NCBI GenBank assembly: GCA_905182735.1
Contig: CAJJCT010000013.1
Location: 50,463 to 114,462 of the forward strand
DNA length: 64,000 bases
Source of the DNA: Candidatus Marivariicella framensis
GTDB lineage: Bacteria > Bacteroidota > Bacteroidia > Flavobacteriales > Flavobacteriaceae
Direction of reading: 5' to 3'
The position numbers were made by a program, and so were the translations under genes. The notes below the pieces were generated by a model that saw only the letters and a list, made by a program, of their open reading frames with translations, was not told the DNA's origin and searched no databases. Shown here one piece after another: positions 1-64,000 of this stretch. The stretch's first letter is position 1. Each line of letters opens with the position of its first letter.

Positions 1-1
1 A

Positions 2-175
2 ATTAATCACAGGCCTAAAATAAAAAATTTAAAAACTAAAACAGTATTAAGCGAATTTATTGGAAAGCATCTGTTTGAAAGAAACCATTTCTATAACAAA
101 TCAAAATTCATCATAAATACAAATAACAAGTCTATTAATGCGGTAGCAAAAGAGATTGAATTATTTTTAACTTAA
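2..175 (+). CDS. aroK: Shikimate kinase, C-terminal part (truncated by window edge)
   Basis: Frame 2 reads INHRPKIKNLKTKTVLSEFIGKHLFERNHFYNKSKFIINTNNKSINAVAKEIELFLT*; RP...F...R..FY pattern typical of the shikimate kinase C-terminus. Confidence 0.7.
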   Translation: MNHRPKIKNLKTKTVLSEFIGKHLFERNHFYNKSKFIINTNNKSINAVAKEIELFLT

Positions 176-667
176 AAAAACACCTTCCTTTTCTTTAGTG
201 TCAAACACAACCGTAATGTGCTCTTTGACTGAAGTTGATAAAGAAATTCCTTTAAAATCTGCTTTGATTGGATATTTTTTATGATTTCTATTCACCAGGA
301 CTACAGTTTGAATTTTTTTTAAAGAAATACCAAGAAAAGCATTAACTGCATATAGCAAAGTAGAACCGCTATTTAAAACATCATCTATAATAATTATTGA
401 TTTATTTTTTAAACTTTGAATATTAGAAGATATTCTAACTCCGTTTCTTGGATTTTCTTTATCAATTTCTAATTCAATTTGATGAACATTAAAAGCACTT
501 ATTCTTTTTAAGAACTCTCCTATGCGTTTACTTAAAATTATTCCATTAGATGAGATTCCAACAAGATATATTTCTTTGAGATCAATGTTTGATTCATATA
601 TCTGAAAAGCTATTCTTCGAGTAGCATTTCTAATATTTTTTTCGTTTAGGATTTTATTTTCTTTCAT
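167..667 (-). CDS. Phosphoribosyltransferase family protein (PyrR/Hpt-like)
   Basis: ORF with PRPP-binding motif IIIIDDVLNSGSTL. Confidence 0.8.
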   Translation of the reverse strand: MKENKILNEKNIRNATRRIAFQIYESNIDLKEIYLVGISSNGIILSKRIGEFLKRISAFNVHQIELEIDKENPRNGVRISSNIQSLKNKSIIIIDDVLNSGSTLLYAVNAFLGISLKKIQTVVLVNRNHKKYPIKADFKGISLSTSVKEHITVVFDTKEKEGVFLS

Positions 668-693
668 ATTTAATAAAGCATTAATATAAAAAT

Positions 694-1065
694 TTATTTG
701 TCATCTTTTTTAAACTCATCAATTTCTCTTCTATCCTTTTTCGTAGGCCTTCCTAACCCCCTGCTTCTATTAATTATTTTATTTAAACCTTGACTTTCTT
801 TGTTTTCAAAAGCATTTTTCTTGGTCAAATCTTGACGATAAATATCTACAATTTTTGCTCCCACTCTTGATTTAGGTATATCTAAAACTTTAAATTCATA
901 ATTTATTTGATCTTTTCTCACCAAAACTAAATCTAGGGGTAAAATATCTCTTGAAGGTTTTAATATTTGATTTTTTAAACGAACATGTCCCTTTTTACAT
1001 GCATTTGTAGCTAGTGACCTTGATTTATAATATCTCAAATACCATAGTAATTGATCAATTCGCAT
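694..1065 (-). CDS. S4-domain RNA-binding protein (heat shock protein Hsp15 / HslR-like)
   Basis: MRIDQLLWYLRYYKSRSLATNACKKGHVRLN-type S4 domain, basic C-terminus. Confidence 0.85.
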   Translation of the reverse strand: MRIDQLLWYLRYYKSRSLATNACKKGHVRLKNQILKPSRDILPLDLVLVRKDQINYEFKVLDIPKSRVGAKIVDIYRQDLTKKNAFENKESQGLNKIINRSRGLGRPTKKDRREIDEFKKDDK

Positions 1066-1132
1066 TTTAAAACTTAGTTAAAATTTATACAAAAATAAAG
1101 TAAAATTGTATCTTGCGCTGCAATTTTGTCCT

Positions 1133-2032
1133 ATGAAAATTAATTTTTTGAAAAGTATCAATTTAGTTTTGATTTTATTTTTGTTTAGTTGTGAAAATAA
1201 TAATGATAATAATATAGAGGAAGTTGTCATTAGAGATGCGTCGTTGCAATCACCTGAAGACGATATTGAATTAAGATTATATTTGGAGAGTCACTTTTAT
1301 AATTACGAAGACTTTGAATCATTCCCCAATGACTATTCTTTAAAAATAAAAATTGACACTCTCTCTGGAGATAATATTAATAAAACACCACTTATTAACA
1401 TGGTTCAAGAGCAAAACTTAACTGTTAAGCAAGACGATATTGATATCCCTCATAAACTATATTATTTGGTTGCTAGAGAAGGAAACTCTTCCAGACCTTC
1501 AAACATTGATTCAACCTTTGTAACCTATCAGGGAAGTCTAATTGACGGTTCTATTTTCGATTCTCGTGATTTACCATTGTGGTTTGATTTGGCACAAGTA
1601 GTTCAGGGTTTTAGAATGGGAATCACAAACTTTAAGTCAGGAAGTTATTCTGTAAATACTAATGGATCTGTCAATTTTGAAGGTTTTGGACAGGGTGTTA
1701 TGTTTTTTCCATCAGGGTTAGGCTATTACAGTAATACTAATTCAGGTATACCACAATACTCTCCTTTGATTTTTAGTGTTTCACTATTAACAATGAATAT
1801 TAGTGACCATGATAATGATGGAATTGCTTCTTACCTTGAGGACATTGACCTTGATGGTGAGCCATTAAACGATGATTCTGACGGAGATGGAAATATTAAT
1901 TTATATGATGCTGACGATGATGGAGATGGAGTGCTCACGATTAATGAATTAGACAAAGACAATGATGGAGTTATTGATGATACTGATGGAGACGGGGTCC
2001 CTGATTATTTAGATCCAAATACCTCTAATTAA
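1133..2032 (+). CDS. FKBP-type peptidyl-prolyl isomerase lipoprotein with Asp-rich thrombospondin type 3-like C-terminus
   Basis: Lipoprotein signal (MKINFLKSINLVLILFLFSC), FKBP core (TFVTYQGSLIDGSIFDS...VVQGFRMGITNFKSG), C-terminal DxDxDG repeats. Start moved from 1106 to ATG 1133 on the signal peptide. Confidence 0.8.
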   Translation: MKINFLKSINLVLILFLFSCENNNDNNIEEVVIRDASLQSPEDDIELRLYLESHFYNYEDFESFPNDYSLKIKIDTLSGDNINKTPLINMVQEQNLTVKQDDIDIPHKLYYLVAREGNSSRPSNIDSTFVTYQGSLIDGSIFDSRDLPLWFDLAQVVQGFRMGITNFKSGSYSVNTNGSVNFEGFGQGVMFFPSGLGYYSNTNSGIPQYSPLIFSVSLLTMNISDHDNDGIASYLEDIDLDGEPLNDDSDGDGNINLYDADDDGDGVLTINELDKDNDGVIDDTDGDGVPDYLDPNTSN

Positions 2033-2603
2033 TTTTATAAGAAAATCCTAATGATAATAAAGACGCTCGATTATCAATATTAGCAACATTTATATTGCTT
2101 TGTTTTTGCAGTAATTTAGTTTCTAAAGAACTAAGGCCTTTTTCATACCTTAGGTCAAATTGGAGTTTACCTATATCTAAACGAGCTCCTATATTTAAGC
2201 CCACAATTGATTTACCTTTCACTTCATCTAAGTTGAATGTATTACTTTTTTCATTTAAAATATACTGAAAAGATGGACCGATAAAAGCACTTATAAAAGG
2301 CATAATTTTATACCCAATAGTTATGGGTAATTCAATTTTTTCTTGAATTAAATCATTACTTTTTTTTGTTTTACTGAACTGAAGTTCAGTTCTTAAATTA
2401 AAAATAATTACATCAATAGAAGCATAACTTCCAATAAAAAAACCTTGAAAATTATTTTTAGTAATTTTATTTTCAAAAGCTTCAGAAATTATCGAAATAT
2501 TGGAACTATTATTTAAATTAACTCCAGCTTTAAATCCATAATCAATTTGACTATGAATTGATAATGGTATTAATAAAATTAGAATTAAATAAAAATTTTT
2601 CAT
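2025..2603 (-). CDS. Outer-membrane beta-barrel (PorT-like) protein
   Basis: Signal peptide, YGFKAGVNLNNS... and alternating beta-strand pattern ending LLSLGFSYKIN. Confidence 0.7.
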   Translation of the reverse strand: MKNFYLILILLIPLSIHSQIDYGFKAGVNLNNSSNISIISEAFENKITKNNFQGFFIGSYASIDVIIFNLRTELQFSKTKKSNDLIQEKIELPITIGYKIMPFISAFIGPSFQYILNEKSNTFNLDEVKGKSIVGLNIGARLDIGKLQFDLRYEKGLSSLETKLLQKQSNINVANIDNRASLLSLGFSYKIN

Positions 2604-2608
2604 GTAAA

Positions 2609-3583
2609 CTATTTTCTTTTAAGAACTTTCTCCACTTTAGTAATAATATTCTTACTACTTAAGCCATATTTTTCCATTAATTGACTTGGAGTACCAGATT
2701 CTCCAAAGGTGTCATTTGTTCCTACAAATTCTTGTGGAGAAGGAAGGTTTACTGAAAGTGTTCTGGAGACACTTTCGCCAAGTCCTCCATAAATATTGTG
2801 CTCCTCAGCGGTTACAACAGCTTTAGTTTTAGAAACAGAGTTGATTATAATTTCTTCATCTAAAGGCTTTATTGTGTGGATATTAATAACTTCAGCTGAA
2901 ATACCTTTTTTAAATAAACCTTCAGCAGCTTTAAGTGACTCCCAAACCAAGTGGCCAGTTGCAATAATAGTTACATCACTACCTTCATTTAGTAAAATAC
3001 CTTTTCCGATTTTAAAAGAATTTTTTTCTGGAGTGAAATTTGGAACTTTTGGCCTTCCAAATCTTAAATAAACTGGACCAATATGATCTGCTATTGCAAG
3101 AGTTGCAGCTTTTGTTTGATTGAAATCACATGTGTTGATTACAGTCATCCCTGGAAGCATTTTCATAAGTCCAATATCTTCTAATATTTGATGTGTTGCT
3201 CCATCTTCTCCTAAAGTAACTCCAGCATGTGAAGCACAAATTTTTACATTTTTACCTGAATATGCTATTGACTGACGAATTTGATCATATACCCTTCCTG
3301 TTGAAAAGTTTGCAAAGGTTCCAGTGAATGGAATTTTACCCCCAATAGTCAATCCAGCTGCAATCCCCATCATATTTGCTTCAGCAATACCTACTTGAAA
3401 AAAACGTTTTGGATTTTCTTTTATAAATTGATTCATTTTTAATGAACCTATTAAATCTGCACATAGTGCAACAACATTTGGGTTAGTTCTTCCAAGCTCA
3501 GTTAATCCGGCTCCAAACCCAGATCTAGTATCGTTTGCACCCGTATCTATATATTTTTTCATAATATTTTTATTAATAATCAC
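2609..3583 (-). CDS. Transketolase, C-terminal subunit
   Basis: Transketolase pyrimidine-binding and C-terminal domains; adjacent to N-terminal subunit ORF. Confidence 0.9.
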   Translation of the reverse strand: MIINKNIMKKYIDTGANDTRSGFGAGLTELGRTNPNVVALCADLIGSLKMNQFIKENPKRFFQVGIAEANMMGIAAGLTIGGKIPFTGTFANFSTGRVYDQIRQSIAYSGKNVKICASHAGVTLGEDGATHQILEDIGLMKMLPGMTVINTCDFNQTKAATLAIADHIGPVYLRFGRPKVPNFTPEKNSFKIGKGILLNEGSDVTIIATGHLVWESLKAAEGLFKKGISAEVINIHTIKPLDEEIIINSVSKTKAVVTAEEHNIYGGLGESVSRTLSVNLPSPQEFVGTNDTFGESGTPSQLMEKYGLSSKNIITKVEKVLKRK

Positions 3584-4418
3584 CTAGTGTTTCTAAGTTT
3601 TGAGCAAGTGCTATTTCAAGTTGATCGTCGTTTGGAGCTTTTCCATGCCAAGCATGAGTGTGCATCATAAAATCAACGCCATTACCCATTTCAGTTTTCA
3701 TTAAAATAGCTATTGGAACACCATTTCCAAGATGACTCTTTGCTTCATTTATTTTTGAAATAATTAATTCAATATTGTTTCCTTCTTCTAATTCTAATGT
3801 TTTCCATCCAAAAGACTCAAATTTAGATTTTAAACTTCCTAAGTTAAGAACATCGTCAGTTGATCCATCAATTTGTTTTCCATTTAGGTCAATGGTTGCA
3901 ATTAAATTGTCAACTCCCTTTGCGGATGCAAACATTAATGCTTCCCAATTTTGACCCTCTTGAAGTTCACCATCTCCCATTAAAACAAAAACTGTTTTAG
4001 AATCATTATTAATTTTTTTACTTAAAGCGGCACCAATAGCAACTGATAGTCCTTGACCAAGCGATCCCGAGGCAACTCTTATTCCAGGAAGCCCCTCATG
4101 AGTTGTTGGATGACCTTGTAGCCTTGAATTGATTAATCTAAAAGTATTTAATTCGTTTATATTAAAATATCCACTCCTAGCTAAAACACTATAAAAAACA
4201 GGAGAAATATGCCCATTTGATAAGAAAAAAAGATCTTCTTTTTCACCATTCATATTAAATTCTGGATTATGTTCCATAATCTCGCTATATAATGCTACTA
4301 AAAACTCTGCACAACCTAAAGAGCCGCCAGGATGTCCAGAATTAACCTTATGAACCATTCTTAGAATATCCCTTCTTACTTGTTTAACAAAGGCTTCTAA
4401 AGATAAAATGTCTGTCAT
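3573..4418 (-). CDS. Transketolase, N-terminal (TPP-binding) subunit
   Basis: GHPGGSLG, GSLGQGLSVAIGAALS, MGDGELQEGQNWEA motifs. Confidence 0.9.
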   Translation of the reverse strand: MTDILSLEAFVKQVRRDILRMVHKVNSGHPGGSLGCAEFLVALYSEIMEHNPEFNMNGEKEDLFFLSNGHISPVFYSVLARSGYFNINELNTFRLINSRLQGHPTTHEGLPGIRVASGSLGQGLSVAIGAALSKKINNDSKTVFVLMGDGELQEGQNWEALMFASAKGVDNLIATIDLNGKQIDGSTDDVLNLGSLKSKFESFGWKTLELEEGNNIELIISKINEAKSHLGNGVPIAILMKTEMGNGVDFMMHTHAWHGKAPNDDQLEIALAQNLETLGDY

Positions 4419-4568
4419 ATTAAATTGATTTTATGTGATAAGCAATATTACATTAAATGCAAATATCAGCAAAGCTCAAACTTTGGTAATTTTTATAGTT
4501 TATTAGTAATTAGTTAACATTACAATCTTCTCTTACTATAGATTGGTATCTTTACTATTTATTTTTAT

Positions 4569-5699
4569 ATGAAATTTAGTTTACATCAAACAGATAGTAA
4601 TTCAAAAGCAAGAGCTGGGACTATTTTAACAGATCATGGAGAGATTCAAACACCTATTTTTATGCCGGTCGGGACTTCTGGAACTGTTAAAGGAGTTCAT
4701 CAAAGAGAGTTAGAAAATGATATTAAACCTGATATTATATTGGCTAATACCTATCATTTATATCTTAGGCCAACAACCAAGATTATTGAAGCTGCTGGTG
4801 GAATTCATAAATTCATAAATTGGAAAAAGCCGGTCTTAACTGATTCTGGTGGATACCAGGTTTATTCCTTGTCTGCAAACCGAAAAATAAAAGAGGAGGG
4901 TGTTAAATTTAAATCTCACATAGATGGATCATTTCATTTTTTTACACCAGAAAGTGCTATTTCTATACAGAGAAAAATAGGTGCTGATATAATTATGGCA
5001 TTTGATGAATGCACCCCATATCCTTGTGATTTTCAATATGCAAAAACATCAATGAAAAGGACTCATCGTTGGCTTGATCGTTGTTTTGCTCAAAATGAAA
5101 AAGAAGACTTTATTTATGGTTATTCACAAACACTTTTTCCAATAATTCAAGGAAGTGTATATAAAGACCTTAGAAAAGAGTCAGCAGAATATATTTCTAA
5201 TAAAAATGCTTTTGGAAATGCTATAGGCGGTCTGTCGGTAGGTGAACCTGCAGAAGAAATGTATGAAATGACGGAAGTAGTTACTGCTCTTTTACCAGAA
5301 GATAAACCTAGGTATTTAATGGGAGTAGGTACTCCAATAAATTTACTTGAAAATATTTCTTTAGGAATAGACATGTTTGATTGTGTAATGCCTACAAGAA
5401 ATGCAAGAAATGGAATGATTTTTACTGCAAATGGAAAAATAAATATTAAAAATAAAAAATGGGAGTTGGATTTTTCATTGCTTGATTCAGACAACTATTG
5501 TTTTGTGGATATTTCTTATTCTAAGTCATATGTTAGACATCTTTTTACTGTTAATGAGATGTTAGGTAAGCAAATATGTACAATTCATAATCTTGCTTTT
5601 TATATGTGGTTGGTTCGAGAATCTAGAAAACATATATTAGCAGGAGATTTTATATCATGGAAAATAAAAATGGTGAAACAATTAGACCAACGCTTATAG
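4569..5699 (+). CDS. tgt: tRNA-guanine transglycosylase (queuine tRNA-ribosyltransferase)
   Basis: TPIFMPVGTSGTVKGV, LTDSGGYQVYSL, MPTRNARNGMIFT. Confidence 0.95.
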   Translation: MKFSLHQTDSNSKARAGTILTDHGEIQTPIFMPVGTSGTVKGVHQRELENDIKPDIILANTYHLYLRPTTKIIEAAGGIHKFINWKKPVLTDSGGYQVYSLSANRKIKEEGVKFKSHIDGSFHFFTPESAISIQRKIGADIIMAFDECTPYPCDFQYAKTSMKRTHRWLDRCFAQNEKEDFIYGYSQTLFPIIQGSVYKDLRKESAEYISNKNAFGNAIGGLSVGEPAEEMYEMTEVVTALLPEDKPRYLMGVGTPINLLENISLGIDMFDCVMPTRNARNGMIFTANGKINIKNKKWELDFSLLDSDNYCFVDISYSKSYVRHLFTVNEMLGKQICTIHNLAFYMWLVRESRKHILAGDFISWKIKMVKQLDQRL

Positions 5700-5700
5700 A

Positions 5701-6774
5701 ATGAAACTTATTGATTGGTATATTATAAAAAGATATTTAGGAACTTTTTTCGTAATGATTTTATTGTTTATTCCAATAGGAATAATGGTAGATATTGCAG
5801 AGAAGATAGATAAGTTTAAAGAGAATGAGGTGCCATCTAGTGCTCTTTTTAGTTACTACATTGATTTTACTTGGTATTTTTCAAACCTTTTATTCCCTAT
5901 ATTTCTTTTCTTATCAGTTATTTGGTTTACATCAAAACTAGCTAATAACTCAGAGATAATAGCAATATTGAGTTCAGGAATTTCATTTACTAGGTTCATG
6001 AGACCATTTATGATTTCAGCTTTACTTATAGCTATAATTGCATTTGGAATGGGAATGTTTATTGTTCCAAATTCCAATAAAGGTTATAATGAATTTGTGT
6101 TTAAGTACATAAAAAAGAAAAATGAAAGAAATACCTCATATCTGTTTAAGCAAATTAATCCTGAAGAGTTTATTTATGTTAGTAGCTATAACCCATTGAG
6201 AAAGAGAGCTAATAACTTTACTCTTGAAAAGTTTAATAAACAAAAGTTAGAATTAAAAATAACAGCTGAAAGTATTCGTTGGGTTCAAAAAGATTCATTT
6301 TTTCGACTTTCAAACTACACTAAAAGAACTGTAAATGGGGATAATGAATTTTTTGAAATATTAAAAGTAAAGGATACTATTTTTGATTTTAAAATTGATG
6401 ATCTTGCTCCGGTTAATTATAAAGCAGAAACATTAACAATGCTTGATTTGAATGATTTTGTCAGGAAAGAAAAGGAAAGTGGATCTGTAATGATCAACTC
6501 TCATTTATTAGTAAGGCACAAAAGGTATAGTTTGCCGTTAGCATCTTTTATCTTAACCATTATAGCAGTTTCCATGTCTTCTTTTAAAAGAAGAGGAGGT
6601 ATGGGAGTTAATTTAGCCTTTGGAATTACTCTTGGGTTTTTATTTATTTTTTTTGATAAAATCTTTGGAGTATTAGTAACAAAATCAAACTTCTCTCCTT
6701 TTTTAGGGGCATGGCTCCCACTATTTCTTTTTGGTGTTTTAGCCATTTTTTTATTAAAATATGCAAAACGATAA
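5701..6774 (+). CDS. LptF/LptG (YjgP/YjgQ) family permease
   Basis: Multi-TM protein beginning MKLIDWYIIKRYLGTFF, typical of the family. Confidence 0.88.
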   Translation: MKLIDWYIIKRYLGTFFVMILLFIPIGIMVDIAEKIDKFKENEVPSSALFSYYIDFTWYFSNLLFPIFLFLSVIWFTSKLANNSEIIAILSSGISFTRFMRPFMISALLIAIIAFGMGMFIVPNSNKGYNEFVFKYIKKKNERNTSYLFKQINPEEFIYVSSYNPLRKRANNFTLEKFNKQKLELKITAESIRWVQKDSFFRLSNYTKRTVNGDNEFFEILKVKDTIFDFKIDDLAPVNYKAETLTMLDLNDFVRKEKESGSVMINSHLLVRHKRYSLPLASFILTIIAVSMSSFKRRGGMGVNLAFGITLGFLFIFFDKIFGVLVTKSNFSPFLGAWLPLFLFGVLAIFLLKYAKR

Positions 6775-7675
6775 AATTAAAGATTTAATCCATTTTCACT
6801 TTTTAGTTTTTCTTTGGGGATTTACATCAATATTAGGTGCTCTAATAAAATTAAACTCAATTCAAATTGTTTGGCACCGAATGTTTATCGCTTATGTTTT
6901 AGTAGGATTATATTTATTATTTACTAAAAGAAAAAAGTTTATTATTCAAAAAAAGTATTTTTTTCAATTATTAATTGCGGGAGTTTTAATATCTGCTCAT
7001 TGGGTTGCTTTTTTTTATGCGATTAAAATTTCAGGTGTTTCTTTAACTTTATCAATAATGGCCTCAGGCGCCTTTATAACATCCTTGATTGAGCCTATTG
7101 TTTTTAAAAGAAAATTCTCATTGAAAGAGTTGACATTTGGTTTAATTACACTAATTGGTTTAATTATTATTTTCAGATCAGAACTTGATCAATACATTGG
7201 AATGTCAATTGCCTTTTTAGCAACTATTCTAAGTGTAATTTTTACACTTTTAAACAGTAAACTAGTTAAAGAAAAACTTTCTCCTTTGTCAATTACTTTT
7301 TACGAACTTTTCATTGGTTGGGTTGCAATATCTGTTTATATATTATTTGATGTAGATCAAATAAGTACATTATTTGAATTTAGTCAAAATGATATAATTT
7401 TATTATTTATTTTAGGCTCTATTTGTACAGCCTATGCTCATGTAGGTTCTGTTAAAGTAATGCGAAACTTATCTCCTTTCTCCTTTATGATAATAATAAA
7501 CCTTGAGCCTGTCTACGCAGTTATACTATCTTTAGTATTTTTTGGAAAAAATGAATTAATGAGTTTTGATTTTTATATTGGATTTACTTTAATTTTAACA
7601 GCAATATTTTTAGATAGTTTAGATAAACGAAAAACTAGAATAAAGAAATTAACCGAAAAGAATTTACATTTGTAA
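6761..7675 (+). CDS. EamA/DMT family transporter
   Basis: Ten hydrophobic segments in EamA arrangement ([20 protein letters not shown]...). Confidence 0.85.
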
Positions 7676-7692
7676 ATATCACATCAATAAAT

Positions 7693-8649
7693 ATGGAATA
7701 TTTAGATTTTGAGGAACCAATAAAAGACCTCCACGAGCAGATTAAAAAGTGTAAAGATATAGGTAATGAAAGTGCAGTAGATGTTAGTGATACTTGTGAG
7801 CTTTTAGAGACTAAACTTCGATCAACAAAAAAAGAAATCTACAGTAATTTATCTGCATGGCAAAGAGTTCAGTTGTCAAGACATCCCTCTAGACCCTATA
7901 CATTAGATTATATTAAAGCTTTAACTAATGATACTTTTCTTGAGCTACATGGTGATCGAAATATTGGAGATGATAAAGCTATGATTGGTGGTTTAGGTAA
8001 AATAGATGACCAATCTTTTATGCTCATAGGCACCCAAAAAGGTTATAATACAAAGACGAGACAATATCGAAATTTTGGCATGGCCAATCCTGAAGGCTAC
8101 AGAAAAGCATTAAGACTTATGCATTCAGCTGAAAAATTCAATATTCCTATTATATGTTTTATTGATACTCCAGGCGCTTTCCCTGGACTTGAAGCTGAAG
8201 AAAGAGGACAAGGGGAGGCGATTGCAAAAAACATTATAGGAATGATGTCTATTAAAGTTCCTATTATTGTCATTGTTATTGGTGAAGGTGCTTCTGGAGG
8301 AGCTTTGGGGATTGGAGTTGGAGATAGAGTATATATGCTTGAAAACACATGGTACTCAGTGATTTCTCCAGAGTCATGCTCGTCAATTTTATGGAGAAGT
8401 TGGGAGTATAAAGAAGCTGCAGCTGCAGCACTAAAATTAACACCTCAAGATATGCTTAAGGCTAAATTAATAGATAAAATAATAAAAGAACCTCTTGGTG
8501 GTGCACATTATGACAGACAAACTACATTTGAATCGGTAAAAAAAGAAATATGGAATACATTTCAAAAATTAAAGAAAATGGAATCTAGAATGAGGATTGA
8601 TTTACGTAGAAATAAATTTTCAAACATGGGTGTTTTTGAAGACAAATAA
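7693..8649 (+). CDS. accA: Acetyl-CoA carboxylase carboxyltransferase subunit alpha
   Basis: [54 protein letters not shown]. Confidence 0.95.
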
Positions 8650-8756
8650 TAATCCTTGGCTTATTAACAACTTTTTTAAGTTATCAACTTCTTTTCTGTT
8701 TACATTTGAGTTTTAAAAAAAACTTGTATTTGGTTAATCAGAGTTACATTTGATTA

Positions 8757-10292
8757 ATGGAAGAAAAAAAATCTCTATATAAAACTATTAAATCAAATAC
8801 ATCAATTGTAAATCTTGAACAGGCAAAATTACCTCCTCAAGCTCTTGACTTAGAAGAAGCAGTATTAGGAGCAATGCTTATAGATAAAAAAGGTGTGGAT
8901 GAAGTAATAGATATTCTTCAACCAGACGCTTTTTATAAAACTGCCCATCAATATATTTTTGAAGCAATATTAATTTTATTTGAGTCAGCAGATCCTATCG
9001 ATTTATTGACAGTTTCATCAGCTCTTAAGAAAGCTGGAAAACTGGAATCTATTGGAGGAGATTTTTATTTGGTTCAATTGACTCAGAAGATAGCTAGTTC
9101 AGCACATATTGAATTTCATGCAAGAATTATACTACAAAAATATATTCAAAGAAGTTTAATTAAAATATCAAGCGAAATAATAGAAAAGTCTTATAAAGAT
9201 TCAACAGATGTTTTAGAATTATTAGATGAAGCAGAATCCAAGCTTTATGATGTTACACAAGGAAATATCAAAAGATCATTTTCTTCTGCTCAAAGCCTAG
9301 TTATAGAAGCAAAAAAGAAAATTGAAGACATTGCAAGTCGAGATGGCTTAAGTGGTGTTAGTAGTGGTTTTGAGGAGCTTGACAAACTGACATCAGGATG
9401 GCAACCAAGTGATTTAATTATTATTGCTGCACGACCTGGTATGGGAAAAACTGCATTAACATTATCAATGGCAAGAAATATTGCAGTGGGTAGACAGATT
9501 CCTGTTGCATTTTTTTCTTTGGAAATGTCATCAGTTCAACTCATAACCAGGTTGATATCATCTGAAACTGGTCTTTCTTCAGAAAAATTAAGAACTGGTA
9601 AATTAGCACAACATGAATGGCAACAACTAAATGTAAAGGTGAGTGATCTTGAGAAAGCACCATTATATATTGATGATTCTCCATCATTATCAATTTTTGA
9701 ACTTCGAGCTAAAGCAAGAAGATTATCAAGGTTACATGGAATTAAATTACTTGTTGTTGATTATTTACAATTAATGACCGCAGCTACAAATAACAAATCT
9801 GGAAATAGGGAGCAGGAAATTTCTACAATCTCCAGAAATCTTAAAGCTCTTGCAAAAGAACTAGATATTCCAGTTATTGCTCTATCACAGCTCTCAAGAG
9901 CAGTAGAGACTCGTGGAGGGACCAAAAGACCTCAATTATCAGATTTGAGAGAATCTGGAGCAATTGAACAAGACGCAGACATTGTGTCATTTATATATCG
10001 TCCAGAATATTATGGAATTGATGAGTGGGATGACGAAGGGCGAAATCCCTCTGATGGTCAGGCAGAATTTATTGTTGCTAAGCATAGAAATGGTGGGTTG
10101 GACAATATAAGACTTAAGTTTATTCCTCATCTTGGTAAGTTTGAAAATATTTCTGATTTTGATTCATCATCTGAATTTGAATCAAAAATGAATCCTGAAA
10201 ATAATACTATATCAAATAAAAACATCCCTGATGCTAAAGCTGCCTTTGGCGAGTCTTATAATAACCCAAATGAAGACGACACCCCTTTCTAA
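8757..10292 (+). CDS. dnaB: Replicative DNA helicase
   Basis: AARPGMGKTALTLSMA Walker A, LLVVDYLQLM, LSQLSRAVETRG. Confidence 0.96.
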   Translation: MEEKKSLYKTIKSNTSIVNLEQAKLPPQALDLEEAVLGAMLIDKKGVDEVIDILQPDAFYKTAHQYIFEAILILFESADPIDLLTVSSALKKAGKLESIGGDFYLVQLTQKIASSAHIEFHARIILQKYIQRSLIKISSEIIEKSYKDSTDVLELLDEAESKLYDVTQGNIKRSFSSAQSLVIEAKKKIEDIASRDGLSGVSSGFEELDKLTSGWQPSDLIIIAARPGMGKTALTLSMARNIAVGRQIPVAFFSLEMSSVQLITRLISSETGLSSEKLRTGKLAQHEWQQLNVKVSDLEKAPLYIDDSPSLSIFELRAKARRLSRLHGIKLLVVDYLQLMTAATNNKSGNREQEISTISRNLKALAKELDIPVIALSQLSRAVETRGGTKRPQLSDLRESGAIEQDADIVSFIYRPEYYGIDEWDDEGRNPSDGQAEFIVAKHRNGGLDNIRLKFIPHLGKFENISDFDSSSEFESKMNPENNTISNKNIPDAKAAFGESYNNPNEDDTPF

Positions 10293-10309
10293 AGAACAAA
10301 ATTATTTAA

Positions 10310-11506
10310 ATGAATAAATTTTCATTTACTTCAGGACCAGCTATAGTAATAACTGCAGCTTTTATTGGCCCGGGCAGTTTAACTATTTGTGCTTTTGCTG
10401 GGGTTGAATTTGGCTATGAATTATTATGGGCTGTCTTGTTTTCTTGCTTGATTACAATTTTTTTTCAAAACACAGTTGCCACTTTAAGCTTTAAATCAGG
10501 AAAAGGTTTAGTTGAATTGTTTAACCATAAATTAAATAATTCAATATTGCGTTATTCATTTACAGCGATTGTTTTAACTGCAATTTTTTTTGGTAATGCA
10601 GCATATGAAGCTGGAAATATATCTGGAGCCTTTATGGGTTTAAAAAAAATTATTGAATTATCGTCATTTAATTCAGTAGAAATTACATCTTCTTTTTTAC
10701 TTTGTTTTATTACTATTATTATAATGATTATTGTTCTTAGAGAAGATAATAAGTTAATTAAAAATATTTTAGGCGTTACTGTACTTGTAATGAGTATATC
10801 ATTTTTAATAGCTTCTGTTTTAACAAAACCAAATATTTATGAGGTATTAAATGGGTTTTTTATTCCAAGATGGAGACCTGATATATGGAAAACTATTATT
10901 GCTGTTTTAGGCACCACTATAGTGCCCTACAATCTATTTTTACATGCAGCATTAGTAAAGCAAGATTTAAGTTGTTTAAGTACTTCATATTTGAAAAGAG
11001 ATACATTTATAGCTGTGAGTTTTGGAGGAATAATTTCATCTTCAATCATAATAGCTGCAGCTGGAGCTAATATTAATCAAATTGGATCAATAAATGATTT
11101 AGGTGATGCTCTAAATAACTTGTATGGAGCTAACTCTCATATTTTTATTTCTATTGGGATTTTTGCGGCTGGTATAAGTTCTGCTATCACAGCTCCAATA
11201 GCAGCTGGTTATGTAGTTGAAGAGTCTTTCATAAATCATAGAAATAAAAAGATTTATAAAAAAATAGCAATAAATTTTGTTATTATTCTTGGTCTATTAT
11301 TTGCAATATCTGGATATAAACCAATTGAACTGATAAGAATAGCACAAGTTGCAAATGGATTATTACTTCCAGGAGTAGCTTTGTTTATAAGTGTTTTATG
11401 CTTTCCAAAAAAAGAAGACCTTTTGATTAAAAAGATTCGATTTTTATGTCTATTTATTTTATTCATATTTTTTACTTTTCTAGCTTTTAAGGTTTTATTT
11501 TTATAG
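10310..11506 (+). CDS. Nramp family divalent metal / related transporter
   Basis: GPAIVITAAFIGPGSLTICAFAG and GTTIVPYNLFLHAAL motifs; adjacent to pxpABC. Confidence 0.88.
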   Translation: MNKFSFTSGPAIVITAAFIGPGSLTICAFAGVEFGYELLWAVLFSCLITIFFQNTVATLSFKSGKGLVELFNHKLNNSILRYSFTAIVLTAIFFGNAAYEAGNISGAFMGLKKIIELSSFNSVEITSSFLLCFITIIIMIIVLREDNKLIKNILGVTVLVMSISFLIASVLTKPNIYEVLNGFFIPRWRPDIWKTIIAVLGTTIVPYNLFLHAALVKQDLSCLSTSYLKRDTFIAVSFGGIISSSIIIAAAGANINQIGSINDLGDALNNLYGANSHIFISIGIFAAGISSAITAPIAAGYVVEESFINHRNKKIYKKIAINFVIILGLLFAISGYKPIELIRIAQVANGLLLPGVALFISVLCFPKKEDLLIKKIRFLCLFILFIFFTFLAFKVLFL

Positions 11507-11545
11507 TATTTTTAAGGTAATATTGATTATTTCAAATATAAATAA

Positions 11546-12253
11546 GTGCAAATAAATGTTGACTTAGGTGAAGGAGGTAAGAATGATGAAGATTTCATGT
11601 CTAATATTAGCACCTGTAGTATAGCTTGTGGAGGACATTTTGGATCTATTGAAACAATTAAAGAAACAATTGATCTAGCTTTGAGTTATGATGTTAATAT
11701 AGGATCTCATCCTTCATATCCTGACAAAAAAAATTTTGGAAGAAAATCTATGAACATTAACTTAAATGATTTCCAAAAGTCAATTAATGATCAGTTATTA
11801 AACTTTAAAGATGCTCTTAGTTTTTTTCCTACTAATTGGCATCATTGTAAAGCCCATGGAGCTTTATACAATGATATAGCTGAAAACGGAAAATTAACCA
11901 AAGCATATTTAGAGGTTTTATATGAATTTCCAGAAATCAATTATTTAATACTTCCAGCCTCAAAACCAATTATAAAATCTGCAAAAAAAATGAACTTTAA
12001 CGTCCTTAATGAAGTTTTTTCAGATAGAAAATATGATGAATCACTTTCTTTGGTTCCAAGAAATCAAAAAAATTCAATTATAACCTCACCTGATGAATTT
12101 AGCAGGAATTTAAAACTAATATTAGATGGCGAGATTCAAGTAACAAACGGAACTATAAAAAAAGTTTCATATGACACTATTTGTTTGCATAGCGATACAT
12201 TGATGTCTAAAAATTTTATTAAATTAATGACAAATATTATAGATAAAAAATAA
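11546..12253 (+). CDS. pxpA: 5-oxoprolinase subunit A (LamB/YcsF family)
   Basis: GTG start; VDLGEGGKNDEDFMSNISTCSIACGGHFG and KAHGALYND. Confidence 0.92.
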   Translation: MQINVDLGEGGKNDEDFMSNISTCSIACGGHFGSIETIKETIDLALSYDVNIGSHPSYPDKKNFGRKSMNINLNDFQKSINDQLLNFKDALSFFPTNWHHCKAHGALYNDIAENGKLTKAYLEVLYEFPEINYLILPASKPIIKSAKKMNFNVLNEVFSDRKYDESLSLVPRNQKNSIITSPDEFSRNLKLILDGEIQVTNGTIKKVSYDTICLHSDTLMSKNFIKLMTNIIDKK

Positions 12254-12258
12254 TTAAA

Positions 12259-12993
12259 ATGTGTTTCAAAATCAATTTTAATTCATACGGAGAAAAAGCA
12301 ATTATTATTGATTTTAAAAATAATATTGATAAAAATATTTATGTTGCTTGGCAATCTGAATTATGTATTTCTCTTCAAAAGGAGTTTCATGATATACTAG
12401 AAGATGTTGTTTTTTCATTTTCAGAAATAACACTTTTTTTTAAAATCTTACCAAATAGAGTCCATGAAAAAAAAATAAGTACTTGGATTAAGAACTTTTC
12501 ATTAACAAAGCAACACATATTAAGAAACTTATGGGAAATTCCTGTTTGTTTTGATGAGGTTTTCTCTGAAGACCTTTTAGTTAAAAGTGAAAACAATTCA
12601 ATTACATACGAATCATACATTTCAGAATTTTTAAAATGCATATTTGAGGTTCATCATTATGGTTTTTTGCCAGGTTTTTTATACTTATCTGGACTTCCAT
12701 TAAAATTACATTTACCAAGAAAGCCTACTCCTGAAAAATATGTTGCTCCTGGAACAGTGGCTGTGGGTGAGTCATATGTGGGTGTTTATCCTCAAAAAAG
12801 TCCTGGAGGATGGAATAGAATTGGAAGAACATATTGTTCTTTTTTTAATAATAAAAACAATCCCCCATGTTATACTTTGCCGGGTGATAAAATTAAATTC
12901 ATTTCCATAAGTCTTGATGAATATCAAAGTCAAATTGATAAAATTCATCAAAATAATATCCCAAAATCATCCTCATTTGAAATCATTTATTAA
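12259..12993 (+). CDS. pxpB: 5-oxoprolinase subunit B (KipI family)
   Basis: HYGFLPGFLYLSGLP, PRKPTPEKYVAPGTVAVGESYVGVYPQKSPGGWNRIGRT. Confidence 0.92.
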   Translation: MCFKINFNSYGEKAIIIDFKNNIDKNIYVAWQSELCISLQKEFHDILEDVVFSFSEITLFFKILPNRVHEKKISTWIKNFSLTKQHILRNLWEIPVCFDEVFSEDLLVKSENNSITYESYISEFLKCIFEVHHYGFLPGFLYLSGLPLKLHLPRKPTPEKYVAPGTVAVGESYVGVYPQKSPGGWNRIGRTYCSFFNNKNNPPCYTLPGDKIKFISISLDEYQSQIDKIHQNNIPKSSSFEIIY

Positions 12994-13840
12994 AATAATC
13001 GATCCCGGATTTCATACTTCTATTCAAGACAATGGTCGTTATGGATACAGAAGATTGGGGTTTCCTGTTTCAGGCCCAATGGATAAATATTCTTTTACAA
13101 CTGCAAATAAATTAGTTGGAAATTTCAAAGATGAAGCTGTTTTAGAAACCACTTTTAAAGGTCCCAAATTATTATTTTCAGGACCTTGTGTTGTGGCAGT
13201 AAGTGGAGCAATAATTCCCATCTTTAAGAATGATGAAAACATTGAATTAAATAAACCTTTTTTTTGTGATTTAGGAGATGTTTTAGAATTAGGGGTTGTT
13301 GAAAATGGTTTTAGAAATTATATTAGTTTTAGTGGAGGTCTTTGTCAAAATAAGATTTTTGGTAGCTATTCACAATATTACCCAATCTCAGAGAATGGAA
13401 CAATCACAAAGGGACAAAACATTAAAATTAAAGGGGGAGTCACATATAAAAATAAAATTAAAAACGAATTAAACAATTTGAGTTTTGATAGCAAATTAAA
13501 AGTATTTGAAGGTCCTTATTGGAATAATTTAGAAAATGAATTAAAAAATAAAATATTAAACACAGAATTTAAAATTGGCTCAAATGATAGAATGGCATAT
13601 AGATTATCTGGAGGTGTTCTTGAAAATAAAATTTCATCATTTAGTGCTTCTGTTATGCCTGGAACAGTTCAGTTAACACCAAAAGGAGATCTAATTGTTG
13701 TAATGAGAGATGGTCAGGTTACGGGAGGATACCCAAGAATTTTACAATTGACTGAAAATTCTCAATCATTATTATCACAATTTAGAACAGGAAAGGTGAT
13801 TAGTTTTGAAATTAGTGAATATGATAAGTCTCATCAATAG
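12977..13840 (+). CDS. pxpC: 5-oxoprolinase subunit C (KipA family)
   Basis: IDPGFHTSIQDNGRYGYRRLGFPVSGPMD; biotin-dependent carboxylase-like domain. Start set at in-frame TTG 12977 rather than ORF-track 12914, which would overlap pxpB by about 80 nt. Confidence 0.88.
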   Translation: MKSFIKIIDPGFHTSIQDNGRYGYRRLGFPVSGPMDKYSFTTANKLVGNFKDEAVLETTFKGPKLLFSGPCVVAVSGAIIPIFKNDENIELNKPFFCDLGDVLELGVVENGFRNYISFSGGLCQNKIFGSYSQYYPISENGTITKGQNIKIKGGVTYKNKIKNELNNLSFDSKLKVFEGPYWNNLENELKNKILNTEFKIGSNDRMAYRLSGGVLENKISSFSASVMPGTVQLTPKGDLIVVMRDGQVTGGYPRILQLTENSQSLLSQFRTGKVISFEISEYDKSHQ

Positions 13841-14540
13841 AGACTCTAAATCTTTTTCCATAAATACCATCTTTTTTTCTAATTCCACAACCTATAACCA
13901 TGCTTATTTCGGTCTTAGATGAAATATTTAAGTCTTTCTTAACTCTATTAGAGTCGAAACCCTCCATAGGACATGTGTCGTATCCAATTCCAGCCATGCT
14001 AACCATAAATGATTGAGCAGCTAAAGCTGCGCTTTTATGCGCAATTACTCTCACATCACCACTCCCAACCTCTTGATAAATAGGCCTATATAAACCTATC
14101 ATTTTTACGTATATTTTTTTAAGGAAACCTATTATTCCAAAGAAATCTGAATATATCATTGGAACTAATTTTTCATAATATTGTAATGCTTTCTTTTTTT
14201 TAATTGGGTCTAAATTTTGAATTTTAGATAAAGAAAATTTGATATTATTTATATTTGAGTCAAGCCTTTTTCTCCATAAATCTCTTCTAACTACTACAAT
14301 AACTAATTGTTCAGCTGTTTTTGCTGCAGGTTGATTAAAGCAAGATTTTGCAATTTGTTGTATTTTATTTTTAGATATCACATGATGAAATTCCCATAAT
14401 TGCATATTACTGCTTGATGGAGCTAAGGTTGCTTGTATTATACACTTCTTCACTTTAACTATATCGATTGATTTTCCTGAATCGTAAACACGAACAGATC
14501 TTCTAAAATCTAGAGCCTGACTAACTGATTTTTCTTGCAT
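13812..14540 (-). CDS. Nitroreductase family protein
   Basis: RRSVRVYDSGKSID...ATLAPSSSNMQLWEFH, FMN nitroreductase pattern. Confidence 0.85.
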   Translation of the reverse strand: MQEKSVSQALDFRRSVRVYDSGKSIDIVKVKKCIIQATLAPSSSNMQLWEFHHVISKNKIQQIAKSCFNQPAAKTAEQLVIVVVRRDLWRKRLDSNINNIKFSLSKIQNLDPIKKKKALQYYEKLVPMIYSDFFGIIGFLKKIYVKMIGLYRPIYQEVGSGDVRVIAHKSAALAAQSFMVSMAGIGYDTCPMEGFDSNRVKKDLNISSKTEISMVIGCGIRKKDGIYGKRFRVSIDETYHIH

Positions 14541-14657
14541 AGTAATGGTATATCCTTTGTTTAAAAGGATTAATTTTGTTGCAAATATGAGAATTTTTTA
14601 AATATTTTTTAAAATTATTATTACGTTAATTAATTTGAATTACAGCTTATAATGATG

Positions 14658-14684
14658 TTAAAATATTGAAATTCAATATTTTAA
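14658..14684. promoter_or_regulatory. Perfect 13-bp inverted repeat upstream of ilvD
   Basis: TTAAAATATTGAA-A-TTCAATATTTTAA in the divergent nitroreductase/ilvD intergenic region. Confidence 0.4.
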
Positions 14685-14773
14685 GAATAAATCATGTGTT
14701 TTGGGTTTTGTATGTTTATAACATAATTTTAATCTAATAATTTGTTCTAGTTAATTTTGTTTAAGAATTTTTT

Positions 14774-16453
14774 ATGAATTTAAATAAATATAGTCACCAA
14801 GTTACTCAGGATTCAACTCAGCCTGCAGCCCAGGCCATGCTTCATGCTATTGGATTAACAGATGAAGATTTTAAAAAGCCATTAGTTGGAGTTGCAAGTA
14901 CAGGATATGAAGGAAACCCATGCAATATGCATTTAAATGATTTATCTGTTCATGTTAAAAAAGGTATTGAGAATGATAAAAACATGATTGGATTAATTTT
15001 CAATACTATTGGAGTAAGTGATGGTATATCTATGGGAACTCCTGGTATGAGGTTTTCACTTCCTTCACGTGATATAATTGCAGATTCAATTGAAACTGTT
15101 GTCCAAGCTATGTCTTATGATGCTGTTGCAACAGTCGTTGGATGTGACAAAAACATGCCCGGTGCACTAATGGCTATGATAAGATTAGACCGTCCAAGTA
15201 TACTTGTTTACGGTGGAACAATTTCCTCAGGATGCCACAATGGAAAAGAATTAGATGTTGTATCTGCATTTGAAGCTTGGGGTGAAAAAGTAGCTGGAAT
15301 AATTAATGAAGAAGAATATAAAAATGTAATTCAAAAAGCTTGCCCTGGAGCAGGGGCTTGCGGAGGAATGTATACTGCAAACACAATGGCATCTGCGATA
15401 GAAGCTCTAGGCATGTCTTTACCTTATAACTCATCTAATCCTGCAGTAAGTGAAGATAAAATATCTGAATGTAAATTAGTTGGTAGTTCTATCTATAATC
15501 TTTTAAAGAGAGACATTAAGCCATCTGATATAATAACTAAAAAATCACTAATCAATGCATTAAGATTAATATCTGTTCTAGGAGGTTCTACAAATGCTGT
15601 TCTTCATTTCATAGCCATAGCCAAAGCAGCAAATATTGATTTAACTATAGAAGATTTTCAAAAAGTAAGTGACAATACTCCCTTTTTAGCGGATTTGAAA
15701 CCAAGTGGAAAATTTTTAATGAAAGATTTACATTTAATTGGAGGTATTCCAGCCGTTTTAAAATTTATGTTAGAAAATGATATGCTTTTTGGAGAATGCT
15801 TAACAGTTACAGGAAAAACATTAGCGGAGAATTTAAAAAATGTTCCACCTCTTAAAAAAAATCAAAATATAATCCGACCATTAAGTGATCCGATAAAACC
15901 TACAGGTCATATACGTATTTTGACAGGTAATCTTGCCCCTAAGGGATCTGTAGCTAAAATTACTGGAAAAGAAGGGCTTGTTTTTAAAGGACCTGCCAAA
16001 GTGTTTGATGGTGAATATGATGCAAACAAAGGGATTTCCTCTGGAATGGTAAATAAAGGAGATGTTTTAGTGATACGTTATGAGGGACCAAAAGGAGGTC
16101 CAGGCATGCCTGAAATGCTTAAACCAACTGCTGCTATAATGGGTGCAGGGCTTGGTAAAAATGTTGCACTAATTACTGATGGAAGATTTTCTGGAGGAAC
16201 TCATGGTTTTGTAGTTGGACATATAGTTCCTGAGGCTCAAGAAGGAGGACCAATTGCATTTATTAAAGATGGAGATATTATTACTATTGACGCCGAATCT
16301 AACACTATAAACGTTGCTTTGACTGATAAAGAATTACACTCAAGAAAGTTAAAATGGATTAAACCAGAATATAAATTCAAAAAAGGAGTATTATTTAAGT
16401 ACATTAAAAATGTTAGCGATGCTTCAAATGGCTGTGTAACCGATGAAAATTAA
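14774..16453 (+). CDS. ilvD: Dihydroxy-acid dehydratase
   Basis: [32 protein letters not shown]. Confidence 0.97.
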
Positions 16454-16456
16454 ATC

Positions 16457-18160
16457 ATGAAAAACAATAAACCAATAAAAATATCTGGAGCAGAAGCTGT
16501 TATTCGAAGTCTTTTAGCTGAAGGAGTAGATCTGATTTATGGTTATCCTGGCGGGGCAATAATGCCAATTTATGATGAATTATATAAATTTCAAGACAGT
16601 TTACAACATATTTTAACTCGACATGAGCAAGGAGCTGCTCATGCAGCTCAAGGATTTGCAAGAGCCTCTGGGAGAGTTGGTGTTGCTATTGCAACATCGG
16701 GCCCTGGAGCTACTAATTTAGTTACTGGAATTGCCGATGCTCAAATTGATTCAACTCCTATGGTGTGTATCACTGGTCAAGTAGCATCTCATTTATTAGG
16801 TTCTGATGCTTTTCAAGAAACTGATATAATTGGTATTTCAACACCTGTCACTAAATGGAATTATCAAATAACAAAAGCAAGTGAAATACCTTATATATTA
16901 GCAAAAGCTTTTTACATAGCTAAATCTGGTAGACCAGGGCCTGTACTTATCGACATTACTAAAGATGCTCAGTTTGAAAAAATTAATTTTAAATACGAAC
17001 ATTGTATCGGTATTAGAAGTTATAAGCCTGTGCCAGATTTAGATATTGATTCAATAAAGGACGCTGCTGAAATTATAAATAATGCAAAAAAACCAATGAT
17101 TGTTTGGGGTCAAGGTGTTATTTTAGGTAAAGCAGAAGAATTATTCAAACAATTTATTGAAACTTCGGGAATTCCTGCTGTTTGGACTATATTAGGATTA
17201 TCAGCGATACCTACTTCTCACCCTTTAAATAAAGGTATGGTAGGTATGCATGGAAATTATGGTCCAAATATCTTAACTAATGAATGTGATGTTTTAGTTG
17301 CTGTTGGTATGAGGTTTGACGACAGAGTTACAGGGGATCTTGAGAATTATGCTAAACAAGCTAAAGTGATTCATTTCGAAATTGACCCTGCTGAAATTAA
17401 CAAAAATGTATATGCAGATGTTGCTGTTCTTGGAGATTGTAGAGATAGTTTGGAGAAAATTATTCCAATGATAAAAAAAGGTTCTCACGTTTCCTGGATT
17501 AATCGTTTTGATTCTTTAATGGAAATTGAAAATGAAAAAGTTATCAAAAAAGATATGTTCCCAAAAAAAGAAGGACTTACAATGGCTGAGTCAATTAAAG
17601 CTATAAATAAGTATACTAAAGGAGATGCGATAATAGTAACTGATGTCGGTCAGCATCAAATGGTAACTTGTCGGTATGCTAACTTTATTAAGTCTAAGAG
17701 TAATATTACTTCTGGAGGTTTAGGAACAATGGGGTTTGCCTTACCCGCTGCAATTGGAGCTAAAATGGGAGCTCCTAATCGACAGGTTATTGCTGTTATA
17801 GGAGATGGTGGATATCAAATGACAATACAAGAATTAGCAACTATTTTTCAAAACAAAACTGCTGTTAAAATTGTTGTTTTAAATAATGATTTTTTAGGAA
17901 TGGTTCGACAGTGGCAGCAAATGTTTTTTGATAAACGATACGCTTCAACCAAAATGTTAAACCCTGATTTTGTTGCTATTGCAAAAGGATATTACCTTGA
18001 CGCTGAAAGAGTTAGTAAAAGAAATGAATTAGATGCTGCTGTATCTAGAATGTTATCTTCAGATAAACCATATTTTTTAGAAATATGTGTTGAAAAAGAA
18101 GCTAACGTTTTTCCAATGATACCAACTGGTGCATCAGTATCAGACATAAGATTATCATAA
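16457..18160 (+). CDS. ilvB: Acetolactate synthase large subunit
   Basis: YGYPGGAIMPIYDELY, HEQGAAHAAQGFARASG, TPP motif GDGGYQMTIQELATI. Confidence 0.97.
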   Translation: MKNNKPIKISGAEAVIRSLLAEGVDLIYGYPGGAIMPIYDELYKFQDSLQHILTRHEQGAAHAAQGFARASGRVGVAIATSGPGATNLVTGIADAQIDSTPMVCITGQVASHLLGSDAFQETDIIGISTPVTKWNYQITKASEIPYILAKAFYIAKSGRPGPVLIDITKDAQFEKINFKYEHCIGIRSYKPVPDLDIDSIKDAAEIINNAKKPMIVWGQGVILGKAEELFKQFIETSGIPAVWTILGLSAIPTSHPLNKGMVGMHGNYGPNILTNECDVLVAVGMRFDDRVTGDLENYAKQAKVIHFEIDPAEINKNVYADVAVLGDCRDSLEKIIPMIKKGSHVSWINRFDSLMEIENEKVIKKDMFPKKEGLTMAESIKAINKYTKGDAIIVTDVGQHQMVTCRYANFIKSKSNITSGGLGTMGFALPAAIGAKMGAPNRQVIAVIGDGGYQMTIQELATIFQNKTAVKIVVLNNDFLGMVRQWQQMFFDKRYASTKMLNPDFVAIAKGYYLDAERVSKRNELDAAVSRMLSSDKPYFLEICVEKEANVFPMIPTGASVSDIRLS

Positions 18161-18162
18161 AA

Positions 18163-18693
18163 ATGAATACAAAAGAAACATATACTATATCCATATATTC
18201 GGAGAACAACATTGGTTTATTAAACCGAATTTCCGCAATATTTTTAAAACGACATATTAATATTGAAAGTTTTTCTACGTCTTTATCGGAAATAGAAAAT
18301 GTTTTTAGATTTATTATTGTTGTAAACATGGATCCTGATCAAATAAAAAAAATTATTCTACAAATAGAAAAACAAGTTGATGTTATTAGAGCTTTTTATC
18401 ATACTGATGATGAAACTATCTTTCAAGAATCAGCTTTATATAAGGTTAAATCAAGTTCTCTTTTCGAAGAAAGGCATATTCAAAATGTAATAAAAAAGAG
18501 TCATGCAAATATAGTCACTGTTTCTCCAGAATTTTTTGTTATTGAAAAAACAGGTTTTAGAAATGAAACAGAATCTTTAAGAAGAGATTTACTTGAGTAC
18601 GGTTTACTTCAATTTGTTAGATCTGGGCGAATTTCAGTAACAAAATCAAAAATGAAAATTTCAGAAATATTAAATACTTTTAATAAAAAATAG
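18163..18693 (+). CDS. ilvN: Acetolactate synthase small subunit
   Basis: ACT domain [34 protein letters not shown]. Confidence 0.94.
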
Positions 18694-18695
18694 AT

Positions 18696-20165
18696 ATGGC
18701 AAATTATTTTAATCAACTATCGTTAAGACAACAGCTTCAGCAACTTGGTAAGTGTAGACTTATGGAATCCTCAGAATTTTCAGATGGTATTTCGATTTTG
18801 AAAAATAAAAATATTGTAATTATTGGATGTGGAGCCCAAGGATTAAATCAAGGATTAAATATGAGAGATTCTGGTCTTAAAATTTCTTACGCCTTAAGAC
18901 AAAGTGCAATTGATGAAAAAAGAATCTCATTTCAAAACGCTTCTAATAATCGTTTTGAAGTCGGAAATTATGATAAAATGATTCCAGATGCTGATCTAGT
19001 AATTAACTTAACTCCTGATAAAAATCACACGTCTGTTGTTAACTCGGTAATGCCACTAATGAAGAATGGTTCAACTATTTCTTACTCTCATGGTTTTAAT
19101 ATTGTTGAAGAGGGTACAAAAATAAGAGAGGACCTTACTGTAATTATGGTTGCACCTAAATGCCCTGGTTCGGAAGTTCGTGAAGAATATAAACGCGGTT
19201 TTGGAGTTCCAACCCTAATAGCTGTTCATCCTGAAAATGATCCAAAAGAGACTGGGTTAGATCAGGCAAAAGCATATGCTGTGGCTACTGGCGGTGATAG
19301 AGCGGGTGTCTTAGAGTCCTCATTTGTAGCAGAAGTTAAGTCTGATTTAATGGGAGAACAAACAATACTTTGTGGTGTTTTACAAACAGGAAGTATTTTG
19401 TGTTTTGATAAAATGATTTCCGAAGGAATTGATCCTTCATATGGTTCAAAACTCATTCAATATGGATGGGAGATAATCACCGAGGCGCTAAAACATGGAG
19501 GAATAACTAATATGATGGATCGATTATCTAACCCAGCCAAGGTAAAAGCATTCGAGCTTTCTGAAGAATTAAAGCAGATTTTAAAGCCTTTATACAATAA
19601 ACATATGGACGATATAATGTCAGGTCATTTTTCTAAAAAAATGATGGATGATTGGTCTAATGATGATGAAAATCTTTTGAAATGGAGATCTGCAACTGCT
19701 GAAACTGCTTTTGAAAAAACTGCTCCTACAACAAGAAAAATTAATAATCAAGAGTATTTTGATAATTGTGTTTTAATGGTGGCGTTTGTTCGAGCTGGTG
19801 TAGAATTAGCTTTTGACACTATGGTAGAGGCTGGTATTAAAGAAGAATCTGCTTATTATGAGTCTTTACATGAAACTCCTCTAATAGCAAATACAATAGC
19901 AAGAAAGAAATTATTTGAAATGAACAGAGTAATATCTGATACAGCTGAATATGGTTGTTATTTATTCGATCATGCCGCCAAGCCTTTACTAAAAGATTTT
20001 ATGAGTAAGATTTCATCTGAAGTTATTGGCAGACCATATATTAAGAGTGAAAATGATACAGATAATCAAAAATTAATCGCAATTAATGAAATGATTCGTT
20101 TTCATCCTATAGAAATCATTGGATACGATCTTCGTGCGGCTATGACTGCTATGAAGAAAATTTAA
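18696..20165 (+). CDS. ilvC: Ketol-acid reductoisomerase (long, class II form)
   Basis: [50 protein letters not shown]. Confidence 0.97.
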
Positions 20166-20246
20166 AATTAATGAATTCATCATCTTCTTCTACGCTACTT
20201 CAAACCCAAACTAATTAGTCTCGCTTTTATATCTTAAGGAAAAAAC

Positions 20247-20651
20247 ATGAATAAGATTCTACTTGTCCTGTTATTTATTATCGTGATATCCCCCATTTCA
20301 TAACAAGTCTTAAGGACACTCCAGATAATTATCGCGCTTTTTACAATGGCAATATTATTACTATGGACGCAAATCAGGCTGACTATAGCGCAATACTGTT
20401 AAAAGAAGTAGGTTATTGAATTAATTGGCAGCGATGAAGAGGTTCTGGCTAAATTACCTGACTACCCATCTACTGATTTACAAGGGCAAACCATGGTGCC
20501 GGGGATACTGGATGTTCACGGACATTTTCCAGGGGAAGGGTTGAGCGCAGTTGCGGCGGATTTAAATAGCCCACCAGTGGGTAACCTCATTACCATTCAT
20601 AATGTCTTAGATAGGCTTGCCGAAGAAGCTATCACGACTAAAGAAGGTGGC
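20247..20651 (+). pseudogene. Decayed N-terminal fragment of a YtcJ-like amidohydrolase
   Basis: Signal-peptide-like MNKILLVLLFIIVISPIS in frame 0, then DNYRAFYNGNIITMDANQADYSAILLKE in another frame (20300-20419), then VIELIGSDEEVLAKLPDYPSTDLQGQTMVPGILDVHGHFPGEGLSAVAADLNSPPVGNLITIHNVLDRLAEEA back in frame 0; C-terminal bulk absent; locally GC-rich. Confidence 0.8.
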
Positions 20652-20803
20652 TGGTAATCATGCTCAAGGATTTGCCTTTGCGTATAATGAGTTGAAAAAT
20701 ACTGAAGACTTTGAAACTCTAGTGTCTAGAATAAAAAAGCATAGTTTTTACGGTAAGAATTTAAACAATAAAACCTGATTTATTACAAATATGTATAAAA
20801 TAA
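20648..20803 (+). pseudogene. ilvA: Remnant of threonine deaminase: an N-terminal PLP-domain piece fused to the C-terminal tail
   Basis: VAGNHAQGFAFAYNELK (cf. threonine dehydratase SAGNHAQGFA) followed, with frame changes, by ENTEDFETLVSRIKKHSFYGKNLNN and KPDLLQICIK* (cf. IlvA C-terminal LNEKPDLF...); directly downstream of ilvDBNC. Confidence 0.75.
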
Positions 20804-20814
20804 ATATTCTTTTA

Positions 20815-23322
20815 TTACATTAAACTAGCATTAAATATAGCATTTGCAAGAAGTCTGTTTGTTCCATACCAAAAAGCTCTAAATTGAGTATTGTCAGTAA
20901 ACATTATTATTTTTCCCTTACCAACTTTTTTTACTTTGAAAGGCACACTATTTTTTAAAATATTTAAATTATCATTTGATATATAGCCACTTAAAAGTGG
21001 CTGATCAGAATACTGTATAGGATTGTTAAATTTGTCTTTTTCTGGAGACATAAAAATTGTTGAATTTCTAAAATGAGGTAGATTCGAATTAGAAATTCCA
21101 AAGTTAATAGGATGACTTCTGTCTAAAATTGTATTAAATATAGAGCCGCTTATTAATTGGGCTCCGAAGTAGCTTCTTTTTTGATCAAAATTAACATTAG
21201 AAGGTTTTAACTCATTTTTAATAAAATCAACTTTAATAATTTCATTTTTATTAAGCCAATGTATTGATGACCTATAAGCAATCAAGTTTCCACCATTATT
21301 TATATAATTTTTAATTTGATTAGTATCTATTTTATTTCCTGAATAATTTGGAAGTATAACATGTGAATATTTTGATAGAACAGATCTTTTTAAATTATTT
21401 ATATCAATTTTTGTAACGGGAATATTATATTTAGTATCTAACAGATGCCATATTTCCCCAGCATCATAACTTCTAATCCCATCACCAACAATTAAAGCAA
21501 TTTTTGGTTGTTTAATTGTTATGAAATTTCGTGACCCTAGATCTATTCCTTCAGTTAGTCCAGTTGAAACCCCTCTAACCTCTATTGAGCTTTCAGAAGC
21601 AATTTTCTTTATTTCTTGATAGATTTCACTACTGTTTAATTTTTGATTCTCTACAGGTATTAAATATGTTCCATAATCATATTTAGTTTCATTAAGCTTA
21701 AATGGCTTTAGACCTATTTTGACTCGAATACCTTTTTTAATTAAAGAATATATTGCCTTAGGTGCATAATAGCTATTTCCTTCAAATAGATATGCATATG
21801 AAGATTTTTTATCAACACTTCCATTTGGGAAAATCAAATTTTCAACTTCACTGTCTATAATTTCTTCAGATTTATCAAAATGATAATTTACGTTAAATGC
21901 TAAAGGAAATGTCCATGCAGAAATATCATAAAATAAGCTGTCAGTGAATTTTGTTTGAGTATCAAACATTGCATAAATTAATTTATATTTCTTTTGATTT
22001 AATGGAATTACAAAGCTGTTTTCCTTTGAATATTTTTTTCCATTTCGATATAGTGTTTTTTTAAGTCGATGGACTTTTATATCATGTAAATCTAACACTT
22101 CAGCAAGATGATAAGTAGTTGCAGGATCTTTTGGGGCTTCAAAAACTATTGCTTTTGATTTATCCTTTTCTCCCAAAACTCGAGCATCATTATAAAACTT
22201 CCTGTAGTAGTTTAAAATTTCAACTCGCATTTCATTAGCGGCTTTCAGTGTTGAAAAGGCTGCAGTAAGCTGATTTCTTATTGTAAATGGAAATGTTAGT
22301 ATACCATTTTCACTTTCTTGAATATGTCCTCTTGAACTCGCTTGTTCAAATAAGATACCTATACTTCCATTTACATCAGGATATGTAGATCCTTTTCCGT
22401 AATAAAAATCATCATAATCTTCTTCTGTATAATATAGTGAGCCAATTTTATTTAATGCATCAGCATGAAAATTCCCAATTTTTTTTGTCAATTTTTGATT
22501 CATTAATGGAGTTAATGGATGAACTCTTGAATCTATTCCTGGTTGAAAAAAGAAACTTGAGTTAGTTCCCATTTCATGATGATCAGTGAGTATATTTGGT
22601 ATCCAGTCAGTAAAAGTTTTTATTCTAGCTCTAGATTCAGGTAGTTGCACTGGTAGCCAATCTCTGTTTAAATCAAACCAGTAATGATTTGTTCTTCCCC
22701 TAGGCCAATTTTCATTATACTCACGATCTTGACTGTCAGGATTCAACAGCATATTTCTATTACTATTAGCCCACTGTGAAAACCTTTGAAGTCCATCTGG
22801 ATTAAAGCTTGGATCAAATAAAATAATTGTATTTTTTAACATTTCTTTTGTTTCAATGGATTCACTGGCTGCTAAATGATAAGCAGCTAGAATTCCAGCA
22901 TTAGCTCCACTTGGCTCATTACCATGAATAGAAAAACCTTGGTATACAATAATAGGCAGTTTGCTGACATCAAATTTATCACTACCTGATTCAGTTAGAT
23001 CTATATGAGACTTTTTAATTGATTCAATATTATTGTGGTTGTCTGGATCAGTTATAGTTAATAACAATATTGGCCTTCCTTCATATGTAGACCCTCTGTT
23101 TTCTATAGAAATACGGTTTGATACAGCGGCTAACTTGTACATGTATTGTGCTAGTTTATCATGGCTAACATGCCATTCACCAACTTCATGACCTAACACA
23201 CTTTGAGGCGTTGGAATCATTGGGTTGTATTCATTACTAGGATTTAAGAAATAATCTTGCTTAACTTGAGCCGATAGTTGTAAACTGATAAAAAATAAAA
23301 GTATTTTTATGGAATTTTTCAT
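20815..23322 (-). CDS. M14 family zinc carboxypeptidase-like metallopeptidase, secreted
   Basis: Signal peptide; ISIENRGSTYEGRPILLLTI, GFSIHGNEPSGANA, DLNRDWLP, LTDHHEMG. Confidence 0.88.
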   Translation of the reverse strand: MKNSIKILLFFISLQLSAQVKQDYFLNPSNEYNPMIPTPQSVLGHEVGEWHVSHDKLAQYMYKLAAVSNRISIENRGSTYEGRPILLLTITDPDNHNNIESIKKSHIDLTESGSDKFDVSKLPIIVYQGFSIHGNEPSGANAGILAAYHLAASESIETKEMLKNTIILFDPSFNPDGLQRFSQWANSNRNMLLNPDSQDREYNENWPRGRTNHYWFDLNRDWLPVQLPESRARIKTFTDWIPNILTDHHEMGTNSSFFFQPGIDSRVHPLTPLMNQKLTKKIGNFHADALNKIGSLYYTEEDYDDFYYGKGSTYPDVNGSIGILFEQASSRGHIQESENGILTFPFTIRNQLTAAFSTLKAANEMRVEILNYYRKFYNDARVLGEKDKSKAIVFEAPKDPATTYHLAEVLDLHDIKVHRLKKTLYRNGKKYSKENSFVIPLNQKKYKLIYAMFDTQTKFTDSLFYDISAWTFPLAFNVNYHFDKSEEIIDSEVENLIFPNGSVDKKSSYAYLFEGNSYYAPKAIYSLIKKGIRVKIGLKPFKLNETKYDYGTYLIPVENQKLNSSEIYQEIKKIASESSIEVRGVSTGLTEGIDLGSRNFITIKQPKIALIVGDGIRSYDAGEIWHLLDTKYNIPVTKIDINNLKRSVLSKYSHVILPNYSGNKIDTNQIKNYINNGGNLIAYRSSIHWLNKNEIIKVDFIKNELKPSNVNFDQKRSYFGAQLISGSIFNTILDRSHPINFGISNSNLPHFRNSTIFMSPEKDKFNNPIQYSDQPLLSGYISNDNLNILKNSVPFKVKKVGKGKIIMFTDNTQFRAFWYGTNRLLANAIFNASLM

Positions 23323-23346
23323 TTTTTATTATAAATATAAAAAAAA

Positions 23347-23371
23347 ATGCCTCTAACATAATAGAGGCAAT
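23347..23371 (-). terminator. Intrinsic terminator downstream of the DUF3276 gene
   Basis: On - strand: TGCCTCT-loop-AGAGGCA followed by a T-run. Confidence 0.7.
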
Positions 23372-23395
23372 AATTTTTTTATAAAAATTTGAAGA

Positions 23396-23758
23396 TCATA
23401 CTTCATCAAAATCAACATCTGAAAATTCAGATGTTTCTTCATTAGCTTCATTTGATTTGTGTTTTGGAGAATAATTTTTTTGATGTCTATCACTTATGAC
23501 TTCTGAGCCTTTTTCAGAAATTATAAATTCAGTCATCTCTTTAAAATTTTCTTTAAATTCAGTAAAATCCTCTTTGTACAAGTAAATCTTATGTTTTTTA
23601 AAATGAAAAGTTCCATCATCATTTGTAAACTTTTTACTTTCAGTTATTGTTAAGTAATAATCTCCAGCCTTTGTTTCTCTTACATCAAAAAAATAGGTTC
23701 TTCTACCTGCTCTTTGGACTTTAGAAAAGATTTCCTTGTGTTCTCCTTCTACAAACAT
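23396..23758 (-). CDS. PUR-alpha-like DNA/RNA-binding protein (DUF3276 family)
   Basis: EIFSKVQRAGRRTYFFDVRETKAGDYYLTITESKKF, characteristic Bacteroidota family. Confidence 0.88.
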   Translation of the reverse strand: MFVEGEHKEIFSKVQRAGRRTYFFDVRETKAGDYYLTITESKKFTNDDGTFHFKKHKIYLYKEDFTEFKENFKEMTEFIISEKGSEVISDRHQKNYSPKHKSNEANEETSEFSDVDFDEV

Positions 23759-23813
23759 CTTTATGATTTAGAATTGTTAATCAAAAATGCAATAAATTAT
23801 TAAACATAGCAAA

Positions 23814-25571
23814 TTATTTATTTTGCTCAGATTGTTGTTTATTATATAGCCTGCTGTAATAGCTTTCATTTTCCATCAATTCATTATGTCCTCCTTGTTC
23901 AATTACATTTCCATTTTTAAAAACTATAATACTATCAGCAGATTTCATTGATGAAATCCTGTGACTGACAATTAAAGTAGTTTTCTTTTCACTATACTTA
24001 TATAAGCTTTTCAGAATTATCTCTTCAGTATCTGTGTCTACAGCAGATAGACAGTCATCAAGTAGAATTATATTTGGGTTTTTAATAAGTGCTCTTGCAA
24101 TCGATATTCTTTGAACCTGACCACCAGATAGAGTTACTCCTCTTTCCCCCAAGATTGTTTGATATCCATTTTTTAATTTTTTAATCTCCTTGTCAATAGA
24201 AGCATTATTTGCAGCATTTTCTATTTCTTTATTTGTTGCATTATTTTTCCCAAATTTAATATTATTACTTATTGATTCAGAAAACAGAAATGGGTTTTGT
24301 GGAACATATCCAATACTTTTTCTCAATTCATTTAAATTAAACAATTTTAAGTTTTGTCCATCAATTAGAACTTCGCCTTCATTTGGATCATACAATCTTG
24401 TGATCAATTCTAGTAATGATGTTTTTCCTGCTCCAACTTTTCCAAGAACACCAATAGTTTCTCCGGCTTTAATTTTGAACGATACATTATTTAATGCTTT
24501 GATTTTAGTTTCTGGATAAGTAAGAGATACATTTCTAAATTCAATTTCACCATTTTTTACATTTGCACTACCATTACCATCCTTAATACTGGGACTTTCT
24601 TTTAAAAAATCATTTATCCTTTTTTGAGATGCTTCAGCTTGCTGAATTATGGATGTTAACCATCCAACTACTGTAACCGGCCAAGTTAACATGTTAACAT
24701 AGATTATGAACTCTGCTAGAACTCCTATTTCAATTTTTCCATTAATGTATTGAGATCCACCAATTAGAATAACAATCAGATTTGACATACCAATTAAAAG
24801 CAACATTAAAGGAAAAAACCATGCTTGTAAAGTCACAAGACTCATGTTTTTTTCTTTTGTAATATTTGATAGATCATTAAAATTTGATAGTATTGTAGAC
24901 GATAAGTTATATGATTTAATAACATTAATGCCTGTAAAGATTTCTTGAGTAAAAGATGATAATTTTGATAACATTTCTTGTACAATAGTACTCCTGGAAT
25001 GTATAGCTTTATTTAGTTTGTAAATCAAAAATGATAGAACAGGAAGTGGCAATAATGTATAAAATGTTAACTTAGGTGCAACTGACAGCATATATGAGAT
25101 AAGAATGAAGAAAAGTGCAATAGTATTTATGCTATACATAATTGCTGGTCCAAAATACATTCTTACTTTTCCAACATCTTCACTAATCCTATTCATTAAA
25201 TCTCCTGTTCTGTTATTTTTATAAAAACTTTGAGTTAGATTTTGATATTGAGTAAAAACTTCATTTTTGAGATCAAATTCTATATATCTTGAAACGTTAA
25301 TTATGGCTTGTCTCATTAAAAACGTAAAAAAGCCAGAAATCAAAGCCGTTCCAATTATTATAGATATGTTAATTAACAATGTCTTTTGTAATGTTACTAT
25401 ATCTGTTCTAGAATTATTTTTAATAAAATGTTCCACAGCTGTGAGTGAGTTGCCAATTAATCTTGGAGCGACTAAAGAGAAAACTCTTGCAATTATGGTA
25501 ATAAAAAAACCAAAAAGTAATTTTTTCTTATATTTTAAGAGATACTTGTTTAGGTGTTTTAACTCTTTCAT
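23814..25571 (-). CDS. ABC transporter, fused permease/ATPase
   Basis: TM domain plus GKVGAGKTSLLELI Walker A, LSGGQVQRISIARAL signature. Confidence 0.93.
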   Translation of the reverse strand: MKELKHLNKYLLKYKKKLLFGFFITIIARVFSLVAPRLIGNSLTAVEHFIKNNSRTDIVTLQKTLLINISIIIGTALISGFFTFLMRQAIINVSRYIEFDLKNEVFTQYQNLTQSFYKNNRTGDLMNRISEDVGKVRMYFGPAIMYSINTIALFFILISYMLSVAPKLTFYTLLPLPVLSFLIYKLNKAIHSRSTIVQEMLSKLSSFTQEIFTGINVIKSYNLSSTILSNFNDLSNITKEKNMSLVTLQAWFFPLMLLLIGMSNLIVILIGGSQYINGKIEIGVLAEFIIYVNMLTWPVTVVGWLTSIIQQAEASQKRINDFLKESPSIKDGNGSANVKNGEIEFRNVSLTYPETKIKALNNVSFKIKAGETIGVLGKVGAGKTSLLELITRLYDPNEGEVLIDGQNLKLFNLNELRKSIGYVPQNPFLFSESISNNIKFGKNNATNKEIENAANNASIDKEIKKLKNGYQTILGERGVTLSGGQVQRISIARALIKNPNIILLDDCLSAVDTDTEEIILKSLYKYSEKKTTLIVSHRISSMKSADSIIVFKNGNVIEQGGHNELMENESYYSRLYNKQQSEQNK

Positions 25572-25819
25572 TTATTTAATTAATATGAATACGTCAAAGT
25601 TAATCAAATCCCTATGTTCAAAATGTGATTTTATATTTTTCATCCCTTTAATTTTGTTATTTTAAAATTTAAAGGATAAAACTTTATTTATTAGTCTTTT
25701 TGATTAAATTTGCAAACTCTTAATTGATAAGGGGTTTTGAGAGAAACAAAAATATAAACCACTACTGATGTTTTCAAATTAATAGAATCCCAAGACACAG
25801 TATACAAAGACTAAGTATT

Positions 25820-27646
25820 ATGGCTAAAAAAGCTACTCCAAAAAAAGATCAAGAAATCAATAAAGTTGATGATTTAATAACTACTGAATCAAAGACACCT
25901 ACAAACTCAGAAGAAGATTTTCTTTCTAACTTTAACTGGCATAATTACCAGGAAGGAATTGATGTTATTGAGGAGAAACAATTAAAAGAATTCGAATCTT
26001 TAGTTATAGAAAATTTTGTAGATACTGCAGATGAAGATGTTATTGATGGTGAAGTTGTGTATATGACAGACAGAGAAGCTATTATTGATATAAATGCTAA
26101 ATCTGAAGGCGTTATATCTCTAAATGAATTTAGGTATAATCCTGGTTTAAAAGTTGGAGACAAGGTTGAGGTAATTGTTGATGTTAGAGAAGATAGAACT
26201 GGGCAGTTAATATTGTCTCACCGTAAAGCTAGAGTTATAAAAGCTTGGGAAAGAGTCAATAATGCTCATGACACAGGAGAGGTTGTTAATGGGTTTGTTA
26301 AATGCAGAACTAAAGGTGGAATGATAGTTGACGTTTTTGGAATTGAAGCTTTTTTACCAGGATCTCAAATTGATGTTAAACCAATTCGTGATTATGATCA
26401 ATACGTAGATAAAACCATGGAATTTAAGGTTGTTAAAATTAATCATGAGTTTAAAAATATAGTTGTATCTCACAAGGCGCTTATTGAATCTGATATTGAA
26501 GAACAGAAAAAAGAAATTATTGGTCAATTAGAAAAAGGTCAAGTACTTGAAGGTTCAGTAAAAAACATTACTTCTTATGGGGTTTTCATAGATTTAGGAG
26601 GAGTTGATGGACTAATTCATATAACTGATTTGTCGTGGAGTAGAATTAATCATCCAAGTGAAATTCTAGAGCTTGATCAAAAACTTAATGTTGTTATTCT
26701 TGATTTTGATGATAATAAATCTAGAATTCAATTAGGATTAAAACAACTAAGCACTCATCCATGGGATAATTTAAGTGATTCTGTGAAAGAAGGTGAAAAA
26801 ATTAAAGGAAAAGTGGTAGTTATTGCAGATTATGGTGCTTTTATTGAAATTGAAGAAGGCGTGGAAGGACTTGTCCATGTTTCAGAAATGTCATGGTCAA
26901 CTCATCTAAGATCAGCCCAAGATTTTGTTAAAGTTGGTGATGAAGTTGAAGCTGTTATATTGACTCTTGATAGAGATTCAAGAAAAATGTCTCTAGGTGT
27001 CAAACAATTGAGTCAAGATCCATGGACTGATATAACAGAAAAATATCCACTCAAATCAAAACATAAAGGTATAGTTCGAAACTTTACCAATTTTGGAGTA
27101 TTTATCGAATTGGAGGAAGGTATTGATGGCTTAGTTTATATTTCGGATCTTTCATGGACAAAGAAAATAAAACATCCTTCAGAAATATTAGCTCTTGGTG
27201 ATTCAATAGATGTAGTTGTTCTTGAATTAGATGTTGAAGGTCGTAAATTAAGTCTTGGTCATAAACAAACTAAAGATAATCCTTGGGAAGTATATGAAAA
27301 AGAATTTGCTTTGGATACTATTCATACTGCATCTCTTTCAGAAATTGTCGATAAGGGTGCTACAGTGTCCTTTAATGAAGATATAGTTGCTTTTGTTCCA
27401 TCTCGTTATTTAGAAAAAGAGGATGGATCAAAATTAGAAAAAGGAGAAGAAGCTAGTTTTAAAGTTATTGAATTTAATAAGGAGTTTAAAAGAGTTGTAG
27501 CTTCTCATACTTCTGTTTTTAAAGAACAAGAGCGGAAAAATCTTAAGAAAGCAACAAAACACATTAAAGCAACTAATAATGAAAAAACCACTTTAGGAGA
27601 TCTAGATGCTTTAGTAGATCTTAAACAGAAAATGGATGATAAATAG
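25820..27646 (+). CDS. rpsA: 30S ribosomal protein S1
   Basis: Multiple S1 domains (GVFIDLGGVDGLIHITDLSW, GAFIEIEEGVEGLVHVSEMSW, GVFIELEEGIDGLVYISDLSW). Confidence 0.96.
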   Translation: MAKKATPKKDQEINKVDDLITTESKTPTNSEEDFLSNFNWHNYQEGIDVIEEKQLKEFESLVIENFVDTADEDVIDGEVVYMTDREAIIDINAKSEGVISLNEFRYNPGLKVGDKVEVIVDVREDRTGQLILSHRKARVIKAWERVNNAHDTGEVVNGFVKCRTKGGMIVDVFGIEAFLPGSQIDVKPIRDYDQYVDKTMEFKVVKINHEFKNIVVSHKALIESDIEEQKKEIIGQLEKGQVLEGSVKNITSYGVFIDLGGVDGLIHITDLSWSRINHPSEILELDQKLNVVILDFDDNKSRIQLGLKQLSTHPWDNLSDSVKEGEKIKGKVVVIADYGAFIEIEEGVEGLVHVSEMSWSTHLRSAQDFVKVGDEVEAVILTLDRDSRKMSLGVKQLSQDPWTDITEKYPLKSKHKGIVRNFTNFGVFIELEEGIDGLVYISDLSWTKKIKHPSEILALGDSIDVVVLELDVEGRKLSLGHKQTKDNPWEVYEKEFALDTIHTASLSEIVDKGATVSFNEDIVAFVPSRYLEKEDGSKLEKGEEASFKVIEFNKEFKRVVASHTSVFKEQERKNLKKATKHIKATNNEKTTLGDLDALVDLKQKMDDK

Positions 27647-27673
27647 CAAAATAAATTTATTTATATATTATTT

Positions 27674-27705
27674 AAAACCACTTCAATTGAAGTGGTTTTT
27701 TTTTA
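27674..27705 (+). terminator. Intrinsic terminator after rpsA
   Basis: AAAACCACTTCAATTGAAGTGGTTTT perfect palindrome followed by T-run. Confidence 0.85.
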
Positions 27706-27745
27706 CATTCATTATTTTGGTATTTTTGTAATTATAAATAAACAG

Positions 27746-28291
27746 ATGTTAGATAGAGTTCTACTTAATAATTTAAAAATTAATGTTTTATTAAACAGAT
27801 TAACATGCCAATTACTTGAATTTCATGAAGATTTCTCTAATTCTGTTTTAATAGGACTTCAGCCTAGAGGAATTTATTTACTTGAACGAATAGTTGATTT
27901 GCTTAAAAATGAATATGGAATCAAAGATGTTAAAGTAGGGAAGTTGGATACTACATTTTACAGAGATGATTTTAGAAGATCTGAAAAAATCCATTTTGCT
28001 AAAGCAACTGAGCTTAATTTTGAAGTGGAAGGAAGAAAAATTGTTTTAATTGATGACGTTTTATATACAGGGAGAAGTATTAGAGCAGCTCTTACTGCAA
28101 TTGATTATTATGGACGCCCATCTATTATTGAATTACTAGTTTTAATTGATCGAAGATTTTCAAGACACCTTCCTATTCAACCAGATTATCTTGGTGTTCA
28201 AATTGACGCTATTGAAGGTGATAAAGTTAGAGTGGAATGGAGAAAGTCGGATCGTGAAAATGATTGCGTTTATATTGAAAAAGAAAGCTAA
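27746..28291 (+). CDS. pyrR: Bifunctional pyr operon regulator / uracil phosphoribosyltransferase
   Basis: GLQPRGIYLLERI, VLIDDVLYTGRSIRAALTAIDYYGRP; followed by pyrB; start at ATG 27746. Confidence 0.93.
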   Translation: MLDRVLLNNLKINVLLNRLTCQLLEFHEDFSNSVLIGLQPRGIYLLERIVDLLKNEYGIKDVKVGKLDTTFYRDDFRRSEKIHFAKATELNFEVEGRKIVLIDDVLYTGRSIRAALTAIDYYGRPSIIELLVLIDRRFSRHLPIQPDYLGVQIDAIEGDKVRVEWRKSDRENDCVYIEKES

Positions 28292-29235
28292 TGGAAGAAC
28301 TTAGTGTTAACCACCTTCTTGGAATCAAAAATTTAACTAATCAAGATTTTGATTTAATTTTTAATACTACTAAACAATTTAAAGAAGTGATTAATCGTCC
28401 AATAAAAAAGGTCCCTAGCTTAAGAGATTTAACGATTGCAAATTTATTTTTTGAAAATAGTACTAGAACAAAATTATCTTTTGAATTAGCTGAAAAAAGA
28501 TTAAGTGCTGATGTTATTAATTTTTCAGCGTCTCAATCATCAATAAAAAAAGGTGAAACTCTTGTAGATACTGTAAATAACATATTAGCAATGAAAGTTG
28601 ACATGATAGTCATTAGACACCCTCATCCAGGTTCTGCAAAGTTTTTATCACAAAATGTAAATTCTCAAATAATTAATGCTGGTGATGGTACTCATGAACA
28701 CCCTACGCAAGCCCTATTAGATTGTTTTTCATTAAAAGAAAGATTGGGAGATTTAAAAGGCAAACACATAGCGATAATAGGAGACATAATTCATAGTCGT
28801 GTTGCAATATCAAATATTTTTGCTTTAAAGAAGCTAGGCGCAGAGGTTATGATCTGTGGTCCTAAATCACTGCTTCCAAAGTATGCTAAATCGATGGGAG
28901 TTCATGTTGAAACAGATTTGATTAAAACTCTTAAATGGTGTGATGCTGCAAATATGTTAAGAGTTCAAAATGAAAGAATGAATTTAAATTACTTTCCATC
29001 AACAAGAGAATATTCAAAGCTTTATGGTCTTACAGTTGAAAAGCTAGAGTTAATTAGAAAACCAATAACAATCTTACACCCTGGTCCAATAAATAGAGGT
29101 GTTGAAATTACATCAGAAGTTGCAGATTCAGAAAATGCAATTATTTTAGATCAAGTAGAGAATGGTGTTGCAATAAGAATGGCTGTTATTTACTTATTAG
29201 CTTCAAAAATTAAAAGTATTAATTATAAAAAATGA
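28291..29235 (+). CDS. pyrB: Aspartate carbamoyltransferase catalytic subunit
   Basis: FFENSTRTKLSFELAEKRL, HPGPINRGVEI. Confidence 0.96.
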   Translation: MEELSVNHLLGIKNLTNQDFDLIFNTTKQFKEVINRPIKKVPSLRDLTIANLFFENSTRTKLSFELAEKRLSADVINFSASQSSIKKGETLVDTVNNILAMKVDMIVIRHPHPGSAKFLSQNVNSQIINAGDGTHEHPTQALLDCFSLKERLGDLKGKHIAIIGDIIHSRVAISNIFALKKLGAEVMICGPKSLLPKYAKSMGVHVETDLIKTLKWCDAANMLRVQNERMNLNYFPSTREYSKLYGLTVEKLELIRKPITILHPGPINRGVEITSEVADSENAIILDQVENGVAIRMAVIYLLASKIKSINYKK

Positions 29236-29558
29236 TTTTTGGGCAACATAATAACATATTAAAATTAAAACCTAATAATGAAAATTTTATTAAATCATTT
29301 AATCTAGATTTATTTAATATAAAATATAATAATCATGATGTCATTTTGATAATTGATTTTATAATTGATTCTAGTTTAATTGATATTTTAAATAAATGGA
29401 TGATAGAACTTGAAAGAACAAATAATTCCGTGTTAATAGTTGTTGATTTGGCAGATGAGTCTTTATTAAAAAATGAATCTATTATTATTGTTCCATCTAT
29501 CAAAGAAGCAATTGATTATATTGAATTAGAAAGAATAAATAGGGACCTCGGTCTATAG
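29232..29558 (+). CDS. Hypothetical protein (possible STAS-like) upstream of rnz
   Basis: ORF overlapping pyrB stop and followed closely by rnz; weak STAS-like pattern. Confidence 0.6.
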   Translation: MIFGQHNNILKLKPNNENFIKSFNLDLFNIKYNNHDVILIIDFIIDSSLIDILNKWMIELERTNNSVLIVVDLADESLLKNESIIIVPSIKEAIDYIELERINRDLGL

Positions 29559-29561
29559 CGT

Positions 29562-30467
29562 ATGAACATCAAAATTCTAGGTTGTCATTCAGCTACTCCA
29601 AGGAGTAATTTTCATACTACATCACAGTTAGTTGAGTTGAAAAATCATTTATTTTTAATTGATTGTGGAGAAGGAACTCAGGTTCGACTTAGAGAAGAAA
29701 AAGTTAAGTTCTCCAGAATAAAAAATATTTTCATTTCGCATCTACATGGTGATCATTTTTATGGACTAATAGGTTTGATTAACACATTTAAACTTTTAGG
29801 TAGAAATGTAGATTTAAATATTTATGGACCAAAGGGGATAAAAGAAGTAATTATGCTTCAAATAAAGTTGTCAAATTCCTGGACAAATTTTAAACTTTTT
29901 TTTCATGAATTAAATAGCTCTAAACCAGAACTAATATTTGAAGATTCCGTAGTTAGAGTAAATACTATACCCTTAAATCACAGGGTTTATACTAATGGTT
30001 TTCATTTTCAGGAAAAGGAAGGATTTAGAAAAATTAATTTTGACAAAGTCAAAAAATTAAAAATCCCAATTTGTGATTATGAAAATTTAAAAAACGGAAA
30101 AGATTTTATTAATGAAGAAAATAAAAAAATTAAAAATATTGATTTAACACTTCCTCCAGACAAGTCGCTAAGTTATGCTTTTTGCAGTGATACAGCATTT
30201 TATCCCCAGATTGTAAATCAAATAAAAAATGTTGACCTATTGTATCATGAATCGACATTTCTAAATGAACATAAAGAGTTAGCTTCAAAAACCTTACACA
30301 GTACAGCAGAACAGGCAGCTAAAATAGCTTCATTAGCAAATGTAGGCCAATTAATGCTTGGACATTTCTCTACGAGATATAAAAATAAACTTCTTTTTAT
30401 AGAAGAGGCAAAGAGCCGATTTGAGAATGTTGTTTTAGCTAAAGAAGGAGAAACATACAAAATATGA
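29562..30467 (+). CDS. rnz: Ribonuclease Z
   Basis: LIDCGEGTQVRLR, FISHLHGDHFYGLIGL, SDTAFYPQ, HSTAEQAAKIA. Confidence 0.95.
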   Translation: MNIKILGCHSATPRSNFHTTSQLVELKNHLFLIDCGEGTQVRLREEKVKFSRIKNIFISHLHGDHFYGLIGLINTFKLLGRNVDLNIYGPKGIKEVIMLQIKLSNSWTNFKLFFHELNSSKPELIFEDSVVRVNTIPLNHRVYTNGFHFQEKEGFRKINFDKVKKLKIPICDYENLKNGKDFINEENKKIKNIDLTLPPDKSLSYAFCSDTAFYPQIVNQIKNVDLLYHESTFLNEHKELASKTLHSTAEQAAKIASLANVGQLMLGHFSTRYKNKLLFIEEAKSRFENVVLAKEGETYKI

Positions 30468-30493
30468 TTACTTGTTTTTAATAACTTGCAATA

Positions 30494-31138
30494 ATGAAAA
30501 AAGATTTAGGACATTTAAGAAAAGTATATGAAAAGGGATCCTTAGAAATATCATCTGTGGGTACAGATCCTTTATTGTTTTTTAAAAAATGGTTTGATCA
30601 GGCACAATCTTATAAAATTATTGATGAGCCAAATGCTTTTAGTCTTTCAACTATTAGTAAAGACGGTTTCCCAAAGTCAAGAATTGTTTTGTTAAAATCT
30701 TTTGATTCAGAAGGCTTTATATTTTACACAAACTATAATAGTGAAAAAGGAAAAGATATTTTAAGCAACCCTAAAGTTGGTGTTTCTTTTTTTTGGCCCT
30801 CTTTAGAAAGACAGATTATTATCAAGGGGAGTGCCTCTAAATTAAATGATGATATTTCTGATAAATATTTTGACTCTAGACCAATAGGAAGTAGACTTGG
30901 AGCAATAGCATCCAATCAGAGTCAAGTAATTGTAAATAGAAATATTCTTGAACAAAAACTTGATGATTTAAAAAAGATTTATAAAGTAAACCCTCCCAAA
31001 AGACCAAAAAGTTGGGGAGGTTTTAAAATATTTCCAATTTCGTTTGAATTTTGGCAGGGAAGACCCAATAGGTTACATGATAGAATTATTTTTAATAAAC
31101 TGGATAAAAAATGGTCTATTAATAGATTATCACCTTAA
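30494..31138 (+). CDS. pdxH: Pyridoxamine 5'-phosphate oxidase
   Basis: PNAFSLSTISKDGFPKSRIVLLKSFDSEGFIFYTNYNSEKG; EFWQGRPNRLHDRI. Confidence 0.96.
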   Translation: MKKDLGHLRKVYEKGSLEISSVGTDPLLFFKKWFDQAQSYKIIDEPNAFSLSTISKDGFPKSRIVLLKSFDSEGFIFYTNYNSEKGKDILSNPKVGVSFFWPSLERQIIIKGSASKLNDDISDKYFDSRPIGSRLGAIASNQSQVIVNRNILEQKLDDLKKIYKVNPPKRPKSWGGFKIFPISFEFWQGRPNRLHDRIIFNKLDKKWSINRLSP

Positions 31139-31139
31139 A

Positions 31140-31622
31140 ATGAAAACTCTTGTATTATTACGTCACGCTAAATCATCATGGGATTATCCATTAGATGATT
31201 TAGACCGCCCTCTAAAGGTGAAAGGAATTAATAGAATTACTAAGGTTTCAATGGAGGATAAAATTATATTTAATAAATCAAATATAATACTGACTAGTCC
31301 TGCAAATAGAGCAATACACACAGCTATTATATTGGCAAGACATGCCGATTTAGAATTCAATAAAATCTCAATCAAGGAATCTTTATACACTTTTTCTTCA
31401 AAATCAGTTGAAATCGTTATGAGATCTATGTCGGATAAGTTTGATTATGTTATTTTTGTTGGACATAACCCTGCTTTCACTGAAATAATAAATAAAATAA
31501 CAAGTAAAAAGATTGATAATTTGCCTACTGCATCTTGGGCAAAAATTATTTTTAAGGAAAATAAATGGTCTGAAGTTTCAAATTGTCAAGTAAGTTTTAG
31601 TAAGTCAGTAAAAATAATTTAA
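31140..31622 (+). CDS. Histidine phosphatase (SixA-like)
   Basis: MKTLVLLRHAKSSWDYPLDDLDRPLKVKG; ATG 31140 chosen to avoid the ORF-track overlap with pdxH. Confidence 0.9.
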   Translation: MKTLVLLRHAKSSWDYPLDDLDRPLKVKGINRITKVSMEDKIIFNKSNIILTSPANRAIHTAIILARHADLEFNKISIKESLYTFSSKSVEIVMRSMSDKFDYVIFVGHNPAFTEIINKITSKKIDNLPTASWAKIIFKENKWSEVSNCQVSFSKSVKII

Positions 31623-33695
31623 ATGAACAGCTCTAAAAGATTTGTAAATCGAGAACACAGTTGGCTAGACTTTAATGAGAGAGTACTCCAAGAGGCTGAT
31701 GATGTGAGTGTTCCAATCATTGAGAGGCTAAGATTCTTAGGTATCTTTTCAAACAATCTAGATGAGTTTTTTCAAGTTAGATACGCAACAGTTAAAAGAA
31801 TTGCCCAATCGGTTAAGAGTGGGAAAAAAGTTTTAGGTGGAACTAATGCAATTGAACTACTAGAGGAGATTACTAATCGTGTTATTAACCTTCAATTTAA
31901 GAGTAATAAGATTTTAAGTTTAATTGAGAAATCTTTAAAAAAAGAACAAATTCATTTTTTAAATGAAAAAGAAGTTCTTCCTGAGCAAGAAGTGTTTTTA
32001 AGAGAATATTTTTTAAGCAAAATTAGTCCTGCACTAGTTACAGTTATTCTTAACGAAAATAGAGAGCAAGATTTTACTGATAACACAGCTTTTTTAGTAA
32101 TTAAAATGGAATTTGATAATTTAAAAAAAAGTAATAATAAAAAATACGCTATAATTGAAATTTTAAATGATTTAGATAGATTTATTGTTCTTCCTAAAAC
32201 TAGTAATATTCAATATATAATGTTGATTGACGACTTGATCAGGTATCATTTTGATAAAATATTTAGTTTTTTTAATTATAATTCAATTGAAGGACACATG
32301 ATTAAGATAACTCGTGACTCTGAATTAGACCTTGAGGGTGATGCATCAAAAAGTTATATAGAAAAAATTACTGAAAGTATCAAAGACAGAATGTTTAGTG
32401 AGCCAGTCAGGATGGTTTATGATAGTAATATTTCTAAGGACACGTTATCATTTATAATGAATAAACTAACGTTAAATCCAGATGGAAGTATCATTCCTGG
32501 AGGGAGATATCATCATAGAAGAGATTACATGAAATTTCCTAGTCTTGGTCGTATAGATTTATTATACCCAAAACAAGAGCCTCTACCTTTGCCTGGATTG
32601 TCATTAAGTTCTAACATTTTAGAGGCAATTTCCAAAAAGGATTATATGATTTTTACACCGTATCATTCTTTTTCATATTTAATTAAATTTTTAAGAGAAG
32701 CTGCTTTAGACCCTAAGGTTAAAAGAATTAAAATAACAATATACAGGCTTTCAAAATTTTCTCAAGTTATTAGTTCACTTATTAATGCTGCTAAAAATGG
32801 AAAAAAAGTTCTTGTTCAAATTGAACTTCAGGCTAGATTTGATGAGAAAAATAATATTGAATCTGCAACTCGTTTGGAAGCATCTGGTGTTCAAGTAACA
32901 TTTGGAATTCCTGGACTTAAAGTCCATTCAAAAATATGTGTAATTGAAAGAGAGGAAGGTGAAAAAATTAAAAGATATGGTTTCATTAGTACAGGTAATT
33001 TTAATGAGATAACTGCAAAAATTTATACTGATTATACTTTGTTTACATCTGATCAAAAAATTCTTAAAGAAATAAATAAAGTATTTAATTTTATTGAGGT
33101 TAGTTATAAATTGAAAACATTTAAACATTTAATTGTATCACCCCACAACACTTTTAATTCAATCAATAGGTTAATAGACAATGAAATTTTACAACATAAT
33201 CAAGGAAAAAAATCGGGAATAAAATTAAAAATCAATAATATTACTGATTATAGAATGATTGACAAACTATATCATGCTAGTCAACAAGGGGTTATGATCC
33301 AAATGATTGTTCGAGGAGTTTGCTGTCTGATACCGGGAGTTAAAGGTTTAAGTGAAAACATAGAAGTTATAAGTATTATTGATAGGTTTTTAGAACATCC
33401 CAGAGTAATGATATTTGAAAATGACACAAACCCTAACGTATATATATCATCAGCAGACTTAATGACTCGTAATATGTCTGAAAGAGTTGAAGTTGGATGT
33501 CCGATTTACGATTTAGACATCAAAAAACAGATTATTGACACTTTTACTATTGCTTGGAGTGATAACGTAAAAGCAAGATTTATCAATAAGGAAATAAAAC
33601 AAAATACTATTAAAAAACGAGATGATTCAAGTGTTCGTTCTCAGCGGGAAACTTATAACTATTTTAAATTATTATTAGTAGATAATGAAAATTGA
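31623..33695 (+). CDS. ppk1: Polyphosphate kinase 1
   Basis: RFVNREHSWLDFNERVLQEA, HSKICVIER, TGNFNEITAKIYTDY. Confidence 0.96.
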   Translation: MNSSKRFVNREHSWLDFNERVLQEADDVSVPIIERLRFLGIFSNNLDEFFQVRYATVKRIAQSVKSGKKVLGGTNAIELLEEITNRVINLQFKSNKILSLIEKSLKKEQIHFLNEKEVLPEQEVFLREYFLSKISPALVTVILNENREQDFTDNTAFLVIKMEFDNLKKSNNKKYAIIEILNDLDRFIVLPKTSNIQYIMLIDDLIRYHFDKIFSFFNYNSIEGHMIKITRDSELDLEGDASKSYIEKITESIKDRMFSEPVRMVYDSNISKDTLSFIMNKLTLNPDGSIIPGGRYHHRRDYMKFPSLGRIDLLYPKQEPLPLPGLSLSSNILEAISKKDYMIFTPYHSFSYLIKFLREAALDPKVKRIKITIYRLSKFSQVISSLINAAKNGKKVLVQIELQARFDEKNNIESATRLEASGVQVTFGIPGLKVHSKICVIEREEGEKIKRYGFISTGNFNEITAKIYTDYTLFTSDQKILKEINKVFNFIEVSYKLKTFKHLIVSPHNTFNSINRLIDNEILQHNQGKKSGIKLKINNITDYRMIDKLYHASQQGVMIQMIVRGVCCLIPGVKGLSENIEVISIIDRFLEHPRVMIFENDTNPNVYISSADLMTRNMSERVEVGCPIYDLDIKKQIIDTFTIAWSDNVKARFINKEIKQNTIKKRDDSSVRSQRETYNYFKLLLVDNEN

Positions 33696-34584
33696 AAAGT
33701 ATGCAGCAATTGATATTGGGTCTAATGCAATCAGAATGCTTATATCTAATGTTATTAAAGGTAATAATGATAATGTTTTTTTTTCTAAAAACTCTTTGGT
33801 TAGAGTTCCGATTAGATTAGGAGAAGACACTTTCACTTCAGGAAACATTTCTAATCAAAACATCAAAAGAGTGTTAAAAGCAATTAAAGCTATTATGTTG
33901 CTAATTAAGATTCATGAAGTTGTTGATTTCAATGTCTATGCCACTTCTGCTCTTAGAGAAGCAAAAAATAAATCATCTGTAGTTAGGCTAATTAAAGATA
34001 AGACGGGTGTTGAAATAGAAATAATTGATGGTGAAAAGGAAGCAAAACTAATTTCATCATCTAATTTATTAAAAGAAATCAACAAACAATCTGATTTTTT
34101 GTTTGTTGATGTGGGTGGAGGAAGCACAGAGTTTTCAATTATCCATAACGGTAAAAAAGTTATTGAAAAATCCTTTAAGATAGGTACAGTTAGAATTCTA
34201 AAAAACATGATCTCTGATTTGTTATGGAATGAAATGCAGAATTGGATAGTTGATAATACAAAAAAATTTAAAAAATTGATTATTCTTGGAACAGGAGGCA
34301 GTATAAATAAAATTCATAAAATGACTCAAGAAAAAGAAGATAAGCCAGTAAGCTTGAAAACTTTAAAACTCCTGAATGAAACATTATCATTACTGACGTA
34401 TAATGAAAGGATTATTAAATATCAATTAAACCCTGATAGAGCAGATGTAATTTTACCCGCATCTCAGATATATATAAGAATTATGGAATGGAGTAAAGCT
34501 TCTAAAATTTTTGTTTCAAAAATTGGACTGTCAGATGGAATGATTGAAGAGCTTTATAGATCAAAAAATAATTTAAACATCTAA
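33685..34584 (+). CDS. Ppx/GppA family exopolyphosphatase
   Basis: AAIDIGSNAIRMLI, FVDVGGGSTEFSI; overlaps ppk1. Confidence 0.93.
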   Translation: MKIEKYAAIDIGSNAIRMLISNVIKGNNDNVFFSKNSLVRVPIRLGEDTFTSGNISNQNIKRVLKAIKAIMLLIKIHEVVDFNVYATSALREAKNKSSVVRLIKDKTGVEIEIIDGEKEAKLISSSNLLKEINKQSDFLFVDVGGGSTEFSIIHNGKKVIEKSFKIGTVRILKNMISDLLWNEMQNWIVDNTKKFKKLIILGTGGSINKIHKMTQEKEDKPVSLKTLKLLNETLSLLTYNERIIKYQLNPDRADVILPASQIYIRIMEWSKASKIFVSKIGLSDGMIEELYRSKNNLNI

Positions 34585-36245
34585 GTCAAAAGTTTTTCTT
34601 AAAATATTAATAGCAGGGTTAATTAATTTCATTTTCTCATACTTTTCTTCCGCTGTGTAAATAAAAGTTTTGTCATTACTTATATTAATATTAATATTAA
34701 AATCTATTTTATGATTATTTAATTTATTTCTTAAATAAGGCAACATAGAATCTAATTCTTTGTTTAATTCAACTTTATTAATAGAGTTAGCCACACTAAA
34801 TTCAATATTAAATTCATTATTTATTTTTGGAGAATCCATTTTTAAAATAGCTAACATATTTTGATTACCCTTAGACTCTATTTTTTCCAGATAATCTCCC
34901 CAATGAATCATTAAATCCTCAATTCTAAATGAATCTTGTGAAAGATTTTTATTACTGTTATCTTTATTTTTTCGGGCAACCTCTTTTTTCAGCTTTATAC
35001 TTTTTAAAGAAAACCCTGAAACTCCATTAGTGTTGAATTTATCAAAATTATTTGACTTTACAACTTCATCTTCTTCTTTACTTAAAAGAGGTTTTGATTT
35101 AAACTCAATTGATTTTTTATCCTGTTTAATTTTTTCAATTTTATTTTTTTTAAAATACTTACTTGAAATTATTAATTTTTTTTTTCTCCATTAAAATGGA
35201 GTGAGGCAAGCTGCATTAAACAAAGCTCAGAGTTCAGCCTCTTATTTATTGAAAATCTATGATTAGATTGGGCCTCTTTTATTATAGAAAGTGCATCTAA
35301 TAGCCATTTAAAATCAAAAGTTTTAGATTGATCAAGATATTTGTTTCGAGTTTTTTCCCCAACCTCTAATAATTCAATTGTTAAAGAATCCTTACATAAA
35401 ATAAGTGTTCGAATATGATTAGCTAAACCATTTATAAAATGCAAAGACTCATAACCCTTATTAATAATATTATTGAATTCTAAAAGTATTTCTGGAATTT
35501 TATTTTCTTTTATTAAATTAGAAACAGAAAAGAATGTTTCATAATCCAAAACATTAAGATTTTTAGACACTTCAGCCGTTGTAAGATTTCCAGATGTAAA
35601 ACTTACCATTCTATCAAAAATTGACAAGGCATCCCTCATAGCGCCATCAGCCTTTTGTGCAATTAAAATTAATGCGTCATCATCAAATTTTAATTTTTTC
35701 AAATTACAAATCTCAACTAAAAAAAGTTTTATTTCTTTAACTGTAATACGTTTAAAGTCATAAATCTGACACCTTGAAAGAATGGTTGGAATGATTTTAT
35801 TTTTTTCAGTAGTAGCTAAAATAAATATTGCATGTTTAGGAGGTTCTTCAAGCGTCTTTAAAAAGGCATTAAATGCTGATAAAGATAACATATGAACCTC
35901 ATCAATTATATATACCTTAAAGTTTCCAATTTGAGGGGGAATTCGTATTTGATCATTCAGTTTTCTTATATCATCAACAGAATTATTTGATGCAGCATCT
36001 AATTCAAAAATATTAAAAGCAAAGTCGTTGTCTGAAGAATTATTTTCTTTATCATTAATTGCTTTAGCAAGAATCCTGGCACAAGATGTTTTACCAACAC
36101 CCCTTGGTCCACAAAACAATAAAGCTTGTGCAAGTTGGTTAGTTTCTATAGCATTTTTTAATGTTGAGGTGATTTGATCTTGTCCAATTACTTGGTCAAA
36201 ATTTTGTGGACGATATTTTAATGCTGAAACAGTAAATGACTCCAT
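34573..36245 (-). CDS. dnaX: DNA polymerase III subunit tau, full-length product requiring a -1 shift at an A10 run (35185-35176)
   Basis: After GEKK the -1 frame reads KLIISSKYFKKNKIEKIKQDKKSIEFKSKPLLSKEEDEVVKSNNFDKFNTNGVSGFSLKSIKLKKEVARKNKDNSNKNLSQDSFRIEDLMIHWGDYLEK... without a stop, merging with the separate ORF 34573..34911. Confidence 0.85.
35172..36245 (-). CDS. dnaX: DNA polymerase III subunit gamma (zero-frame product of dnaX)
   Basis: KYRPQNFDQVIGQDQI, GPRGVGKTSCARILAKAIN, LEEPPKHAIFILATTE; ends NGEKKN* immediately after the A-run. Confidence 0.93.
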   Translation of the reverse strand: MESFTVSALKYRPQNFDQVIGQDQITSTLKNAIETNQLAQALLFCGPRGVGKTSCARILAKAINDKENNSSDNDFAFNIFELDAASNNSVDDIRKLNDQIRIPPQIGNFKVYIIDEVHMLSLSAFNAFLKTLEEPPKHAIFILATTEKNKIIPTILSRCQIYDFKRITVKEIKLFLVEICNLKKLKFDDDALILIAQKADGAMRDALSIFDRMVSFTSGNLTTAEVSKNLNVLDYETFFSVSNLIKENKIPEILLEFNNIINKGYESLHFINGLANHIRTLILCKDSLTIELLEVGEKTRNKYLDQSKTFDFKWLLDALSIIKEAQSNHRFSINKRLNSELCLMQLASLHFNGEKKN

Positions 36246-36324
36246 AATTGTAAATAATCTCTTTCAAAGATAGAAATTGCCTTAATCTTCATTTTATTTT
36301 TAAATATTAATTATCAACAATGTG

Positions 36325-36332
36325 TACATTTG
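36325..36332 (+). promoter_or_regulatory. Bacteroidota -7-type element (TACATTTG) upstream of rnpB
   Basis: TAnnTTTG match about 6 nt upstream of the predicted rnpB 5' end; -33 element not obvious. Confidence 0.5.
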
Positions 36333-36337
36333 TATAA

Positions 36338-36632
36338 AGCAGGCTATCTTATCGCTGTATTAAATACAATAGAGAGGAAAGTCCGGACACCATAGAGCGG
36401 TATAGCGGGTAATTCCCGTCCTTTTACTTTATGTAAAAGCGGACCAGTGCAACAGAAAGCAAGTACAGTTAGGCTGTAGTGAAATCGGTAAACTCTATAC
36501 GGTGAAACGCCAAGTATATCTGCAATCAAGAGTTGCTCGCTCAATGTAGAAGGGTAGGCGGCTTGAACTAAACAGTAATGTTTAGTCTAGATAAATGATA
36601 AGACGCGACAGAATCCGGCTTATCGGCCTGCT
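36338..36632 (+). ncRNA. rnpB: RNase P RNA, bacterial type A
   Basis: GAGGAAAGTCCGGACACCATAG, CAGTGCAACAGAAAGCAAG, GGTGAAACG and 3' ACAGAATCCGGCTTATCGGCCTGC pairing with 5' GCAGGC; T-rich tail. Confidence 0.93.
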
Positions 36633-37166
36633 TTATTTTTTAAAAAATGAAAAAGAATTATTTCCATATTTTCTAGTTTCTTTAAAACCTAATATTTTAT
36701 TTAATTTAACTTTAGAGAAGTGTTCAACTATAATTAAACCATCATCTATCCAGTTTTTTGATATTAGTATTAATATTATTTTTTCATATTCTTTTATATC
36801 AAAAATGTATGGAGGATCTAAAAAAACAATACTAAAGTTTCTTGAATTAAAATTTAAAAAATCTAGGACTTTCTTTTTGACGGATAGTATGTTTAAATCA
36901 AGATCATTAGAAACTTGATTAATGAAATTAATACATTTTTCATTTTGATCTACTGATGTTATTGTTTTAACTCCTCTTGATGCAAATTCAAAACTAACAC
37001 TTCCAGTTCCAGAAAAAAGATCAAGTACACTAATGTCTTCCCATCTATACAAATTATTTAAAATATTAAAAAGCGCCTCTTTTGACCTGTCTGTTGTAGG
37101 TCTTACGGATAAATTTTTAGGAGGGTTTATTATCCTTCCTTTATGAATTCCTGAAATAATTCGCAT
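36633..37166 (-). CDS. rsmD: 16S rRNA (guanine(966)-N(2))-methyltransferase
   Basis: MRIISGIHKGRIINPPKNLSVRPTTDRSKEALFNIL, DLFSGTGSVSFEFASRG, FLDPPY. Confidence 0.95.
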   Translation of the reverse strand: MRIISGIHKGRIINPPKNLSVRPTTDRSKEALFNILNNLYRWEDISVLDLFSGTGSVSFEFASRGVKTITSVDQNEKCINFINQVSNDLDLNILSVKKKVLDFLNFNSRNFSIVFLDPPYIFDIKEYEKIILILISKNWIDDGLIIVEHFSKVKLNKILGFKETRKYGNNSFSFFKK

Positions 37167-37914
37167 GAAGATCTATTAAAAATGGAGTAGAGCTAGTATG
37201 ATTTTCACTATTAGCTAAAACAAATTCGATTTTGTCATGAAAAAGCATAGCGCCTTTATAATATTCCTCATAAAACAAATAGTTACCAAGAAAACAAATG
37301 AAAAATTCGTTTTCTTTTAACTCATTTTTTTCAATTATGAAGTATAAGAAGTATAAAAAACTCTCAGGACCTTTAATAGGAAATCTGTTAACTAATTGAA
37401 GTTGCTCACCAAAAAACAAAAAAACATCAAAGGCATCATTTTGAATATTAACGTATAATTTTTTTTCGCTATTATTTTTATTTTTTAATACTAAATAGTC
37501 ATAAATCAATGTTTGATAATGAATTAAACTTGAATTAATTAAATAAACTTCCTTTAAAGATTGAATCGAGCTTGATACTTTATAAATTATTGAATTAATA
37601 TAGTTTGCTGATACATCTGTTTTAAGGGTGTCTGACTCATCTATTTCATCAAACTTTTCATAATATTCATTAATCAGTTTTTGATCGAATATAGCTTTCG
37701 GAAAAAACAAACCCGGATTATTGGCAACAATTAGTTGTGTGCTATTGTCTATAGAGTTTTTATTAATCCAATTCTTAAAAGAATTTCCTTTAGATAATTC
37801 AACATCATCAATTTTTATAAAAGAGTAGGTTTTTAAATTACAATACGTAAAACCATCCTCACCAATAATAATTGAGGGTTTTTTTAATGAATTTATTTCA
37901 GTTTTTGGAAGCAT
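37141..37914 (-). CDS. DUF3822 family protein
   Basis: Conserved Bacteroidota protein immediately upstream of rsmD; start set at internal ATG 37914 to reduce overlap with the upstream gene. Confidence 0.7.
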   Translation of the reverse strand: MLPKTEINSLKKPSIIIGEDGFTYCNLKTYSFIKIDDVELSKGNSFKNWINKNSIDNSTQLIVANNPGLFFPKAIFDQKLINEYYEKFDEIDESDTLKTDVSANYINSIIYKVSSSIQSLKEVYLINSSLIHYQTLIYDYLVLKNKNNSEKKLYVNIQNDAFDVFLFFGEQLQLVNRFPIKGPESFLYFLYFIIEKNELKENEFFICFLGNYLFYEEYYKGAMLFHDKIEFVLANSENHTSSTPFLIDLHANYFRNS

Positions 37915-38560
37915 CAAAAATTGTAGGCCAGTTACCGTTAATGCTAACATTTATCATTGAACCTAAAATAATATCAGGACCATTTACTCCGTCGACTGAA
38001 ATTGTTTCATTTTCCTGTTTGAGAAGGTCTTTATTTTGATCATAAAGAATAATAGTCTTAGACACTTTGACTTCAAATACATCAACATAATATGAGATAG
38101 TACCTCCACTATTTTTTTCAATTTTATCAGCATCTATTGAAAATTGAGCCTCAACTCCATCAATTGGAATTTTGGCCATATTAACATAATCATTATTATA
38201 TTTAAAAAGAGAATCTTTTACATTTACAGTCCCCAGAGTATCAATTACTACAACTTCCTTAAGCATATCTATCCTATATGTTCTGTCATATTGTAAATAT
38301 GATGAATCTCTCTTTTCAATTAAAGTAAAAAATCCTTCATCAATGAATTTTATTAGAGTGTCAAAACTTTTTGAATATTTTCCATTGACATCTTTGAAAG
38401 CAATTTGAGCCTTACGAATTTCTTTTAATCGATTTATTACTTTTGCATAACGTTGATCCCTTACTTTATTAAAATCAATTGGTCCCATTATAGAATTATA
38501 TATTTGGTAACTAAAGAATATTGAAAGAATCCAAAGAAAGGCTTGAAGTGCGATTTTCAT
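37898..38560 (-). CDS. Hypothetical protein with N-terminal TM anchor
   Basis: MKIALQAFLWILSIFFSYQIYNSIMGPIDFNKVRDQRYAKVINRLKEIRKAQIAFKDVNGKYSKSFDTLIKFI; operon-like with the DUF3822 gene and rsmD. Confidence 0.65.
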   Translation of the reverse strand: MKIALQAFLWILSIFFSYQIYNSIMGPIDFNKVRDQRYAKVINRLKEIRKAQIAFKDVNGKYSKSFDTLIKFIDEGFFTLIEKRDSSYLQYDRTYRIDMLKEVVVIDTLGTVNVKDSLFKYNNDYVNMAKIPIDGVEAQFSIDADKIEKNSGGTISYYVDVFEVKVSKTIILYDQNKDLLKQENETISVDGVNGPDIILGSMINVSINGNWPTIFDASKN

Positions 38561-38651
38561 TTTTTATATGTTTATTTACTATAAACAAAACTACAATTTT
38601 TTTTTATTCATAAAAGAATTGCTTGTTAATTATAATGCGTAGTTTTCAAAA

Positions 38652-40073
38652 ATGAATTCATCTGAAATTTATTCAATCTTATCAAATACTTTTCCGCTAA
38701 AACCTACTTTAAAGCAAATTGACTGGTTTAAATCAATAGCTGATTTTTTAGATTCTCCTTTGAAAGAAAATGTTTTTTTATTAAAAGGTTATGCTGGAAC
38801 CGGTAAATCAACTTTAATAGGTCACCTAGTTCAACATTTACAAAAATTCAGTTTTAAAAGTGTATTAATTGCACCAACAGGTAGAGCAGCAAAGGTTATT
38901 TCTAATTATTCTAATAGAAGTGCATTTACCATTCACAAACAAATTTATTACCCTAAAAGTGAAAAGGGTAGTGGTGTGAAATTTATACTAAAAGCTAATA
39001 AACATAAAAATACTCTTTTTATAGTCGATGAAGCTTCAATGATAGGGGATGATAGACAAAATTCAAAATTTTTTGAAAATGGCTCTTTATTAAATGATCT
39101 AATTCAATATGTTTCGACAGGAAACTCATGTTTTCTTATTTTGGTTGGAGATACAGCTCAATTACCTCCGGTTAATCTAGAGATAAGTCCAGCTTTGAGT
39201 AGAGAAGAGTTAGAAGATAATTATAATAAAAAAGTAACTGCTATAACTTTGACTGAGGTTGTTAGACAGCTTTCTGATTCTGGAATTCTATATAACGCAA
39301 CAGTTTTAAGAGAGTTTATTTTTCAAGAAGTATTTAATAAATTTAGGTTTGAATTAAATAGCTTTGATGATATACAAAGAATACAAGATGGAGAGGAGTT
39401 GCTTAATATATTAGACAACTCATTTAATGAGTATGGGATTGATCAAGTTGTTTTTATTGTGAGATCTAATAAGAGAGCTAATTTATATAATCAAAACATT
39501 AGAAAAAGAATTTTATTTCTTGAATCATCACTATCAGTTGGAGATCAGTTAATGGTTGTAAAAAATAATTATTTTTGGATAAAACCTGAATCGCAAGCAG
39601 GTTTTATTGCAAATGGAGATATTATTGTTGTTGAAAAAATTAATAATATAAAAGAGTTTTACGGCTTTAAATTTGCAGAAATCACAGCTAAACTAGTTGA
39701 TTATCCAGAAATGCCCTCTTTTGAAACAGTGGTTTTAACCGATACTCTTACGTCTAATACCCCTTCCTTAAACTATGAAGAAAGTCAATCTCTTTATAAA
39801 TCAGTTCAAGAAGATTATAAAAATGAAAAATCTTCCTACAAAAAATTTTTAAAGGTTAAAAACAACCCTTATTTTAATGCTTTACAAGTAAAATATTCAT
39901 ATTCAATAACATGCCATAAATCCCAGGGAGGTCAATGGGATAGAGTTTTTGTAGAATATCCGTATTTACCAGATGGACCAAATAAAGACTTTTTCAGATG
40001 GTTGTATACTGCAATTACTAGAGCAAAGAAGGGATTGTATTTGGTGGGTTTTCCAAAAGAGTATTTTAATTAA
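38652..40073 (+). CDS. RecD-like AAA ATP-dependent DNA helicase (UvrD C-terminal domain)
   Basis: LKGYAGTGKSTLIGHL, FIVDEASMIGD, YSITCHKSQGGQWDRVFVEYP. Confidence 0.9.
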   Translation: MNSSEIYSILSNTFPLKPTLKQIDWFKSIADFLDSPLKENVFLLKGYAGTGKSTLIGHLVQHLQKFSFKSVLIAPTGRAAKVISNYSNRSAFTIHKQIYYPKSEKGSGVKFILKANKHKNTLFIVDEASMIGDDRQNSKFFENGSLLNDLIQYVSTGNSCFLILVGDTAQLPPVNLEISPALSREELEDNYNKKVTAITLTEVVRQLSDSGILYNATVLREFIFQEVFNKFRFELNSFDDIQRIQDGEELLNILDNSFNEYGIDQVVFIVRSNKRANLYNQNIRKRILFLESSLSVGDQLMVVKNNYFWIKPESQAGFIANGDIIVVEKINNIKEFYGFKFAEITAKLVDYPEMPSFETVVLTDTLTSNTPSLNYEESQSLYKSVQEDYKNEKSSYKKFLKVKNNPYFNALQVKYSYSITCHKSQGGQWDRVFVEYPYLPDGPNKDFFRWLYTAITRAKKGLYLVGFPKEYFN

Positions 40074-40116
40074 TGATTTATTAAAATTTGCATCTTTGTG
40101 TTATAATAATAAAAAA

Positions 40117-40854
40117 ATGAAAATTATTGCAGTTATTCCAGCTAGATATGAAGCAAAAAGGTTTCCAGGGAAGCTTTTAAAAAAATTAGGTAATAAAACT
40201 ATTATTGAACAAACTTATTTGGCTGCATTATCAACAGGTCTTTTTGATGATATCTATGTGGTAACTGATGATGAAAAAATTTTATCACTAATTGATAAAG
40301 TTGGTGGAAAAGCCATAATGAGTAAAGGGAATTTTGATTGTGGAAGTGATCGAATTGCTTCAGCTGTAATTGATATGGATGTTGATATTGTTTTGAATAT
40401 TCAAGGTGATGAACCCTTTATAAATAAAAGTTCATTATCTGCTCTTATTGATGTTTTAATAAACGATAAAAATAATGAAATTTCATTAGCTTCCTTAATG
40501 ACAAAAATTACTGATCCAAAATTAATTGATGACCCCAATACTGTTAAGGTTATATTTGATAATGAAAACTTTGCAATATATTTTTCTCGTTTTGGACTTC
40601 CTTTTAAAAGAGATAAACTTTTACCTCTGAAAAGTTATAAGCATATTGGAGTATATGCTTTTAGGAAAAATGCTTTAATTGAATTTTATAATCAGGATAT
40701 GACTCCATTAGAAAAGTCTGAAAAAATTGAATGTCTCAGATATATTGAAAATCGAAAAAAAATTAAAATGATTTTAACAGAGTTTGAGGGGATTTCAATA
40801 GATACACCAGCAGATTTAGAATTTGCAAAATTAATATGGAATAACAATGAATAG
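40117..40854 (+). CDS. kdsB: 3-deoxy-manno-octulosonate cytidylyltransferase
   Basis: MKIIAVIPARYEAKRFPGKLL, NIQGDEPFI; start at ATG 40117. Confidence 0.95.
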   Translation: MKIIAVIPARYEAKRFPGKLLKKLGNKTIIEQTYLAALSTGLFDDIYVVTDDEKILSLIDKVGGKAIMSKGNFDCGSDRIASAVIDMDVDIVLNIQGDEPFINKSSLSALIDVLINDKNNEISLASLMTKITDPKLIDDPNTVKVIFDNENFAIYFSRFGLPFKRDKLLPLKSYKHIGVYAFRKNALIEFYNQDMTPLEKSEKIECLRYIENRKKIKMILTEFEGISIDTPADLEFAKLIWNNNE

Positions 40855-41398
40855 TTTTTTTAAATGGATTTATTTTAACGTTTTAAAATGGAAGTTGGTT
40901 GGGGAAATGCCTAAAATCAACAAAATGGTTTTGCCAGTTGTTTCACACACTCATTGGAATGATTTTTTAATGGGAATTTTAATTCGAAATGTAATTAATG
41001 AACAAATTAATTTTGTTGGAAAAAAAGAAATCTTTGGACCACTAACAGGTTGGTTTTTTAAAATGATGGGTGGGACTCCAGTCGATAGAGGAAGTAATTC
41101 TAATACAGTTAGTGCTATCACTGAAATTTTTAAACAAAAAAATATATTTAGACTAGCTTTAGCTCCCGAAGGAACCAGAAAAAAAGTAAAAGACTGGAAA
41201 ACAGGGTTTTATCACATAGCTAAAGCGGCTAAAGTCCCAATTTGTCTAGTAGCCTTTGATTATGGAAAAAAACAAATAGTTTTTCACCCACCTTATTATC
41301 CTTCTAATAGCTTAGAGAAAGATATGAGTTTTTTAAAAAAACAATTTAAAGGTGTTGTTGGAAAAATCCCTCAATATTCATGGGTCAATGATGATTGA
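40847..41398 (+). CDS. Lysophospholipid/1-acyl-glycerol-3-phosphate acyltransferase family protein
   Basis: HTHWNDFLMG (HX4D), GTPVDRG, LAPEGTRKKVKDWKTGFYHIA. Confidence 0.88.
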   Translation: MNSFFKWIYFNVLKWKLVGEMPKINKMVLPVVSHTHWNDFLMGILIRNVINEQINFVGKKEIFGPLTGWFFKMMGGTPVDRGSNSNTVSAITEIFKQKNIFRLALAPEGTRKKVKDWKTGFYHIAKAAKVPICLVAFDYGKKQIVFHPPYYPSNSLEKDMSFLKKQFKGVVGKIPQYSWVNDD

Positions 41399-41400
41399 AA

Positions 41401-42114
41401 TTAAGAAAGATTCATAGAGTGATATACGTTTTGAACATCATCATCTTCTTCAATATTTTCAATTAATTTCTCTACTTCTTCTTGTTCTTCTTTTTTTATT
41501 TTTTTTATCGATGTTGGGATTCTTTCGAAACCAGAAGATAAAATTTCAATATTTCGATTTTCTAATTCCTTTTGTATTTTTCCATAGTTTTCAAATGGAC
41601 CGTATAGTAATATACCATCTTCATCTATGAAAACTTCTTCAACCCCATGATCTATAAATTCTAACTCAAGCTCTTCAGGATCAAAAATATTTTTATCTAA
41701 CCTGAAGTTGCAAGTTCGTTCAAACATAAATTCTACAGACCCTGAGGTACCAAGATTTCCATTTGCTTTATTAAAATAACTCCTAATGTTTGCAACCGTT
41801 CTATTATTATTATTACTTGTTGTTTCAACAAGAATAGCAACTCCGTGAGGGCCATAACCTTCAAAAAGAATCTCTTTATAATTTTCTGTGCTTTTGTCTG
41901 AAGCTTTTTTTATTGCTCTTTCAACATTATCTTTTGGCATATTAGCCGCTTTCGCATTTTGTATTACAGCTCTGAGTCTTGAATTGTTTATAGGGTCAGG
42001 GCCTCCATCTTTAACAGCCATGACAATATCTTTTCCAATTCGTGTAAAAGTCTTAGCCATAGCTGACCATCGCTTCATTTTTCTTGCTTTTCTAAATTCA
42101 AAAGCTCTTCCCAT
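41401..42114 (-). CDS. YebC/PmpR family DNA-binding transcriptional regulator
   Basis: MGRAFEFRKARKMKRWSAMAKTFTRIGKDI, EGYGPHGVAILVE. Confidence 0.95.
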   Translation of the reverse strand: MGRAFEFRKARKMKRWSAMAKTFTRIGKDIVMAVKDGGPDPINNSRLRAVIQNAKAANMPKDNVERAIKKASDKSTENYKEILFEGYGPHGVAILVETTSNNNNRTVANIRSYFNKANGNLGTSGSVEFMFERTCNFRLDKNIFDPEELELEFIDHGVEEVFIDEDGILLYGPFENYGKIQKELENRNIEILSSGFERIPTSIKKIKKEEQEEVEKLIENIEEDDDVQNVYHSMNLS

Positions 42115-42152
42115 TATTTTATTTTAGGTACAAATATAAATAAATAAGGCCT

Positions 42153-42974
42153 TTAGATTCTTTTATGTATTAATTCTAAGTCATTCAGCCCTTCCTCAAT
42201 ACTATAATACAGATGAGGTGGTAGTTTGTTTTTTTTATTGAGCAGTGCTAAATATCCAATTTCATTTGACGAGTAAACTCTTTTATATATTGGTTTAATA
42301 AAATATCTAGAATCAACAATTTTTTCAATCAATTCAGAATGAGTTGTTAAATCATTGGATCCAAGATGAAAGATTCCACTTAAATTATGATTAATTATGT
42401 AATGAATTTGTTGAGTTAATCTCCAAAGACTACTAAAATTAATTATTGCATTTGGGAAAATTTCTATTGGAGTTCTTTTTTGAATACAAACATCGATTTC
42501 TTTAATTCTAGGAGATTTAGAGCCAAATATAATTGCTGATCTAATTATCACGCATTTTGTATAAGGTAATTTCAGTGTTAGGTTTTCTAACTTAATTTGT
42601 AATTTACCATATATGCTTTCTGATAAAGTTTTATCACATTCATAGGATGGATAGTTATGAAACGCATCAAAAACATTAGATCCAGACATTAACATTAACC
42701 TACAATTATTCCTAAGACAATATTTCACTAATTTCTTATGCACTTTGATTAAACTCTCATCTCCTCCTCTTAAAACATTAATAATTAATTTTGGTTTAGT
42801 TTTTTTTAAAATCGATTTTAATAAATTATAAGTCAAATTAAAATAGAAAAAATTATTATTTACAAAAGAATCATTTTTATAAAAAGTTGCATAAGTATTA
42901 TAATAAGGGGCAAGTTCTTTATATAAAGAATTACCAACTGTTCCGGTCCCTCCAAGTATTAGAATATTTTTCAA
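42153..42974 (-). CDS. NAD(P)-dependent SDR / RmlD-like sugar nucleotide reductase family protein
   Basis: ILGGTGTVGNSLYKEL Rossmann motif; RmlD-like pattern. Confidence 0.75.
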   Translation of the reverse strand: MKNILILGGTGTVGNSLYKELAPYYNTYATFYKNDSFVNNNFFYFNLTYNLLKSILKKTKPKLIINVLRGGDESLIKVHKKLVKYCLRNNCRLMLMSGSNVFDAFHNYPSYECDKTLSESIYGKLQIKLENLTLKLPYTKCVIIRSAIIFGSKSPRIKEIDVCIQKRTPIEIFPNAIINFSSLWRLTQQIHYIINHNLSGIFHLGSNDLTTHSELIEKIVDSRYFIKPIYKRVYSSNEIGYLALLNKKNKLPPHLYYSIEEGLNDLELIHKRI

Positions 42975-42980
42975 AAACCA

Positions 42981-44063
42981 CTATTTTATAAAAGGCAACT
43001 TTACTATTGACGCTTTTATTTTTTTATTTCTTATTTCAACATACAATTCGGTTCCAATGGATGAATATTTAGAATCAATATATCCTAGTCCAATACCTAT
43101 CTCTAAAGATGGAGAATGAGTCCCTGAACTTATAAAACCAATTTCAATATTAAAATTGTTAAAAATTTTATACCCTGATCTTGGAATTCCCCTTTCTGAC
43201 ATTTTGAGTCCAATTAATTTTTTATTTGTTCCATTTATTTTTTCATTTTCAAACTGCTTATTGTTTATGCATCCAGAAGATGGCTTTGTTATCCAACCTA
43301 GGCCCGCTGCGATTGGAGATGTTTGATCATTTATTTCGTTTCCATATAAACAATATCCCATTTCTGTTCTAAGCGTATCTCTTGCAGCTAATCCAACTGG
43401 AATTATATTAAATTTTTGTCCGGCCTCAAAAACTAGTTTCCATATTTCTATAGTATCTTCATTTTTACAATAAACTTCAACACCTCCTGATCCAGTATAA
43501 CCTGTAGTGGCTACTATCACATTTTTTTTACCTGCAAAGGTTGTAGTTATATGACTATAATACGATAAAGAGTTTAAATCAGCTTTTGATAAACGTTGAG
43601 CTACCTCAATAGCTTTAGGACCTTGAATTGCTAATAAAGAGATTTGACTAGAAATATTATTGATTTTAGCTTTGAATTGTTTATTCCATTTACTAATCCA
43701 TTTCCAGTCTTTATCTATGTTTGAGGCATTTACAACTAAAAAATATTTATATTTTTCAATTCGATAAATAATTAAATCATCAACAACTCCACCCTTCTCA
43801 TTTGGCAAACAATTATATTGTGCTTTTCCAATTTTAATTTTTTCAATGTCATTACTACAAATTTTTTGTAATAAGCTTAATGAATTCGATCCTTCAACTG
43901 TAAACTCCCCCATATGGGAAACATCAAATACACCAACACTATTTCTGACTGCCAAATGTTCTTTTTTTATACCTGTATATTGAATTGGCATTTCATATCC
44001 TCCAAATGGCGCCATTTTGGCTCCCAAATTTTTATGAATACTATTTAAAATTGTTTTTGTCAT
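42981..44063 (-). CDS. gcvT: Glycine cleavage system aminomethyltransferase T
   Basis: GAKMAPFGGYEMPIQYTGIKKEHLAVRNSVGVFDVSHMGEF. Confidence 0.96.
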   Translation of the reverse strand: MTKTILNSIHKNLGAKMAPFGGYEMPIQYTGIKKEHLAVRNSVGVFDVSHMGEFTVEGSNSLSLLQKICSNDIEKIKIGKAQYNCLPNEKGGVVDDLIIYRIEKYKYFLVVNASNIDKDWKWISKWNKQFKAKINNISSQISLLAIQGPKAIEVAQRLSKADLNSLSYYSHITTTFAGKKNVIVATTGYTGSGGVEVYCKNEDTIEIWKLVFEAGQKFNIIPVGLAARDTLRTEMGYCLYGNEINDQTSPIAAGLGWITKPSSGCINNKQFENEKINGTNKKLIGLKMSERGIPRSGYKIFNNFNIEIGFISSGTHSPSLEIGIGLGYIDSKYSSIGTELYVEIRNKKIKASIVKLPFIK

Positions 44064-44127
44064 TTTTAAATTTTAAAAATATTAATTTTATAATTATAAT
44101 TATTCAAAATTAAATTCATTTTTACAC

Positions 44128-45747
44128 ATGACAACTAAAACACTTTATAAATTTTTAATTATTTATTCATTGCTTTTACATGTGGATTTAATTGCGCAGG
44201 ATAAGTATGGAATCTCAAATGAATTTCATTTAAAAAATAGAAATAATTTAAGAGATCAAATGCCAGATAATAGCGTCTCTGTTCTGTTTTCAAATCCAGT
44301 TAGAAATAGATCAAACGACGTTTACTATTCTTATCATCCTGACCCTAATTACTACTATCTTTCTGGGTGGAGAGAGCCTCACTCTGTTTTAGTGATATTT
44401 AAAAATAACATAAAAGACAGTATAGGGAGTTATAATGAAATTTTATTTGTTAGAGAAAGAAATCCTGATGATGAACAGTGGAATGGAAAAAGAAAAGGGG
44501 TAGAAGGAGCAAGAAAATTAGGTTTTGATAGAGTTTTAAGTAAAAAAAGTTTTTCAAAAATGAATTTCAATTTTGATAATTTTAATAAAGTTTTATTAAA
44601 CCCATTTCAAACTGATGTAAAAGATATAATTGCAGATGAAAGTGATCTTTTTGACCTTCAAAATCAATTAAAAAATAAAATAAATTATCCAAATGATTTT
44701 AATCCCGAAGTTTTCAAATGGTATAATTTAATTTATTCAGTAAATAATAAAGATATTGAGAGATTAAAAAAACAACTTCGTTTTTTTTCGAATAGAAATA
44801 AACACTTATTAAATGATAAAATAATTCAAAAATTCATATCAATAAATACTGAAGACTTCATGAAAGAGGTAAATAGTGATTCATCATTTTTTATTCCAGA
44901 GTTTAATTTTGATTTTGATTTATTAGATAAGTATTTAACCAATCAAAGAGAAATTAAATCTACTGAAGAGGTTGATTTGATAAGAAAAGCAGTTGCAATC
45001 TCTTCAATCGGTCAATCAGAGGTGATGAAGGCTGTTAAGCCTGGGATGAGTGAAAGAGAAATTCAAGGACTACATCAGTATATATATAAGCGTTATGGAG
45101 CAGCTCATGAAGGATACCCCTCTATTGTAGGCTCAGGTGAAAACGCATGTATTTTACACTATATAACTAATGATAAAACCAATATTAAAAATCAATTAGT
45201 TTTGATGGATCTTGGAGCAGAATATGGAGGTTATACAGCTGATGTTACAAGGACAATTCCAGTAAATGGTAAATTTACAGATGAACAAAGACTTATATAT
45301 AAAATAGTTTACGATGCTCAAGAGGCTGGAATTGAAATGGCTAAAAAAGGTAATTCATTTTCACAAATATATGAAGCAACCAAAATGGTTGCTCTTGATG
45401 GTTTAATAGAATTAGAAATAATAAAAGATGAAAAAGAACTAAGAACTTATTATCCTCATGGAGTAGCTCATCATATTGGTTTAGACGTTCATGATCCAGG
45501 AAATTATGGCTTACTATCAGAAAATATGGTTATTACTGTTGAACCTGGCATATATATTCCTGAAGGAAGTAACTGTGATCCTAAATGGTGGTCAATAGGT
45601 ATAAGAATTGAAGATGATATATTAATTACAAATACCGGTAATGAGAATCTATCTAAGTTTGCACCTAGAAAATGGGATTTGATTGAAAAGACAATGATTT
45701 TAAAAAGTCCATTAGATAATTTTAATTTACCTAATCTTTCAAATTAA
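44128..45747 (+). CDS. M24 family Xaa-Pro aminopeptidase (AMPP-like), secreted
   Basis: Signal peptide; LVLMDLGAEYGGYTADVTRTIPVNG, YPHGVAHHIGLDVHD, VEPGIYIPEG. Confidence 0.92.
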   Translation: MTTKTLYKFLIIYSLLLHVDLIAQDKYGISNEFHLKNRNNLRDQMPDNSVSVLFSNPVRNRSNDVYYSYHPDPNYYYLSGWREPHSVLVIFKNNIKDSIGSYNEILFVRERNPDDEQWNGKRKGVEGARKLGFDRVLSKKSFSKMNFNFDNFNKVLLNPFQTDVKDIIADESDLFDLQNQLKNKINYPNDFNPEVFKWYNLIYSVNNKDIERLKKQLRFFSNRNKHLLNDKIIQKFISINTEDFMKEVNSDSSFFIPEFNFDFDLLDKYLTNQREIKSTEEVDLIRKAVAISSIGQSEVMKAVKPGMSEREIQGLHQYIYKRYGAAHEGYPSIVGSGENACILHYITNDKTNIKNQLVLMDLGAEYGGYTADVTRTIPVNGKFTDEQRLIYKIVYDAQEAGIEMAKKGNSFSQIYEATKMVALDGLIELEIIKDEKELRTYYPHGVAHHIGLDVHDPGNYGLLSENMVITVEPGIYIPEGSNCDPKWWSIGIRIEDDILITNTGNENLSKFAPRKWDLIEKTMILKSPLDNFNLPNLSN

Positions 45748-47039
45748 CCTCCTAACAAGTATTCTTTAAGCTGACTGTAATCTGAAATTTTTATTGAATT
45801 CTTAACGCCTTTAAGGGTTTTATTTAATTTTTTTGGAATATCAATTTTTTCATTGATAGTTTTCTCAACAATTTCAGCAAATTTACAAGGATGAGCAGTT
45901 TCCATAAATATTCCAATTTGATTAGGGTTTTTTTTAAAATATTTTTTCAACCCTAAATAGCCTATAGCACCATGAGGATCAAGTATATATTTAGTTTTTT
46001 TATAAATATTTTTAATACATTTTTTTGTTTCATTATCATTAAAACTATAACCAGTCACATTTTTTTTAAGCTTATGAATATCATTATTAAAAATCTTTTG
46101 AACTCTAATAAAATTACTTGGGTTTCCAACATCCATAGCATTAGAAATTGTTTGAATTGTTGGTTTTGGAGTGTAAACTCCAGATTTCAAGTATCTAGGG
46201 ATAGCATTGTTAAGGTTTGTGCATGCTAAAAAATGATTAATTGGTAATCCTAATTTTTGTGCAATTAATCCTGCGCAAATATTTCCAAAATTTCCACTTG
46301 GAACTGAAAAATTTATTGGAAGATTAAACTTACTTGCTTTTTGATATCCCGCAAAATAATAAAACATTTGAGGGAGCCATCTTGCTATATTTATTGAGTT
46401 TGCAGAAGTGAGTCTAATTTTTTCATTTATTTGAGTATCCATAAAAGCTTTTTTAACCATATCCTGACAATCATCAAAAACTCCTTCGACTTCCAGAGAT
46501 ATGATATTTTTCCCAAGAGTAGTCATTTGTTTTTCTTGAACTTCACTCACTTTCCCCTTGGGATATAATATTATAACTTCAACCCCCGGAACATTATAAA
46601 ATCCGTCTGCAACGGCTCCACCAGTGTCTCCAGACGTAGCGACTAGTACAGTAATTTTTTCTTTAGAATTTTCATTAAAATAACCTAAACATCGAGCCAT
46701 AAACCTTGCGCCCACATCTTTAAAAGCTAAAGTAGGTCCATGAAATAGTTCAAGAGAAAAAATATTTTCATCAACTTCAATTAAGGGAAAGTCAAAATTG
46801 AGTGTTTCTTCAATTATTGATTTGAGTTTTTTTTCAGGAATTGTATTCCCAACAAACTGATATATTGCTTCAAAAGCAATATTATGTATGGTATATTTAT
46901 CTAAATTTTTTATTATTTTTTTTGATAATGATTTTATTTCGTTAGGATAGTAAAGTCCTTTATCTGGCGCAATTCCTTTAATTACAGCTTCTTTGAATGA
47001 TTCTGATTTAGATAGATTATTTAAGCTGTTGTATAACAT
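45744..47039 (-). CDS. thrC: Threonine synthase
   Basis: ELFHGPTLAFKDVGARFMARCLG, TSGDTGGAVA, SVPSGNFGNICAG. Confidence 0.95.
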   Translation of the reverse strand: MLYNSLNNLSKSESFKEAVIKGIAPDKGLYYPNEIKSLSKKIIKNLDKYTIHNIAFEAIYQFVGNTIPEKKLKSIIEETLNFDFPLIEVDENIFSLELFHGPTLAFKDVGARFMARCLGYFNENSKEKITVLVATSGDTGGAVADGFYNVPGVEVIILYPKGKVSEVQEKQMTTLGKNIISLEVEGVFDDCQDMVKKAFMDTQINEKIRLTSANSINIARWLPQMFYYFAGYQKASKFNLPINFSVPSGNFGNICAGLIAQKLGLPINHFLACTNLNNAIPRYLKSGVYTPKPTIQTISNAMDVGNPSNFIRVQKIFNNDIHKLKKNVTGYSFNDNETKKCIKNIYKKTKYILDPHGAIGYLGLKKYFKKNPNQIGIFMETAHPCKFAEIVEKTINEKIDIPKKLNKTLKGVKNSIKISDYSQLKEYLLGG

Positions 47040-47962
47040 TATGTCAGTTTTCTAACTCCTTTAGAGTTTATTTTTGATATATATATATCAAAATCTATAT
47101 TCAATTTTGAAATAATATTTTTAAAACTATTAGCGACTTCCTTTGCTATAATATAGCCTCTTGATAGTGCGAAAATTGATGGGCCAGAACCAGATATTCC
47201 ACAACCTAAAGCTCCGGCCTCTAGAGCTGAATTTTTTAATGAGTAATATTTAGGTATTAATAAAGATCTTTCTTTCTCAACTATCTCATCGTTTAAGCTT
47301 CTAGATATTAAATTATAATCATTTGAATATAATCCACTTATTAATCCAGCAATATTTGCTGTTTGTTTTACCACGTTTTTTAAAGGAACTTGTGTTTTTA
47401 AAATTGCTCTTGCATGAGAAGTTTTTAATTCAATTTTAGGATGAATAATTGTAACAACAAGTTCTGATGGTGAAGGAAGTTTTATGATATCCAAAGACTT
47501 AAGATCTCTAATCAATGTGAAGCCTCCAAGCATTGCTGGAGCAATATTATCAGCATGAGCTTCCCCACTAGCTAACTTTTCTCCTTCTAAAGCAAAAGGA
47601 ATAAGATCAATCTTTTTAATATCTCTTTCTAATAATTCATTAATTCCAAAAACTGCTCCAACTGCACTAGCAGCACTACTTCCAATTCCACTTCCCGCTT
47701 TAATTTTTTTATATATTTCTATTTCTATTCCAATTTCTGTAGGAAACTTGTTTAGATAAGATTTTGCAGCAACTCCAGCTACATTTTTTTCAATAGAAAG
47801 TGGTAGATTTTCACCTTCAATTTTTATTATACGTACTCCTGGTTTTTTTGATTTTTTTATAATCATTTCATCTCCAATCGTATCTAAACAAAGTCCAAGC
47901 ACATCGAAACCACATGAAAGATTTGCTACACTTGAAGGAGAAAATATTTTGATTGAGTCCAT
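47039..47962 (-). CDS. thrB: Homoserine kinase
   Basis: PSSVANLSCGFDVLGLCLD, GSGIGSSAASAVGAVFG. Confidence 0.95.
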   Translation of the reverse strand: MDSIKIFSPSSVANLSCGFDVLGLCLDTIGDEMIIKKSKKPGVRIIKIEGENLPLSIEKNVAGVAAKSYLNKFPTEIGIEIEIYKKIKAGSGIGSSAASAVGAVFGINELLERDIKKIDLIPFALEGEKLASGEAHADNIAPAMLGGFTLIRDLKSLDIIKLPSPSELVVTIIHPKIELKTSHARAILKTQVPLKNVVKQTANIAGLISGLYSNDYNLISRSLNDEIVEKERSLLIPKYYSLKNSALEAGALGCGISGSGPSIFALSRGYIIAKEVANSFKNIISKLNIDFDIYISKINSKGVRKLT

Positions 47963-47964
47963 GA

Positions 47965-50406
47965 TTATTTTTTCCCTATTCTTATGATGTCTGCAAAAAT
48001 ACCAGCGGCTGTAACCTCTGAACCAGCTCCAGCTCCCTTAATCACGAGGGGTTGATCAGCATAACGATTAGTATAAAATAAAATTATATTATCACTCCCT
48101 TCGAGATTATAAAAATCATGACCTTGATTAATATGCTTTAAACCAACACTTGCTATTCCATTTTCTAACTCAGCTACGTATTTTAGTTTGCATTTTTTAG
48201 CCTCTGCATCTTTTAATATTTTATTAAAGTGATTTGAGTTGTTTTCTAAACTACTATAAAATTCTGCTTTAGAAAAGGAATTAATAGATTCTTCTGGCAA
48301 AAAAGAATTATTTTCCACTTGATCCATTTCAATATCTAAACCTGATTCTCTTGCCAAAATCAAAATTTTTCTAGCAACATCAACTCCACTTAAATCGTTT
48401 TTTGGATCGGGTTCGGTAAAGCCCAGTTTCTCTGCTTTCAAAACTACATCTGAAAAAGAAACTCCATTTTTAAAATTGTTGAAAATAAAGTTTAAACTAC
48501 CAGATAAAACTGCTTGAATTTTTAATATTCGATCACCTGATGCAACTAAGTTGTTTAAAGTGTTAATAATAGGAAGACCTGCACCAACATTTGTTTCAAA
48601 TAAAAATGGACTATTAAATTTTCTTGAAATAGATTTTAATTTCTTATAATTTTTTAAATCATCAGCACAAGCAATTTTATTACAAGTTACAACACCAATA
48701 CTGCTATTTAAATATTTAGAATATTCTTTTGATATTGATTGACTAGCAGTGTTGTCAATAAAAATAGAATTTCTTAAGTTTTTTGATTTTATATGTTTAA
48801 AAAATAAAGTCCTATCTGCCTTAACACCATTTTCTAGAGAAAGTTTCCAATTTTTTAAAGCTATAGGGTTGTCGCTCAAAATCATTTTTTTTGAATTTGA
48901 AATGCCCATTACTCTTATTTTTAAATGAAGATTTATATAAAGATATTTTTCTTGACTACATATTTGCTCTAATAATTTTCCACCAACATTACCTACACCA
49001 GTTACGTATAGGTTTAATTCTTTAATTTGAGATTCAAAAAAGCTTTCATGTAATGTGTTTAATGCTTTTTCAATATTTACTTTATTAATAACAATTGAAA
49101 TATTTCTTTCAGAGGCACCTTGAGCTATTGCTCTTATATTAATATTATTTGATCCTAGACTGCTAAATAGTTTTCCGCTAATACCTTGGTGATCTTTCAT
49201 TTTATCTCCAACAACAGCTAGGTTGACCATGTTAGTTTCTATTTTTGAGGGACTAACTTTACCTAGGCTTATTTCAAACTCAAACTCTTCATCAATCGAT
49301 TGTTTTGCTATTTCTGAATCTTCACTTCTTAATCCCAGACAAATTGAATATTCAGATGATGCTTGAGTAATCATTATGATATTAATATTTTTTTTTGAAA
49401 TTGCTTTAAAAAGTCTATTTGAAAATCCGGGAACTCCCATCATGCCATTTCCTTCTAATGTTACAAGAGCTACATTGTCAATGTGACTAATACCTTTGAC
49501 AATTTGACCATTAGTGTTATTAGTATTATTTATTAATGTCCCTTGATCATTTGGTTTAAAAGTGTTTTTTATAATCATTGGTATTTGTTTATCAATGATT
49601 GGATGAAGTGTAGGAGGGTAAATTACTTTAGCGCCAAAGTGGGACATTTCCATTGCTTCTAAATAAGATAGATTTTTTATTGGCATGGCTTGACTTACTA
49701 TTTTTGGGTTTGCCGTATACATTCCACTTACGTCTGTCCAAATTTCTAAAATATCAGCATCTAAAATATTTGCTAAAAGTGCAGCTGAATAATCTGAACC
49801 ACCTCTTCCCAATGTTGTTGGATCTCCATCTTTATTTGATGAAATAAATCCCGAAATTAATGTAACTCTATATTTGTTTTTTTTAAAAAAGTCAAGTACT
49901 TTATTTTTTGTATTGACTAGGTTAACAATTTCTTGATCATTCTTTTTTTTAGTCTCAATTAATTTTCTTGCATCAGCATAAACTATATCAATACTTTGAC
50001 TTTTTAATATTTCAAATAAAATTGAGCAAGAAAGAACTTCTCCAAAACTTGTAATAGTTGCAGACGATTTTAGTGTTATTTCTTTTAATGAGAAAATAGA
50101 GTCAAGAAGACTTTCAAGAGAGTTAAGTTGATTTTTAACAAAGCTAATTACATTACTCTGCTTGTTAATAGGAATTCTGTTCTTAATAATTTCTATATGT
50201 CTTTGCTCTAAATCGTTGATTTTATTCTTATAACTTAAATCTCCGCTTCCAGCTTTTTTTAGCATCAGAGACAGAATGTCTGTAACACCACCTAGAGCAG
50301 AAACAACAACAGTGATTTTATTTGTGCCTTTTTTAATAATTTCTGAAACACAATCTATAGATTTTGCATTTGAAACTGATGTTCCTCCAAATTTTAAAAT
50401 TTTCAT
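47965..50406 (-). CDS. thrA: Bifunctional aspartate kinase / homoserine dehydrogenase I
   Basis: MKILKFGGTSVSNA, GRGGSDYSAALLANILDADILEIWTDV, homoserine DH AVLSGSLNFIFNNF. Confidence 0.96.
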   Translation of the reverse strand: MKILKFGGTSVSNAKSIDCVSEIIKKGTNKITVVVSALGGVTDILSLMLKKAGSGDLSYKNKINDLEQRHIEIIKNRIPINKQSNVISFVKNQLNSLESLLDSIFSLKEITLKSSATITSFGEVLSCSILFEILKSQSIDIVYADARKLIETKKKNDQEIVNLVNTKNKVLDFFKKNKYRVTLISGFISSNKDGDPTTLGRGGSDYSAALLANILDADILEIWTDVSGMYTANPKIVSQAMPIKNLSYLEAMEMSHFGAKVIYPPTLHPIIDKQIPMIIKNTFKPNDQGTLINNTNNTNGQIVKGISHIDNVALVTLEGNGMMGVPGFSNRLFKAISKKNINIIMITQASSEYSICLGLRSEDSEIAKQSIDEEFEFEISLGKVSPSKIETNMVNLAVVGDKMKDHQGISGKLFSSLGSNNINIRAIAQGASERNISIVINKVNIEKALNTLHESFFESQIKELNLYVTGVGNVGGKLLEQICSQEKYLYINLHLKIRVMGISNSKKMILSDNPIALKNWKLSLENGVKADRTLFFKHIKSKNLRNSIFIDNTASQSISKEYSKYLNSSIGVVTCNKIACADDLKNYKKLKSISRKFNSPFLFETNVGAGLPIINTLNNLVASGDRILKIQAVLSGSLNFIFNNFKNGVSFSDVVLKAEKLGFTEPDPKNDLSGVDVARKILILARESGLDIEMDQVENNSFLPEESINSFSKAEFYSSLENNSNHFNKILKDAEAKKCKLKYVAELENGIASVGLKHINQGHDFYNLEGSDNIILFYTNRYADQPLVIKGAGAGSEVTAAGIFADIIRIGKK

Positions 50407-50460
50407 TACTATTGAATATTAATATGTTTTTTGTACCCTTTATCGTAATTCAAAAAGCAT

Positions 50461-50498
50461 TTTATCATGAGATGATAAATAAAAACCTATTACAGGTT
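50461..50498 (-). promoter_or_regulatory. Two tandem inverted repeats between clpC and thrA
   Basis: On - strand: AACCTGTAATAGGTTTTTATTT (5-bp stem plus T-run), then TTTATCAT-CTC-ATGATAAA (8-bp perfect arms). Confidence 0.4.
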
Positions 50499-50593
50499 GA
50501 TGTTAAATTATATGTAAAGAAAACCTAAGAAATTAACTTTAACTAAAAATAGTCTAAAATGTTTTGTTCATGTTAATAATGGAAAATGTTTTT

Positions 50594-53146
50594 TCAAGAA
50601 GTTGTTGCTTTTACCTTAGAAATAGTAAGTTCCTTGTCATCACTTAAATGATCAATAGTGATGGAGTCACCATCATTTATTGAGTTACTAACTATTTGCT
50701 CAGCAATTAGATCCTCAACATATTTTTGAAGTGCTCTTTTAAGTGGTCTAGCTCCATATTTAGTATCGTAACCCTTTTCAACTATAAAACTTTTTGCAGA
50801 CTTAGTTAGTGATATTGAATAGCCTAGTTTTTCAACGCGAGTCATTAATTTTTTTAATTCTATTTCAACAATTTTAGATATTGCTTTTTTATCCAATGAA
50901 TTAAATATAATAAAGTCATCTATTCTATTAAGAAATTCTGGAGCAAATGTTTTCTTTAAAGCACTTTCAATTACCCCCTTTTGAAGATCGTCAGATTGAG
51001 CTTTTTGGGATGATGTTTCAAAACCAACTCCTGTTCCAAAATCTTTTAATTGTCGGGCTCCAATATTTGAAGTCATTATAATTATTGTGTTCTGAAAGTT
51101 AACTTTTCTTCCCAAACTATCGGTTAAAAACCCATCATCTAAAACCTGAAGTAACATATTGAAAACATCAGGGTGAGCCTTTTCTACTTCATCTAAAAGT
51201 ATAACTGAATATGGACGTCTTCTAACCTTTTCGCTTAACTGCCCACCTTCTTCATAGCCAACATATCCAGGAGGAGCTCCAATTAATCTTGAAATAGCAA
51301 ATTTTTCCATATACTCACTCATGTCTATTCGAATCAAATTTTCTTCAGATTCGAAAATTTCCTCAGCTAATATCTTAGCAAGTTGAGTTTTGCCAACTCC
51401 AGTCTGGCCAAGAAAAATAAATGATCCAATAGGTTTATCAGGGGCTTTAAGACCTGATCTGTTTCTCTGAATTGATTTAACTACTTTCTCAACAGCCTCT
51501 TTTTGACCAATAAGTTTTTCAGATATAGTTGAGCTTAGTTTGGAAAGCTTATTTTTTTCTGATTTTACAATTTTGTTTACAGGAATATTAGTCATCATAG
51601 AAACAACATCAGCAATATGTGTTTCATCAACTAATATTCTATTTTTCTTAGATGTTTCATTCCATTCTTCTTGAGCTGCTAATAAGTTTCGTTCAACCTT
51701 TTTTTCGTCGTCACGAAGTTTTGCTGCTTCTTCATATTTCTGTTTTTTTACTACAGCAGTTTTTTGCGCTCTAATTTTTTCTAACTCATCTTCAAGCTCA
51801 ACAACTTCTTTGGGAACATTCATGTTTTGAATGTGTACCCGAGAACCTGCCTCGTCAAGAGCATCAATTGCTTTGTCTGGTAAAAAGCGATCAGATATAT
51901 ATCTGAAGCTAAGATCTACACAAGCTTTAAGCGCTTCATCTGTATATGTAACACTGTGATGGTTTTCATATTTATCCTTTATGTTTTTTAATATTTCAAG
52001 AGTTTCTTCAATTGAAGTCTCTTCTACTAATATTTTTTGAAAACGTCTTTCAAGAGCCCCATCTTTCTCTATGCTCTGTCTATACTCGTCTAACGTTGTT
52101 GCGCCAATACATTGAATTTCTCCTCTGGCAAGCGCTGGCTTAAACATGTTGGATGCGTCAAGACTTCCGGTAGCTCCTCCTGCCCCTACAATTGTATGAA
52201 TTTCGTCAATAAAAAGAATAATATTATTATTTTTCTCTAATTCATTCATCACAGCCTTCATTCTCTCTTCAAATTGACCTCTATATTTTGTTCCAGCAAC
52301 AAGACTAGCAAGATCTAAAGTCACAACTCTTTTGTTGTACAAAATTCTTGAAACTCTTTTCTGAATTATTCTTAACGCCAACCCTTCTGCTATAGCAGAT
52401 TTTCCAACTCCAGGTTCTCCAATTAAGAGAGGATTGTTTTTTTTACGGCGACTCAAAATCTGAGAAACTCTTTCTATTTCTTTCTCTCTTCCAACTACAG
52501 GGTCTAGTTTGTCATTTAACGCCATATGAGTTAAATCTCTTCCAAAGTTATCTAAAACAGGGGTTTTAGATTTTTTATTAGACTTTGATTCTGATTTAGG
52601 AATAAAAGGGTTTTCTTTTTTTATTGAATCTTCATCATCATTTTCTTTTTCGTCAGGAAATGACGCACTCTCAGCTAAGTCTTGATATTCATTATTGTCA
52701 TTAGAAATCAGAAGTTTAAATTGTTCTTTTACTGATTCATAGTCTATACTTAAATTTTGTAAAAGTTTAGTAGTTGGATCATTTTCATTTCTAAGAATGC
52801 ATAATAATAAGTGAACAGTATTAATTAAATCACTTTGAAAAAGCTTTGCTTCTAAAAAAGTAGTTTTTAATGCTCTTTCAGCCTGCCGTGTTAGATGAAG
52901 GTTCTTTTTTTCATTAATTGAAAAGTTGGTTTCTATAACTGCTGGATTCAAAATTTCAACTTTTTTTCTCAATGAATCTAAATTAATCTCCATTGAGGTT
53001 AAAATTGAGATAGCTTTTCCTCCACCATCTCTTAATATACCGAGCATTAAATGCTCAGTTCCAATAAAATTATGTCCCAACCTTACAGCTTCTTCTTTGC
53101 TAAAAGCTATTACATCTTTAACACGTGGTGAAAAATTATCATCCAT
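50594..53146 (-). CDS. clpC: ATP-dependent Clp protease ATP-binding subunit ClpC
   Basis: Clp N domain; [34 protein letters not shown]-type motif [22 protein letters not shown]. Confidence 0.95.
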
Positions 53147-53370
53147 AAAATAAAATTATCTTTTAAATATATAGTGCAATAAATGTTCCAATATATATAT
53201 ACATGTTAAAAAGACAAAAAAAAATCCATTTATCAAAACTCTTGTCGTGTAAAATTATGATTAATTTTCATTAATTGAATGTTAATAAATTTCAAAATAA
53301 AACACCTTTATTTAGACATTAATTAAGACTCTTATAGCTATTTTCGTAAATACTGTAAAAAAAACATAAA

Positions 53371-56019
53371 ATGGCTTCAGAAGAAAAATTGATTCCAATC
53401 AATATTGAGGATGAAATGAAATCGGCTTACATAGATTATTCTATGTCTGTCATTGTGTCGCGAGCTCTGCCAGATGTTCGAGATGGTCTAAAGCCTGTTC
53501 ATAGAAGAGTTCTTTATGGCATGCATGAATTAGGTATACGAGCAACAACTGGTTACAAAAAATCAGCTCGTATAGTTGGAGAAGTTCTGGGTAAATTCCA
53601 TCCTCATGGTGACACTTCTGTTTATGACACTATGGTTCGTATGGCTCAAGAGTGGAGCTTGAGATACCTACTTGTTGATGGTCAAGGTAATTTTGGTTCT
53701 GTTGACGGTGATAGCCCTGCTGCAATGAGGTATACTGAGGCAAGAATGAAAAAAATGTCTGAGGATATGCTTGCAGATATTGAAAAAGACACTGTTGATC
53801 ATCAACTCAATTTTGATGACACACTGAAGGAGCCAACTGTTTTGCCAACCAGAATCCCTAATTTATTAGTTAATGGTGCTTCTGGAATTGCTGTGGGTAT
53901 GGCCACTAATATGCCACCTCATAATTTAACTGAAATTATTAATGGTACCATCTTATTCATAAACAAAACTTTTATTGAAAAAACTGGTCTTTCTGAAGAA
54001 GTTGAGGTTGATGAAAACGAAGCTATTGATTCATTAATAGAAAAAGTGACAACTGAAAACTATTCTCCTACAAAAGAAGAAATCATTTCAGAGCAGAAAC
54101 TTTTAAAAATAAACAAACAAAACAAAAGTGACATAGATGCTCTAATGCAACATGTTAAAGCCCCTGATTTCCCAACTGGAGGTGTTATATATGGTTATGA
54201 GGGAGTACGTGATGCATTTCACACAGGACGAGGTAGAATAGTTGTAAGAGCTAAGGCGATAATTGAGGAAGTTAATGGTAGAGAATGTATTATAGTTACT
54301 GAGATTCCATTTCAAGTAAATAAGGCTGAAATGATTAAAAAAACAGCTGAATTAGTTAATGATAAAAAAATAGAGGGAATTTCTAATATCAGAGATGAAT
54401 CTGACAGAAAAGGTATGCGGGTTGTATACATTCTAAAACGTGACGCTATTCCTAATATAGTTTTAAATAAACTATATAAGTATACTGCTTTGCAATCCTC
54501 TTTTAGTGTAAACAATATAGCTCTTGTTAAAGGAAGACCTCAGATGTTAAATCTAAAGGACATGATTTTGCATTTTGTAGATCATCGACATGAGGTTGTT
54601 GTTAGAAGGACAAAGTTTGAATTGAAAAAGGCTGAGGAACGTTCACATGTTTTAGAGGGTTTGATAATAGCTTCAGATAACATTGATGAAGTAATAGCTC
54701 TTATAAGAGGATCAAAAAGTCCAGATGAAGCTAGGGAGAAACTCAAGAATAAATTTAAATTATCTGAAATTCAAGCTAAGGCCATAGTTGAAATGAGGCT
54801 TCGACAACTCACGGGACTAGAACAAGATAAATTACGTTCTGAATTTGATGAGCTACAAAAAATGATTACTGGTTTAAATAACATACTTGACGACAAAGAT
54901 CTTCGAATGGAGATCATTAAAACTGAACTTGAAGAAGTAAAGGAAAAGTATGGAGATGATAGGCGTTCAGAAATTGAATATGCTGGAGGAAATTTCAGTA
55001 TTGAAGATATGATACCTGATGAAAAAGTAGTCATTACAATATCCCATGCTGGTTATATTAAAAGAACTCCATTATCTGAATATAAAACACAAAATAGAGG
55101 CGGTGTTGGACAAAAAGCTTCTACAACAAGAAATGAAGATTTTTTAGAAAATCTTTTTGTAGGGACTAACCATCAATATATGTTGTTTTTTACTCAAAAG
55201 GGTAAATGTTTTTGGATGCGTGTATATGAAATACCAGAAGGATCAAAAACATCTAAAGGAAGAGCCATGCAAAACCTTGTAAGCATTGAGCAAGATGATA
55301 AGGTTAAAGCGTTTATTTGTACTCAAGATCTTAAAGATGAAGCCTATATAAATAGTCATTATGTTATCATGGCTACAAAGAAGGGTCAAGTTAAAAAAAC
55401 ATCTTTAGAAAAGTACTCTAGGCCAAGAGCAAATGGTATTAATGCAATAACTATAAAAGAAGGAGATGAACTATTAGAAGCAAAATTAACTAATGGTTCT
55501 AGTCAAATTGTTATAGCCGTTAAGTCAGGTAAAGCAATAAGATTCGAAGAAAGTAAAACTAGGCCAATGGGAAGAGGTGCTTCTGGTGTTCGAGGAATTA
55601 GGCTTAAGAATGAAATGGATGAGGTTGTAGGAATGATTTCTGTTAATGACATGGACACTAGCGTTCTAGTTGTTTCTGAAAATGGTTATGGAAAAAGATC
55701 TAGTTTGGACGATTATAGGATTACTAATAGAGGAGGTAAAGGAGTAAAAACTATTTCTATCACAGAAAAAACTGGAGATTTAGTTTCTATTAAAGATGTA
55801 ACTGATTCAGATGATTTAATGATTATTAATAAATCTGGTATAGCAATAAGAATGGAAGTCTTAAATCTTAGAGTAATGGGTAGAGCAACTCAAGGTGTAA
55901 AACTCATTAATTTAAAAGGTCGTGATCAAATTGCAGCTGTGGCAAAAGTTATGAAAGATGATGATGCTATTGAAGATTTAGATAATATTGATATAAGTGA
56001 AGGTCCTATAATTGAATAA
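53371..56019 (+). CDS. gyrA: DNA gyrase subunit A
   Basis: [35 protein letters not shown]-terminal beta-pinwheel repeats. Confidence 0.97.
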
Positions 56020-56050
56020 AATCTATTAATTTTACAAAAAATAATAAGTA

Positions 56051-57271
56051 ATGAAAAAAATAACAACTGTTTTTTTTGTATTAGTAAGTATTACAATTTT
56101 TGCTCAAAAAAAACAATATAAATCGGCTGAAAAAGCATTTAAAAAAGGGGATGTTAGCTTATCATATTCAATAATTTCTGATAATGTTGCTCTTTTTGAT
56201 AGTGCAGATGATAAAATAAAAAATCAAGTAAAGTTTTTGTCTGCAAGGATTGATCATCATAACAAAAACTTTTCGTTGGCTCTTAAAAGTTATAAGGCAT
56301 TAAAAGATAATCCTAATTTTAAAGTCTTAGTAGAAGAGCGTTTAAAAGTGTTATCCGGGGATATTATTACTGCAGCTATTGAAGAAAGTGAAGCAAAAGA
56401 ATTTATTGAATCTTCAAAAAAATTATATATGGCTTATACCATTGATAATGATGCTGGCATGGATTTTCTTTATTATGCTTCACAAAATGCGATTAATGGT
56501 CTAGATTATAATATGGCTTTAGACTATTTATTACAATTAAAAGAAAAGCAATATTCAGGTTCTGTTACAAATTATTTTGCAAAAGAAGTTGCCACAGGAA
56601 ATGAAATCCCTGTAGATGCAACTCAATATAAATTTTTTCAAAAATCCGATGAATATTCTGACTTTAGAGAAGAAGAAACACCTTCCAAATATCCGGAAAT
56701 TGTTAAGAATATTGCTTTAATATATGCTAAGCAAGATAAGACTGATAAAGCTCTTGAAGCTGTAAAGGAAGCGCGTTTAGCAAACCCAGAGGATTTAAAC
56801 TTAATACTTACTGCTGCTGAAATTTATATCGAATTAGGTGAAAAGGAGAAATTTAAAGAATTAATATCTCAAGCTATTGAAAAGGATCCAAACAACGCAA
56901 TATTATACTTCAACTTAGGCGTAGTAAATAATGATCTTGGTGATAGTGAATCAGCTAGAGGATTTTATGAAAAAGCTATTGAAATTGATCCTAGTTATGA
57001 GACTGCTTATTTTAATTTAACATCACTAATCTTATCTGGAGAATCTGCAATTGTAGACGAAATGAATTCGTTAGGTACTTCAAGAGCTGATAATGCAAGG
57101 TATGATACTTTGAAATCAAATAGACAGGCTTTATATTTAGAATGTGTTCCATTTCTCAATAAACTAATAGATCTAAATAAAAATGTTGAAGCAATTCAAA
57201 CATTAATGAACATATATGGAACAATTGGAGATAATGTCGGTTACATGAAAATGAAAAAATTACTTGAGTAA
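56051..57271 (+). CDS. Tetratricopeptide repeat protein, secreted
   Basis: Signal peptide; TPR pattern NNAILYFNLGVVNNDLGDSESARGFYEKAIEIDPSYETAYFNL. Confidence 0.88.
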   Translation: MKKITTVFFVLVSITIFAQKKQYKSAEKAFKKGDVSLSYSIISDNVALFDSADDKIKNQVKFLSARIDHHNKNFSLALKSYKALKDNPNFKVLVEERLKVLSGDIITAAIEESEAKEFIESSKKLYMAYTIDNDAGMDFLYYASQNAINGLDYNMALDYLLQLKEKQYSGSVTNYFAKEVATGNEIPVDATQYKFFQKSDEYSDFREEETPSKYPEIVKNIALIYAKQDKTDKALEAVKEARLANPEDLNLILTAAEIYIELGEKEKFKELISQAIEKDPNNAILYFNLGVVNNDLGDSESARGFYEKAIEIDPSYETAYFNLTSLILSGESAIVDEMNSLGTSRADNARYDTLKSNRQALYLECVPFLNKLIDLNKNVEAIQTLMNIYGTIGDNVGYMKMKKLLE

Positions 57272-57301
57272 ATTAAATTTTAATATTTTTAAATAATAAT
57301 T

Positions 57302-57332
57302 AAACTCCTTTTGTTTCTTAAAGGAGTTTTTT
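57302..57332 (+). terminator. Intrinsic terminator after the TPR gene
   Basis: AAACTCCTTT-loop-AAAGGAGTTTTTT. Confidence 0.85.
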
Positions 57333-57385
57333 ATCTTATTTAAGAGAGTTAAATACATTTAGTATTTTTAAAACAAATAAATAGT

Positions 57386-59425
57386 TTGAAAAATTTATAC
57401 AGTTATTTTATTTTAAAACAATCACTGTTTTATAAATTACTTCTCTTTATAAGCTGTAGTGTTTTTGTAGTTTACATTTTTCCCCGAGGAGGGCAATTTA
57501 AGTATGAGTATCAAAAAGGAAAAATATGGCAACATCCTACACTATACGCTCCCTTTAATTTTACTATTCTAAAATCTGAACAAGAGCTTGCTGAGGAAAA
57601 ACAAACTATTGAGATTCAACAACCTAAATATTATAGATATGACTCATCTATTTATGAGAATGTTATTTTAAAATATAATGAGAAGTTCAAGTTGGTTTTT
57701 TTAGAGAATAAATCAAGTGATCAATTGATTTTATTTGGAAGAGAATTAATTAATGAAATTTATAAATACGGTGTTTTACCCATTAACTTCCAATCAAATA
57801 ATAAAAATTTATATCTGATTAAAAATACAGAAGAAACTTCTTTAAGTTTTGATCAACTTTTTAGACTAAAAAATCTAAATGAATTTATTTTGGAAGAGAC
57901 CAGTACCTCTTCTTTAAATGAATATAATGATCAATACTATAATCTTTTCTTTGATTTGATTCAGCCAAATATATTTTTAGATGAAGGCTTTACAAAGCAA
58001 GCCTTACAAGCATCATTAGGTGATATTTCTCCTACAAGAGATTATATTCGAGAAGGAAAACTCATAATTGCCCAAGGTGAAATTGCAGAGGGAGAGAATT
58101 TCCTTCAGTTAGAATCACTAAAGAAAGAATACATGTCTTTAAACATTTCTTCTAGACAAGAGTACACAATTATATTCGGGTATTCAATTTTGATTAGCTC
58201 TGTGTTTTTAATGCTTTTTTTATTCATTAAAAACTACAGGCCTGAGATTTATCAGAATAATAAAGATTTAACTTTTATCGTTTTTAATATTCTTTTTTTA
58301 TTAGGTTTTACAACTTTAATATTGAGTTTTAATGGTGACTTTTATTATGCAATACCATTATGCATTCTCCCTATTACAATAAAGACATTTTATGATGCAA
58401 GGCTGGGCCTTTTTGCTCATGTTCTAACAGTTTTACTATTAGGTTTTGTAGTTCCTAATGGGTTTGAATTTGTGTTTCTTCAAATTATTGCGGGAATGGT
58501 AATTATTCAAACACAAACTGAGTTACATAAAAGAGCAAGTATTTTTATCTCAGTTAGCCAAATAGTACTTGTTTATTTGTTGGGTTATTTTTCTTTCTCA
58601 ATAATACATGAAGGAAGCTTCAATTCTCTAAATATTAATATTATAGTATATTTTATAATTAATGGCTTGCTTACTCTTTTTGTTCAGCCATTAATTTATG
58701 TATTTGAAAAATTATTTGGTTTAGTTTCAGACATTACATTACTTGAGTTTTCTGATACAAATTCAAAATTATTGAAACAACTATCTGAAAAAGCTCCCGG
58801 AACTTTTAATCATTCATTACAAGTTGCAAATCTAGCTGAAGCCGCTGCAAACGAAATAGGAGCAAATAGTCTATTAGTTAGAGTAGGGAGCTTATATCAT
58901 GATATTGGAAAGATTAATGCTCCTACTTTTTATTCAGAAAATCAAAATTCACCTGTCTCTCCTCATGACGATTTGACTCCTGAACAGAGTGCTGAAATAA
59001 TTATTAATCATGTAAATGAGGGGATTAAAATTGCTAAAAAAAATAATATTCCAGATAGAGTCATTGACTTTATTAGAACTCATCATGGTACAAATACAGT
59101 CTATTATTTTTATCAAAAGGCAATAGAACAATATGGTAAGGATAATGTGAATGTGAAAAGTTTTAAATATACGGGACCAACACCCTTTTCAAAAGAAACT
59201 GCAATTTTAATGATGGCTGATTCTGTAGAAGCTGCCTCTAAAAGTTTAAGAACTCCAACGTTTGAAAAAATCCAAGACTTTGTAAATCAAATAATTGATA
59301 ATCATATGTTTGGTAAACAGTTTGAATATTCAAATATTACTTTATACGAAATTGAACTTGTTAAAAAAGTATTAATTAAAAGATTGGTAAATATTTATCA
59401 TTTGAGAATTGAATATCCTGAGTGA
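57386..59425 (+). CDS. 7TM intracellular HD-domain hydrolase (PgpH/7TMR-HDED family)
   Basis: TTG start; several TM helices, then NHSLQVANLAEAAANEIGAN, LYHDIGK, RTHHGT, MMADSVEAASKSL. Confidence 0.9.
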   Translation: MKNLYSYFILKQSLFYKLLLFISCSVFVVYIFPRGGQFKYEYQKGKIWQHPTLYAPFNFTILKSEQELAEEKQTIEIQQPKYYRYDSSIYENVILKYNEKFKLVFLENKSSDQLILFGRELINEIYKYGVLPINFQSNNKNLYLIKNTEETSLSFDQLFRLKNLNEFILEETSTSSLNEYNDQYYNLFFDLIQPNIFLDEGFTKQALQASLGDISPTRDYIREGKLIIAQGEIAEGENFLQLESLKKEYMSLNISSRQEYTIIFGYSILISSVFLMLFLFIKNYRPEIYQNNKDLTFIVFNILFLLGFTTLILSFNGDFYYAIPLCILPITIKTFYDARLGLFAHVLTVLLLGFVVPNGFEFVFLQIIAGMVIIQTQTELHKRASIFISVSQIVLVYLLGYFSFSIIHEGSFNSLNINIIVYFIINGLLTLFVQPLIYVFEKLFGLVSDITLLEFSDTNSKLLKQLSEKAPGTFNHSLQVANLAEAAANEIGANSLLVRVGSLYHDIGKINAPTFYSENQNSPVSPHDDLTPEQSAEIIINHVNEGIKIAKKNNIPDRVIDFIRTHHGTNTVYYFYQKAIEQYGKDNVNVKSFKYTGPTPFSKETAILMMADSVEAASKSLRTPTFEKIQDFVNQIIDNHMFGKQFEYSNITLYEIELVKKVLIKRLVNIYHLRIEYPE

Positions 59426-59442
59426 TGTTTTATTAAAAAACA

Positions 59443-59473
59443 TTTGTTGTTATCAGCTTAAACTTTAGATTTG
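59443..59473 (+). promoter_or_regulatory. Bacteroidota-type promoter for the tRNA-Ser/tRNA-Arg unit
   Basis: TTTG (59443-59446), 19-nt spacer, TAGATTTG (59466-59473), 26 nt upstream of tRNA-Ser. Confidence 0.55.
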
Positions 59474-59499
59474 CAAAATCTTTATCAGATACTAAAGAA

Positions 59500-59583
59500 G
59501 GAGGGGTGCCAGAGTGGTAATGGAGCAGTTTGCTAAACTGTCAACGGGCAACCGTTGCCAGGGTTCGAATCCCTGTCCCTCCG
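59500..59583 (+). tRNA. tRNA-Ser(GCT)
   Basis: GGAGGGG...TCCCTCC acceptor stem, anticodon loop TTTGCTAAA, long variable arm, GGTTCGAATCC T-arm. Confidence 0.95.
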
Positions 59584-59590
59584 CAATAAA

Positions 59591-59664
59591 GGTCGCGTAG
59601 CTCAGCTGGATAGAGCATCTGCCTTCTAAGCAGACGGTCACAGGTTCGAATCCTGTCGCGATCA
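59591..59664 (+). tRNA. tRNA-Arg(TCT)
   Basis: GGTCGCG...CGCGATC acceptor stem, anticodon loop CTTCTAA, ACAGGTTCGAATCCTGT T-arm. Confidence 0.95.
59653..59664 (+). repeat. Putative att direct repeat, copy 1 (3' end of tRNA-Arg)
   Basis: CTGTCGCGATCA, exact 12-bp match to 63737..63748. Confidence 0.6.
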
Positions 59665-59672
59665 CAACAAAG

Positions 59673-59712
59673 ATCCGTAAAGTGTTTAATTATAATACTT
59701 TACGGATTTTTT
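59673..59712 (+). terminator. Intrinsic terminator after the tRNAs
   Basis: ATCCGTAAAGT-loop-ACTTTACGGAT followed by T-run. Confidence 0.85.
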
Positions 59713-59721
59713 CATTTTTAT

Positions 59722-59741
59722 GTGAGTCGATATGTGGATCG
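59722..59741 (+). repeat. Imperfect 20-bp direct repeat, copy 1
   Basis: GTGAGTCGATATGTGGATCG; 18/20 identical to 63621..63640. Confidence 0.7.
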
Positions 59742-59852
59742 TAAGTAGAAAGTTAGCGTCAAAATATATGGCTGATTCTAGCAATTCGATCATGTGTTTT
59801 TCAAGAATTAATACCTTTGATACTTGAAGAACTGTTGAAAAAGAAGCTAAAT

Positions 59853-60308
59853 TTATTGCAAATCAAATGCGGTAGTTTCTTTAATTATATCGACAGAAAC
59901 AGAAGAACGGATTTTAGAAATTCCTTCAATAGAGGCTAGTTTCTTGTTAATAAAATTGTGGAGGTCTGAAATAGTATTTACAGTAATTTTTATGATATAG
60001 TCATAATCGCCTGTAACTTGGTAACATTCCATAACTTCGGGTAAATTACTAATGTTATTTCTAAAATTATTCAATTTTTTTATGCTGTGTATTGCTAAAG
60101 ATATTTGGCAAAAAGCGATTACCTGTTTACCAACCTTATCTAGATCCAAAAGTGCTACATAGGATTTAATCACACCTTGTTTTTCAAACTTTTTTATTCG
60201 TTCATAAGTAGGTGTAATACTTAAACCAACCCTATTAGCAATTTCTTTGGTATTAAGCTTTGAGTTGCGTTGCAATTGATACAAAATAGCCTTATCGATT
60301 TTATCCAT
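59853..60308 (-). CDS. Lrp/AsnC family transcriptional regulator
   Basis: MDKIDKAILYQLQRNSKLNTKEIANRVGLSITPTYERIKKFEKQGVIKSYVALLD HTH plus RAM domain. Confidence 0.94.
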   Translation of the reverse strand: MDKIDKAILYQLQRNSKLNTKEIANRVGLSITPTYERIKKFEKQGVIKSYVALLDLDKVGKQVIAFCQISLAIHSIKKLNNFRNNISNLPEVMECYQVTGDYDYIIKITVNTISDLHNFINKKLASIEGISKIRSSVSVDIIKETTAFDLQ

Positions 60309-60460
60309 TTTAGATTTTAATGTTAAGCAAAGATATTTTTTTATTAAAAAAAAGATTTAATTTCTATTATTTCAAATATAATAAATTTATTTTCTAAATA
60401 ATATATATATTATAAAATATAAAACCATATTTATTAAATTTATAGAATAATATATTTAAT

Positions 60461-61588
60461 ATGAAAACTGGTTTTACGAATCGAAAGAGTTTAAAGAAAT
60501 TAATGAATGCCCTAAAAAACGCTAATGAACTCATGATAGGTTACCCTGTAGCCAAAGATTTTGATTTTTCTGAGCTATACCCTTCATTAAAATATGTAAT
60601 TAACAATGTGGGTGACCCTTTTATAGAAAGCACATATAAGGTACAAACCCATAAAACTGAAAGAAAAGTTATTGATTTCTTTGCTCAATTGCTTCGTGCT
60701 AATCCAAAAGATTATTGGGGATATGTAACCACAGGTGGTTCCGAAGGAAACCTATACGGTCTTTACGTGGCAAGAGAACGCTACCCAAATGCAATGGTAT
60801 ATTATTCAGAAACAACCCATTACAGTATTAAGAAGAACATACATCTTCTAAATATTCCCAGTATCGTTATTAGATCTCAAGAAAACGGGGAAATCGATTA
60901 CGAAGATTTACAAAATACCCTTCTAAACAATAGACATATTCCACCTATTATCATGGCCAATTTTGGTACAACAATGAAAGAAGCTAAAGATGATGTATCT
61001 AAAATAAAGTCGATTTTAAAAATATTAGCTATAAAAAGTTTTCATATCCACTTAGATGGTGCATTGTCAGCTTCTTATGGGAATTTTATTGAGCCTAGAA
61101 TACCATATGATTTACAAGATGGGACAGATAGTATTTCACTTAGCGGACACAAATTTATTGGGTCACCTTTTCCTTGTGGGATAGTGATTACAAAGCGTTC
61201 TTTTAGGGATCGCATTGCAAATGATGTTGCCTACATTGGCTCCTTAGATACAACAATTGCAGGTTCACGTAATGGTCATGCAGTATTATTTATGTGGTAT
61301 GCAATAAATAAAATGGGAGTTGAAGGCTTACGTAAACGTTATGAGGATAGTTTAAAAATGGCGTCATATTGTAAGGAAGAATTAAAAAAATCAGGAATCA
61401 GTGCTTGGTCGAATCCTGGAGCTATAACGATTGTTTTCCCGAAAACTTCAGAAAAACTAACACATAAATGGGGATTGGCAGCTGAAGGAGATATTACCCA
61501 TATTATTTGTATGCCAAGCATTTCAAAAGAGCAAATTGATAATTTTATCATTGACCTACTAGAAGAAAAAAATGTTAATATTTCTTAG
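60461..61588 (+). CDS. Histidine decarboxylase-like PLP-dependent (group II) decarboxylase
   Basis: TTGGSEGNLYGLYVARERYP, HLDGALSASYGNF, SISLSGHKFIGSPFPCG (PLP lysine). Confidence 0.88.
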   Translation: MKTGFTNRKSLKKLMNALKNANELMIGYPVAKDFDFSELYPSLKYVINNVGDPFIESTYKVQTHKTERKVIDFFAQLLRANPKDYWGYVTTGGSEGNLYGLYVARERYPNAMVYYSETTHYSIKKNIHLLNIPSIVIRSQENGEIDYEDLQNTLLNNRHIPPIIMANFGTTMKEAKDDVSKIKSILKILAIKSFHIHLDGALSASYGNFIEPRIPYDLQDGTDSISLSGHKFIGSPFPCGIVITKRSFRDRIANDVAYIGSLDTTIAGSRNGHAVLFMWYAINKMGVEGLRKRYEDSLKMASYCKEELKKSGISAWSNPGAITIVFPKTSEKLTHKWGLAAEGDITHIICMPSISKEQIDNFIIDLLEEKNVNIS

Positions 61589-61634
61589 ATTAAAGACTAA
61601 CTTTTTAAATTATATTCATTAAAATTTATGATTA

Positions 61635-62504
61635 ATGTTTCAAAATTTTAAAAAACAAATATTTTCTTATAACTCCATTTCAATTAATTATGTGATGGGG
61701 GGGTCAGGCCCTCCATTATTATTGCTGCATGGATATCCTCAGACTTATTTTATTTGGCATAAAATAGCATCTGAATTGAGTAAAAAATATACAGTTGTAG
61801 CCAGTGATCTCAGAGGTTACGGTGACAGCAGTAAACCTAACTCAGATAAAAAGCATGAATCTTATTCCAAGAGAGCAATGGCTAAAGACCAAGTAAAATT
61901 AATGAAGCATTTAGGTTTTGATAGTTTTTTAGTGGCTGGACATGACAGAGGAGGGAGAGTGGGACATCGCATGGCATTAGATTACTCAGGCGTTGTGGAA
62001 AAATTAGTAGTGATGGATATTGCACCGACCTATACTATGTACAAAACAACTGATATGGATTTTGCAAAGTCTTATTATCATTGGTTTTTTTTAATTCAAC
62101 CCGCAAATATTCCAGAAAAGATGATAGGAGCAGACCCTGAATTTTATTTAAATAAAAAAATTAGACAATGGGGAAAAGATAGCGATGCATTCACAAAAAC
62201 TGCATTTTCTGAATATCTTCGCTGTTTTACACCGGAGACAATCAGAGCAAGCTGTGAAGATTATCGTGCTTCGGCTTCCATTGACTTAGAACATGATCAA
62301 ATTGACATAGACAATAATCATAAAATAACTTGTCCGATCATCGTTATTTGGGGGGCTAAGGGTTATGTTGGAAATAAATACGATATTGTTGCTGAATGGA
62401 AAAAATTTGCAACAGAGGTAGTTGGATACGGTCTACCTTGCGGTCATTATTTACCAGAGGAAGCACCAAATGAAACTTTGGATGCATTAGTCTCTTTTCT
62501 TTAG
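61635..62504 (+). CDS. Alpha/beta hydrolase, fluoroacetate/haloacetate dehalogenase-like
   Basis: Asp nucleophile elbow AGHDRGGRVGHRMALD, MDIAPT, YYHWFFLIQP, CEDYRASASIDLEHD, GHYLPEEAP. Confidence 0.85.
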   Translation: MFQNFKKQIFSYNSISINYVMGGSGPPLLLLHGYPQTYFIWHKIASELSKKYTVVASDLRGYGDSSKPNSDKKHESYSKRAMAKDQVKLMKHLGFDSFLVAGHDRGGRVGHRMALDYSGVVEKLVVMDIAPTYTMYKTTDMDFAKSYYHWFFLIQPANIPEKMIGADPEFYLNKKIRQWGKDSDAFTKTAFSEYLRCFTPETIRASCEDYRASASIDLEHDQIDIDNNHKITCPIIVIWGAKGYVGNKYDIVAEWKKFATEVVGYGLPCGHYLPEEAPNETLDALVSFL

Positions 62505-62526
62505 TTTAAAATTAAAAGATGAATAA

Positions 62527-63585
62527 ATGAATACATATCAAATTGCTACTATTCCTGGAGACGGAATAGGCAAAGAAGTAGTTCCGGAATCAGTAAAAGT
62601 TTTAGATATAGTTGCTGCTAAATGTGGCTTTAAATTAAAATATAAAAATTACAACTATTCCTGTGAATATTTTAAGTTACATGGAAAAATGATGCCAGAA
62701 AATGGTTTAGATAGATTAAGGGACAGTGATGGTATTTTTTTAGGGGCAGTTGGCTATCCAGGAGTGCCTGACCATATATCATTATGGGGCTTGTTAATTC
62801 CAATCAGACGAAATTTTCAACAATATGTTAATTTAAGACCTGTTAAGCTATTAAAAGGAATAGAATCCCCTTTAAAAGCCCCAGGAATAATAGACTTTTA
62901 TATTGTTCGAGAAAATAATGAAGGAGAATATTCATCTATTGGAGGGCGATTAAATGAAGGGTCACCTCATGAATTAGTAGTTCAGGAAAGTATCTTCACA
63001 AGAAGAGGTGTAGATCGAGTTATGAAGTATGCCTTTGAACTTGCGAGCAAAAGAGATTTTAAATTAACTAGCGCAACTAAATCTAATGGTATAATCCATA
63101 CTATGCCTTATTGGGACGAAAGATTCAAGGCAATGAGTAAAAATTATCCTAAAGTAGCGATTGATCAATTTCATATTGATATACTAGCAGCACATTTTGT
63201 TCAGAATCCTGATAGGTTTGATGTGGTTGTGGCAAGTAATTTATTCGGTGATATATTATCAGACCTTGGACCTGCTGTGGTAGGCGGAATGGGTATTGCT
63301 CCAGGCGCTAATATTAATCCAGAAAAAGAGTTCCCAAGCATGTTTGAGCCTGTTCATGGAAGTGCCCCTGATATAGCAGGAAAAAAATTAGCAAATCCAA
63401 TTGCTTGTATTTGGACCGCTTCGATGATGTTAGATCATTTAGGAGAAATAGAAGGAGCTAAATTAATAGTAAATGCAATTGAAGAAATTATTTCAAGTGG
63501 TAAGGTTCTAACTAAAGATTTAGGTGGAAATGCCAATACTGAGGGAGTTACTAATGCAATTATTGAAAAAATAAAAAGGCTTTGA
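62527..63585 (+). CDS. Tartrate / D-malate dehydrogenase (isocitrate/isopropylmalate dehydrogenase superfamily)
   Basis: IPGDGIGKEVVPESVKVL, RRNFQQYVNLRPVKLL, DFYIVRENNEGEYSSIGGRL, SNLFGDILSDLGPAVVGGMGIAPGANINPE. Confidence 0.88.
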   Translation: MNTYQIATIPGDGIGKEVVPESVKVLDIVAAKCGFKLKYKNYNYSCEYFKLHGKMMPENGLDRLRDSDGIFLGAVGYPGVPDHISLWGLLIPIRRNFQQYVNLRPVKLLKGIESPLKAPGIIDFYIVRENNEGEYSSIGGRLNEGSPHELVVQESIFTRRGVDRVMKYAFELASKRDFKLTSATKSNGIIHTMPYWDERFKAMSKNYPKVAIDQFHIDILAAHFVQNPDRFDVVVASNLFGDILSDLGPAVVGGMGIAPGANINPEKEFPSMFEPVHGSAPDIAGKKLANPIACIWTASMMLDHLGEIEGAKLIVNAIEEIISSGKVLTKDLGGNANTEGVTNAIIEKIKRL

Positions 63586-63620
63586 TTATTTTCTTTTAGT
63601 ATGTGATAAAAAAAACATAA

Positions 63621-63640
63621 GTGGGTCGATATGTGGGTCG
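63621..63640 (+). repeat. Imperfect 20-bp direct repeat, copy 2
   Basis: GTGGGTCGATATGTGGGTCG; internally two GTGGGTCG units separated by ATAT. Confidence 0.7.
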
Positions 63641-63736
63641 AAACTATTGATTAAATATGTATTTATTTGCTTATTTATGACAACAATACCGCCAAAACAT
63701 ACAGAATTGATCAGTATTTAACAAAATGGCCGAAAG

Positions 63737-63748
63737 CTGTCGCGATCA
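63737..63748 (+). repeat. Putative att direct repeat, copy 2
   Basis: CTGTCGCGATCA, identical to the tRNA-Arg 3' end. Confidence 0.6.
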
Positions 63749-64000
63749 AATCAAAACTTACCTTAATAGTCAGGGTTTTTTGTTAAATAGCTGTTTTTAC
63801 ATATTATTTTAATTTAAGAAAATCCTATTTATAAACTTCAGAATAAAATTCATCTACTTGTCTTACTTCTTTTATTATAGTATTCATTCTCAACAATGTG
63901 AAGAAATGGTTAATAAGATTTATTATTTTTTTATAGTATAAATCTTGATTGATTTCTTTTACTTTATTTTAATAATCTTTTAAATTTTTATATACTTTTA

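Follow-up and report, generated by a model that had tools for sequence, protein, structure and literature searches.

The window analysed here, a 64,000-nucleotide stretch of contig CAJJCT010000013.1, belongs to a MAG of 1.9 Mb (40 contigs, 86% complete) from a flavobacterial genus that also includes the MAG MED704, and carries dnaX on its minus strand (Table 1). The zero-frame ORF of this gene encodes the gamma protein, with matches to the NCBIfam models PRK14971 (E=5.5e-161) and dnaX_nterm (E=1.3e-110) and to Pfam PF13177 and PF22608, and its 3' end reads ...GGA GAA AAA AAA AAT TAA. Past the ten As, the -1 frame translates as LIISSKYFKK...RKTFDLDV* and is open for 200 codons, giving two predicted dnaX products, a gamma of 357 aa and a tau of 557 aa. 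The initial annotation had the dnaX ORF ending just past an A10 run (35185-35176), followed the -1 frame without a stop for about 200 codons into a 112-aa ORF, and estimated products of about 357 and about 557 aa; our translation bears out these coordinates, frames and sizes alike. Upstream of dnaX and divergent from it lies a class A RNase P RNA (rnpB; Rfam RF00010, 201.7 bits; 36336-36638, plus strand), which covers a spurious 66-aa ORF at 36344-36544.

Table 1. Features of the dnaX locus, in positions of the window.
Feature	Position	Strand	Basis
dnaX zero-frame ORF (gamma, 357 aa; AAA+ clamp-loader domains I-III)	35172..36245	-	NCBIfam, Pfam
RNA hairpin CTCCAT-TTTA-ATGGAG (6-bp stem, 4-nt loop; 3' end flush with the A-run)	35186..35201	-	Folding
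A10 slippery run	35176..35185	-	Sequence; A9-A13 in 150/168 Bacteroidia dnaX
Gamma stop TAA, right after the AAT codon that closes the run	35172..35174	-	Sequence
Tau-specific C-terminal extension, -1 frame (200 codons and stop TAA, 34575-34573)	34573..35175	-	Homology, dN/dS
Mechanical ORF of 112 aa, the C-terminal portion of tau and not a separate gene	34573..34911	-	Frame, homology

Homopolymers are prone to error and the window comes from a MAG of 86% completeness, and both facts would suit a reading of the A10 split as a sequencing or assembly indel, or as a decaying pseudogene. Against this, all five congeners in which dnaX was detected carry A10 at the same codon and share the gamma/-1 split, with the zero-frame stop falling 1-2 codons past the run and the -1 frame extending for about 190-207 codons (dnaX was also searched for in the sixth congener, whose MAG is 68% complete, without a match). 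Within the genus, the tau extension has a dN/dS of 0.20-0.55 and an excess of third-position change, indicating purifying selection. The two-frame layout is also found in the single-contig genomes G029, G031, G038 and G053, and a search of the window genome for a second full-length DnaX returned none. Because the congeners share both the A10 and the split, and because the tau frame is under selection, we dropped the explanation by error or decay, whose probability we regard as close to negligible; judged from these sequence comparisons, the window dnaX is a real case of recoding and not a sequencing indel. The initial annotation had proposed that recoding at A10 joins the gamma ORF to a -1-frame tau, had suggested looking in relatives for the run and the overlapping frame, and had held that relatives with 11 or 8 As in one frame would speak against it. 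Run and overlapping frame are both kept in five of five congeners, which show the opposite of that adverse pattern, namely A10 and two frames; this conservation, together with tau homology and a dN/dS below 1, upholds the proposal.

Homology also identifies what the downstream frame encodes. The -1 extension matches the in-frame tau tails of 85 of 104 tau-default relatives at E<=1e-3, and aligns to positions 455-613 of PRK14971 (dnaX gamma/tau; E=3.3e-18), which is also the best-fitting model for the gamma part; a Pfam search of the tau tail found no significant domain. It is conceivable that re-initiation instead yields a separate protein from this frame, for example from the 112-aa ORF, unfused to gamma, given that the gamma stop lies near the downstream frame and that an ATG is present at 34911. 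We consider this very unlikely, since the -1 frame is open right from the run, the tau homology reaches upstream of that ATG (in some relatives starting from residue 1-2), and 104 relatives encode a continuous tau.

We gathered 221 distinct Bacteroidia dnaX loci (locus L005, of MED704 (G005), and L060 are one and the same contig) and assigned states in a reduced set of 168. An A9-A13 run is present in 150 of these 168 genes, and in 121 it is exactly A10. It sits at the end of the gamma domains, mostly near codon 350-400, and it is kept at GC 0.23-0.67 (gene GC 0.26 to 0.67). The probability of keeping the run under synonymous recoding averages 0.30 per gene, with the least likely cases at 0.001-0.03, several of them GC-rich. 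The higher the GC, the lower it is: the GC-rich class averages 0.08 and the two most GC-rich genes have 0.001-0.002, and in the GC-rich genomes G067 and G148 the dnaX run is the sole A10 of the whole assembly. A homopolymer of at least about nine nucleotides is thereby conserved beyond coding need, as is expected of programmed transcriptional slippage. In the window genome, where 39 further runs of A10 or longer exist (about 21 of them in the sense orientation in ORFs of at least 150 aa), an A10 alone is unremarkable because of those other runs, and we dropped rarity as an argument there.

Outside Bacteroidia, the run occurs in a Chlorobia-like family, in both polarities, and in some other families; in several further outside-class families we found no run of A6 or longer at dnaX. 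The outside-class groups are presumably Chlorobia or Ignavibacteria. Among the tau-default Bacteroidia genes, six (L183, L184, L202, L154, L174 and L214) have no A9 or longer run near the domain boundary, and these may make tau alone or use another signal. In the highly reduced 0.3-Mb genome G051, dnaX (L059) ends at 345 aa and is followed by T11, and the downstream tau frame is absent; here tau may have been lost.

The default product, i.e. the one read in the zero frame, differs repeatedly among these genes: it is tau in 104 of the 168 and gamma in 62, with two genes left unassigned. Among the gamma-default genes, tau lies in the -1 frame in 58 and in the +1 frame in 4, so both directions occur, as programmed transcriptional slippage would have it, with a strong bias to -1. 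On a maximum-likelihood tree of the DnaX N-terminal domain, a quick tree whose deep branches are weak, at least 25 switches between tau-default and gamma-default are needed. Alignments of neighbouring genes trace several of the switches: the run length is unchanged and an adjacent 1-nt indel flips the frame. This is seen between L015/L140 (gamma) and L008/L012 (tau), between L027 and L029, and between the window gene and its near tau-default relative L062 (aligned as L003 and L062); in the Chlorobia-like family the run length itself varies, with A9 in L330 and A10 in L331/L332.

The stops around the run are arranged according to polarity. Where gamma is the default and tau lies at -1, the zero frame closes 1-5 codons past the run in 54 of 54 genes, and the run itself occupies all three codon phases (22/18/14). 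In tau-default genes, stops lie within 5 codons of the run in the -1 frame in 95% of cases (control 40%) and in the +1 frame in 80% (control 36%). Slippage on a tau template would thus be expected to yield gamma, each slipped frame being closed by a stop a few codons on. If the element sets the gamma/tau mixture in either template frame, small adjacent indels could flip the polarity with both proteins kept. Ordinary ORF calling on dnaX from Bacteroidota shows gamma alone or tau alone, and our results suggest that the two proteins are both made by most of these genes; with polarity reversed in nature at least 25 times around a run that stays fixed, they amount to an evolutionary experiment on recoding.

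Abutting the run on its 5' side, the window RNA is predicted to form the hairpin CTCCAT-TTTA-ATGGAG (-6.1 kcal/mol; z -4.3 against dinucleotide shuffles and -2.9 against synonymous shuffles), in which GGAG adjoins the run as the 3' arm. The initial annotation, right about the recoding, had missed both this hairpin and the spread of the element among relatives. Scanning 24-nt windows across 180 loci, we find that stability peaks at one place alone, directly against the run (mean z -2.01); elsewhere values are near 0, apart from a minor dip (-0.58) about 36-42 nt upstream and a value of +0.29 just downstream. The native run-abutting sequence is more stable than its synonymous recodings (z -0.99, versus -0.06 at control positions; p=2e-14). 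By lineage, the signal is present in the remaining Bacteroidia orders (z -1.83, n=76) and weak both among the other families of Flavobacteriales (z -0.52) and beyond the class (z -0.53); it persists after thinning of similar proteins to 90, 56 or 29 diverged genes (z -1.09 to -1.48). By run length, mean z is -2.07 for A10, -0.34 for A9 and -1.00 for A11.

Hairpins of unrelated sequence stand at the same place in distant lineages (CCGTGCC-GGCA-GGCGCGG in L205, CCGCATC-GGCT-GATGCGG in L190). Perfect stems of at least 5 bp within 6 nt of the run occur in 73 of 172 genes (42%), compared with 24% at control positions, and because this enrichment is modest we relied on folding energies. Covariation within the family at a fixed register gives 62% of cells paired, compared with 39-55% for slid versions, which makes no convincing case for it; a search within the family for two-sided, compensatory stem changes gave no excess, and the hairpin register shifts between lineages. 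In several lineages the hairpin is weak or absent, which counts against a model that includes it. Of the 40 runs of A10 or longer examined in the window genome, dnaX has the strongest hairpin; the remaining sense runs located in long ORFs show, on average, folding no better than background. That the genome tolerates about 21 of these in ORFs of at least 150 aa is a point against slippage at A10 as an explanation; the missing hairpins may be the reason for this tolerance.

The dnaX gene of E. coli, which gives the same two products as the window dnaX, is tau-default and undergoes -1 ribosomal frameshifting at A_AAA_AAG, which has a Shine-Dalgarno-like element upstream and a stem-loop on its 3' side. 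Programmed -1 ribosomal frameshifting at A_AAA_AAA heptamers, or sliding on poly-A, could likewise give tau from an unmodified A10 mRNA of the window gene. Slippery heptamers exist inside A10 in every phase, and tau lies in the -1 frame in most gamma-default genes; the distribution of 58 genes in -1 to 4 in +1 is also predicted by -1 ribosomal frameshifting and in this respect counts against transcriptional slippage. Yet 7 nt would be enough for the ribosome and the run is kept at 9-13, mostly exactly 10. Four genes require +1, and the near +1 stops of tau-default genes are not called for by a -1 ribosomal shift, which needs a -1 stop only. Structure, moreover, is 5' of the run and abutting it, with none 3' across genes: the 55 nt downstream give a mean z of +0.13 (thinned sets -0.17 to +0.12), and in the window the run is followed by no more than a weak, AU-rich fold, unlike the E. 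coli-type 3' stem-loop. With no folding signal across genes, a downstream stem-loop as a general stimulator was dropped. Taken with these frames and folds, ribosomal frameshifting appears unlikely as the source of tau in the window gene. The initial annotation had offered two precedents, transcriptional slippage in Thermus and ribosomal frameshifting in E. coli; for the window dnaX, frames and folding favour the former and speak less for the latter.

Ribosomal use does look likely in two run-less lineages, L054 and L068. L054 (G055, minus strand) has no long A-run at the gamma stop and reads A_AAA_AAG-TAG, followed by a hairpin of ~14 bp and then A8; among the genes examined it is the closest to E. 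coli dnaX. L068 is gamma-default, with no A-run at the stop, and reads G_GGA_AAG-TAA. In both, the signals at the gamma stop look ribosomal, as if replacing the run. L021 and L069, also gamma-default without an A-run, have just GAA AAG TAA and a modest downstream fold.

We consider it likely that the window dnaX makes gamma and tau through RNA polymerase slippage at A10, assisted by the nascent hairpin. Faithful A10 transcripts would give gamma. The RNA-DNA hybrid over the run would be almost wholly rA:dT and could realign during transcription, and the nascent hairpin, flush with the run, would fold at the hybrid edge and promote realignment. Gain of one A, or loss of two, would bring the -1 frame of the transcript into register and let it be translated normally to tau, and in tau-template relatives the same slippage would produce gamma. 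Run, hairpin, frames, the homology and selection of the tau frame, clade-wide conservation and repeated switching can be read from the sequences; the timing of slippage at transcription, its stimulation by the hairpin and the ratio of the products we infer.

Two systems offer precedents. In Thermus thermophilus, transcriptional slippage at A9 in dnaX makes gamma and tau (Larsen et al. 2000; PMC1088944, PMC5009743), with transcripts off by a non-multiple of three giving gamma (PMC1088944). As described in these accounts, the Thermus gene has the same layout as the tau-default Bacteroidota genes, with an A-run and near stops in both slipped frames. The window gene, by comparison, is gamma-default, and its run has an abutting hairpin. 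In a Roseiflexus insertion sequence (IS), slippage of RNA polymerase is stimulated by a stem-loop that the nascent RNA forms just 5' of the slippage motif, and the hybrid is 9-10 bp (Penno et al. 2015; PMC5009743). Folding energies place a stable RNA hairpin in the same 5'-adjacent position in dnaX, and the IS resembles the window gene, with a 6-bp stem and a 4-nt loop immediately 5' of the motif. A ten-nucleotide run with a hairpin at distance zero would fit the geometry of a 9-10 bp hybrid. The two differ in that the IS motif, as described there, is T5C5 and gives a 1-nt deletion, whereas the window has A10 in a core replication gene and would reach tau most simply through a single insertion. 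In the precedents, slippage driven by a hairpin tends to deletions, which is a point against this explanation.

Two-ORF dnaX genes were described by Antonov et al. (2013; PMC3711429), in the portion available, as a GeneTack cluster of 17 genes from 12 genera, nine with ten As, for which transcriptional realignment was proposed. The window gene resembles that type as there described, with gamma in the zero frame ending at poly-A and tau reached by a -1 shift at ten As. By its sequence it is a member of this two-ORF A10 type, one that relatives conserve and whose downstream frame is under selection. The same portion of that report does not mention a 5' hairpin, class-wide retention of the run or repeated polarity switching, and a literature search, most subscription papers excepted, found no description of a dnaX 5' hairpin, class-wide conservation or repeated polarity switching. 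As far as these sources extend, the hairpin-A10 module, its class-wide retention and the repeated switching are thus apparently new, the two-ORF A10 dnaX itself having been known since 2013.

More broadly, we lean towards the view that most Bacteroidia and their Chlorobia-like relatives carry a frame-neutral element, an intrinsic-terminator-like hairpin plus A10, around which the default product may drift freely and for which run-less lineages could substitute a ribosomal signal. If true, the hairpin-A10 module would take nascent-hairpin-stimulated slippage beyond an IS element, into a core replication gene throughout a bacterial class. Elsewhere in the window genome, the 5' hairpin that ranks second in strength (-5.0 kcal/mol) among the runs of A10 or longer belongs to an A10 in the middle of a 672-aa ORF (L250; G000:C12 near 50204) that looks like an M3-family oligopeptidase, where slippage, unintended or used, is possible.
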